42,210 bases of DNA from Kiritimatiellia bacterium (GCA_028715905.1 JAQUQV010000001.1:114704-156913), one strand, 5' to 3'. Shown: positions 1 through 42,210, numbered from the stretch's first letter. The notes: generated by a model from the letters alone, not told the origin. Translations and numbers: made by a program.

Positions 1-303
1 TATTATATTCATTTTCATGAAAAAAAATCAAGGAAATATGCGCAAAAAACCAGTAAGTTTCGGTTATGCGGGTACAAACAGCGGAAGCGCGCCACAGCCT
101 GCTCTGCGAAGTCATTTCGACGGAGACGGGTGTGGCGCGCGTGGCGCTTTCCGCCCGCATGCTATGCGAGCCAAATAGATATTCGGAAAAACCGTTTGTT
201 TCCAGTCCTGATGACAATTCCGGTTGATCGCGGCGGCATTTCTGCTAGTCTTCGCCTTATAAACGCCGTCGGGAAACCGTTGTCCGCCGCGGCGCGAAAA
301 AAG
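1..303. other. Intergenic start of window, no gene seen
   Basis: No coding region with a recognisable product is visible on either strand before the flippase-like gene. The stretch holds a perfect 10-bp inverted repeat, GCGCGCCACA at 87-96 and TGTGGCGCGC at 131-140, separated by 34 bases. No T-run follows either arm, so it does not look like an intrinsic terminator. Open frames across it are GC-driven and show no conserved motif. Confidence 0.5.
87..140. repeat. Inverted repeat, 10-bp arms
   Basis: Seen directly: GCGCGCCACA at 87-96 is the exact reverse complement of TGTGGCGCGC at 131-140. It could form a hairpin with a 34-base loop or be the remnant of a dispersed intergenic repeat. Function unknown. 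Confidence 0.5.
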
Positions 304-1266
304 ATGAAAACCAGAATTGGCCAGATATTGAAAATAGTTTTGAGCATTCTTCTGATGGTCTGGCTCATGGCGGCGATTGACTGGCGGAATTCGCTGCAAC
401 TCGCGCTCAAGGCCGATCTCACAATGATGTTTATGGCCGTTGTGCTCCTGACCGTTGAACGGGTATTAAGTGTGATCAAATGGCGCATGTTTTTGACTGT
501 CAAGGGTTCAAAAATCACTTTCTGGCGTTTGTTTATCATCAATTATGTCGGGGGGTTCTGGGGACTGATCCTGCCTTCCAGCGTGAGCGCGGACATTGTC
601 CGCGGCTTTTACCTCTCAAAAGCCACGGCCGATATTGATCTGACCATAAGCTCCATGGCGGCCGATCGTTTTATTGCCGGCGTATCGCTTGTTTTTGTCG
701 CCTGTTTCGGCGGCTGGTATGCCGGTTATCAGCCCGGCTTGCGGCATCTCCATTCCCTTACGTTCGTCATTGCCCTGATCACGGCGGCCGCGGTTGTTCT
801 TCTCTTCCAGAGCCGGTTTTTACGCTGGCTGGACAGACGGATAATTCAAAAGTTCATCGGCTGGAAGATCGTCCGGGCGGCAAGAAAATGGCTGACGGCC
901 TGTCTGGAATACCGAAAACATCCGGGGCTCCTGGCGCGGGCGTTTCTGCTTTCTCTGGCGGTGCAGATAACGCGCGTGCTGGTGTTTTACGTCGTAGCGC
1001 TGGGGTTTAATCTGGAGGCTCCCCTGATGTATTACATCATTTTCATTCCGCTGATCATGGCGCTGATCATGCTGCCGGTTTCCTTCAACGGAATCGGGGT
1101 GCGCGAAGTGAGTTTTGTCGGTTTCTTTTCGCTCTCCGGCATGCCGGAGAGCGGAGCTTTCGCGGTGTCGTTCGCGGTTTCCGTCATCACCACCCTGACC
1201 ACGGCCGCCGGCGGGCTGATTTACATGTTTGACCGTGGGCCGGCCGGCCGGCCGGCCGGCGGTTAA
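304..1266 (+). CDS. Flippase-like integral membrane protein (LPG_synthase_TM / YbhN-type)
   Basis: Polytopic membrane protein of about 320 residues with roughly eight hydrophobic segments. It resembles the lysylphosphatidylglycerol synthase transmembrane family (UPF0104, flippase-like domain), whose members flip lipids or lipid-linked sugars or remain uncharacterised. Seen in the sequence: an early membrane segment rich in Leu/Met/Val, a conserved-looking N-terminal Asn-Tyr-Val-Gly-Gly-Phe stretch, and near the C-terminus a PVSFNGIGVRE motif, the Pro-Gly-x-Gly-x-Arg-Glu-type signature of the family. The open frame extends upstream to a GTG at 130 and an ATG at 211. The ATG at 304 was chosen because it follows a purine-rich GCGAAAAAAG and gives a normal N-terminus. 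The stop overlaps the stop of valS by 4 bases, so the genes converge. Substrate cannot be inferred. Confidence 0.8.
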   Translation: MKTRIGQILKIVLSILLMVWLMAAIDWRNSLQLALKADLTMMFMAVVLLTVERVLSVIKWRMFLTVKGSKITFWRLFIINYVGGFWGLILPSSVSADIVRGFYLSKATADIDLTISSMAADRFIAGVSLVFVACFGGWYAGYQPGLRHLHSLTFVIALITAAAVVLLFQSRFLRWLDRRIIQKFIGWKIVRAARKWLTACLEYRKHPGLLARAFLLSLAVQITRVLVFYVVALGFNLEAPLMYYIIFIPLIMALIMLPVSFNGIGVREVSFVGFFSLSGMPESGAFAVSFAVSVITTLTTAAGGLIYMFDRGPAGRPAGG

Positions 1267-3971
1267 TTTTCCGCGCCCGCGAGAAGGGCGAGCAGTTGCC
1301 GCACCTTGGCATCCTGATCTTTTATCTGCCGCAGCCTGTCTTTCTGCATTGCCACGACTTCCGGCGGCGCTTTGGCGATAAAATCGGCGTTGCCCAGTTT
1401 TTTTTCAACCGCCGCCAAATCGCGGGCCAGAGCGGCCAGGCGGTCGTTATGCTTCTTTATTTCCCGCGGAATATCAACCAGCCCCTCAATCGGTATGAAA
1501 ACCGCGCCGAGGGGGCAAATGGCGTTCAGCGCTTTGCGGGGCGTGTTTATTTCCCCGATTTCAACCGAGTCGGCCCGGAGCAGAAACGCGATCGCGTCGC
1601 GGTCGGCGGCGAGGAACGCGGCCGCCGTTTTGTTTTCCGGCCTGATGAAATATTTCACGCGGGCCGAGGACGGAATATCGCAGTCCCCGCGCAGGTTGCG
1701 GCAGACCCTGATGAGTTCGTGCTTGCTCTCCACGTAAGCGACCAAATCGGGGACAACCCCCCATTCCGCGAGTTTCTCGTTGCCGAACGTTTCCGGCCAG
1801 GGCGCCCGCTGGATGGTTTCCCCTTCGGCGCCGTAACCCATGGCATGCCACAATTCCTCGGTGATAAAGGGCGCCAGCGGATGGAGGAGCCGGAGTGCCC
1901 GCTCGAAAACAAAATGGAGAACGATGAGCGCCGCGCGCCGCCGCTCAGGGTCGGAGGAATTCAACGGCAGTTTGGCATATTCAATGTGCCAGTCGCAGAA
2001 CTGGTGCCAGATAAAATCATAAAGGCATTTGGCGTAATCATTGAAACGGAACTGTTCCAGGTTCGCGTTGCAGGCCATGGTTGTTTCATCCAGCCGGGCA
2101 AGGATGAACTGCTCATCCGGGGTCGAATGCAAATGCGGCGCTTTGCAACCGGCGCCGGGCGGCGCGGCCGCGGCGGCCATATCCGCCGCGCCGCCGGGCC
2201 AGGCCTGCATCTGGATAAACCGCGCCGCGTTCCATATTTTAGTGAGGAAATTGCGGCCGATTTCAAATTTGTCATCCGACAAATAAACGTCCTGCCCGGT
2301 CGCGGTGAGCATTATCAAGCTGAAGCGCAGGGCATCCGCGCTGAAATTGCCGATGATGTCCTGCGGGTCTATTGAATTGCCGAGGCTTTTGCTCATTTTC
2401 CGGCCGCGGTTGTCGCGGACGGTTCCGTGGATATAGACCTTTTCAAAGGGGATATCGCCCATGAATTCAAAACCCGCCATGATCATCCTGGCCACCCAGA
2501 AAAATATGATTTCAGAGGCCGTAACGAGCGTGCCGGCGGGATAATAAAACTTCAAATCCGGCCCGGTCTGCGGCCAGCCGAAAACACTGAAGGGCCAGAG
2601 CCACGAAGAAAACCAGGTGTCCAGAACGTCCTCGTCCTGGCGGATTTTTACGCTTTCGCACTTTGCGCACTTTTCCGGCGCCGTCTTTGAAACCCATTCG
2701 TGCCCGCACTCGCCGCAGTAAAAAACGGGGATGCGGTGCCCCCACCAGATCTGGCGCGAGATGCACCAGTCCCTTATGTTTTCCATCCAGTCCAGGTAGA
2801 CTTTTGTCCAACGTTCCGGAACAAACCGGATCCGCCCGGACCGCACCGCTTCAATGGCCGGCCCGGCCAAAGGCTTCATTTTCACGAACCACTGCATGGA
2901 AAGGCGCGGTTCAACGGCCGTGTCACAGCGGTAGCAATGGCCGACGGCGTGGGTATGCTCGGCGATTTTTTCAAGCAGGCCGGCCTGCTCCAGAAAGGCA
3001 ACCAGTTGGCGGCGGCATTCAAACCGGTCCTGGCCGGCGTATTCACCCGCGTTTTCGTTCATGCGGCCGTCTTCGTCCATGACATTGATCTGCTGCAATC
3101 CGTGCCGGCCGCCGAGGGCAAAGTCGTTCGGGTCGTGCGCGGGGGTAACCTTCACCGCGCCGGTTCCGAACTCCGGATCAACGAAATCATCGGCGATAAC
3201 AGGAATTTCCCTTCCCATGACGGGCAGAATCAAATGGCGGCCGACCAGCTGTTGGTAACGTTCATCCTTTGGATTGACCGCCACGGCCGTATCCCCCAGC
3301 ATTGTTTCGGGGCGGGTGGTGGCCACCACCACGGCGTTGCCCCGGTCATCCTTCAGCGGATAACGGATAAAGTAAAGCTTGCCGCGCGTTTCCACATGGA
3401 CGCTTTCCTCGTCGGAAAGCGCGGTCCGGCAACGCGGACACCAATTGATGATATAATTGCCGCGGTAAATCATTTTTTTATTGTAGAGCCGGATAAAGAC
3501 TTCCGTAACGGCATCGCTCAATCCCGCGTCCATGGTGAAACGCAGACGGTCCCAGTCGCAGGCGACGCCGAGTTTTTTGAGCTGCTGGATGATGGTGTTG
3601 CCGTATTGCTCGCGCCACTGCCAGACTCTCTGGATAAATTTTTCGCGCCCAAGGTCGGCCCTGGTTTTGCCCTCCTTGCGCAGGGCGCGTTCCACGACAT
3701 TCTGGGTGGCGATGCCGGCATGGTCGGTCCCGGGGACCCAGAGGGCGTTGAACCCCTCCATCCGTTTCCGGCGGATAAGGATATCCTGGATGGTAACGTT
3801 CAGGGCATGGCCCATGTGGAGTATGCCGGTTACATTCGGCGGAGGAATGACGATCGTATAAGGCCTCCCCCCGCGCGCGGAATCGGCCCGGAAATATTTT
3901 TTCTCAACCCAGTTTTGGTACCATCCGGTTTCCACTGCGGCCGGATTATAATTTTTTTCAAGTTCGCGCAT
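1263..3971 (-). CDS. valS: Valyl-tRNA synthetase
   Basis: Class Ia aminoacyl-tRNA synthetase charging tRNA-Val in the cytoplasm. About 902 residues, normal for the bacterial enzyme. The HIGH motif appears as HMGH at about residues 52-55 within PPPNVTGILHMGH. The KMSKS loop is intact at 525-529, and the CP1 editing domain lies between them, with the zinc-finger-like CGECGHEW and CAKCE segments. A lysine/alanine-rich C-terminal arm looks like the usual coiled coil that contacts tRNA. The frame is open to an ATG at 4037, but the ATG at 3971 starts with MRELEKNYNP, the usual ValRS beginning, behind GCGGAAAAAGCA. It is last in a same-strand series after hom, lysC and cimA, a sensible neighbourhood for branched-chain amino acid supply. 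Cotranscription is inferred: the gap to cimA is about 120 bases. Confidence 0.97.
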   Translation of the reverse strand: MRELEKNYNPAAVETGWYQNWVEKKYFRADSARGGRPYTIVIPPPNVTGILHMGHALNVTIQDILIRRKRMEGFNALWVPGTDHAGIATQNVVERALRKEGKTRADLGREKFIQRVWQWREQYGNTIIQQLKKLGVACDWDRLRFTMDAGLSDAVTEVFIRLYNKKMIYRGNYIINWCPRCRTALSDEESVHVETRGKLYFIRYPLKDDRGNAVVVATTRPETMLGDTAVAVNPKDERYQQLVGRHLILPVMGREIPVIADDFVDPEFGTGAVKVTPAHDPNDFALGGRHGLQQINVMDEDGRMNENAGEYAGQDRFECRRQLVAFLEQAGLLEKIAEHTHAVGHCYRCDTAVEPRLSMQWFVKMKPLAGPAIEAVRSGRIRFVPERWTKVYLDWMENIRDWCISRQIWWGHRIPVFYCGECGHEWVSKTAPEKCAKCESVKIRQDEDVLDTWFSSWLWPFSVFGWPQTGPDLKFYYPAGTLVTASEIIFFWVARMIMAGFEFMGDIPFEKVYIHGTVRDNRGRKMSKSLGNSIDPQDIIGNFSADALRFSLIMLTATGQDVYLSDDKFEIGRNFLTKIWNAARFIQMQAWPGGAADMAAAAAPPGAGCKAPHLHSTPDEQFILARLDETTMACNANLEQFRFNDYAKCLYDFIWHQFCDWHIEYAKLPLNSSDPERRRAALIVLHFVFERALRLLHPLAPFITEELWHAMGYGAEGETIQRAPWPETFGNEKLAEWGVVPDLVAYVESKHELIRVCRNLRGDCDIPSSARVKYFIRPENKTAAAFLAADRDAIAFLLRADSVEIGEINTPRKALNAICPLGAVFIPIEGLVDIPREIKKHNDRLAALARDLAAVEKKLGNADFIAKAPPEVVAMQKDRLRQIKDQDAKVRQLLALLAGAEN

Positions 3972-4093
3972 TGCTTTTTCCGCAGATAATTGATGATTTT
4001 GGCCGGACGGCTCTTGATTTCCACGCCATGCGGCCATGGAAACATTCGCGGGCTCCTGACGGGAGCGCCGGGATTCGGCGGCCCGTCTTCCGC

Positions 4094-5683
4094 CTACGGG
4101 GTTTTCCTCTTCCGCCCCTTTTCCTCGTCCTTGAAGAGCTTGAATTCAACGCTGTCCACCAAGGCCTCCCAGGAAGCCTCAATGATGTTTTCGGAGACCC
4201 CGACCGTGCCCCAGGTATCAACGCCGTCGGAGGATTCAATGATCACCCTGGTCTTGGCCGCGGTGGCCTCCTTGGGATCAATGATACGGACGTGGTAATC
4301 CGTCAGGGACACCTTGGCAATGGCCGGATAAAACTTGGTCAGGGCCAGGCGCAAGGCGGTGTCCAGGGCGTTCACCGGCCCGTCGCCCTCGGCGACCCGG
4401 TGTTCAATCTCATGGCCGACTTGCAGCTTGACAATCGCCTCGGAGCGGCACGGTTCGTTCTTGCCGCGTTTTTCCACAATGACCCGCAAGCCGAGCAGGT
4501 CAAAGAAAGGCCTGTGTTTTTTAAGCACTTTCTGGATCAGAATCTTGAAGGAGGCGTCCGCGGCCTCAAACTCATAGCCCTTGCGCTCAAGCTGCTCCAG
4601 ATGATGCAAAACATCCCTGATCTCCTGCGATTTGCGGTCCATTTCAAAGCCCATTTGAACGGCCTTGAGCAGCACATTGCTTCCGCCGGAGAGTTCTGAA
4701 ATAAGGATTCTCCGCTCGTTGCCGACCTGTTCCGGGCTGATATGCTCAAAACTGGCGGGATTTTTCTCAATGGCGTTGACGTGCATGCCCGCCTTGTGGG
4801 CAAAGGCGCTCATGCCCACATAGGCCTGCCGGCGGCCATGCGGAACATTCAAGAGGGCGTCAACGAACCTGGAAAGGGCGGTCAATTCCCGGAGATTGCC
4901 CCGGCCGCAGGTCAACCCCATTTTGATTGCCAGCCCCGGAATAATGGAGCACAGATTGGCGTTGCCGCAGCGTTCGCCGAAACCATTGATGGTGCCCTGC
5001 ACGTGCGCGGCCCCCGCGCGCACGGCTTCAATTGAGTTGGCCACGGCCATCTCGCCGTCGTTATGGCAATGAATGCCGATTTTGACCGGGAAAGAGCTGG
5101 CCACGCGGGCGGCGATGTCAAAAATTTCATGCGGGAGGCTCCCGCCGCGCGTGTCGCACAAGACCAGGCAGTCGGCGCCGCCCTCCATCGCAGACTTGAG
5201 CGTGTTCAGGGCGAATTCCGGACTGTCCTTGTAGCCGTCAAAAAAATGTTCCGCGTCAAAAACGACCTCCTTCTTGTGTTCCTTGAGGAAACGGACCGTG
5301 TCCCTGATCATCGCCAGGTTTTCGCGTTCGCTCGTCCGCAGGACTTCGGCCACGTGCAGCCGCCATGATTTGCCGAAAATGGTGGTAACCGGCATATCGG
5401 CCGCGATCAACCGGCCGGTGCCCTGATCCTCGGCGACCGGGACATTGGCGCGCCGGGTGCTGCCGAAGGCGGCTATCCTGGCGTGTTTCAAATGGCAGCG
5501 TTTTATTTCATTGAAAAACTCCATGTCCTTCGGATTTGAGGCCGCAAACCCTCCCTCAATATAATCAACGCCGAATTCATCAAGTTTCAGGGCGAGCCTG
5601 ATTTTGGCGGCGCTGGAAAGCGATACGCCCTCGCCCTGCATTCCGTCCCTCAAAGTTGTGTCATAGATCTGGATTTTTTTCAT
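4094..5683 (-). CDS. cimA: (R)-citramalate synthase
   Basis: Condenses pyruvate and acetyl-CoA to (R)-citramalate, the entry to threonine-independent 2-oxobutyrate and isoleucine synthesis. About 529 residues, the length of the CimA group (TIGR00977 type). The N-terminal TIM barrel carries the HMGL-like metal-binding motif DTTLRDGMQGEG near residues 8-19, the second signature with HCHND (around 200-205), and GTINGFGERCGN. The C-terminal third is a LeuA-type regulatory dimer domain (IESSDGVDTWGTVGVSENIIEAS). Isopropylmalate synthase and homocitrate synthase are close relatives; the GEGVS and FAASNPKD region and overall length favour CimA. The ATG at 5683 gives MKKIQIYDTTLRDG. An upstream in-frame start at 5758 would overlap the lysC end. 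It sits 49 bases after lysC. Feedback control by isoleucine through the C-terminal domain is known for the family, not shown here. Confidence 0.93.
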   Translation of the reverse strand: MKKIQIYDTTLRDGMQGEGVSLSSAAKIRLALKLDEFGVDYIEGGFAASNPKDMEFFNEIKRCHLKHARIAAFGSTRRANVPVAEDQGTGRLIAADMPVTTIFGKSWRLHVAEVLRTSERENLAMIRDTVRFLKEHKKEVVFDAEHFFDGYKDSPEFALNTLKSAMEGGADCLVLCDTRGGSLPHEIFDIAARVASSFPVKIGIHCHNDGEMAVANSIEAVRAGAAHVQGTINGFGERCGNANLCSIIPGLAIKMGLTCGRGNLRELTALSRFVDALLNVPHGRRQAYVGMSAFAHKAGMHVNAIEKNPASFEHISPEQVGNERRILISELSGGSNVLLKAVQMGFEMDRKSQEIRDVLHHLEQLERKGYEFEAADASFKILIQKVLKKHRPFFDLLGLRVIVEKRGKNEPCRSEAIVKLQVGHEIEHRVAEGDGPVNALDTALRLALTKFYPAIAKVSLTDYHVRIIDPKEATAAKTRVIIESSDGVDTWGTVGVSENIIEASWEALVDSVEFKLFKDEEKGRKRKTP

Positions 5684-5732
5684 ATTATTAAGGCGGCCCT
5701 TGACTCGCGGCAAGGGCCGGAGTTGAAATTTC

Positions 5733-6956
5733 CTATTTTTTCCTCCGCCCAAGTTCAAATGCCTGATGCAGGGCTTTCGTCGCCAGGTTTGCGAATTTTT
5801 TGCGGATGACGACCGATATTTTGATTTCCGAGGTGGAAATCATGAGGATATTGATGCTTTCTTCGGCCAGCGTCTTGAACATCCGGAAGGCCACGCCGGA
5901 ATGGCCGCGCATACCAACCCCAACCACGCTGATTTTGGCGATATCATTGTCAAAATTAACGGTCTTGAACCCGACGGTTTTTGAAATGGATCTCATCAGA
6001 TTTTTCGTCTTGACGAGGTCTTCCCCGGGAATGGTGAAGGAAATGTCCGCCAGTCCGCCGGCGCTGGTGTTTTGAATGATCATGTCAATATTAATGCTGG
6101 CGCCGGCCAGTTCCCTGAAAATTCCGGCGGCGATACCGGGCTTGTCGGGAACGCCCTCCAGGGTTATCTTAACCTCGTTTTTCTCGGCCGAAACTCCGCG
6201 CACGATTATGTCTTCCATGCTCTTCACCTCTTCCTTCACGATTGTTCCCGGTTTGTTTGTAAAACTGGAAAGCACTTCCAACTGCACGCCGTATTTCTTG
6301 GCGAATTCAACCGAACGGGACATAAGCACCTGCGCCCCCGAGCCGGCCAGTTCCAGCATTTCATCATAGGAAATTTCATCCAGCTTGCGGGCCTCCGGAA
6401 CAATGCGCGGATCGGCGGAATAGACCCCGTCCACGTCCTTGAAAACCTGGCAGCAATCGGCCTTGAGCGCGGCGGCCAGCGCAACCGCCGTCGCGTCCGA
6501 GCCGCCCCGGCCGAGGGTGGCGATATCGCGGGCGGGCGTCAGCCCCTGGAACCCGGCGACAATGACAATATGCCCCTCGCGCAGGTGCCGGAATATGCGC
6601 CGGGGATTGATGCGCATGATTTTTGCCCGGCGGTGCATTGAATCGGTGCGGATGCCGGCCTGGGGACCGGTGAGCGAAACGGCATCGGCCCCTTTCGCGT
6701 GCAAGGCCATGGCGAGCAGGGCGCCCGCGACCTGTTCGCCGGTTGACATAAGCATATCCATTTCGCGCGCATCCGGCTCCGGCGTAATCCGATGGGCCAG
6801 CGCAATCAGTTCATCGGTGGTGTCGCCCATGGCGCTCACGATGACCACCACCTGGTTGCCCTTCTTTTTTTCCGCCATAATCCGCCCGGCCACACGGCGG
6901 AGACATTCCGGATCGGCGACCGATGTGCCGCCGAATTTCTGGATAATCAATGCCAT
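5733..6956 (-). CDS. lysC: Aspartate kinase
   Basis: Phosphorylates L-aspartate, the first step to lysine/diaminopimelate, threonine, methionine and isoleucine. 407 residues, typical of the monofunctional enzyme. The N-terminal amino-acid kinase domain shows KFGGTSV at residues 7-13 and the GRGGSD motif. The C-terminal region (about 265-405) has two ACT modules (VPDKPGIAAGIFRELAGA and SGVAFRMFKTLAE), the usual site of lysine/threonine feedback. The start at 6956 is well supported by AAGGAC seven to eight bases upstream, inside the end of hom. The longer frame to 6980 lacks this. Only 10 bases separate it from the hom stop, so the two are almost certainly cotranscribed and probably translationally coupled. 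Confidence 0.96.
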   Translation of the reverse strand: MALIIQKFGGTSVADPECLRRVAGRIMAEKKKGNQVVVIVSAMGDTTDELIALAHRITPEPDAREMDMLMSTGEQVAGALLAMALHAKGADAVSLTGPQAGIRTDSMHRRAKIMRINPRRIFRHLREGHIVIVAGFQGLTPARDIATLGRGGSDATAVALAAALKADCCQVFKDVDGVYSADPRIVPEARKLDEISYDEMLELAGSGAQVLMSRSVEFAKKYGVQLEVLSSFTNKPGTIVKEEVKSMEDIIVRGVSAEKNEVKITLEGVPDKPGIAAGIFRELAGASINIDMIIQNTSAGGLADISFTIPGEDLVKTKNLMRSISKTVGFKTVNFDNDIAKISVVGVGMRGHSGVAFRMFKTLAEESINILMISTSEIKISVVIRKKFANLATKALHQAFELGRRKK

Positions 6957-6966
6957 TGTCTTGTCC

Positions 6967-8286
6967 TTAAAAATCCTCAATCCTGATGCAGACCGCGCCG
7001 GCGCCCACGCCCGGCATGGCGTCCAGCTCTTTAATCGCCGCGCGGAAAGCGTTTTCGGGGGCGTGATGGGTAATGATGATCACGGGCACATGCCGCCCCC
7101 GGCAGTTTTCCTTCTGCAGAACCGAAGCAATGCTGATGGCATGCCGGCCGAGCAGGGTTCCCACCTGTCCGAACATGCCGGGTTTGTCAAGGAGGGTCAA
7201 ACGCAGATAACAGCGCGTCTCCTCCTCCCCGGCCGGCTTTAAAGCGTCGCCCGGGCCGGCCGGCCTGAAACCGGAAAGGTAACGGCAGAAACCGCCCCCG
7301 GCGCCGCCGGCGCCGATCATTAAATCACGGGCGGCCTCGGCCACATCGCTCAAAATCGCGCTGGCGGTTGAATCCCGGCCAGCCCCGATTCCGTAACCGA
7401 GCACATCGCCGACGCCGTCGCCCCTGATTAAAACCGCGTTAAACACTCCGTTCACCGAGGCGAGGATATTTTTATGCGGCACAAGCGCGGGATGGACGCG
7501 GACCGAGACGCCGTCTTGGCCGCCGTTGATCACCGCCAGAAGTTTTACCCGGTAACCGAGTTCCATGGCGTAATGCATGTCCAGGGCCGCCAGCGCGCGG
7601 ATGCCTTCAACCGGCACCGCGCTCATCGGCACCTTGAACCCGCAGACCAGCGACGCCAGGATAACCGCCTTATGGGCCGTGTCCAGACCGTCAATATCCA
7701 GGGCCGGGTCCGTTTCCGCAAACCCTTCCTTCTGGGCCTCCTTCAAGGCCGCCGCAAAAGAGGAATGCGACTGCTCCATTCTGGTCAGGATATAATTGCA
7801 TGTCCCGTTCAAAATACCGTAAATATTTTCAATGTTATTGGACACCAGTCCATCGCGCAGAGAGCGGATGACGGGGATGCCGCCGCCGACGCTGGCCTCA
7901 AAAAAAATGCCGGTTTTATTCCTTTCGGCTTCCTGAAAAAGGGCGGAAGCGTCTTCGGCCAGGAGCGCCTTGTTGGCGGTCACCACCGGTTTTTTAAGTT
8001 TTAAAGCCTGGAGAATATATTTCCGGGCATGCTCAATCCCGCCGATTGTTTCAACGACTATCTTCACCTCCGGATCGGCAATGACCTTTTCCGCGTCGCG
8101 CGTCAGGAGACCCGCGGGCAATTCCAGGCCGCGATCGCGCTCCGGATCAATATCGGCCAGGCCGCGCAAAACCAGCTTCAGGCCGGTGCGTTTTTCAATA
8201 AGCGCCCCGTTGGCCTGCAGCCATTTGGCCACGCCCGTGCCGACCGTCCCCAGCCCCAGTATTCCTATTCCTATTTCCATCGCCAT
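6967..8286 (-). CDS. hom: Homoserine dehydrogenase
   Basis: NAD(P)H-dependent reduction of aspartate semialdehyde to homoserine. 439 residues, the normal monofunctional length. An N-terminal Rossmann fold shows GLGTVGTG at residues 11-18. The homoserine-binding core carries GILNGTCNYILTRM and the downstream GFAETDPALDIDGLDTAHK block with the conserved Lys. A C-terminal ACT domain (YLRLTLLDKPGMFGQVGTLLG) implies allosteric control, usually by threonine. The start is one of two nearby ATG codons (8286 or 8280) after GGCGGAATACC. It is the first gene of hom-lysC-cimA-valS. The aspartate semialdehyde dehydrogenase that links LysC to Hom is not in this window. Confidence 0.96.
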   Translation of the reverse strand: MAMEIGIGILGLGTVGTGVAKWLQANGALIEKRTGLKLVLRGLADIDPERDRGLELPAGLLTRDAEKVIADPEVKIVVETIGGIEHARKYILQALKLKKPVVTANKALLAEDASALFQEAERNKTGIFFEASVGGGIPVIRSLRDGLVSNNIENIYGILNGTCNYILTRMEQSHSSFAAALKEAQKEGFAETDPALDIDGLDTAHKAVILASLVCGFKVPMSAVPVEGIRALAALDMHYAMELGYRVKLLAVINGGQDGVSVRVHPALVPHKNILASVNGVFNAVLIRGDGVGDVLGYGIGAGRDSTASAILSDVAEAARDLMIGAGGAGGGFCRYLSGFRPAGPGDALKPAGEEETRCYLRLTLLDKPGMFGQVGTLLGRHAISIASVLQKENCRGRHVPVIIITHHAPENAFRAAIKELDAMPGVGAGAVCIRIEDF

Positions 8287-8388
8287 GGTATTCCGCCGCG
8301 CATAAATGCCTTAAATGGAAGGTTAAACTATCAGAATTACGTTTTCTTACAAGTGAAATTCGCGATGGAATTCAAGGCGGAGGAGGCG

Positions 8389-8406
8389 AAAAAACACGCC
8401 AAGCGT
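8389..8406 (-). terminator. Weak intrinsic-terminator-like hairpin after the radical SAM gene
   Basis: On the minus strand, ACGC-TTG-GCGT (8406 down to 8396) is followed by G and six T residues. The stem is only 4 bp, so the call is weak. Its position between the stop at 8427 and the hom start would separate the radical SAM gene from the amino-acid operon. Confidence 0.3.
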
Positions 8407-8426
8407 CCCCGGCAATCGCATCCCCT

Positions 8427-9554
8427 TCAGGACCAGACGCCCGGGACGGGGCGTTTGCATTTTCCGCAGCGTCCGCCGGCAATGTTGTTTTCAAGAATGC
8501 TGTATTGGTAGCGGCGGATCAGGATGGTTTTGCAGAAGGGACAGATTGTGTTCTGGCTCTCCTCGCCCGGCACATTGCCGATATAAACGAAGTTAACGCC
8601 TTCCTCCATGGCGATCCGCCGCGCCCGGCGCAAGGTCTCCACCGGGGTGGGCGCGATGTTGCGCATTTTATACATCGGCGTGAAACGGGAAAAATGAAGC
8701 GGAACATCCGGCCCGAGCTCCTTGACAATCCAGGCGCTCATGCGCTTGATTTCATCGGAATTGTCATTCAGGGAGGGAATAATCAAAACAACGATTTCAT
8801 GCCAGACGCCGGATTCCGCAAGCCGCCGCAAAGTGTCCAGCACCGGCTGCAGCTGCCCCTCGCACACGTCGGCGTAAAACGACTGGGTAAACGACTTTAA
8901 ATCAATCTTGACGGCCTTCAGAACCGGCAGGACCGATTTCAACGCTTCGCCGGAAATAAATCCGTTGCTGACCATGACGCTTTCCACCCCCTCTTTTTTT
9001 CCCGCCGCGGCGCAGTCGGCCATGTATTCAGCAAAGACCGCCGGTTCGCCGTAAGTGTAAGCCATGGTGCGGGCATGTGCCTTCACGGCGGCTTCGGCGA
9101 TTTCTCCGGGAGCTTTGAAGGAGACGCTCACATCTTCGGGCGAGGCCTGGGATATGTCCCAGTTTTGGCAGAACTTGCAATTTATATTGCAGCCGACCGT
9201 GGAAATTGAATAGGATTTGCTGCCGGGATAAACGTGAAAGAAAGGTTTTTTTTCAATCGGGTCAAGATGGACGGCGCACGGCCGGCCGTAGACCAGGGTG
9301 TAAAATTTCCCGCCGCGGTTCTCGCGCACCCGGCAGTAACCGCGCCCCTTGTCCGGCACGATACATCCGCGGGGACAAAGTCCGCAGCGGATTTTTTTCC
9401 CGGCCAGCGGCTCGTAAAATTTCGCCTCGTGCAAATCGGCGTCCGCGAGCTGTCCGCCCCAAGCCAGGCGGCCGGCGCAGCAGGCGGCCGCGCCGGCCCC
9501 GAGCGAGGCGATAAACCGCCGCCGGGTAATGCCTTTGTCTGACTCGTTAAACAT
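8427..9554 (-). CDS. amrS: AmmeMemoRadiSam-system radical SAM enzyme with Tat signal
   Basis: Radical S-adenosylmethionine protein of about 375 residues related to pyruvate formate-lyase activating enzymes, best matching the AmrS group. The cluster motif CNINCKFC gives Cys122/126/129 (CX3CX2C). An N-terminal Cys set (about 57, 60, 64, 74, in GLCPRGC) and two CxxC pairs at the C-terminus (CPFC, CGKC) are also visible. The reaction of this group is not settled; partner genes AmrA and AmrB (Memo) are not in the window. The N-terminus ITRRRFIASLGAGAA is a twin-arginine signal, suggesting export of the folded cluster protein or retention as an uncleaved anchor. The ATG at 9554 is preceded by AAGGGGAAATT, a good ribosome site, and is preferred over 9581. 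Confidence 0.85.
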   Translation of the reverse strand: MFNESDKGITRRRFIASLGAGAAACCAGRLAWGGQLADADLHEAKFYEPLAGKKIRCGLCPRGCIVPDKGRGYCRVRENRGGKFYTLVYGRPCAVHLDPIEKKPFFHVYPGSKSYSISTVGCNINCKFCQNWDISQASPEDVSVSFKAPGEIAEAAVKAHARTMAYTYGEPAVFAEYMADCAAAGKKEGVESVMVSNGFISGEALKSVLPVLKAVKIDLKSFTQSFYADVCEGQLQPVLDTLRRLAESGVWHEIVVLIIPSLNDNSDEIKRMSAWIVKELGPDVPLHFSRFTPMYKMRNIAPTPVETLRRARRIAMEEGVNFVYIGNVPGEESQNTICPFCKTILIRRYQYSILENNIAGGRCGKCKRPVPGVWS

Positions 9555-9639
9555 AATTTCCCCTTGAGTGGTATTATACATTTAACCTCCGGGAACACAA
9601 TTCAATAGCTGGCAATATGCCGCAAAGAAAGGGACGAAT

Positions 9640-11349
9640 TCATTCCCCTTCCGAGATAAGTTCGCCCCAGCAAGGTTCCTGAACCAATAATTCGGGGTCA
9701 TCAAGGTCGGCGCGGTTGATACGCTCATATTCGGCGGAAACTTCAGCCCAGGGGCGCAGGCGCAGGGTGACCCGGTCGCCGGCCATCAGGCCGGCGGCCG
9801 GCGTGAGCGTGTTATTGGTCATGCTGAACATATAAACGAGCGCCTGGATGAATTGGCTTGAGCCGGCCGCCGCGCCAACAATGCGGGCCGCGATAATATG
9901 GTCGGAGTAAGGAACCGTGCCCGGACGCGGGGCGCGCGCGACCGCCTTGATTTCGCCGGTTACAACCAGCCGGCCGCCGGCGGCAAGCGAGAGGAAGGAC
10001 GACTCTTTTGCCGCGCGCTCAAGCGGAACTATCTTCCAGTCCCCCGCCGTAAGCTCCCGCGCGGCAAACTGCCAGATAACCGCGCGTTTGCCGGCGAGAT
10101 GGTCATTGCCGCGCGCCAGCTCCCGCGCAAGCAGTTCGCGGGTCGCGCAAGCGCCGTTGTCGTTGACAGCCAGGAAATCAACGGGTCTTTGCATCTCGCG
10201 GCTCAATTGCTCCGCCAGGCCGGCGCCGCCGCCCCACCCCATCGCCTCCAGCGAGTAAATATTGGCAAAACTGTCGCCGAGCAAAAGAATATCGGCCGCC
10301 CGGGACGGCCGCCACGGCCGGCCCGAGGAATCAAAAACGCGGCGGATGGAAACTTCCTGAGCGCCGAAATTATCGCTCTCTTCCGGCAGGCGCAGCATGC
10401 CGACGATGTCGCCGCGGCAGGCGATGTTCGTTCGCTCGGCGGTGTAACCGGCGGCGGGCGCCGGCGGCAGCGCCGCGTGTTCTTTCACAAACGCGGCCAG
10501 CAAGCGCGCCGCATGCTCCATGGCTTCCGGCCGCCAGTGAGTGTCGCCCGCGAGAAATTGATCGCGTTTATTTGTTTCCTTGTCCCGCACAAGCTCCGGC
10601 GCAACGTCAAAAACGGGAATCCCGGCCTTTTCCATGCCGGCGGCAAATCTTTGATACGAAAGATTCTGGATTGGCCGGGCAAAGCCCTCAAAACCAACGG
10701 CGAATTTTTCGGGATGAACCACCGGCTTGACGGGGGTCGGCATGAGAATGAGTTTTATGCCCCGGGCGGAGAGTTCGGCGTTAAACCCCGTGATCGCCGG
10801 ACGCGGGTCGGGATGGGGCGGAGGCTCGGTTTCGGAACCGGAGGCCGCGCGGCGGGCCATCACATTGTTTTCCAAAAAACCGCGGTTGACCGCGTATTCA
10901 ATATCGGGGCGGTAAAAGAGCCACGCCCCCCGCCCGCAGTAGGTCTTATCGTTGCCGGCGCCAAGCCAGCGCGTCATGAGATATTGCGCGCAGGGTCGGA
11001 CGGCCCGCCCGACGCGCGATGAATCCTCAAGCGCATTTTCGTAGGCGCGCATTTCCCGCAGCAATTCGGCGTTGACCTTGAAAAAATATTTCAGGGAAAA
11101 ATCGGCCGGGCGCAATATTTTTTTCAGCGCCGAAAACGCCGGAGATAAAATATCGTAACATTGCGGCAGGGCCTTGAGACGGCGGCCGTCAAGATAGGCG
11201 CTGACTTCCGCGATCTGTTGATAGACCGGCACGGAAAAGACCGCGGCCAGGAAGACCGCGGCCAGAAATATTTTCTGGCCCGCGCTGATGGTCGTGCGCC
11301 CCGCCTCGGCCAGGGCCTGCTCTTCACGGCTGGAATATTTTGGCTTCAT
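9640..11349 (-). CDS. AlgJ/AlgX-like SGNH-fold O-acetylation protein
   Basis: About 569 residues with one N-terminal membrane segment (about 26-45) and a large presumably periplasmic part. Catalytic-type motifs of the AlgX/AlgJ SGNH family are visible: GDTHW at 268-272 (the Asp-x-His pair) and LLGDSF with GDS at 358-360 (nucleophile Ser). Family members move acetyl groups onto polysaccharide in the periplasm, supplied across the membrane by an AlgI-type MBOAT protein. Its start lies 3 bases after the stop of the AlgI-like gene, so they form one unit. A C-terminal region of about 130 residues beyond the SGNH core is unassigned. The acceptor polymer is unknown; alginate itself is not implied. 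Confidence 0.8.
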   Translation of the reverse strand: MKPKYSSREEQALAEAGRTTISAGQKIFLAAVFLAAVFSVPVYQQIAEVSAYLDGRRLKALPQCYDILSPAFSALKKILRPADFSLKYFFKVNAELLREMRAYENALEDSSRVGRAVRPCAQYLMTRWLGAGNDKTYCGRGAWLFYRPDIEYAVNRGFLENNVMARRAASGSETEPPPHPDPRPAITGFNAELSARGIKLILMPTPVKPVVHPEKFAVGFEGFARPIQNLSYQRFAAGMEKAGIPVFDVAPELVRDKETNKRDQFLAGDTHWRPEAMEHAARLLAAFVKEHAALPPAPAAGYTAERTNIACRGDIVGMLRLPEESDNFGAQEVSIRRVFDSSGRPWRPSRAADILLLGDSFANIYSLEAMGWGGGAGLAEQLSREMQRPVDFLAVNDNGACATRELLARELARGNDHLAGKRAVIWQFAARELTAGDWKIVPLERAAKESSFLSLAAGGRLVVTGEIKAVARAPRPGTVPYSDHIIAARIVGAAAGSSQFIQALVYMFSMTNNTLTPAAGLMAGDRVTLRLRPWAEVSAEYERINRADLDDPELLVQEPCWGELISEGE

Positions 11350-11352
11350 GAA

Positions 11353-12801
11353 TCAGAAAATAAAATAAATGAACGGATTATAGGCCTGGGTGGTCAGCAC
11401 GGCCGCCGACAGGCAAAACAGCAAAACGATCAGCAGTATTTTCTTCCAGCTGATCACCCGCGTCCAATCCCAGGTCTGCGGGGCCAGCCAGGTAACAAAG
11501 GCGGCCAGTGCGAAAGCGCCGAGATAATAAGGCTGATAAATGACGCCCCTGACCAGTAGCGCGTTCTCCGCGGCCGGGCCGCATGAAAACATCCGGCCGA
11601 GGTATGCGACGGCGCTGGAAATATCCGGCGCGCGGAAAAAAACCCAGCTGATCAGGACGATGAAAAAAGTCAGGCCGACCCGCGCCGGCCGGGGCAGGCG
11701 GTTATAAAAACTCGCTTTTCCGCGCAGTCTTTCAACTCCCAGCAGGAGGCCGTGGATGGCGCCCCAGGCGACAAAATTCCAGGCCGCGCCGTGCCAGAGC
11801 CCGCCGAGCAGCATGGTCGCGGCCAGGTTGACATAAGTGCGTTTTTTGCCCTTCCGGTTGCCGCCGAGCGGAATATAGAGATAATCCCGCAGCCACGAGG
11901 AAAGCGAAATGTGCCAGCGCCGCCAGAATTCGGTGATGGAGCAGGAACTGTAGGGCGAATCAAAATTCTTGGGAAACACGAATCCCAGCATCAGCCCCAG
12001 GCCGATGGCGATATCCGAATAACCGCTGAAATCAAAGTAAATCTGAAAGGCATAGGAAACAACGCCGTACCATGCATCCAGAACGGACAGCGAGCCGGCG
12101 TTGAAGGCGACGTCCGCGATCTTGCCGCAGGGATTGGCCAGCAGAATTTTTTTGGCGAGGCCGAGGCTGACGAACGCGGTCCCGCGCGCGAATTTTTCCA
12201 GAGTGTGCGTCCGGTTTTCAAGCTGGTCGGCCACTTCCGTAAAACGGATAATGGGCCCGGCCACCAGCTGGGGAAACATGGAAACAAAACAGGCAAAATC
12301 GGTGAAATTGCGCAGGGCCTTTGCCTGCCCGCGGTAGACATCAATGGTGTAACTCATGGACTGAAAGGTGTAAAAACTGATGCCGAGCGGCAGGGTAATC
12401 CGCAGGACAACGCCGAGGCCGGGAAATCCCAGCCACTGGACGAGGGCGTCAACGTTATCCATGGCAAAGTTGAAATATTTGAAAAAACCCAGCAGGCCCA
12501 GATTGGAACAGAGCGAACAGATTAAAGCCGTTTTCTGGAGGCGCGAACGCCGGCCGCCCGGCGCAAGCATTACGACAGGCCGGGACCAGCGCCACCCGCT
12601 CCAGGCGATCATCAACCCCGCAATATAGTCAACCAGCGTGGAGACAAACATGAGCGCCATGAAAAGAGGATTGGACCAGCCGTAGAAAACATAGCTGACC
12701 ACGGTCAGCAGGCCCTGCCTGCCCCGGCGCGGGACGAGATAATAAAGCAGAAGCGCGGCCGGCAGAAAATAAAAAAGAAACAAGTATGAACTGAAAACCA
12801 T
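11353..12801 (-). CDS. AlgI-like membrane-bound O-acyltransferase (MBOAT)
   Basis: 482-residue polytopic membrane protein of the MBOAT family, AlgI/PatA-type. Seen: an N-terminal MVFSSYLFLFYFLPA segment, the conserved EFWRRWHISLSSWLRDYLYIPLGG block (about 291-314), and the catalytic region GGLWHGAAWNFVAWGAIHG with His337 and His350. The established role is transfer of acetyl groups from a cytoplasmic donor across the inner membrane to a periplasmic SGNH partner, here the adjacent downstream gene. Length and motif order are normal, with no sign of truncation. The upstream lipoprotein gene ends 68 bases before its start, so cotranscription is likely. Confidence 0.93.
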   Translation of the reverse strand: MVFSSYLFLFYFLPAALLLYYLVPRRGRQGLLTVVSYVFYGWSNPLFMALMFVSTLVDYIAGLMIAWSGWRWSRPVVMLAPGGRRSRLQKTALICSLCSNLGLLGFFKYFNFAMDNVDALVQWLGFPGLGVVLRITLPLGISFYTFQSMSYTIDVYRGQAKALRNFTDFACFVSMFPQLVAGPIIRFTEVADQLENRTHTLEKFARGTAFVSLGLAKKILLANPCGKIADVAFNAGSLSVLDAWYGVVSYAFQIYFDFSGYSDIAIGLGLMLGFVFPKNFDSPYSSCSITEFWRRWHISLSSWLRDYLYIPLGGNRKGKKRTYVNLAATMLLGGLWHGAAWNFVAWGAIHGLLLGVERLRGKASFYNRLPRPARVGLTFFIVLISWVFFRAPDISSAVAYLGRMFSCGPAAENALLVRGVIYQPYYLGAFALAAFVTWLAPQTWDWTRVISWKKILLIVLLFCLSAAVLTTQAYNPFIYFIF

Positions 12802-12869
12802 AAATCATCCATGGGGCAAACCGGCTGAAAACTGCCAGCCAAAAACACCCGCGGCCATCAGCCTTCAGG

Positions 12870-14963
12870 CTATCTGCCTTCTATCTCATAATATAACGGC
12901 AGGTCAAACCGGTCGCCGTCCATGATCTGCCGTTCGCCCTCCAGCTCGGGGTGGTCTGAAAAAGGCTCCAGGCTCATCCGGAAAATACGCCCGGGAGAAC
13001 TCCGCCCCGCGCCGGACAGCGTCTGCCCGTCAAGAATGGACCAGGTCGCGGCCATGATTTCACGCTCCGGGCAATTGCCCTCCATTATCTCCCGAATGCG
13101 GTAATGGCCGATGAGCAGCGCCCGCCGGTAAGGCGCGATTGATGCGGGCGCGGGAACAACCGGCGCGGAAATCAATTCCGCCTTTACGGATAAAAACGGT
13201 ATCTGTCCGCGCGCGCCGCTGGCCGCGGTAATGGTTTTGTATTTTTCCCGGACCTCTTCCAGGCCGATCCAGCGCGCGTACAAGGCGACGTTTTCAATCA
13301 ACCCCCGCCAGCCTTTTTCCGCCTCTCCCCCGTTCACCGGGTATTCCGCGCGCAACTCATTGCCGAACACTATCTCCCCATCTTCCCACGGGCCGGCCCA
13401 GACCGGTTCATGGTAACCGGCCTGCTCGCCGTTCAAATAGCAGGTAACATTGGAAGCCAGACAACTGACAACCACATGGCAGGGGCCGTCGCCGGCCGGA
13501 GCGCCGAGAGAAACCACGTTAGGGGGCTGATCTCTGCCGGCCCTGATCTGGAAAACAAGCCGGCGGCCCTTCTGGGCAATCAGGAAATTCCAACCCCCCG
13601 ACCGGGCGGCATGCCCGACAATCGGCAAAAGTTCTTTTCCCTCATTCCCGCCGGGCGTTAGCATGATCTCAACCGCCAGTTGTTGGCGCTCCATGACCCT
13701 TTTTTTCAGTTCGTCCGTGTTTTCATCGGCGATGAAAGCGCCGCCGGAGGGGGCCATCTCAAAATGCCGGCCGTAACGGGCGCGGCCTTTGGCTTCAACT
13801 CGGCAGACGCGCGAAGTTTGTGAAATCGGCTCCGTGAATGCGTTCGCCTTTGACCGGTTCTGCCATAAAAACACCAGTTCTTCAAGCGAACCCGGCCAGG
13901 CGGCGCCGGCCGGCGCTTTTTGTGTTTTCTTCAAACCGTCCGCCTCCGGCGCGGCGGACGCTTCCGCGGCCGCCGTTTTCCCGCGCGATGAGACCCAGAG
14001 GTCCGGGAAAAAATCGCCGTATTCGTTATGGGTAACCCGGATCCAGCGCTCAATTTTCCTGAAGTCCGGAGCAAATTTGCCAAGATATATTTCTATTCCT
14101 TTTCCGCCGGCGCGGATGCGGTTATCGCCCCCGCCCATTTTGTAAGGGCCGGTCATCGTAAAAAAACGCGGAGAATTGCTCCAGCGCGGATGATAAACCT
14201 CAAATCCGCCGATGCCGGGCGCATGACTGATATTCACCGCCCAACGCGCGCCGGTCTTTGTCCGGAAAAAACACAAATTGCGGTGCGCGCCGTCAAAAAC
14301 CCATAATAATCTCTCGTTATCGGGCGAAAGCGAGGGCCAGCACCCCTCGGCGTATTTTGTCCATTCGCGGTCGGGCAGTTCGGCCAGGCCGCAGGACGGC
14401 CAGGGAAACAGGCCGCTGGCAAAGCCGCCGTCGGCGGAAAGCTGGAAATTATCAATATTATGCGGCGTTTTTGTCCAGACCGACTCGCTCACTTCCGGCT
14501 TATCCAGCCGGAAGCGGCGGATGTTATTGACAAGCGAGTTATCAACGTCAATGACCGTGCCGGCATAAACCCAGTCGGTTTTGCTCCGCGCATTGCGCCA
14601 CACGGCCATGGCGAATCCGTCGGCAAGCGGCTTCAAACCGGATCCGTCAAAATTAACCGTGTATATTTTCTGCTCCTGCCATCTGGAAAAAACAACTCTT
14701 TCCCCGTCCGGCGCAAACATGGGCTTGGCGTAATTGGCGCGCTCGGCCAGAATACTCCGCGCGCCCCGCCCGTCGTCCGTGTCAAACCCCATAAGGTAAA
14801 GATTGGTTCCCTGTGCGCCGACATCGGCTCCGTCGCCGGCATCCTGGCACCAGACCAGGCGCGCGCGGCCGCCGCATTCGGAGCTGATTTCGCGTTCCAA
14901 CGAAGGCGCGCAACCCACAACGGCCGACAAGGAAAACAAAAAAATAAACATGCGAATTATCAT
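12870..14963 (-). CDS. Lipoprotein with TolB-like propeller and LamG-type domain
   Basis: 697-residue predicted lipoprotein. The signal peptide ends in a lipobox (AVVGC, Cys18). Residues about 40-300 contain repeated blades of the TolB/WD40-like kind (for example YAKPMFAPDGERVVFSRW and CWPSLSPDNERLLWVFDG), and 'LYLMGFDTDDG' is also propeller-like. Residues about 400-590 resemble a concanavalin-A-like/LamG jelly roll (HVVVSCLASNVTCYLNGEQAGYHEP; GLIENVALYARWIGLEEV). The last 100 residues are unassigned. The combination suggests an envelope- or surface-exposed carbohydrate-binding protein. Lying between the acyltransferase and AlgI-like genes, it may recognise the polymer being modified; this is inference. 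No catalytic motif was recognised. ATG codons at 14963 and 14951 are both possible starts. Confidence 0.65.
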   Translation of the reverse strand: MIIRMFIFLFSLSAVVGCAPSLEREISSECGGRARLVWCQDAGDGADVGAQGTNLYLMGFDTDDGRGARSILAERANYAKPMFAPDGERVVFSRWQEQKIYTVNFDGSGLKPLADGFAMAVWRNARSKTDWVYAGTVIDVDNSLVNNIRRFRLDKPEVSESVWTKTPHNIDNFQLSADGGFASGLFPWPSCGLAELPDREWTKYAEGCWPSLSPDNERLLWVFDGAHRNLCFFRTKTGARWAVNISHAPGIGGFEVYHPRWSNSPRFFTMTGPYKMGGGDNRIRAGGKGIEIYLGKFAPDFRKIERWIRVTHNEYGDFFPDLWVSSRGKTAAAEASAAPEADGLKKTQKAPAGAAWPGSLEELVFLWQNRSKANAFTEPISQTSRVCRVEAKGRARYGRHFEMAPSGGAFIADENTDELKKRVMERQQLAVEIMLTPGGNEGKELLPIVGHAARSGGWNFLIAQKGRRLVFQIRAGRDQPPNVVSLGAPAGDGPCHVVVSCLASNVTCYLNGEQAGYHEPVWAGPWEDGEIVFGNELRAEYPVNGGEAEKGWRGLIENVALYARWIGLEEVREKYKTITAASGARGQIPFLSVKAELISAPVVPAPASIAPYRRALLIGHYRIREIMEGNCPEREIMAATWSILDGQTLSGAGRSSPGRIFRMSLEPFSDHPELEGERQIMDGDRFDLPLYYEIEGR

Positions 14964-15023
14964 GGCTTGCGATCTTTTCAGCAGGAAGTATCAAGAAAAT
15001 TTAAAATGAGGAACGCCGAATTA

Positions 15024-15809
15024 TTAAGATTTCGTTTCTGCCTTCTGCCTTCTGCCTTCCTCATTTCCATCGTGCTGGCGGCGGTCGCGGACCTGCCGGG
15101 CTGGAATTCCGACTGCAACCGCATAGGCGGCGACGTTTTTGGTGACAACCGCGCCCGCGCCAATAATGGCGTTGTTGCCGGTCGTAATTCCATCCAGAAC
15201 GATTGTTCCGGCCCCGAACCAGCAGTTGGCGCCGACGGTTATGCCCCGCGAACGGGAACCCTGCTCGGTCAGGGCGGCTTCCGCGTCTTCAACGGCATGG
15301 TCGCCGCCGACAAAGTAACAGTAGGCGGCCACGAGGGTGTCCCGTCCGATTTCCACCCGGCTGCCGGAAAATATTTCCGAATTAAAACCGATATTGACCC
15401 GGGGCTGCAGAATGATATCGCCGTTTTTGCAACTCAAAATGGAATTGCGCCCGATGAAGACGCCGGAGCCGATGGCGATGCCCTCGTTGTCCCTTCCCTT
15501 GGCATCCAGCAGGCAATTGTCGTCAATAATGACGTTGTCGCCGATCTTGATTTTATGCGGATGCCGCAGAATCACGTTGGCGCCGAAATTGACGTTTTTG
15601 CCGCAGGCGCCCAGCAGGAAGGGGTAAAAGAGAGAGCGCAGGAAAAGACCGAGCGCGCCGGGAATGATTGAGCAGAAAAGCATGATCAACTCGTATTGAA
15701 TCAGCGGCCACCAGCCGGGGCGGCCGACGATCAAATCCTGGTAGCCGGAGAGTTTTGATTTTCCGGCCTTATCCATTTCCTGTTGAATGCGGACGCTTTC
15801 CGTTTTCAT
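15024..15809 (-). CDS. Left-handed beta-helix (hexapeptide) acyltransferase
   Basis: 261 residues. After a membrane-associated N-terminal stretch (about 38-66), residues about 70-235 are hexapeptide repeats of the LbH acyltransferase fold (IGDNVIIDDNCLLDA, IGSGVFIGRNSIL, VGANCWFGAGTIVLDG, GNNAIIGAGAVVTKNV) ending in the usual VGIPARQV. Such enzymes usually acetylate sugars or serine; His in FVGGDH may be catalytic. Context with AlgI/AlgJ-like genes points to surface sugar acylation. The final residues after the VGIPA element are Arg/Glu/Gln/Lys-rich and are encoded by a heptad tandem repeat, so the natural C-terminus has probably been altered. Start at 15809 follows AGGAAT. The gene is divergent from the GT4 gene. 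Confidence 0.85.
   Translation of the reverse strand: MKTESVRIQQEMDKAGKSKLSGYQDLIVGRPGWWPLIQYELIMLFCSIIPGALGLFLRSLFYPFLLGACGKNVNFGANVILRHPHKIKIGDNVIIDDNCLLDAKGRDNEGIAIGSGVFIGRNSILSCKNGDIILQPRVNIGFNSEIFSGSRVEIGRDTLVAAYCYFVGGDHAVEDAEAALTEQGSRSRGITVGANCWFGAGTIVLDGITTGNNAIIGAGAVVTKNVAAYAVAVGIPARQVRDRRQHDGNEEGRRQKAETKS
15036..15056. repeat. Three tandem copies of TTCTGCC at the 3' end of the acyltransferase
   Basis: TTCTGCC is repeated exactly three times (15036-15042, 15043-15049, 15050-15056) and a fourth partial copy follows. Because seven is not a multiple of three, each unit shifts the reading frame, so copy-number change would alter the acyltransferase C-terminus. Related CTGCCTTC words occur near 12870 at the lipoprotein 3' end. 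Confidence 0.75.
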
Positions 15810-15813
15810 ATTC

Positions 15814-15902
15814 CTGACAGCATAACACCGGCGGGGCGGCCGCGTCCAGTTTTTTATGCAGCCCGCGTAAAAACCAATTGACCCCCGCCGGGATGCTGTT
15901 AG
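15814..15902. promoter_or_regulatory. Inverted repeat spanning the divergent promoter region
   Basis: An imperfect inverted repeat lies between the acyltransferase and GT4 genes: left arm 15814-15836 (CTGACAGCATAACACCGGCG...), right arm 15883-15902 (CCCCGCCGGGATGCTGTTAG). The arms match over about 20 bases with a small gap. The right arm covers the -35/-10 spacer of the GT4 promoter and the left arm abuts the acyltransferase ribosome site, so one regulator could act on both transcripts. Function inferred. Confidence 0.45.
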
Positions 15903-15905
15903 AAT
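15878..15905 (+). promoter_or_regulatory. Sigma-70-type promoter for the GT4-GH130 pair
   Basis: TTGACC at 15878-15883 and TAGAAT at 15900-15905 with a 16-base spacer; each box matches the consensus at five of six positions. The predicted start of transcription near 15912 gives a leader of about 33 bases before the ATG at 15945. Confidence 0.6.
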
Positions 15906-15944
15906 AAGTTTTTTAGAACTCCGGACAGATATTGAAAGAACTAA

Positions 15945-18230
15945 ATGAAAAACATCAGGAACATCAAAAAAATAGCGTTTATCGGCAATTATCTCCCGCG
16001 CCGCTGCGGCATTGCGACTTTTACAACGGACATCTGCGAAACCTTTGCGGCCTTGAACCCCTCCGTGCAGACCTTCGCCATACCCGTCACGGACACGGAG
16101 GAAGGTTACGATTATCCGGAGCGCGTCCGCTTTGAAATCAGAGAACAGGACATAGATTCATATAAGGCGGCCGCGGATTTTCTCAACGCCAACAACGTGA
16201 ACGCGGTCTGTTTGCAGCACGAGTACGGTATTTTCGGCGGGGACGCCGGCAGCTATATTCTGGCTTTATTGCGCCAGTTGAAAATGCCGATTGTAACGAC
16301 GCTGCACACGGCCCTGCAGAAACCCTCCGCGCGCCAGAAGCGCGTCATGGACGAACTGCTGGCGCTTTCGCATTATGCGGTGGTCATGACGCACAAGGCG
16401 GCTGACATTCTGCAAGCCGTCCACAAAATATCCGAAGCAAAATTAAGGCTGATCCCGCACGGCATTCCCGACGTCCCCTTTATTGATCCCAATTTTTACA
16501 AGGACCAGTACGGCGTAGAGGGCAAAACCGTGCTGCTGACGTTCGGGCTGCTTTCGCCCCGAAAGGGCATAGAAGTCGTGCTGCGCGCTCTGCCGGAAGT
16601 GATCCAAGAGCATCCGAACGTCGTCTACGTGGTGGTCGGAGCCACGCACCCCAATTTACTGCGGCGGGAGGGAGAAACCTACCGGCTTTCCCTGCAACGC
16701 CTCGCGGATGAACTCGGCATCGCCCAGAACGTGATCTTTCACAACCAGTTCGTGTCGCCCGAGGAACTCACCGAGTTTCTGGTGCTGGCCGACATTTACA
16801 TAACCCCGTATTTGGAAGAGGCCCAGATAACATCGGGGACCCTGGCCTACTCGTTCGGCGTCGGCAACGCGGTCATTTCCACGCCTTTCTGGCACGCCGC
16901 CGAACTGCTCGGCGAAGGGCGCGGCGTTCTGGTTCCGTTCGGAGACTCCCGGGCGATTACGGACGCCGTTAAAAGGCTGATTCGCAACGAAACCGAGCGG
17001 CACACCATGCGCAAGAACGCCTATTTCCTGGGGCGGGAAATGATCTGGAACAGCGTGCTTTCCAGATACGCGGACGCCTTTGAGGAAGCCTGCGTTAAAC
17101 GCCCGGGCGGGATTCAAAAAAAGATCACCATGCGCCCGCTGGAACAACAATTGCCCGCCCTGCCCAACATCAAGCTGGACCACCTGATAAGACTGACCGA
17201 TTCGGTCGGCATTTTACAGCATTCCACCTACAATATCCCTAATTTTTCCGAGGGATATTGCACGGACGACAACGCCCGGGCGCTTATCCTTGCCATTTTG
17301 CTTGAGAACCTCGGCACGATAAATCCCGTGCGGCTCAACGATCTCGCCAGCCGTTACCTCGGATTTATCCGATATGCCTGGGATGCCCCCAACCACCGCT
17401 TCAGGAATTTTCTTTCCTTTCAGCGCGATTGGAAGGAAGGCGGCAACCTTGAAGACTGCCACGGCCGGGCAATCCGCGCGCTGGGAACCTGCATCGGCCG
17501 GTCAAAAAACGAGGGATTTGCCCAGATGGCCATGGAGCTTTTTGAACAAACCCTCTCTCCGGCGCTCCCCTTCACTTCCCCGCGCGCCTGGTCTTTTGTC
17601 CTGATTGGAATATATGAATATCTGCAGCGCTTCAGCGGCGACCGACTGGTCCGCAACTGCCTGCAGACGCTCGCCAGCCGCCTGCACGATCTTTACAAGG
17701 CAAACCGGGATGCGGAATGGCAGTGGTTTGAATCGTCACTGACCTACTGCAACGCCAAACTGCCGCATGCGCTCATTGTAAGCGGGCGCAGTCTGAACAA
17801 CGAGGAAATGCTGCAGGCGGGACTGGAAGCGTTAAAATGGCTCATCAAGATACAATCCTCCCCAAGGCGTCATTTTCAACCGGTCGGCACGAACGGCTCA
17901 TACCGCCGCGGCGGAACCAAAACGCTTTTTGACCAGCAGCCGGTGGAGGCTTATTCCACTGTTTCGGCCTGCCTGGAAGCGTACCGCCTCACAAAAGAGA
18001 GAATATGGCATACGGAAGCCTCGCGGGCTTTTCAGTGGTTCCTGGGCAGAAACGACCTGAGCGTCCCCCTCTACGATCCGGTCAGCGGAGGATGCTACGA
18101 CGGCCTCCATATTGACAGGGTCAACCGCAACCAAGGCGGCGAATCCACTCTTGTCTGTCTTCTTTCCCTGGCTGAGATGAAACAGATGGAAAACGTCCTG
18201 GAAAGCCTTAAGGAGCCACTGTCGGAATGA
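15945..18230 (+). CDS. GT4-family glycosyltransferase with C-terminal alpha/alpha-toroid domain
   Basis: 761 residues in two parts. Residues about 8-385 form a GT-B glycosyltransferase of family 4: FIGNYLPRRCGIATFTTDI at the N-terminus (donor-side glycine loop), HEYGIFGG, a switch to LLTFGLLSPRKGIEVVLRALPEV at the second Rossmann fold, and the acidic region YITPYLEEAQITSGTLAYSFG corresponding to the E(x7)E motif. Residues about 395-755 are helical with repeated Trp/Tyr/Asp-rich segments (EGYCTDDNARAL, GNLEDCHGRAIRAL, WQWFESSLTYCNAKLPHAL, FDQQPVEAYSTVSACLEAY) typical of an alpha/alpha six-hairpin fold. The stop overlaps the GH130 start as ATGA, so the two are translationally coupled. Together they suggest synthesis and turnover of a mannose-containing glycan; the sugar is inferred from GH130 specificity. 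Confidence 0.85.
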   Translation: MKNIRNIKKIAFIGNYLPRRCGIATFTTDICETFAALNPSVQTFAIPVTDTEEGYDYPERVRFEIREQDIDSYKAAADFLNANNVNAVCLQHEYGIFGGDAGSYILALLRQLKMPIVTTLHTALQKPSARQKRVMDELLALSHYAVVMTHKAADILQAVHKISEAKLRLIPHGIPDVPFIDPNFYKDQYGVEGKTVLLTFGLLSPRKGIEVVLRALPEVIQEHPNVVYVVVGATHPNLLRREGETYRLSLQRLADELGIAQNVIFHNQFVSPEELTEFLVLADIYITPYLEEAQITSGTLAYSFGVGNAVISTPFWHAAELLGEGRGVLVPFGDSRAITDAVKRLIRNETERHTMRKNAYFLGREMIWNSVLSRYADAFEEACVKRPGGIQKKITMRPLEQQLPALPNIKLDHLIRLTDSVGILQHSTYNIPNFSEGYCTDDNARALILAILLENLGTINPVRLNDLASRYLGFIRYAWDAPNHRFRNFLSFQRDWKEGGNLEDCHGRAIRALGTCIGRSKNEGFAQMAMELFEQTLSPALPFTSPRAWSFVLIGIYEYLQRFSGDRLVRNCLQTLASRLHDLYKANRDAEWQWFESSLTYCNAKLPHALIVSGRSLNNEEMLQAGLEALKWLIKIQSSPRRHFQPVGTNGSYRRGGTKTLFDQQPVEAYSTVSACLEAYRLTKERIWHTEASRAFQWFLGRNDLSVPLYDPVSGGCYDGLHIDRVNRNQGGESTLVCLLSLAEMKQMENVLESLKEPLSE

Positions 18231-19708
18231 GCGAAGAATCATTGGCCGATACCGCCCGCCTGCCGATCATAAAGGACGCCGGAATAGCGCTGAGTCCCGA
18301 CAACCGGCGGGTTTTGCTCCGCCCGCACCTGCCGGCCAATCCGGCGCGCATCAAGCGCATCATAATGCGGGTCATGGCGCTGGGCGAGGCCGGGGCGGAG
18401 GAGGAGCTTGCAAAAATCATGTATTGCTTCTCCGCCCGCCACCGCGATTTTAAAGCTCTGCTGGAACGCCGGTTTGAAGCCGTCCGCGCGCATATGCCCC
18501 CGGATCGCGAGTTTTCCCTGACGCGGAAAAATCTTGCGGCCGCATATTTTCTGGCCGAGCACTCGTTTGAATCAACCGCGCTTTTCAATCCCTCCATCAT
18601 TCCCCATCCGGACCAGTCCGGCGTCCCGCCGGGCGCGCTGCGTTTCATTCTCTCCCTGCGGGCAACCGGCGAAGGGCATGTTTCCTCGCTGACATTCCGT
18701 TCGGGAATGATTGGCGCGGACGAAAGCGTTGCCGTTGATGAAGCCTCAACCTTCGCCTGCTCCGCCAGTTTGAAACCGGACGCGCTCTACAATAAAACAT
18801 GTTTTGCGCGGAAATTACAGGAAATGGGACAGAATAACGGCGCCGGCTCCATTATGGAGCCTCTTCCGGATGAATTTACAATGGCGGAAATGGAGGCAAG
18901 GGTGAACGCCCGGCTCACCGGCCGCAACGCGACGGCCCATGAGAGGGCGGCCTGCGAAAAAATCATGTGGCTGGCGCAATGCAATTATGAAGCGTCGTTC
19001 AATCCGCAGAGCGCCCTTTCCGAGCGGGTCCTGTTCCCGTTCTCGCCCAGCGAACAGAACGGCATGGAAGACGCCCGCTTCGTGCTGTTCACGGACAACG
19101 ACAATAGCCGGAAATACTACGCCACTTATACCGCCTATGACGGACGCAATATTCTTCCCCAGATCATAGAAACGGAGGATTTTGTCAACTTCAAGATGAT
19201 CACACTCAACGGCCGGGGCGCAGTCAACAAGGGAATGGCGTTGTTCCCCCGGAAGCTGAACGGACGCTACGCGATGGTATCCCGCAACGACAACGAAAAT
19301 CTGTTCATGATGTATTCAGACAATCTTCATTTCTGGCATGAAGCCGTTCCCTTCATGCGCCCTTTTTATCCATGGGAACTCGTGCAGATCGGCAACTGCG
19401 GGTCGCCGATTGAAACCGACCGCGGCTGGCTGCTGCTGACCCACGGCGTCGGCCCCCTGCGCCAGTATTCAATCGGCGCGGTCCTCCTGGACCGCGAGAA
19501 CCCGGAACGCATACTCGGCCGCTTGAGCGAACCGCTCCTCCGCTGGGACGACAACAACCGCTCCGGATATGTGCCTAACGTCGTCTATTCATGCGGCGCC
19601 CTGATCCACGCCAACCGCCTCGTTATCCCCTACGCGCTTGCGGACAACCGTGTCCGCATCGCGCAGACCTCGGCCGCCGAGCTTATTTCCCGAATGCGCT
19701 CCCCTTGA
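18227..19708 (+). CDS. GH130-family glycoside phosphorylase/hydrolase
   Basis: 493 residues, five-bladed propeller family GH130, whose members phosphorolyse or hydrolyse beta-mannosides. Visible motifs: STALFNPSIIPH (about 116-126), SLRATGEGHVSSLTFR, the SERVLFPFSPSEQNGMEDARFV block (about 265-286) with the conserved Glu-Asp-Ala-Arg, NKGMALFPRK, and the C-terminal VIPYALADNRVRIA. The N-terminal 110 residues extend beyond the minimal family domain, as in the long GH130 subgroup. Phosphorylase versus hydrolase cannot be decided by eye. The start codon overlaps the GT4 stop (ATGA), with AAGGAG upstream inside the GT4 gene. A family of short hairpin repeats begins immediately after its stop. Confidence 0.9.
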   Translation: MSEESLADTARLPIIKDAGIALSPDNRRVLLRPHLPANPARIKRIIMRVMALGEAGAEEELAKIMYCFSARHRDFKALLERRFEAVRAHMPPDREFSLTRKNLAAAYFLAEHSFESTALFNPSIIPHPDQSGVPPGALRFILSLRATGEGHVSSLTFRSGMIGADESVAVDEASTFACSASLKPDALYNKTCFARKLQEMGQNNGAGSIMEPLPDEFTMAEMEARVNARLTGRNATAHERAACEKIMWLAQCNYEASFNPQSALSERVLFPFSPSEQNGMEDARFVLFTDNDNSRKYYATYTAYDGRNILPQIIETEDFVNFKMITLNGRGAVNKGMALFPRKLNGRYAMVSRNDNENLFMMYSDNLHFWHEAVPFMRPFYPWELVQIGNCGSPIETDRGWLLLTHGVGPLRQYSIGAVLLDRENPERILGRLSEPLLRWDDNNRSGYVPNVVYSCGALIHANRLVIPYALADNRVRIAQTSAAELISRMRSP

Positions 19709-19732
19709 GGCGGCCGTGCCGCCGGCCAAAAC
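19709..19732 (+). repeat. Dispersed hairpin element, copy 1
   Basis: GGCGGC-CGT-GCCGCC directly after the GH130 stop, followed by GGCCAAAAC. The same layout (six-base GC stem, three-base loop, then a CCAAAAC-like tail) recurs at 32554-32577 and partly at 28424-28442 and 30236-30258. It could act as an mRNA 3' stabiliser or terminator, but no T-run follows. Confidence 0.55.
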
Positions 19733-19826
19733 TCACCCCCGAGCTTCTCCGTCGGCGGATAAAATCTCCGCGAAAGGCCAGGCAAACATAATTCCGCAGG
19801 GCAGGTTCATATCCGCCGTGAAAATA

Positions 19827-20645
19827 TCAATGACCAGATTTCTTCGCTCGCCATAACCGGTACAATTTGCCGGCTGTGGCTGGCAACGAACAGCGCCGGC
19901 CGGCCGGTGCGACGGCCAACGGCGTATTTGCCATGATGCCCATCATTGATCTCAACGGTTTGGAAATATCAAATGCGCCCCGGCAAACAAACCCGTAAGA
20001 GCCGGCATATTTTTCCTCCCCCGGCAACGGCAACGGATCGGAGCCCGGCAAAATTTTCCCGTTGGCCCGGCGCATTATTCCCGGCTCAGGCCAGCCGTGC
20101 GGCCGGAGAGCGCTGTCGCCGATGACAAGGGACTTGCTGTAACGTTCAAATAATTCCAGCGCGATTTTTCCCCGCTTAAAAAGCCATTTGCCGGGCGAAA
20201 AAGCCAGCACCGGCAGGCCGCCCGCGGCAAGCACTGTTTCAACCGCTTCCTCGGCCGCAAGGCCGTCCGGCACAACCGCCTCCATTCCCAGGCCGAGGAT
20301 TTCAATTTTTTCACGGGTAACGACCTGCCGGCCGGCAACAAGGCACAATACCTCTTTGTTTTCCTTGCTGAAAGAGACGCAATGCGCCTCCGGCCCGGCC
20401 GCAACTTCAAGGTTGCTTTTCCGAAAGCTTATTTCGCCCCCCAGGATTTTACGGAAATAGTCGCATTGTCCGCTTTCGGCCAGAAAGGCGATTCTGAAAA
20501 CATCCGTTCCGGGAGCAAAATTGCCCGCCGCGGCCGCCAGCCGGCCAAGATTATAAAACAAACAGGCGACGGCTTCCGCCGGGTCATAACAGGGGTAGAA
20601 ATGAAAATGACCGTCCCCCACCACCGTGATTTTTTCGCTGGCCAT
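19827..20645 (-). CDS. Conserved-looking hypothetical protein, possibly metal-dependent hydrolase-like
   Basis: 272 residues, not recognised. The N-terminus VVGDGHFHFYPCYDP contains an Asp-Gly-His-x-His arrangement like the first metal site of amidohydrolase or PHP-type enzymes. The family's further His/Asp sites cannot be placed with confidence. No signal peptide or membrane segment is seen. It ends 118 bases from the convergent GH130 gene and starts 36 bases after the end of the next small gene, so those two could be cotranscribed. Function should be left open. Confidence 0.6.
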   Translation of the reverse strand: MASEKITVVGDGHFHFYPCYDPAEAVACLFYNLGRLAAAAGNFAPGTDVFRIAFLAESGQCDYFRKILGGEISFRKSNLEVAAGPEAHCVSFSKENKEVLCLVAGRQVVTREKIEILGLGMEAVVPDGLAAEEAVETVLAAGGLPVLAFSPGKWLFKRGKIALELFERYSKSLVIGDSALRPHGWPEPGIMRRANGKILPGSDPLPLPGEEKYAGSYGFVCRGAFDISKPLRSMMGIMANTPLAVAPAGRRCSLPATAGKLYRLWRAKKSGH

Positions 20646-20680
20646 ATCCCGAATATCAGCGTCTTGAATTACATTGCAGG

Positions 20681-20881
20681 TTAATGAAGTCCGAAACGAG
20701 GACGAACCGCCCGGATTCCCCGCGAATCAATCACGCACCACGCATGCGCCGCCAACCCGAACGGCCGGTTTAACCAGTAAAGCGCCGGCACGCAGATCAG
20801 GTAAAGCATGCCGTACCCCGCCGATCCCTGCGCCATCTGGCCCAGACCGGGCGCGATTAACGAAAACATCCATTCTTTCAT
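20681..20881 (-). CDS. Small membrane protein, hypothetical
   Basis: 66 residues from the ATG at 20881; a TTG 48 bases upstream is also in frame. The sequence begins MKEWMFSLIAPGLGQMAQGS and has one or two hydrophobic stretches with Gly-rich turns (GYGMLYLICVPALYWLN). The APGLGQ...G.G start resembles small TM2/DUF5683-like membrane proteins. Neither start has a good ribosome site. Function unknown. Confidence 0.5.
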   Translation of the reverse strand: MKEWMFSLIAPGLGQMAQGSAGYGMLYLICVPALYWLNRPFGLAAHAWCVIDSRGIRAVRPRFGLH

Positions 20882-20931
20882 TATCAGATTAATATCATAT
20901 TCCCTGCTTTTGTCAATTAAAGTCGCCAATC

Positions 20932-20968
20932 AAAAAAACCGTTCCGCAAAATATTTAATCGGACCCGG
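20932..20968 (-). terminator. Probable intrinsic terminator after murF
   Basis: On the minus strand, right after the murF stop, CCGGGTCCG can pair with CGGAACGG (with a small internal loop) and is followed by seven T residues (complement of 20932-20938). It would end the dcw transcript. Confidence 0.5.
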
Positions 20969-22366
20969 TTACTGGCCGCCGGCGGATGGCTTCCCTCTCC
21001 CGCGCCAGATTTCCATGACTTTTTCAAGTCTTTCGCAGTGGGACGCCTTGAAAAGAACCGCGTCGCCCGGTTTCAGATGCTCCGCGAGAACATCAGCCGC
21101 GGCCAAATGATTTTCGCACTGGAAAACATTCTCCTTTTTCATGCCGGCTTTCCGGGCGGCGGCAGCGACGATATCCCCAAGCGGCCCGACGCTCACGAGG
21201 CCGTCCCATGACAAGCGCGCGACGGTTTTACCGAGATTTTCATGCTCCTGTTCCGATCTTGCCCCCAGTTCATGCATGCCGCCGAGCACAAGCCATTTAC
21301 GGCCGCCGCGCCGCAACGCGGCAAAAGTTTCCAAGGCCGCTTTCATGCTGACCGGGTTGGCGTTATAGGCGTCATTAATCGCAAGAACTCCCGCAATAAT
21401 TGACGATTCCCAGCGCATGGGCTGGGGGCGGAATGCCCCTAGCCCCGCCCTTATTTCCGGCCAGGAAACGGCGCTGGCCCGGGCGACCGCAATGGCGAAC
21501 AGGGCGTTGCGGGCGACATGGCGGCCGGGCAAGGGGGCTTGAAAGCGGAAGTTTTCACCGCTTGTCCTTTCCAATACACATGCCTCGCCGCTCTCGTCAT
21601 TGCTTTCCAGCAGAACATAATCCGCATCCCCGCGTTCGCCCAGGGAAATAATCCGGCTTTTGCCGGCGGCGCGCAAGAGATCATGCCAGGGATGGTCGCA
21701 CCCCAGAAAAGCCAAACTATTCCCGGGCAGATTTTCAAGCAGGATTGCCTTTTCTTCGGCTATTTTCCGTTCGGAACCGAAAAACTCAAGATGGACCGGT
21801 CCTATTCCGGTAATCACCCCCCAATCGGGCTTTAACAACCGGCACAACGGTAAAAGCTCGCCCGGATGATTTACGCCAAGCTCAAACACGCCGATTTCGG
21901 AGGGCCTTTCAACGTTCAAAATGCTCAACGGCAGGCCGTATTCATTGTTCCAGTTGCCGATGCTCCGGGCGGTTTTGAACCGGCGCGACAATACAGCGGC
22001 AATCATTTCTTTCACGGTCGTTTTGCCCAGACTGCCGGTAACGGCAATCACTTTCATCGCAAGCGTCCGCCGGTAACCGTCCGCAATCCGGCGCAGGGCC
22101 AGGGAAGCGTCGTCAACCGCCAAAAGAGGGCCCGGCGCATTGCCGCCCGGCTCAACGCGCGCGACGACCGCCGCGGAAGCGCCCCGCTGAAATGCCGCCG
22201 ACACAAAGTCATGCCCGTCAAAATGCGGACCGCGGACGGCGATAAAAAGATTGCCGGGCCGCAGTGTCCGCGAATCAATGGAAACGCCGGTAATTTCCTC
22301 CGGAACGCCGTGGCGCCACGCGCCGCCGCTCCACGCCGCCAACTGCATGGGGTCAAAATGAGCCAT
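20969..22366 (-). CDS. murF: UDP-MurNAc-tripeptide--D-alanyl-D-alanine ligase
   Basis: Adds D-Ala-D-Ala to UDP-MurNAc-tripeptide, the last cytoplasmic step in making the pentapeptide precursor of peptidoglycan. 465 residues, normal length. The N-terminal UDP-binding domain (GVSIDSRTLRPGNLFIAVRG) is followed by the Mur-ligase ATP loop GSLGKTTVKE at 111-120, the central-domain GNWNNEYGLPL and GVNHPGE motifs, and the C-terminal domain (NDAYNANPVSMKAALE). The ATP loop has Leu where most enzymes have Asn; Gly-Lys-Thr-Thr is intact. Last gene of the dcw operon here. The genes often found next (mraY, murD, ftsW, murG) are absent from this locus. Confidence 0.95.
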   Translation of the reverse strand: MAHFDPMQLAAWSGGAWRHGVPEEITGVSIDSRTLRPGNLFIAVRGPHFDGHDFVSAAFQRGASAAVVARVEPGGNAPGPLLAVDDASLALRRIADGYRRTLAMKVIAVTGSLGKTTVKEMIAAVLSRRFKTARSIGNWNNEYGLPLSILNVERPSEIGVFELGVNHPGELLPLCRLLKPDWGVITGIGPVHLEFFGSERKIAEEKAILLENLPGNSLAFLGCDHPWHDLLRAAGKSRIISLGERGDADYVLLESNDESGEACVLERTSGENFRFQAPLPGRHVARNALFAIAVARASAVSWPEIRAGLGAFRPQPMRWESSIIAGVLAINDAYNANPVSMKAALETFAALRRGGRKWLVLGGMHELGARSEQEHENLGKTVARLSWDGLVSVGPLGDIVAAAARKAGMKKENVFQCENHLAAADVLAEHLKPGDAVLFKASHCERLEKVMEIWRGRGKPSAGGQ

Positions 22367-22382
22367 TTTTTTGCTTCAAGAC

Positions 22383-22414
22383 GGCCGGCCCGCCAGCCGG
22401 AAGCAGCCGGCCGA
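22383..22414. repeat. GC-rich inverted repeat between murE and murF
   Basis: CGGCCGGC near 22383 is matched by GCCGGCCG near 22407 in the 84-base murE-murF gap. No T-run follows on the minus strand, so it may be a stabilising or processing hairpin rather than a terminator. Confidence 0.4.
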
Positions 22415-22450
22415 GGGAGTGTGTTGTTGATCTTCAATTCCCGGGAAACG

Positions 22451-23932
22451 TCATGTGCCGCCCTGAAACGACTTGAGATATTCACGGACAACCTGGCGAT
22501 CGTCAAACGGGATGATGGTATTAGCGAATTCCTGGTAATTTTCATGCCCCTTGCCGGCGATGAGAACGACATCGCCTTTTTCGGCAAGCGACAACGCCCG
22601 CGCAATAGCCTCCGCCCGGTCCGGGAGCACTTCCACTTTTTCGCGGGTTTTGAATCCATTCAGGATTTGACCGATAATTAATCCCGGCTCCTCGCGGCGG
22701 GGATTATCCGAGGTAACAATCGCAAAATCGGCAAGCTGTTCCGCCACCGCCCCCATGCGCGGCCGCTTGTTGACGTCGCGGTTTCCGCCACAGCCGAAGA
22801 CGACAATGAGGCGGCCGGACGATATTTCACGGAGAGCGGTCAACACGTTCTGCAAAGCGTCTTCGGTGTGGGCGTAATCAACAAACACCTGGAATCCGGC
22901 GCCGGTCTGGATTTCTTCCAGCCGGCCCGGCACAAAGACCGTCTGGTGCAGGGCTTCGGCCGTCAAGTCCGGCTTGATGCCCAGCGCCCCGCAGGCGCTG
23001 AAGGCGGCGAGCGCATTGCTGACGTTGTAACGCCCCGGCAAACAGAGCGAGACGCGCGCGCCGCCCCAGGGAGTGGCGACCTCAAAAACGCTTCCCTGCA
23101 CCGTCATTTTCAGATTAAACGCGCGCACCGCGGCCCGGTCATGCAGGCCGTAAGCAATGAAGCTCTCCTTGATTTCCGGCAAACGCGCCAACTGTTGCCC
23201 GTATGGATCATCAATATTGATCAGGGAAGCCATTTTTTTCGCCCCCCGTCCGTAATCCCGGAACAAGACGGCCTTGGCCTGGAAATACTTTTCCATGCTC
23301 TCGTGGTAATCAAGATGGTCGTGGGTCAGGTTGGTGAAAACGGCCGCGTCAAAATCAACGCCCAGGGTTCTTTTCTGGTCCAAGGCGTGCGAGGAAACTT
23401 CCATAACGGCGCTGCGGCACTCGGCGGCGGCCATCTGGTCAAGCATCTGCTGGATATCAACCGCTTCGGGCGTAGTCCGGGTGGCCGGAATCGCCCTCGC
23501 GCCGATTCTATATTCAACGGTGCCGATCAGACCCGCTTTCAGTCCGGCCGCGTCCAGGACATTCATGATCATGAAGGCCGTGGTTGTTTTGCCGTTGGTG
23601 CCGGTTATCCCGATGATTTTTAATTTCGCGGACGGATTGCGGTAAAAAACGCGGGCCGCTCGCCCCATGGAGCGGCGGGCGTCGGCAACCTGCAGCATGA
23701 CGGCCTGCCCCCGGCCGATGAAACGCGCCCCTTCGGAAACGACGGCCGCCGCGCCGCGGTCAACGGCGTCCTGGATGAAAATCCTGCCGTCCGCGCTCCG
23801 GCCCTTGAGCGCAAAAAAGAGATAGCCCGGCCTGACCTGGCGCGAGTCATAGGCCAGGCCTTTGATTTCAGGATCGGAACGCGGATGAACCGCGATCGGT
23901 TCCAAGGCCTCCAGCAAATTATTGAGTTTCAT
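22451..23932 (-). CDS. murE: UDP-MurNAc-L-Ala-D-Glu--2,6-diaminopimelate ligase
   Basis: Adds the third stem-peptide residue in peptidoglycan precursor synthesis. About 493 residues. The ATP loop GTNGKTTT is at 111-118, the carbamylated-Lys region YFQAKAVLF has Lys220, and TTPEAVDI is conserved. The substrate motif DNPRREEP (409-416) has the Asp-Asn-Pro-Arg typical of enzymes that add meso-diaminopimelate rather than lysine, so the wall is of the m-DAP type. The ATG at 23932 begins MKLNNLLEALEPI; the longer frame to 24019 would add an unusual 29-residue leader that nearly fills the gap to ftsI. No clear Shine-Dalgarno is seen. The murE-ftsI gap is about 98 bases. Confidence 0.95.
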   Translation of the reverse strand: MKLNNLLEALEPIAVHPRSDPEIKGLAYDSRQVRPGYLFFALKGRSADGRIFIQDAVDRGAAAVVSEGARFIGRGQAVMLQVADARRSMGRAARVFYRNPSAKLKIIGITGTNGKTTTAFMIMNVLDAAGLKAGLIGTVEYRIGARAIPATRTTPEAVDIQQMLDQMAAAECRSAVMEVSSHALDQKRTLGVDFDAAVFTNLTHDHLDYHESMEKYFQAKAVLFRDYGRGAKKMASLINIDDPYGQQLARLPEIKESFIAYGLHDRAAVRAFNLKMTVQGSVFEVATPWGGARVSLCLPGRYNVSNALAAFSACGALGIKPDLTAEALHQTVFVPGRLEEIQTGAGFQVFVDYAHTEDALQNVLTALREISSGRLIVVFGCGGNRDVNKRPRMGAVAEQLADFAIVTSDNPRREEPGLIIGQILNGFKTREKVEVLPDRAEAIARALSLAEKGDVVLIAGKGHENYQEFANTIIPFDDRQVVREYLKSFQGGT

Positions 23933-24030
23933 GTCTAAGAATATCCAAAAATATATTTTACCGAAATGACAATTGTCCCGGCATTCAGAATTCAATGGCC
24001 ATACCGCCGGCGCGATCAACCTGAATGATT

Positions 24031-25800
24031 TTATAACCTTGGCGCGGACGCCGCTTGCTGATTAGCGCCTTCCGCCAGCGCTTCCGGCGACGGGGGCACA
24101 TCAAGATAATGAACTATCTGCCCGGCGATTTCGCTGAAAACCGGGCCCGCCACGGCGCCGCCGGTATGGACCGTCCCCCGCGGTTCATCCAAAACCACGA
24201 TGATGGCCAATTGCGGCTCTTCCGCCGGGATAAAACCGGCAAAGGACGCCATGTTCAACGCATCGGAATACCCGCCGGGCACGGCCTTTTGGGCCGTGCC
24301 TGTTTTCCCGGCAACCGAATAACCATCAACAAAAGCCCGGCGGCCCGTGCCGCCCTCTTCGGTAACCCTGGCCAGGAGGCGCCTCATTTCCCGGGCCGTT
24401 TCGGCTTTAATCGGCCGGCCTGCGATTTTAGGGCGCTGTTCAAAAAGGACCTGCCCCTCCGGCGATTTAATTTGACGCACGACGTACGGCCGCATTAAAA
24501 CCCCCTCATTGGCTATGGCCGCGATCACCTGCAGCATCTGCAGGGACGTCACGGCAATTTCATGCCCGATGGCGACGCGGGTAATACTGATCGGCGTCCA
24601 TTCGGACAACGGGTGGAGAATGCCGGATTCCTCCCCGGGCAGATCAATGCCGGTCGGCCGGCCGAGCCCGAAAGCGCGCAGGTATTGAAAAAGTTTTTCT
24701 TCGCCGAGGAGCAGGGCCACTTTGGCCGCGCCGATATTGCTTGATTTCTTGATGATATCGGCCACGGAAAGCTCCCCGTAGGGATGAAAATCGCGCAACG
24801 GCTTTTTCCGGTAATACCAGGCGCCGTTTTCACAATCAAAAATCTGGGATGAGCGCACCACGTTCTCGTTCAAGGCCGAGGCGATAATCGCAACCTTGAA
24901 AGTGGAGCCGGGCTCATAATTGACGCCGACGCACCGGTTGCGCATCCATTCCGGAGAAACGTTTCTGAAATTATTGGGATCATAATCGGGATAATTCGCC
25001 ATCGCCAGGATTGCCCCGGTTTTGACCTCTTCCACAATGGCCCAGCCGGCGGAGGCCCGGTTCTCGTTCACCGCTTTCCGCAACGCTTCCTCAACCACGT
25101 ACTGCACGTAATGGTCAAGGGTCAGGGTAAGGTCGGCGCCGGCGCGCGGTTTCAGCTCAAAAAGCCGGCGGTCGTACAATTCATGGCGGCGGCCGTCAAG
25201 CTCGCTGATCAGCAAACCATGCACGCCATGCAGGTATTTATGCCACTGCTGTTCAATGCCGGCCGAGCCGACGCGCTCCGAATCAAAATTGACAAAACCG
25301 AGCACATGGCACATGCTGCTGCCGCGCGGATAGGAACGCACCATCATGTCCCGCAGGAACACCCCCGGCAATTTCATCTTTTCAAGTTGAAGCGCCTGTT
25401 CCGCTTCCACCGGCCGGCCGTAACCGCCCAGATAAACGAAATGCCGGCCCGGCTGATTCAAACGCTCCCGGATATGCGCGGGATCGGCGTTCAGCGTCCG
25501 GGCGACATTCTCGGCCACGGACCGCACGCTGTCCCGGCTCAGAACCAGTTCGGGATCCGCGCAGATTTCTTTCTTGACGATATCCAGGGCCATGGTATTT
25601 CCCCGGCGGTCAAAAATTTTGCCGCGCGCAACCAGCAGATCGGTTTCCAGCCGGCGGGCGTCAATGATCCGCATACTGCGGTCTTCCCCCTCGCCAAAAC
25701 GAAAATGCAGGTAAACAAGGCGGGCAATGAGGCCGTTCAGCGCTCCGAGAACTATAAGCACCACAAAAAAAATGCGGTATTGATACTTAAGTTCAGTCAT
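24031..25800 (-). CDS. ftsI: Penicillin-binding protein, FtsI/PBP3-type transpeptidase
   Basis: Septal peptidoglycan transpeptidase anchored in the inner membrane. 589 residues: short cytoplasmic tail, one membrane segment (about 9-30), a dimerisation/pedestal region beginning with ARGKIFDRRGNTMA, then the transpeptidase domain. Catalytic motifs are complete: STFK at 299-302 (nucleophile Ser299), SSN at 353-355 and KTGT at 499-502. The C-terminus ends in a low-complexity Ala/Gln/Pro tail without a PASTA domain. The start overlaps the FtsL-like stop by 8 bases, so translation is probably coupled. The spoVD-type sporulation paralogue is excluded by the division-gene context and lack of PASTA. 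Confidence 0.94.
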   Translation of the reverse strand: MTELKYQYRIFFVVLIVLGALNGLIARLVYLHFRFGEGEDRSMRIIDARRLETDLLVARGKIFDRRGNTMALDIVKKEICADPELVLSRDSVRSVAENVARTLNADPAHIRERLNQPGRHFVYLGGYGRPVEAEQALQLEKMKLPGVFLRDMMVRSYPRGSSMCHVLGFVNFDSERVGSAGIEQQWHKYLHGVHGLLISELDGRRHELYDRRLFELKPRAGADLTLTLDHYVQYVVEEALRKAVNENRASAGWAIVEEVKTGAILAMANYPDYDPNNFRNVSPEWMRNRCVGVNYEPGSTFKVAIIASALNENVVRSSQIFDCENGAWYYRKKPLRDFHPYGELSVADIIKKSSNIGAAKVALLLGEEKLFQYLRAFGLGRPTGIDLPGEESGILHPLSEWTPISITRVAIGHEIAVTSLQMLQVIAAIANEGVLMRPYVVRQIKSPEGQVLFEQRPKIAGRPIKAETAREMRRLLARVTEEGGTGRRAFVDGYSVAGKTGTAQKAVPGGYSDALNMASFAGFIPAEEPQLAIIVVLDEPRGTVHTGGAVAGPVFSEIAGQIVHYLDVPPSPEALAEGANQQAASAPRL

Positions 25801-26179
25801 GAACGAGCGGCCTGGTTAAACGCGAAAGTTGCGCCAGCTGCGATTTTTCATCAGTCATCGTGGAAATTATGGCATCCGGCTCATTGAGGCGCACAATACT
25901 GCCTTCCTCCGGCCAGACCATGGCGCAGTTGTTCCGGGCAAGCATTTTTTCAATGTTCTGCGGCGTTTTGAGCCTTTCCCATTTCCACAATTCAAGGTCA
26001 TATCTTTTCTGCAGTTCGGCCTGCTGCTGTTCAAGGATTTTGATCTTGGTGCCGAGGGACTTACTGCGGATATCCAGACCGACATAGGCCAGAAGCAAAA
26101 GCATCGCGATTACCAGCGCCGAAACCACCGGCATCGGAACAACGCCTTGCATCCGCTTCCTTCTGTTTTTACTCGCCAT
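25793..26179 (-). CDS. ftsL: FtsL-like division protein
   Basis: 128 residues with a basic N-terminus (MASKNRRKRMQ), one membrane segment (about 17-38), and a following heptad-like region (KIKILEQQQAELQKRYDLELWKWERLKTP), the bitopic coiled-coil plan of FtsL/DivIC proteins. Sequence identity in this family is very low, so position between rsmH and ftsI carries much of the weight. The C-terminal 45 residues are longer than in many FtsL proteins. It starts 3 bases after the rsmH stop and overlaps ftsI by 8 bases. Expected partners are FtsB and FtsQ, not encoded here. Confidence 0.78.
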   Translation of the reverse strand: MASKNRRKRMQGVVPMPVVSALVIAMLLLLAYVGLDIRSKSLGTKIKILEQQQAELQKRYDLELWKWERLKTPQNIEKMLARNNCAMVWPEEGSIVRLNEPDAIISTMTDEKSQLAQLSRLTRPLVHD

Positions 26180-26182
26180 GTT

Positions 26183-27115
26183 TCACTCCGTCCTTTCAAT
26201 ACAACGCATTTTGGCCGACCGGGCCCGCGGGTTCCGCATGATTTCGGCCCCGGACGCCGGCCGGGGCTTCCCCGTAACCGGCCGGACAACCGGCTTCATG
26301 CCTTGCCAGCTTTCCCCCCCTTCCGGAAGAGAAACCCAGCGGCCGATATGTTTTTTAAAAAAATGTTTAACCAGCCGATCCTCAAGGCTGTGGTAGGAAA
26401 TCACCGTCAGCCGCCCGGCCGGCGCCAGAAGCGCGAGGGCGCCCTCCAATCCCTTCTCCAGCGCGCCGAGCTCATCGTTCACCGTTATGCGCAAGGCTTG
26501 AAAAGTTCTGGTCGCCGGATGAATCCTGCCTCCGGACCAGCGCGCCGCGAATTCAATCGTCTGGACAAGGCGCCGCGTTGTCCAGGGCTTTTTCTGCCTG
26601 CGCTCAATCGCGATTGCCCTTGCAATTCTCCGGGCGGCCGGCTCCTCGCCGTACTCCCGTATAATGCGGGCCAGTTCCTTTTCGTCCGTCTCCTCAACGA
26701 TTTGCGCGGCGGTTAGCTTCCGGGAACGATCCATGCGCATGTCCAGCGGGCCGTCCTTCATGAAACTGAATCCGCGCTCGCCCCGTTCCACCTGCATGGC
26801 CGACATCCCCAGGTCCAGCAATATGCCGTCAACCCGGCGGATGCCCGCGCCCTCAACCAAAGACTGGATATCGGCGAAATTTCCATGCAGCAGCCGGCAA
26901 TGGCCCAGCCACGGCCGCAGGTTACAAGCCGCCAGCTCCAGGGCATCAGCATCGCGATCCAGGCCGATCAGCATCCCCGCGCCGCCTAAACGCTCAAGCA
27001 CCGCCCTGGCATGGCCGCCGGCGCCAACCGTGCCATCCACGTAAATGCCGTTTTTGCGCACGGCCAGCATTTCAACCGCTTCCTTAACCATTACGGGAAC
27101 ATGCATCCCAGGCAT
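26183..27115 (-). CDS. rsmH: 16S rRNA (cytosine-1402-N4)-methyltransferase
   Basis: RsmH (MraW) methylates N4 of C1402 in the 16S rRNA decoding centre using S-adenosylmethionine. 310 residues, standard length. The start HVPVMVKEAVEML, the cofactor loop YVDGTVGAGGHA (about 25-36), GLDRDADAL, the LLDLGMSAMQVERGERGFSF block, and the C-terminal VISYHSLEDRLVKHFFK are all diagnostic. ATG codons at 27115 and 27106 are both possible; the first has GGAG four bases upstream. It follows a 64-residue zinc-motif gene by 36 bases and precedes ftsL by 3 bases, in usual dcw order except for the two small genes inserted before it. Confidence 0.96.
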   Translation of the reverse strand: MPGMHVPVMVKEAVEMLAVRKNGIYVDGTVGAGGHARAVLERLGGAGMLIGLDRDADALELAACNLRPWLGHCRLLHGNFADIQSLVEGAGIRRVDGILLDLGMSAMQVERGERGFSFMKDGPLDMRMDRSRKLTAAQIVEETDEKELARIIREYGEEPAARRIARAIAIERRQKKPWTTRRLVQTIEFAARWSGGRIHPATRTFQALRITVNDELGALEKGLEGALALLAPAGRLTVISYHSLEDRLVKHFFKKHIGRWVSLPEGGESWQGMKPVVRPVTGKPRPASGAEIMRNPRARSAKMRCIERTE

Positions 27116-27151
27116 TCATCTCCGGCAGGATTTACGGAAATCATCCGCCCG

Positions 27152-27346
27152 TTATGGATAGGCCGCCATGACGGGCAGGGCCGCCTGTAATCTGATTTTC
27201 TTGACTTCCAATTCGTAACAGACGTTGCAAAAGCCATGGGAACAGAAATGGCCGGCGTCCGCTTCATGAAACTGGTATTCCCAGCCGACATCCGTCTTCA
27301 CGCGCCCGCAGATACAGCACTTCATAAGGACTTTTTTGTTTTCCAT
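27152..27346 (-). CDS. Small Cys-rich zinc-ribbon-like protein inside the dcw operon
   Basis: 64 residues. Two Cys pairs, CxxC at 10-13 (KCCICGRVKTD) and CNVC at 40-43, with CSHGFCNVCYE, form a probable zinc knuckle. The pattern resembles the small ICxxCKKIRDD...FSHGICPxC module usually found at the ends of response-regulator or PAS-sensor proteins in environmental bacteria, here standing alone (recalled from family patterns, not searched). An AGGAGG lies ten bases upstream of the ATG at 27346. It lies between an unknown small gene and rsmH. A regulatory or adaptor role in division is possible but not shown. Confidence 0.68.
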   Translation of the reverse strand: MENKKVLMKCCICGRVKTDVGWEYQFHEADAGHFCSHGFCNVCYELEVKKIRLQAALPVMAAYP

Positions 27347-27414
27347 GGTTCGTCGTCCTCCTCAGGGGGTTTAATGCAAAACGCCGGGCCGGCGACCGGA
27401 CGGCAAAAAGCGAC

Positions 27415-27681
27415 TCACATCAGCAAGGAACGGACATTGAATCCGCTGAAAATCGTCTTCATGATTTTCCTGGCCGGCCCTTCGGATGCCTTCCCGCCAA
27501 GCCGCAGACGTTCGTAATCGCCCACGGGAAGAATCTGCATGGTCCCGTTCAGGGAAAATGCGTGCGCGCCAAAGCGCAAAGAACGGGCGACATTCCTCCT
27601 GTCCGGAAGAATAAAACGGCGCATCATGGCCGTTTCAGACCGCATCGCGCCGGTAACACCCAGGTAATTAACCGCTCTCAT
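27415..27681 (-). CDS. Small basic hypothetical protein inside the dcw operon
   Basis: 88 residues from the ATG at 27681, which has a strong GGAGG eight bases upstream. A second in-frame ATG at 27708 also has AGGA and would add nine residues. The protein is Arg/Met-rich (GAMRSETAMMRRFILPDRRNVARSLRFG) with no membrane segment or recognised domain. It lies 67 bases after mraZ and 68 bases before the zinc-motif gene, in the same direction. The good ribosome site and position in a tight operon support a real gene; function unknown. Confidence 0.6.
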   Translation of the reverse strand: MRAVNYLGVTGAMRSETAMMRRFILPDRRNVARSLRFGAHAFSLNGTMQILPVGDYERLRLGGKASEGPARKIMKTIFSGFNVRSLLM

Positions 27682-27748
27682 TTTGATTTCCTCCAATGCA
27701 TGTTTCATAGTTCCTGTTTTTGAACTCCGCCGGGAAAGCGGATTATGT

Positions 27749-28234
27749 TTAAAATTCCACGTACCGCACGGCGTCTTCCATCGTCGTCTGGTCAACGGCG
27801 GCAGCCGTTTTCTCCCATTCCTCGGGGTTCCACAATTCAAACCTGTCCCAGGCGCCGACCAGTTTCACGCGGGAGACAATGCCGGCATGGGCCAGGAGTT
27901 CGTCCTTGATCCTGATGCGGCCCTGTGAATCCCAGGAAATCAGGTCCGAGCTTGAGGCCAGCAGCCGCGCGAACATGCGCGCTTTCTTATCGCCAATGCC
28001 GATTTTCCGGAATTTTTCAAGCCGGCGCGCCATTTCGCTGGCCGGATAAACATAAAGGCATTTTTCATTATTAAGCCCCGGCAATACGTAAAGACTTGCC
28101 GGCTTGCCGACCTGATCGCGCCAAACCGCGGGAATGGTCATGCGCTTTTTGGGGTCAAGGGAATGCGTGAAATTACTGGCAAATCCTCCACCCACCATGA
28201 CCGGAACCGGCTGTTCTATGTCATTATTTGCCAC
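27749..28234 (-). CDS. mraZ: MraZ transcriptional regulator
   Basis: First gene of the dcw operon. 161 residues with two AbrB/MraZ swapped-hairpin domains: FTHSLDPKKRMTIPAVWRD (about 22-40) and ISWDSQGRIRIKDELLAHAG (about 98-117) are the two DxxGR-type motifs; the first is Asp-Pro-Lys-Lys-Arg. In E. coli and mollicutes MraZ oligomers bind short direct repeats in their own promoter. Start is GTG at 28234 with AAGGAT upstream; a later ATG at 28198 would give a conventional-length N-terminus (MVGGGFASNFTHSLD) but lacks a ribosome site. The upstream region carries a promoter overlapped by matching 10-bp-period repeats (28251-28275). Confidence 0.95.
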   Translation of the reverse strand: MANNDIEQPVPVMVGGGFASNFTHSLDPKKRMTIPAVWRDQVGKPASLYVLPGLNNEKCLYVYPASEMARRLEKFRKIGIGDKKARMFARLLASSSDLISWDSQGRIRIKDELLAHAGIVSRVKLVGAWDRFELWNPEEWEKTAAAVDQTTMEDAVRYVEF

Positions 28235-28250
28235 TTTATTATCCTTTTAT

Positions 28251-28275
28251 GACACAATTTGACACTTTCCCCCAC
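28251..28275 (-). promoter_or_regulatory. MraZ-type operator: three GTG-repeats at 10-bp period
   Basis: On the minus strand GTGGG (28275-28271), GTGTC (28265-28261) and GTGTC (28255-28251) are each separated by exactly five bases. The middle unit sits in AAAGTGT, the form described for mollicute MraZ sites; the first is the GTGGG form known from E. coli. The repeats overlap the -35/-10 spacer and -10 box of the mraZ promoter, as expected of an autorepressor. Seen in sequence; binding is inferred. Confidence 0.75.
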
Positions 28276-28285
28276 AAAATGTCAA
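28257..28285 (-). promoter_or_regulatory. mraZ: Sigma-70-type promoter for the mraZ/dcw operon
   Basis: Minus-strand TTGACA (28285-28280, perfect -35), a 17-base spacer, and TCAAAT (28262-28257, four of six -10 bases). Transcription would start near 28250, leaving a leader of about 16 bases before GTG 28234. Confidence 0.6.
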
Positions 28286-28348
28286 CATTTTTTTGCAAAA
28301 AAAATTAACCGCACCTTTTCCACTGAAATCCATGTCCCCGAAAGATGC

Positions 28349-28380
28349 CGCCCCCGGGTCGCCACCGGGGGCGTTTTCTT
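28349..28380 (+). terminator. Strong intrinsic-terminator hairpin with no obvious upstream gene
   Basis: CGCCCCCGG (28349-28357) pairs perfectly with CCGGGGGCG (28365-28373) around a seven-base loop, followed by TTTTCTT on the plus strand. No plus-strand gene lies between mraZ and this site. It could end a short RNA or mini-ORF (a 16-codon frame starts at ATG 28332 and runs through the hairpin), or block antisense transcription. Confidence 0.5.
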
Positions 28381-28423
28381 GACAATCAGGCCGTAAAATA
28401 ATAATTTTGGCCTGTTCCGCGGT

Positions 28424-28442
28424 GGATGGCGGCGCTGCCGCC
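28424..28442 (-). repeat. Dispersed hairpin element, copy 2
   Basis: GGATGGCGGC-GCT-GCCGCC on the plus strand; read on the minus strand it ends GCCGCCATCCA like copies at 32554-32577 and 30236-30258. It lies in the leader of the GT2 gene. Confidence 0.5.
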
Positions 28443-28495
28443 CTGAGCTCCTGCACAGAAGTCTAAATGGATACGATGCGGAGCAATCGTTGAAA

Positions 28496-30235
28496 ATGAA
28501 AAAGGCTTTTACACTTATTTCGCTTTTTTTTGCAACCTGCTGGCGCCATGGAATACACAAGGCGTTTCTCCTGGCCCTCGCCCACTTTTCGCAATGCCGG
28601 TTTATACCGCGCCGGCTCGCGGGCCTGGCGGAAAGATTTCCGCCGGTTTCGCGCTCCAACTCGTCCGCTTATCTGCCCCTGTTGAAACGCACCCCCCTCG
28701 TTTCAATTGTCATGCCCGTTTTCAATTCCCGCTGGCTGCCGGAAGCCGTGGAAAGCGTTCTGGCCCAGACTTACCGGAACTACGAATTGATCCTGGTGGA
28801 CGATTGCTCCACTCTGCCCGCGACACTTGAAACGCTCGCCCGGCTGGAAACAACGCCGCGGATCAGGATTATCCGCAACCGCCGGAACCAGGGAATCAGC
28901 GGCGCGACCAACGCCGGCATCCGGGCCGGCCGGGGCGAATATGTGGCCTTCATGGATCATGACGATTTACTGCACCCGGACGCGCTGGCTTATTTTGCGC
29001 GGACTTTGAACGACGGCCACGATGAAGACGTTTTTTTTACCAACGAAAAGATCGTCAACCACAGGGGCATCGTCATCGCCGGAATGGTCAAATGCGCCCC
29101 TTCCATGGACCTGCTGCTCTCCTGCAACGCCGTCCTGCATTTCTGCGTCATCAAAAGGGAAAAACTGGATAGGATCGGATTGTTGAAAAAGGAATACGAC
29201 GGCGCCCAGGACCATGACCTCATGATCCGCGCCCTGGAAAACGGGCTTTCCTTCCGCCGCATTCCCTGTTTTCTGTACGGCTGGCGGTGCCACCGCGCGG
29301 CCGAATCGGGCAACGTGCGCGCTTACTCCCGCGCCGGCGGCGGCGAATTGCCCCGGGCCTACCGCAATGGAAAAAAAACCGTTCAGGATTATCTTGACCG
29401 GAACGGGATCCGGGCAACGGTAACCGACGACGCCTTTCCATGGTACCGCGTCAAGTATGCGCTTCCGCCTGAAAAACCGGAAGTGGCCATCATCATCCCC
29501 TTCCGGGACCAGCCGGATTGCCTCCGCCGGCTGCTCGCGAGCATGCGAAAAACATCATATAAGAACTTCACCCTCCACCTGGTGGACAACCAGTCCGCGC
29601 TCCCGGAAACGCGCGTTTTGCTCCGCGAGGCGATCGCCAACAGCGGCTTCAGAATTAAAATCATTGAGTTCAACGAGCCGTTCAATTATTCCCGCCTGCA
29701 CAACCGGGTTGTTGCCGGAATCAATAACGAGCTCCTGCTCTTCATGAACAACGATCTGGAAGTAATCAAGGGCGACTGGCTGGAAGCCATGCTGGAACAT
29801 ATCCACCGCGATAAAATCGGGGCGGTCGGGTGCCGCCTGATCGGAAAAAACGGCGAACTCCAGCACGCCGGCATGACCTTCCGGCCCGACATTTATTTCT
29901 GCGCCAGAAATCTCAACCTGGAGGAAGGCTATTACACGAAAGTTCAGCGGGAAGTCGCGGGGGTTACCTGCGCCTGCATGCTGACCCGCAAGACGGTGTT
30001 TGAAAAAACCGGCGGTTTTGACGAGGTGCAGTTCCCGATTGGGTTTTCCGACGCCGACCTGTGCCAGAAAATAACCCGGATCGGGTATAAAATAATTTAT
30101 ACCCCCTTCGCCGAGCTCTACCACCACGAATCGTTATCCCGCAAGACCCACGAGGAATGGTATGAAAAACACACGCTCTTTAAGCGTTACCTCGGCGCGA
30201 CCACACTGGCGGATAAACACTACAAGCACGCCTGA
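28496..30235 (+). CDS. Glycosyltransferase with two tandem GT2 (GT-A) domains
   Basis: About 579 residues with two family-2 domains. The first (about 68-290) starts VSIVMPVFNS, has YELILVDDCS, and an FMDHDDLLHPDAL metal-binding region. The second (about 330-560) starts VAIIIPFRDQ, with LVDNQS, FMNNDLEVI (the DxD-equivalent) and GFSDADLCQKITRIGYKI. This plan is common in rhamnan, O-antigen and capsule polymerisation enzymes that make alternating linkages. A short hydrophobic N-terminus may associate with the membrane. A TTG six bases upstream (28490) sits at better distance from GGAG than the ATG at 28496. The gene stands alone on the plus strand, divergent from mraZ and convergent with hypB. 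Sugar donor unknown. Confidence 0.9.
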   Translation: MKKAFTLISLFFATCWRHGIHKAFLLALAHFSQCRFIPRRLAGLAERFPPVSRSNSSAYLPLLKRTPLVSIVMPVFNSRWLPEAVESVLAQTYRNYELILVDDCSTLPATLETLARLETTPRIRIIRNRRNQGISGATNAGIRAGRGEYVAFMDHDDLLHPDALAYFARTLNDGHDEDVFFTNEKIVNHRGIVIAGMVKCAPSMDLLLSCNAVLHFCVIKREKLDRIGLLKKEYDGAQDHDLMIRALENGLSFRRIPCFLYGWRCHRAAESGNVRAYSRAGGGELPRAYRNGKKTVQDYLDRNGIRATVTDDAFPWYRVKYALPPEKPEVAIIIPFRDQPDCLRRLLASMRKTSYKNFTLHLVDNQSALPETRVLLREAIANSGFRIKIIEFNEPFNYSRLHNRVVAGINNELLLFMNNDLEVIKGDWLEAMLEHIHRDKIGAVGCRLIGKNGELQHAGMTFRPDIYFCARNLNLEEGYYTKVQREVAGVTCACMLTRKTVFEKTGGFDEVQFPIGFSDADLCQKITRIGYKIIYTPFAELYHHESLSRKTHEEWYEKHTLFKRYLGATTLADKHYKHA

Positions 30236-30258
30236 GCGGAGACGCCGCCATCCAAAAC
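30236..30258 (+). repeat. Dispersed hairpin element, copy 3 (degenerate)
   Basis: Immediately after the GT2 stop: GCGGAGACGCCGCC then ATCCAAAAC. The tail GCCGCCATCCAAAAC is identical to the copy downstream of lptE; the left stem half is degenerate. Confidence 0.5.
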
Positions 30259-30308
30259 GGGCGCCGGCTGTTCGTTGTGAATGCCGCAAACATTACAGCC
30301 CGGATGTT

Positions 30309-30992
30309 TTAACGGAACGGTTTAAGCGCAAGTCCGCCGCCCGGGACAAATCCCCCGGCGCAAGCCAGCCAGTTAATCCACCCGCCCAGGCCGTTGCCGT
30401 TCAAGGCCGAAACCTGGAAAACCGGCGCGCGCGGATTGAGCTTGCGGATAAAGCCGAGGCATTTTTTCAGCCGGAAGGGAACATGGGGCAGAAGATCCGT
30501 TTTGGTAATCACGACCGCCCCCGCCTCCCTGAAAATCAACGGGTATTTCAAGGGCTTATCGTCCCCTTCCGTGACGCTGATCGCAACCGCCTTGGCGTGT
30601 TCGCCGATATCAAATTCGGCCGGGCAGACCAGGTTGCCGACATTTTCAACAATGATCATGTCCAGACGGCGCAGGGGCAAGTCGCGGACGGCGTAATGAA
30701 CCATCTTGGCCTCCAGATGGCACCCGCCGCCGGTCAAAAGCTGACTGACACGGCAATTGAGCCGCGCCAGACGGCGGGCGTCATTCTTTGTTTCCAAATC
30801 CCCTTCCAGGACGGCGAAATCAAGCCGGCGCGAAAGTTTTCGCACCGTCTTTTCAAGCAGGGCGGTTTTGCCAGCGCCGGGCGAGCCGATCAGGTTAAGC
30901 ATTTTTATGTTTTCTTTGGCCAGCAAAACGCGGGTTTTGGCCGCCCAGCGGTCGTTGTCGCCCATTAAATCGCGGTAGACTTTGATTTTCAT
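30309..30992 (-). CDS. hypB: Hydrogenase/urease nickel incorporation GTPase
   Basis: SIMIBI GTPase that delivers nickel to [NiFe]-hydrogenase (or urease) precursors with HypA. 227 residues. Walker A GSPGAGKT at 36-43, the LEGDLETKNDA switch, the metal-site pair Cys-His in GGGCHLEA and Cys in ENVGNLVCPAEFDIGE, and the specificity motif ITKTDLL are visible. The N-terminus lacks both the CxxCGC motif and the His-rich nickel store of some HypB proteins. The start overlaps the hypA stop by 4 bases (ATGA). No hydrogenase or urease subunit, nor hypCDEF, lies within the window. The convergent GT2 gene ends 73 bases away. Confidence 0.93.
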   Translation of the reverse strand: MKIKVYRDLMGDNDRWAAKTRVLLAKENIKMLNLIGSPGAGKTALLEKTVRKLSRRLDFAVLEGDLETKNDARRLARLNCRVSQLLTGGGCHLEAKMVHYAVRDLPLRRLDMIIVENVGNLVCPAEFDIGEHAKAVAISVTEGDDKPLKYPLIFREAGAVVITKTDLLPHVPFRLKKCLGFIRKLNPRAPVFQVSALNGNGLGGWINWLACAGGFVPGGGLALKPFR

Positions 30993-31336
30993 TCCACCTC
31001 TATGCTTTCAAGATAAAGCTCCCGGCCGGCGGCAATTTCCAGATCAACTCCGCCGCACTTCCGGCAGGCAAACATAAGGCCGCCGGCGGCCCCCCGCCAG
31101 CCGCAGCGGGCGCACTTTAGTTTGACCGGAACGGTTTTAATCAGCAGGGATGAGCCTTCGGCGGGCGTATTCTTGGTCAGGATTTTATAGGCCGACTTCA
31201 AGCTCGCCGGAACAAGGCGGTGGTATGCCCCGGCCCTTACGCGCGCTTTTGTGAGGCGCGCGCGGCCATTCGTGTTTTTTTTCAACTCCCCCAGAACGGC
31301 CGCGACCAGCGACTGGCATATTGAAAATTCATGCAT
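30989..31336 (-). CDS. hypA: Hydrogenase nickel incorporation protein HypA
   Basis: 115-residue metallochaperone. The N-terminal MHEFS carries the nickel-binding His2. A zinc site is formed by CARC (Cys75, Cys78) and CRKC (Cys91, Cys94), the usual spacing. Works with HypB in nickel insertion; sometimes also supplies urease. It is in one unit with the upstream NYN gene (20-base gap) and the overlapping hypB, so the three are probably cotranscribed. A HybF-type paralogue is the only real alternative. Confidence 0.93.
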   Translation of the reverse strand: MHEFSICQSLVAAVLGELKKNTNGRARLTKARVRAGAYHRLVPASLKSAYKILTKNTPAEGSSLLIKTVPVKLKCARCGWRGAAGGLMFACRKCGGVDLEIAAGRELYLESIEVE

Positions 31337-31356
31337 GCGCGCACCCGGCGGAAAAA

Positions 31357-31941
31357 TCAGATCGGGTCTATCAAATCAAGGACATTCCGGGCGGATTTTT
31401 CGTCGTTCGCCGGCGGGCGTTCGTCCGCGTCGGATTTTTCCGGCTCCGCCGGGGCGGATTTTCTCTGGATTGGCCGCGGCGGGCGGTCATGATCAAAATT
31501 ACCCTCCATCGCCTTCCTGATCGTGGTCAGGCGCATGCATTGCGCGTTCATTTTCCCCGCTTCCCGTTCAATCTGCCGGTCATTGGTCATGATAACGACC
31601 GGACCGGAGGCGCGGCGCCGGCGGACCACATCCTTGATTTTCTGCGGAAACGTCTTTTCGCTTTCCGCGTAATAAACGCTGATGCCCTTAAACGTTTCGC
31701 CCTCGCCGGCTTCCCGCAGCGGCCGCCCGACAAATACGGCCGCCATCTCAGCGCCTTCGCGCTGGGCGAAGGCGGCCAAAGTTTTAAGCACATAAAAATT
31801 ATCGCGGGGGCTTGGCGACCCGTTGGCCTCCCGGCCGCGCTTTTCAAGAAATCCCCTGGCGTCAATAACAACCTCCTGGCGGCGATCGGCAGAACAGGCG
31901 CGGCAGGAACAAAGGTTAAATAAGCGATTTAGCAAACTCAT
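31357..31941 (-). CDS. YacP-like NYN-domain protein with N-terminal Cys cluster
   Basis: About 194 residues. Residues about 20-140 look like a PIN-like NYN ribonuclease fold of the YacP type: VVIDARGFL at the first strand (catalytic Asp), AAVFVGRPL, then VYYAESEKTFPQKIKDVVR and VVIMTNDRQIEREA with the second acidic site. A CxCxxC cluster (Cys11, Cys13, Cys16 in NLCSCRACS) precedes the fold, and the C-terminal 55 residues are charged and probably disordered. The ATG at 31941 has AAAGGAG seven bases upstream and is clearly better than 31956. It heads a unit with hypA and hypB. Expected activity is RNA cleavage; a link to nickel maturation is not known. Confidence 0.7.
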   Translation of the reverse strand: MSLLNRLFNLCSCRACSADRRQEVVIDARGFLEKRGREANGSPSPRDNFYVLKTLAAFAQREGAEMAAVFVGRPLREAGEGETFKGISVYYAESEKTFPQKIKDVVRRRRASGPVVIMTNDRQIEREAGKMNAQCMRLTTIRKAMEGNFDHDRPPRPIQRKSAPAEPEKSDADERPPANDEKSARNVLDLIDPI

Positions 31942-32116
31942 GTTGTCTCCTTTCATTGCCCCGAAGAATAAATCATCAACGGAAAAAATTCAAGCGCCAC
32001 TTGCGGCAGGCTGAATATTTTTACGGCCGGGCGCAAAGAATGCTTGACTTACTGGCGTAATTTTCGCAATCTTCGCCCTTATCGGCCCGGCGGAGCAAAG
32101 ACGAAATTCAAAATCT

Positions 32117-32133
32117 GTTTTGACCGTCAAAAC
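32117..32133 (+). promoter_or_regulatory. 17-base palindrome in the rpsT leader
   Basis: GTTTTGAC-C-GTCAAAAC is a perfect palindrome with a single central base, about 37 bases upstream of the rpsT ATG. It could be an operator or an RNA hairpin acting in S20 autoregulation (known for E. coli rpsT, by a different structure). Function inferred. Confidence 0.4.
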
Positions 32134-32169
32134 ATCCCCCGCCGGGCAAAAAAACAAGGAGACCCGGGA

Positions 32170-32433
32170 ATGCCCAATATAAAGAGCGCAGAAAAACGGA
32201 TGCGCACCTCGGAAAAAGCGCGCCGCAGGAACAAAGCGATCCGTTCCGCCATCAGCACGGCGCGCCGCCGTTTTCTAGAACAGCTCGCCGCAAAGGAGAG
32301 GGAGAAAACAAACGCGGCTTACCGCCAATACTGCTCCATCCTGGATAAGGCCGCCAAAAAAGGCGTGATTAAGAAAGAGAAGGCGGTGCGGCGCAAACGC
32401 CGGGCCGCGGCGCAAATAGCGCGCATCGCGTAA
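32170..32433 (+). CDS. rpsT: 30S ribosomal protein S20
   Basis: 87-residue, very basic protein of the small subunit that binds 16S rRNA. The start PNIKSAEKRMRTSEKARRRNKAIRSAIST is the typical S20 N-terminus, and the C-terminal half (DKAAKKGVIKKEKAVRRKRR) matches the family's second helical segment. The frame is open upstream to 32044, but the ATG at 32170 is preceded by AAGGAG at eight bases and gives the normal length. It is a single-gene unit, divergent from the NYN-hypA-hypB unit; a TTGACT at 32044-32049 may be its -35 box, though no good -10 follows. A palindrome sits in the leader. Confidence 0.97.
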   Translation: MPNIKSAEKRMRTSEKARRRNKAIRSAISTARRRFLEQLAAKEREKTNAAYRQYCSILDKAAKKGVIKKEKAVRRKRRAAAQIARIA

Positions 32434-32489
32434 AACGCATTCCCTTTCCCAAAAGCGTCTGCCGTGCGCGTTTCGCGGAAAACCGTTCC

Positions 32490-32577
32490 ATTTAAACATG
32501 ATACACTTTTGCGTAGAAGTTTAAATAAGACCGGCGGATCGCCGGCCGGGAAAGTTTTGGATGGCGGCACTGCCGCC
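32490..32577. repeat. Intergenic hairpin cluster between rpsT and lptE, including dispersed element copy 4
   Basis: Three structures in one convergent gap. ATTTAAAC (32490-32497) and GTTTAAAT (32519-32526) form an inverted repeat. CCGGCG-GAT-CGCCGG lies around 32531-32545. GGCGGC-ACT-GCCGCC (32563-32577) is preceded on the plus strand by GTTTTGGAT and is the best copy of the dispersed element. On the minus strand the second hairpin is followed by TCTTATTT, so it may terminate the bamD-lptE transcript. Confidence 0.5.
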
Positions 32578-32585
32578 TTAGGCCT

Positions 32586-33098
32586 TTACCAGGCTTCAAC
32601 CGCCTTTTCCACTATCCGCTTGGCCAAATCCTCGGACGCCTTCGGCATGGCCGATTGTTTCGCGCTGACCAGGTTGCCGATAAACGGGAAAGTGGCCTCG
32701 CCAATGACGCTGGCCTCGCATAATATTTCCTCGTCATCCACGCGTTTTAATACGAAGGTAGCGGCCAGCGTCAGGCGGTATTCATTCGGCCTGGCAACAT
32801 CGGCGCGGTCATACCGCAAGGGGTTGAGCGAAACCGAGGTGAGAATGCATTCCAGGACAACATCGGCATTTTCAAGATTGACCACTTTCAAGGTGCCGTC
32901 TTTCTGCAGCTCGGCAATCAGCGCCGCCGTGGCGTCATTTTCAATCAACGGCTCCCGGGACCGGTTGGCAAAAAGAGGCACATAGACGGTTTTTATATCC
33001 GGAGGCAGGGTGCTGCCAAGACGGTAACCGGCGCAACCATCCAGAAACAACGCGGACAACAAAACCAACAGCGCTCCCAGCGGCTTGATGTTTTTCAT
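32586..33098 (-). CDS. lptE: LptE-like LPS-assembly lipoprotein
   Basis: 170-residue outer-membrane lipoprotein candidate. Signal peptide with lipobox LDGC (Cys22) followed by AGYRLGSTLPPDIKTVYVPLFANRS, a typical LptE-family start. The rest is an alpha/beta sandwich ending YRLTLAATFVLKRVDDEEILCE and a C-terminal helix. LptE plugs the LptD barrel and helps deliver lipopolysaccharide to the surface. LptD is not in the window. The start overlaps the stop of the BamD-like gene by 4 bases (ATGA), pairing two outer-membrane assembly genes. The family diverges strongly, so the call rests on N-terminal pattern and context. Confidence 0.75.
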   Translation of the reverse strand: MKNIKPLGALLVLLSALFLDGCAGYRLGSTLPPDIKTVYVPLFANRSREPLIENDATAALIAELQKDGTLKVVNLENADVVLECILTSVSLNPLRYDRADVARPNEYRLTLAATFVLKRVDDEEILCEASVIGEATFPFIGNLVSAKQSAMPKASEDLAKRIVEKAVEAW

Positions 33099-34102
33099 TT
33101 GATGCGCTCCAAACGTTCGTCTATCTGTCTGATCTGGACACGGGCCGTATCGGCCCAGCGGGAAGAGGGAAATTCATAGATCAGACGTTGAAAACTTATT
33201 TTAGCGGCGGCCAGCTGTTTTTTTTCATCCCCCCTGCCGTCGGCGTAAGAAAGGGCCTTCAAATAAACGCGGGCCTGCTGATAGAGCAAAGCCGCCGATT
33301 CCGTCTCCAGTTCCTGCAGGTAATGGCGCGCCTGGGGGGCCATGGCGCTATGGGGATACCAGTCCAGGAAACTTTTGAAGGTCAGGCTGGCATTTTCGCG
33401 CAAATCGCCCGCGTTGCGGTGTTTGCGCGAATAAAGATAACAGCATTTTGCCTGGCTGAAAAAAGCCTGCTCGGCAAGCGGCCCCATCGGGTAACGCTGA
33501 TGATACAGGCCATAGGCGTCAATCGCCAGATCGTATTGCCCGGTTTTCTCGTAAATCCGCGCGATGCGGAACTGCAAATCCGACGAGCGCTTCCATTGCA
33601 GCCCATTCTGGATCATTTTCTCAAAGAGGGGAATCGCTTCTTCCGGCGACTGATACTTGAAAAGCAGGAAATAACGGTCGCGCTCGGCTATCTGTTCGGC
33701 TATTTTGTACTGACATTCCAAAACATCATGATAAGGAAAAAAACCGGGATAAGTTTCAATCAGAAACTGGTATTCGTCAAAGGCTTTCTGCAGTTTTCCG
33801 CGCCGGACAAGCAGTTGGGCATAATTGCGCTGGGCCTGCGGGGCCTGCGGCGATTCCGGCCAGTTATACACCAGGTCGCGGTAGGCGGTCGTGGCCGACC
33901 GGATTTTCCCCGCCTTTTCCAGGCCCGCGGCATATTCAAGCTGGAGCTCCGGCGAATCCCGGTGGGGACCCCCGCTCCACCAGCTTTTTTCATGCTTTAT
34001 CCGCTGCGGCTTCTGGTCCGTTTCCGCGGCCTGGCCGAACCCGTCCCGGCCGGACGCAAAAAAAACAACGGCAAGCAAGACAATATAAATCGCTGATCGC
34101 AT
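33095..34102 (-). CDS. BamD-like TPR protein of outer-membrane assembly
   Basis: 335 residues, export signal, then tetratricopeptide-type repeats: PELQLEYAAGLEKAGKIRSATTAYRDLVYNWPES, AQRNYAQLLVRRGKLQKAFDEYQFLIETYP, FRIARIYEKTGQYDLAIDAYGLYHQRYP and a last repeat near 300-330. This is the YfiO/BamD plan, in which the protein binds BamA and feeds outer-membrane proteins to the barrel machine. Oddly, no lipobox Cys is seen in the signal (FFASGRDGFGQA), so it appears cleaved by signal peptidase I rather than lipid-anchored. A CpoB/YbgF-like or generic TPR role is possible. It leads the two-gene unit with the LptE-like gene. Confidence 0.7.
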   Translation of the reverse strand: MRSAIYIVLLAVVFFASGRDGFGQAAETDQKPQRIKHEKSWWSGGPHRDSPELQLEYAAGLEKAGKIRSATTAYRDLVYNWPESPQAPQAQRNYAQLLVRRGKLQKAFDEYQFLIETYPGFFPYHDVLECQYKIAEQIAERDRYFLLFKYQSPEEAIPLFEKMIQNGLQWKRSSDLQFRIARIYEKTGQYDLAIDAYGLYHQRYPMGPLAEQAFFSQAKCCYLYSRKHRNAGDLRENASLTFKSFLDWYPHSAMAPQARHYLQELETESAALLYQQARVYLKALSYADGRGDEKKQLAAAKISFQRLIYEFPSSRWADTARVQIRQIDERLERIK

Positions 34103-34215
34103 TAAGGGGATACTACCCGTAACTCATCCGCAGGTCAATATTTTCCGTGTTTTTTCCCGCATTCCACTAAGGCGTGCAATTTTTCTCCGGACGCGCGCGG
34201 CACGGGGGCTGGGCT

Positions 34216-34985
34216 TCACAAATTAACAACCAGCCCGTCATAAGCCAGGGCAATTCCTGCGGGCAGTTCCGCGCTTGTCTGCCGGTGGTCAAGATCGTGG
34301 CCGATGTGCGTAAGATAAGCCTGAACCGGGCGCAGTTTTTGCAGAACGGCGACGCTCTCGGAAAGGCTGAAATGGGTCGGATGCGGCCGGCGCCGCAGGG
34401 TGTCAAGAATGAGGATGTCCAGTTCCCGCAGGCCGGCAAACGCTTGTTCGTCAAGCTCCTGGCAATCCGGCACATAGCCGAAAGCGCGGCCTTCCGCCTC
34501 AAGCCGGTAGCCGTAAGTGGGAATATCGGCGTGCCGCACCGGGACCGGGATCACGCGCAAACCGCCGATTTTGAAAGGTTTTTCCACCGCATTGAGGCTG
34601 ACGCGCGGGTAGGAAAGACCGGGTTTTTCCGGAAAATGGATGTAGGGAAATATGCGGGAAATATCGGCCAGTGTCGCCGCCGAACCGTAAACCGGGATGA
34701 TTTCTTTCTGCACTTGGTTAAAGCGGCGGATATCGTCAAAGCCGAGAATATGATCCACATGGGCGTGCGTATAAAACACGGCATCCAGGCGCTTCAGTCC
34801 GAAGGCCAGCGCCTGCTCGCGGAAATCAGGCGGAGTGTCAATAACAACCTGCCGGCCGGCCGCCTCAATATAGAGACTGGCGCGCCGGCGCTTGTTGAAA
34901 GGATCCGCGGAGAGACACACCGCGCAGTCGCAGCCGATGGCGGGCACGCCGATGGAAGTGCCCGTGCCGAGAAAAGCAATTTTCA

Positions 34986-34986
<1 letters not shown>
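34216..34986 (-). CDS. PhnP-like metallo-beta-lactamase-fold phosphodiesterase
   Basis: 256 residues. The start FLGTGTSIGVPAIGCDCAVC with SADPFNKRRRAS is the PhnP-type N-terminus, including the zinc-knuckle cysteines. The metal-site signature is THAHVDHILGFDDIRRFN (about residues 73-90), followed by VRHADIPTYGYRLE and an aspartate in GYVPDCQEL; the last His is in LTHIGHDL. Known PhnP hydrolyses cyclic phosphoribose from phosphonate breakdown; wider family members are cyclic-nucleotide or RNA phosphodiesterases. No other phosphonate genes are nearby. Its start overlaps the hppA stop by one base (TAATG), so translation is probably coupled to the pyrophosphatase. Confidence 0.85.
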
Positions 34987-37436
<2,450 letters not shown>

Positions 37437-37495
37437 GATGCTTCCTTTCTCTGTGTTTATTTATTCTTTCTTCGGCAAAAACAAAACAGGCGCAG

Positions 37496-37523
37496 ATTAT
37501 TATGGAAAACCTGAAACAGTCAA
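37496..37523 (-). promoter_or_regulatory. hppA: Sigma-70-type promoter for hppA
   Basis: Minus-strand TTGACT (37523-37518) and AATAAT (37501-37496) with a 16-base spacer; both boxes match five of six consensus bases. The leader to the ATG would be about 50 bases. Confidence 0.55.
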
Positions 37524-37535
37524 CATAAATCAGCA

Positions 37536-37565
37536 AATGTCCTTGCATTTTACGCGAAGGACATT
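37536..37565. promoter_or_regulatory. 9-bp inverted repeat upstream of hppA and tRNA-Arg
   Basis: AATGTCCTT (37536-37544) and AAGGACATT (37557-37565) are perfect inverted copies around a 12-base loop. The site is just upstream of the hppA -35 and 43 bases before the tRNA; it could be an operator for either. Confidence 0.4.
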
Positions 37566-37608
37566 AATCTTTACCGGTTGTTTGCGAAGCGTAGCCGCGA
37601 CTAAATCC

Positions 37609-37685
37609 GCGCCTGTAGCTCAACTGGATAGAGTGTCGGCCTCCGAAGCCGAAGGTTGCCAGTTCGACCCTGGCCAGGCGCACCA
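37609..37685 (+). tRNA. tRNA-Arg (anticodon CCG)
   Basis: A 77-base cloverleaf with the 3' CCA encoded. Acceptor GCGCCTG pairs with CAGGCGC; D arm GCTC/GAGT; anticodon stem TCGGC/GCCGA around loop CTCCGAA, giving anticodon CCG (37643-37645), which reads CGG; T arm GCCAG-TTCGACC-CTGGC. A decayed accessory segment begins immediately after it. Confidence 0.97.
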
Positions 37686-38029
37686 GCTGAAAACCATAAT
37701 TTTATCCTGCTCAAACATCGTTTTAATCAATAAAATCAATGCTTTTATGCGTTTTTACCGTTTGGTCATTTTGCGCATTTTTGCTTTTCTTTGATAAATC
37801 CCATCCTATCATGTTGTATTCAGGTTTGCCGGGCCGTTTCCATACTATGCTGCCACCTTTGCCTACGATTCCGAATTCAGCTGGCGCGTTTGGGACAAAT
37901 CCTCTTTGATGTCGATCCAGGACGGCCAAAACGTTTGTGCTGATCTCAGGCGATTTCAATCTTCCCCTATCCAAAGCGGGCTCTGCCCGCAACCCAATGT
38001 TATTAATGCTTCCTTCCCCATGTGGTGCG
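37686..38029. other. Low-information stretch after tRNA-Arg
   Basis: No gene can be supported. A minus-strand open frame (37723-38196) reads through part of it but crosses the left arm of the inverted repeat, has no recognised domain and no ribosome site, and looks composite. The segment SPEISTNVLAVLDRHQRG...KPEYNMIGWDL within it could be remnant coding sequence. The stretch is less GC-rich than neighbouring genes. Confidence 0.4.
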
Positions 38030-38475
38030 AATTTGGTTAGAAAAAGGCGGCGGCGATTCCGGCTCATCCGGCCCGTTGCCGCCCTCGCGCATACACGAGT
38101 ATAGCGCTTCGCGCGGCGCCGGTCCATCTGAACCGGACTGGCCTTTCTTTTTCGAATCCGCCGCTGGCGGAAGCCAAATTCACCCCACGCTTGCATCGGG
38201 CTTCGCTCAAAGCTACGCCCGAGTTCTCGTTAAAGATGTGCAACCCTTCCGCCAAATCCTTGATGCTCTCTCAAAACCACGCCTTCAAAACTCGCGCCGT
38301 ATCCGCTCCCTGGAAATAACCGGTAAAGACCGCGATTTCCTTCAGGCCTTGTCCGATCCGAAGTTTGCCGTCTCCGGCCTGACCAATAAAGACCTCCGGC
38401 AGATATACTCGTGTATGCGTGAGGGCGGGAAATCCGCAGATGCGCCGGAATCGCCGGAGATTTTCCGAACGAAAT
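38030..38475. repeat. Long imperfect inverted repeat enclosing a gene fragment
   Basis: The inner arms 38079-38103 and 38404-38428 match at 24 of 25 bases (core CGCATACACGAGTATA). Similarity continues outwards at lower identity to about 38030 and 38475, including GCCGGAATCGCCG in both flanks. Exactly 300 bases lie between the inner arms. It may be an insertion-sequence or MITE remnant, or two inverted copies of one coding fragment: both arms translate outward as a YTRVCxRA...RNRRR-like string. No target-site duplication was recognised. Confidence 0.6.
38200..38420 (+). pseudogene. Plus-strand coding fragment inside the inverted repeat
   Basis: The plus frame here reads PFRQILDALSKPRLQNSRRIRSLEITGKDRDFLQALSDPKFAVSGLTNKDLRQ in pieces, a helical winged-helix-like pattern I associate with repeated mobile-element-type proteins in environmental genomes (GKDxxFLxAL...GxTNxDLRQ). 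It has no start or stop of its own: the frame is open from 38022 to 38549, but sequence outside about 38200-38420 does not look protein-like. Family recall is uncertain; treated as a fragment. Confidence 0.4.
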
Positions 38476-38837
38476 GCACCGCGCATATGCTTCATACCCA
38501 CATCATCCTTACCCAGCATTATTTTCTTGCTTTTCATCACGGCTTTTGACATTTCAGGTGCTAAATAAGAAGGCATTACTCTGAAAGTTACATTTGTAAC
38601 TTTAGAAGTTACGAAGGGGGTCTTTACTCCTGTCCCTTTCAGTTTATGGCCCAGTCGGTGAGCAAGAATCACAGGGAACAGAGTTGAATCCGCTCCGGTG
38701 TCCATCAGCCCCAACGTGGAGAGATTCTGCCCTGTTATTGGATTACGAATCAGCAGAGGCAAGCGGGTATAGGGACGGTGTTCAAACGAACCGTCTTGCA
38801 GCCGCAACTGGAGGAAAGGATATTGAAGCGACGGCAT
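38271..38837 (-). CDS. Retropepsin-like aspartic protease, C-terminus probably displaced
   Basis: 188 residues as read. The N-terminal half (MPSLQYPFLQLRL...RLPLLIRNP) and LMDTGADSTLFP (DTGAD at 46-50) match the single-domain retropepsin-like proteases of bacteria, which act as dimers with one Asp-Thr-Gly-Ala each. Around residues 90-115 (YLAPEMSKAVMKSKKIMLG) it still looks like this family, but the usual closing LGxxDFLxxFxI-type segment is not found. From about residue 136 the frame runs through the right arm of the inverted repeat, so the native C-terminus has probably been lost. It starts 3 bases after the expected stop of the DUF5678-like gene; a toxin-antitoxin-like or paired role is only a guess. 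Confidence 0.65.
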   Translation of the reverse strand: MPSLQYPFLQLRLQDGSFEHRPYTRLPLLIRNPITGQNLSTLGLMDTGADSTLFPVILAHRLGHKLKGTGVKTPFVTSKVTNVTFRVMPSYLAPEMSKAVMKSKKIMLGKDDVGMKHMRGAFRSENLRRFRRICGFPALTHTRVYLPEVFIGQAGDGKLRIGQGLKEIAVFTGYFQGADTARVLKAWF

Positions 38838-39040
38838 GGCTCAATAGATGTATTTTTTGAAGGGTCGTGAGGGAACACGATAAAAGGTTCACGCACCCCG
38901 GCCTTCTCTGTCTTTTCAAGCACAACGGCTAAATTGTTGCCATGCGCCACAACGGACGTGTCTTCCACGGATCGCAGAGACACATACCGCGCATAAGGAC
39001 AATCAAGTTTAATGATTTTCGCTCCGGTTGATTTCTTCAT
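38750..39040 (-). pseudogene. DUF5678-like small protein with apparent one-base frameshift
   Basis: Reads MKKSTGAKIIKLDCPYARYVSLRSVEDTSVVAHGNNLAVVLEKTEKAGVREPFIVFPHDPSKN in segments. The VVAHGNNLAVVLEKTEKAG...PFIVF pattern is that of the DUF5678 group (about 70 residues). At residue 62-63 the frame enters unrelated sequence and continues to 38750. The run of six A (minus strand; 38853-38858) lies exactly there; one more A would give SKKYIY and a TGA at 38843-38841, right before the retropepsin ATG. The start has AGAGGAAACC upstream. Either a real single-base deletion, a slippage site, or a sequencing error in a homopolymer. Confidence 0.5.
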
Positions 39041-39055
39041 GGTTTCCTCTTTCTG

Positions 39056-39505
39056 TTAAGACTCTATCACGCCAGCGGCTAATGTTGCAAGCAGTTTTTC
39101 TTTTATCGTGTGCCAGTTTTTTCCGTTCAGCTTGTCCACCCAGCGCCGGCGTGCGCCGTGGACGAAGTCAACACCGGGGATGTGGAAGAAAGAGAGCGGA
39201 CGTAAAAGATGCCCCGCGTGCGGCACGGAATTGGAAAAGCAATCTTCTCCCATGACATGGCCGGTCAGCATGAGCTTGTGGGCGCTTCCCCATTCGTGGA
39301 TGGTTTTGAAAAATGAATCAGCATAAAGCCGCGACAGAATGTCATGGAAGTCATAGCGTATTTTTGCCGTCTTCCGGCCGATATCAAACAACAGGGCGTG
39401 AAGGTATTTACCCAGGTCGTAGCCTTTCATGGCGGCAAATTTCTTTAAATCCGGCTTGTCTCCCCGCATTCCAAAGGTTAAAGTGTGCTTATAACGATCG
39501 GGCAA
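39056..39505 (-). pseudogene. Fragment of a large glycoside-hydrolase-like protein
   Basis: About 149 codons, opening with a TTG and no ribosome site. Segments such as KKFAAMKGYDLGKYLHALL, KIRYDFHDILSRLYADSFFKTIHEWG, KLMLTGHVMGED and FHIPGVDFVHG resemble an internal stretch of the large TIM-barrel enzymes related to GH106/GH2-type glycosidases (pattern: GYD...P.L, RxDF/Y...FF..l.eW, GH...E, PGxD). After VDFVHG the frame passes into unrelated sequence ending TLAAGVIES. Far shorter than any such enzyme (usually over 700 residues), so it is a remnant. It ends 15 bases before the DUF5678-like start. Confidence 0.5.
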
Positions 39506-39530
39506 TCAACAAGGAGGACAGGAGGCAGCC

Positions 39531-39842
39531 ATGCCGGAATTCGGATCATCCCTTTCGGGACTCGCCAATAACCGCAAAATCACGAAACAGGAGCTCATTC
39601 GCGCGATCCGCTTCATGATCGCCGCGGAATATGAAGCGATTCAGTTATACATGCAACTGGCCGAATCAACCGACAACAAGCTGGCCGTTGACGTCCTCCG
39701 GGACATTGCCGACGAGGAAAGAGTTCACGCGGGAGAGTTTCTACGGCTGCTCCGCGAATTGGCCCCGGATGAAGAAAAATTCTATGCCGAAGGGGCGGAT
39801 GAGGTTGAGGAGGAAATCAGGAAACTCAAAAGCTCAAAGTAA
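39531..39842 (+). CDS. Encapsulated-ferritin-like (EncFtn-type) protein
   Basis: 103 residues, two-helix ferritin-like. AEYEAIQLYMQLAESTDNKLAVDVLRDIADEERVHAGEF gives Glu33, Tyr40, Glu63 and His66, the same spacing as the iron ligands Glu32, Glu62 and His65 of Rhodospirillum rubrum EncFtn. It also resembles the ferritin-like part fused to Pyrococcus encapsulin. Such proteins form ring-like decamers with inter-subunit ferroxidase sites and normally act inside an encapsulin shell. Here no encapsulin gene is nearby, and the tail EVEEEIRKLKSSK has no recognised cargo-loading peptide. Two ribosome sites (AAGGAGG, GGAGG) precede the ATG, suggesting strong translation. comM follows after 25 bases, probably cotranscribed. 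Confidence 0.82.
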   Translation: MPEFGSSLSGLANNRKITKQELIRAIRFMIAAEYEAIQLYMQLAESTDNKLAVDVLRDIADEERVHAGEFLRLLRELAPDEEKFYAEGADEVEEEIRKLKSSK

Positions 39843-39867
39843 GTCTTTTTTGAAATGAAAGGCAATC

Positions 39868-41403
39868 ATGCTCGCTAAAGTGCATTCCGGCGCCGTTTAT
39901 GGCATTGATGCTTATCCGGTTGAAATTGAGGTGAACGAGGGGCGCGGCGACCCGCAAACGGTGATCGTCGGCCTGCCGGACACCGCCGTCAAGGAAAGCA
40001 AGGACCGGGTCCAGACCGCCATTCTCAATTCCGCATTTGAAATGCCGAAAGGGCGCATCACCATCAACCTCGCCCCGGCCGATATAAAAAAAGAGGGGCC
40101 GGTCTTTGACCTGCCGATCGCCATCGGCATCCTTGCCACGCAGGGATTCATCCCGCTGGAAGCGCTTGCTCAATACGGCATGATCGGCGAACTGGCCCTG
40201 AGCGGCAAAGTGCGCCGGGCAAAAGGCGTGCTGCCGATTGCCATGGCCATGAAAAAAGAAGGACTCAAAATGATCCTCGTGCCGCGGGATAACGCCGATG
40301 AAGCCGCCGTGGTTGAGGGAATAAAAGTTTTCCCCGTCAAAAACCTGCGTGAAGCCGCCGACCTGATCGGCGGATTGAGCCAACCGGCGCCTTTCCGGAT
40401 TGATGTCGCTGAAATATTTGACTCAACGTCCGTTTACGACGAGGATTTTGCCGACGTCAAGGGCCAGGAACAGGCCAAGCGCGCCGTGGAAGTGGCCGTG
40501 GCCGGCGGACATAATTTACTGATGATCGGTCCGCCGGGAACCGGAAAAACCATGCTCGCCAAGCGGATCCCCTCCATTCTGCCCTTGATGACCCTGGAAG
40601 AAGCCTTGGAGACAACCAAAATTCACAGCATCGCCGGCGCGCTCGCCCCCCGCCAGGCGCTGATTACTCACCGTCCTTTCCGCGCCCCGCATCATACGGT
40701 TTCCGACGCCGGACTTTTAGGCGGCGGGGCGCATCCCATGCCGGGCGAGGTCAGCCTGGCCCACCGCGGCGTGCTCTTCCTTGACGAATTGCCGGAATTT
40801 CACCGCAACGCCCTGGAAGTTCTGCGCCAACCGCTTGAAGACGGTTCGGTTACGATTTCCCGCGCTATGGCCAGCATGACGTTTCCCTGCCAGTTCATGC
40901 TGGTCGGCGCCATGAACCCCTGCAAATGCGGCTGGTATGGCGATCCCAAGCATGAATGCCGCTGCAATCCCAACCAGATTCAGAATTATCGCAACAAGAT
41001 TTCCGGGCCTTTGCTTGACAGAATAGACATTCATATTGAGGTTCCATCGGTAAAATATCAGGAATTGACTTCACTCGGCGCCGGAGAACCCTCGGCAAAA
41101 ATCCGCGCACGGGTAATTGCCGCCCGGGAAATACAGAAGGAAAGATTCAAGGGGTTAAGAAAAGTCCATTGCAACGCCGCCATGCGCACCAAGGACACGG
41201 GAAAATTCTGCGCACTCAAGGATGAGGCCCAATCGCTCCTCAAAATGGCCATTCCCGAGCTCAATTTCACCGCCCGGGCCTACGACCGAATTTTGAAAGT
41301 CTCCCGCACCATCGCCGACCTGTCCGGAAAGGAACAGATTGGAAGCGAACATATCTCCGAGGCAATCCAATATAGAACATTGGACAGGCAATTTTGGATT
41401 TGA
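39868..41403 (+). CDS. comM: YifB/ComM-family Mg-chelatase-like AAA+ protein
   Basis: 511 residues. ComM is a hexameric helicase that promotes branch migration during natural transformation in some Gram-negatives; the family is widespread and its role in many phyla is untested. The N-terminal ChlI/Lon-like domain ([31 protein letters not shown]) is followed by Walker A GPPGTGKT at 221-228, the [19 protein letters not shown] block, Walker [12 protein letters not shown] (301-311), and the cysteine-rich insert [22 protein letters not shown]. The C-terminal lid ([17 protein letters not shown]) completes the fold. All motifs are intact. It lies 25 bases after the EncFtn-like gene and converges on the kinase gene. 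Confidence 0.95.
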
Positions 41404-41452
41404 TCAGTCCGGATAGGCGGATAAATCAGAGTGAAGCTCACCGCGGGATTCT

Positions 41453-42210
41453 TCACTGTTCCCCCTTGATCCAGACTTGGTTGGATTGATACCAGCACCA
41501 CCCTGGCAACGGCATCCGCACCGGCAATCGAGCCGGGTTCGATTGGACGCGCTGATACAATTCGGTTTTGTTTGGCAGGCCACCGACGGCATCGAGCGTC
41601 TCGACACAGAACGAACCTAGTGCTACGGAGAGTGTCATTGTCCGTTCCAGCGTGCAACCGTTGAGCAGCCCATATAGGAAACCCGCAAATGTCGTATCGC
41701 CGGCGCCGGTTGTCCCCGCAATGGGTACCCGATAACACGGCACCAGTAGTTCGCGATTAACCCAATTGTCAAGCTGTATCGGGGCACATGCCCCCAAGGC
41801 ACGGATCCGTTCTCGGTCAGGTGATGTGCGAATATAGAGACCTTGATCACCCAGCTTGATACCCACCACGGCCGTTCCGCTGGCCAGCAGCCATTCGGCC
41901 ACTTGGGCAAGCCGGTCGCCATGCAGACAAGTGTATTTGCCCCTCGTCATTCGTACCGCCTCTTCCCAACTCGGAAGAAACACATCCACGGCGGGCAGCA
42001 CGTTCTGCAGCCAGCGTGACCAATCTACCTGTCCTTGTCGTGTATTGACGTCCGGCAGCGACATGTCCAGCGAGGTAGTCAGGTTATGTTGCTTGGCACG
42101 TTCAAAGATCCGCCGAGCATCCCTTCCATTATGCAACGCCAGACGTAACAGCAGCGGGGGGTAGCCGATATGTAACAAGTGGGCATGTTTAAGCATCGCG
42201 TCCGAAACAT
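41453..42210 (-). CDS. PfkB-family carbohydrate kinase, 5' end outside window
   Basis: The C-terminal 250 or so residues of a ribokinase/PfkB-type sugar kinase. The frame stays open to the right edge, so the N-terminus is missing. DVFLPSWEEAVRMTRG (about the substrate lid region) and GTTGAGDTTFAGFLYGLL, the PfkB signature with the catalytic Asp, are clear. The product would be a phosphorylated sugar or nucleoside; the substrate is unknown. The last 25 residues (PLPGWCWYQSNQVWIKGEQ) extend past the usual end. Base usage is visibly less biased towards G/C third positions than in comM, so it may have a different history. A 49-base gap separates the converging stops. Confidence 0.82.
   Translation of the reverse strand, partial: VSDAMLKHAHLLHIGYPPLLLRLALHNGRDARRIFERAKQHNLTTSLDMSLPDVNTRQGQVDWSRWLQNVLPAVDVFLPSWEEAVRMTRGKYTCLHGDRLAQVAEWLLASGTAVVGIKLGDQGLYIRTSPDRERIRALGACAPIQLDNWVNRELLVPCYRVPIAGTTGAGDTTFAGFLYGLLNGCTLERTMTLSVALGSFCVETLDAVGGLPNKTELYQRVQSNPARLPVRMPLPGWCWYQSNQVWIKGEQ

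Follow-up and report, generated by a model that had tools for sequence, protein, structure and literature searches.

A conserved pairing of a GT4-toroid glycosyltransferase with GH130 as a candidate intracellular mannoside build-and-recycle module

What does a glycosyltransferase (GT) with a fused (alpha/alpha) toroid do in the company of a GH130 enzyme whose gene overlaps its own? The question is raised by a locus in a 42,210-nucleotide stretch of DNA from a Kiritimatiellia bacterium (GCA_028715905.1 JAQUQV010000001.1:114704-156913; this whole stretch is called the window here), which a preliminary description had read as a dedicated reserve or surface mannan cycle. Both open reading frames were found on the plus strand at the place given there: a GT4-toroid fusion gene (15945..18230, 761 aa; open reading frame, Pfam and AlphaFold model) and a long-form GH130 gene (18227..19708, 493 aa; open reading frame, Pfam PF04041 and model). 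They share the 4 nt of ATGA (18227..18230, +), in which the GT stop overlaps the GH130 start, and a Shine-Dalgarno-like AAGGAG (18210..18215, +) was recognized in the sequence for the GH130 gene. The span 15945-19732 was correct at its start but not at its end, as the GH130 stop at 19708 lies 24 nt earlier. The single promoter proposed for both genes is what we infer from TTGACC-16 nt-TAGAAT with a TG-extended -10 (15878..15905, +), the one candidate before the GT gene, 40 nt 5' of its start, although this is a consensus match only (score 10/12) and such promoter-like sites occur in the region near chance level (3 found versus 1.7 expected). Genes flanking the pair on both sides lie on the opposite strand (upstream, hexapeptide acyltransferase, MBOAT, and AlgX-like genes; downstream, an unassigned open reading frame and MurF) and are outside the unit, and no RNA structure was found 3' of the gene pair.

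The N-terminal part of the GT protein, residues 1-386 (15945..17102, +), is a GT-B glycosyltransferase domain of family GT4 by Pfam and fold. Pfam detected GT4 domains alone in this protein (residues 22-360), with Glycos_transf_1 and Glyco_transf_4 over cut-off at 70.3 and 35.5 bits; a further Pfam score quoted for the domain is 63 bits. In the AlphaFold model, built from a 42-sequence alignment (mean pLDDT 85.6), Foldseek matched the GT part to MshA, BshA, PimA, and PimB', and PimA, whose donor is GDP-mannose, is also the closest solved sequence. The pTM of 0.52 leaves unsure how the GT-B domain is placed relative to the toroid, from which it is separated by a linker (residues 387-402; 17103..17150, +; pLDDT <50). 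The GT domain is highly conserved, with a mean column identity of 69%. Instead of the canonical E-x7-E motif it carries Q294-x7-Y302, invariant in the alignment, and L202 stands where the usual Arg is found in the GR motif. Because E-x7-E varies in many GT4 subgroups, the GT4 assignment rests on Pfam and the fold match, and the replaced motif makes the donor and the stereochemistry uncertain.

Structure prediction of the C-terminal region bore out the proposed fused toroid: about residues 403-755 (17151..18209, +) are modeled by AlphaFold as an all-helical (alpha/alpha) toroid, with YPO2471 (PDB 7tem) as its only solved relative (Foldseek TM 0.68). A profile of the domain retrieved 7tem only from the PDB sequences (6e-17) and no family from Pfam, where the best match was GH127 (E 0.0032, 7 of 42 members); the window's own toroid has no GH127, AGE epimerase, or C5-epimerase Pfam match. 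Assignment of the toroid to a known family was therefore rejected, the Pfam and PDB profiles having given YPO2471 and otherwise sub-threshold GH127, AGE, and C5-epimerase matches. The domain looks like a carbohydrate enzyme, and it matched no non-carbohydrate family. YPO2471 shares the toroid fold and keeps the region of D719, N729, and E733, but it is a stand-alone exported protein of unknown function that lacks a GT domain. In an alignment of 42 proteins, 40 toroid residues are invariant. Counted over all hairpins, 17 of these lie no more than 6 residues from the N-terminus of a first helix and 9 at the C-termini of second helices, whereas the other ends of first and second helices hold 0 and 1, respectively. 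In the (alpha/alpha)6 fold, those helix ends form one face, the site of active centers, and because the invariant residues crowd this face, the toroid, judged from its sequence conservation, probably catalyzes a reaction or binds a glycan. A stand-alone secreted toroid, with exonuclease V, peroxidase, and melibiase as gene neighbors, gave no functional clue.

The partner is a long-form GH130, as had been claimed: the PF04041 match (99.2 bits versus a curated cut-off of 26; residues 263-490, the C-terminal half), the model of a five-bladed beta-propeller (pTM 0.88), and the features of the long form all agree, the latter being ∼100 extra residues before the propeller, helical in the model, and a helical insertion between blades. 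The best Foldseek match was 9fj8 (E 1.5e-20, TM 0.76). The nearest solved enzymes, whether compared by sequence or by fold, are the beta-1,2-mannoside phosphorylases Teth514_1788 and Teth514_1789; the NCBIfam equivalog NF052550 scored far below its cut-off (135.7 versus 450 bits). In a tree with six solved references, the long forms made a separate deep clade on a long branch that is not nested with the characterized clades, so the call of specificity rests on residues, and these are of the phosphorylase type with the beta-1,2 signature; no grouping with an unrelated specificity was seen.

Glu281-Asp282 (19067..19072, +) is equivalent to Glu141-Asp142 of BT3780, which occupies the +1 subsite and the catalytic position (Cuskin et al., PMC4599007), and the catalytic acid Asp282 is invariant. 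Lys335 (19229..19231, +) would correspond to BT3780 Lys199, the beta-1,2 determinant (PMC4599007), as judged from position and pattern rather than from an alignment to BT3780; in TM1225 and RaMP2, which are beta-1,4 enzymes, this position is occupied by Arg. Comparison with phosphorylase sequences showed that Arg353 (19283..19285, +; putatively phosphate-binding) and His406 (19442..19444, +) match the basic phosphate-site residues common to phosphorylases, which GH130 hydrolases replace with a Glu pair (PMC4599007). All of these residues (Glu281-Asp282, Lys335, Arg353, and His406) are found in every aligned long form and in the main clade of short partners. From these residues, we predict that the enzyme is of the beta-1,2-mannoside phosphorylase type.

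The coupling of the two genes that had been claimed from this one locus extends far beyond it. Relatives of the GT-toroid were found in 80 loci (49-78% identity, nearly all full length) from about 20 phyla (18 named), and a GH130 gene is nearby in 74 of 81 loci, the window included, although these loci share descent and are not independent trials. The partner is long in 44 loci and short in 30, and none was seen in 7, of which 4 end at contig ends and 3 have ∼6 kb downstream. GH130 lies directly downstream within 120 nt in 52 loci, with the exact -4 overlap in 11 of 69 downstream pairs. On the GT tree, a 40-member clade has long GH130 partners only and the other clade mostly short ones, with 10 changes of partner type compared with 30 in shuffles. 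Hence GH130 stayed while the partner subfamily switched, and two separate GH130 clades fill the role. Within the window's phylum, a survey of 145 genomes identified an intact GT-toroid in 8 and a long GH130 in 9; the long GH130 accompanies the intact GT-toroid in 8/8 genomes and otherwise occurs in 1/137 (Fisher p = 2e-12), and in all 8 the two genes are close together on the same contig. The ninth long GH130 gene is an interrupted one, with no GT in its vicinity. A GT-toroid remnant was seen in one further genome of the phylum. Overall, the results support the view that the GT-toroid and GH130 work as one unit of deep conservation. Among the open-access papers covered, none was found to describe the pair; the parts are known, and their pairing is apparently undescribed.

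No mannose gene adjoins the pair within the window, and ManC is encoded elsewhere in the window's own genome. A tblastn search located the GT-toroid on 28 plasmids, where it is labeled merely "glycosyltransferase family 4." Among the 14 plasmid loci whose annotation was inspected, GH130 is adjacent in 13, counting one in Deinococcus that is one gene away (a short, unannotated GH130); in the fourteenth, from Neorhizobium galegae, neither GT nor GH130 is annotated. In Devosia and Sinorhizobium, the gene for class I mannose-6-P isomerase (ManA) runs into the GT gene with an overlap, and in Neorhizobium it comes immediately before the GT match; ManC lies 5' of the GT gene in Sphingomonas and Sphingobium cloacae, and the order in S. 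amiense and S. xenophagum is ManC-ManA-GT-GH130-phosphomannomutase. Rhizobium loci add an AGE epimerase, and ManC occurs in 5 MAG loci. The Ilyobacter locus carries one additional gene of each family, GT4 and GH130. This operon context of ManC, ManA, and phosphomannomutase supports mannose as the sugar handled, in agreement with the proposed mannose link. Sphingomonad clusters adjoin GroEL or DnaK-GrpE, and some also Hsp20 or Dps; as lineages with such neighbors are few, they give no more than a hint of a stress role.

As for the kind of glycan, a reserve role is only faintly indicated. The window's genome lacks GT5 glycogen synthase, a weak hint in its favor, but GT5 is present in 6 of 8 module genomes (one weakly). 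Its absence from 2/8 module genomes compared with 3/137 others (p = 0.025) is too weak, and replacement of glycogen by the pair was rejected. The proposed surface mannan found no support: neither protein has an obvious signal or membrane segment, and no export genes (flippase, polymerase, or polysaccharide exporter) recur near the pair among the loci. The mannan cycle itself holds as far as a conserved unit in a mannose context is concerned, but not as simple synthesis and lysis of one bond. This is unlikely because GT4 enzymes are retaining and give alpha linkages, whereas GH130 enzymes are inverting on beta-mannosides and yield alpha-Man-1-P (PMC8950772).

The reading to which we give about an even chance is that of an intracellular, GDP-mannose-fed module that builds and recycles a mannoside. 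Mannose-6-P would be converted via Man-1-P to GDP-mannose, from which the GT4 domain would transfer mannose with retention, hence in alpha linkage, to make or prime an acceptor or backbone, and the toroid may bind or process the same glycan. The GH130 phosphorylase would then remove or add beta-linked (predicted beta-1,2) mannosyl units in exchange with alpha-Man-1-P, which could re-enter GDP-mannose synthesis through ManC with no ATP spent. In this scheme the donor, the product, the direction in which GH130 works, and the role of the toroid are all inferred. A more specific version is doubtful: here the two enzymes would together run a widespread, horizontally mobile bacterial "mannogen-like" cycle, in which a glycan that contains beta-1,2-mannose is built inside the cell and recycled by phosphorolysis, for stress survival or as a reserve, and the toroid would found a new carbohydrate-active family.

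Among the alternatives, we consider it unlikely that the product is a small mannoside of the compatible-solute kind (a disaccharide or mannosyl-polyol), made by the GT4-toroid to protect against stress and merely recycled by GH130. The chaperone and stress islands of sphingomonads, the cytosolic character of both proteins by sequence features, and the presence in GT4 of enzymes that synthesize or phosphorolyze small disaccharides, trehalose among them (PMC8950772), would all suit such a solute; the toroid fold, however, points to a larger glycan, the stress neighbors belong to a single lineage, and GH130 takes beta-mannosides whereas GT4 makes alpha linkages. Salvage of imported beta-mannosides, in which GH130 phosphorolysis would feed Man-1-P into GDP-mannose and the GT would be a downstream user, is quite unlikely. 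It would account for the 5 loci that include genes of ABC sugar transporters and resembles the Thermoanaerobacter cluster of two GH130s, ManC, GT4, and an ABC importer (PMC4264767), but most loci have no transporters, the GT-toroid is the constant partner, and the conserved core is the GT-toroid/GH130 pair alone. Synthesis of a surface or exported polysaccharide, with GH130 for trimming or quality control, is improbable despite the frequency of GT4 domains in O-antigen and EPS synthesis and the O-acylation-type genes (MBOAT and AlgX-like) upstream on the other strand: a recurrent flippase, polymerase, or polysaccharide exporter is missing from the loci, and those upstream genes are divergent and are not kept with the pair. 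Finally, that the GT4 domain has become phosphorylase-like or regulatory and leaves the main chemistry to the toroid is very improbable. For it stand the strongly conserved toroid face and the loss of the usual Glu and Arg to invariant Q294-x7-Y302 and L202; against it stand the strong conservation of the remaining GT-B site and the GDP-mannose genes in the operons, which favor a GDP-mannose user.

The build-and-recycle module has partial precedents. The Thermoanaerobacter system likewise combines GH130 phosphorylases with neighboring ManC and GT4 genes and provides the nearest solved GH130, but its GH130s are short, it has been read as a route of import by an ABC transporter followed by salvage, and toroid fusion is absent from the published description of its GT4 (PMC4264767), by which it was compared. 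The nearest functional parallel is the mannogen cycle of Leishmania, in which a reserve of beta-1,2-mannan inside the cell is turned over with Man-1-P by GT108 propellers that have the GH130 fold (PMC8950772); these propellers are, however, single dual-activity transferase-phosphorylases of another CAZy family, without a GT4-toroid. Foldseek gave L. major 2b4w as a weak fold match to the GH130 model. Coupling of a synthase with a phosphorylase that acts on its product is also known from glgA/glgP and from cyclic beta-1,2-glucan synthase, which joins a transferase to a GH94 phosphorylase domain. Both differ from the mannose pair in their glucose chemistry, and in cyclic beta-1,2-glucan synthase toroid and phosphorylase are one domain, whereas here they are separate.

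If the model is correct, about 20 phyla, conjugative plasmids included, would possess a cycle devoted to an intracellular mannose glycan, one that has been hidden by the labels "glycosyltransferase family 4" and "GH130." For GH130 enzymes, which have mostly been studied for glycan degradation in the gut, this would mean an endogenous biosynthetic role, and a toroid family without a Pfam entry would be assigned a function. The Sphingobium operon makes the model directly testable in culturable strains, and the cycle would constitute a bacterial parallel to Leishmania mannogen.

The window's genome encodes a second, short GH130 (locus L001 of G000 contig C2, locus positions 1435-2388, plus strand) with a differing signature: Ile-Asp at the motif that carries the catalytic Asp, together with Arg at the site of Lys335, the inferred beta-1,2 determinant. 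This gene overlaps one for a GntR-type regulator that also carries a sugar-binding domain, and the role of the short enzyme is probably catabolic. Near the GT-toroid of Fidelibacterota loci (L054, L061, L062, and L067), three different GH130 types were observed, one of which has Leu-Asp at the motif and a Tyr residue where His406 would stand.

Two archaeal MAGs, both Thermoplasmatota (L006 and L007), carry GT-toroid/GH130 pairs that are sister to the window/Omnitrophota cluster; these pairs represent either recent transfer or mis-binned contigs. On sphingomonad plasmids (L119, L120, L124, L127, and L128), chaperone genes (GroEL or DnaK/GrpE) adjoin the pair, and Hsp20, Dps, a universal stress protein, and recombinases are variable further neighbors; this region looks like a mobile stress island that carries a mannose operon.

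Within the window, a row of MBOAT, AlgX-like, and Laminin-G-type genes with an adjoining hexapeptide acyltransferase (9640-14963, minus strand) forms a cluster of the O-acylation type, which is transcribed divergently from the pair. Further along, a nearly full-length open frame (35103-37514, plus strand) lies opposite the membrane H+-pyrophosphatase gene (34986-37436, minus strand), and this antisense frame is probably spurious.

Finally, the D-Q-Q-P and G-A-E-S-T motifs of the GT-fused toroid recur in two stand-alone toroids with signal-like N termini (L092, 1486-2586, and L130, 7964-9064, both minus strand), relatives of the exported YPO2471. Thus, a secreted, GT-free form of the toroid also exists.
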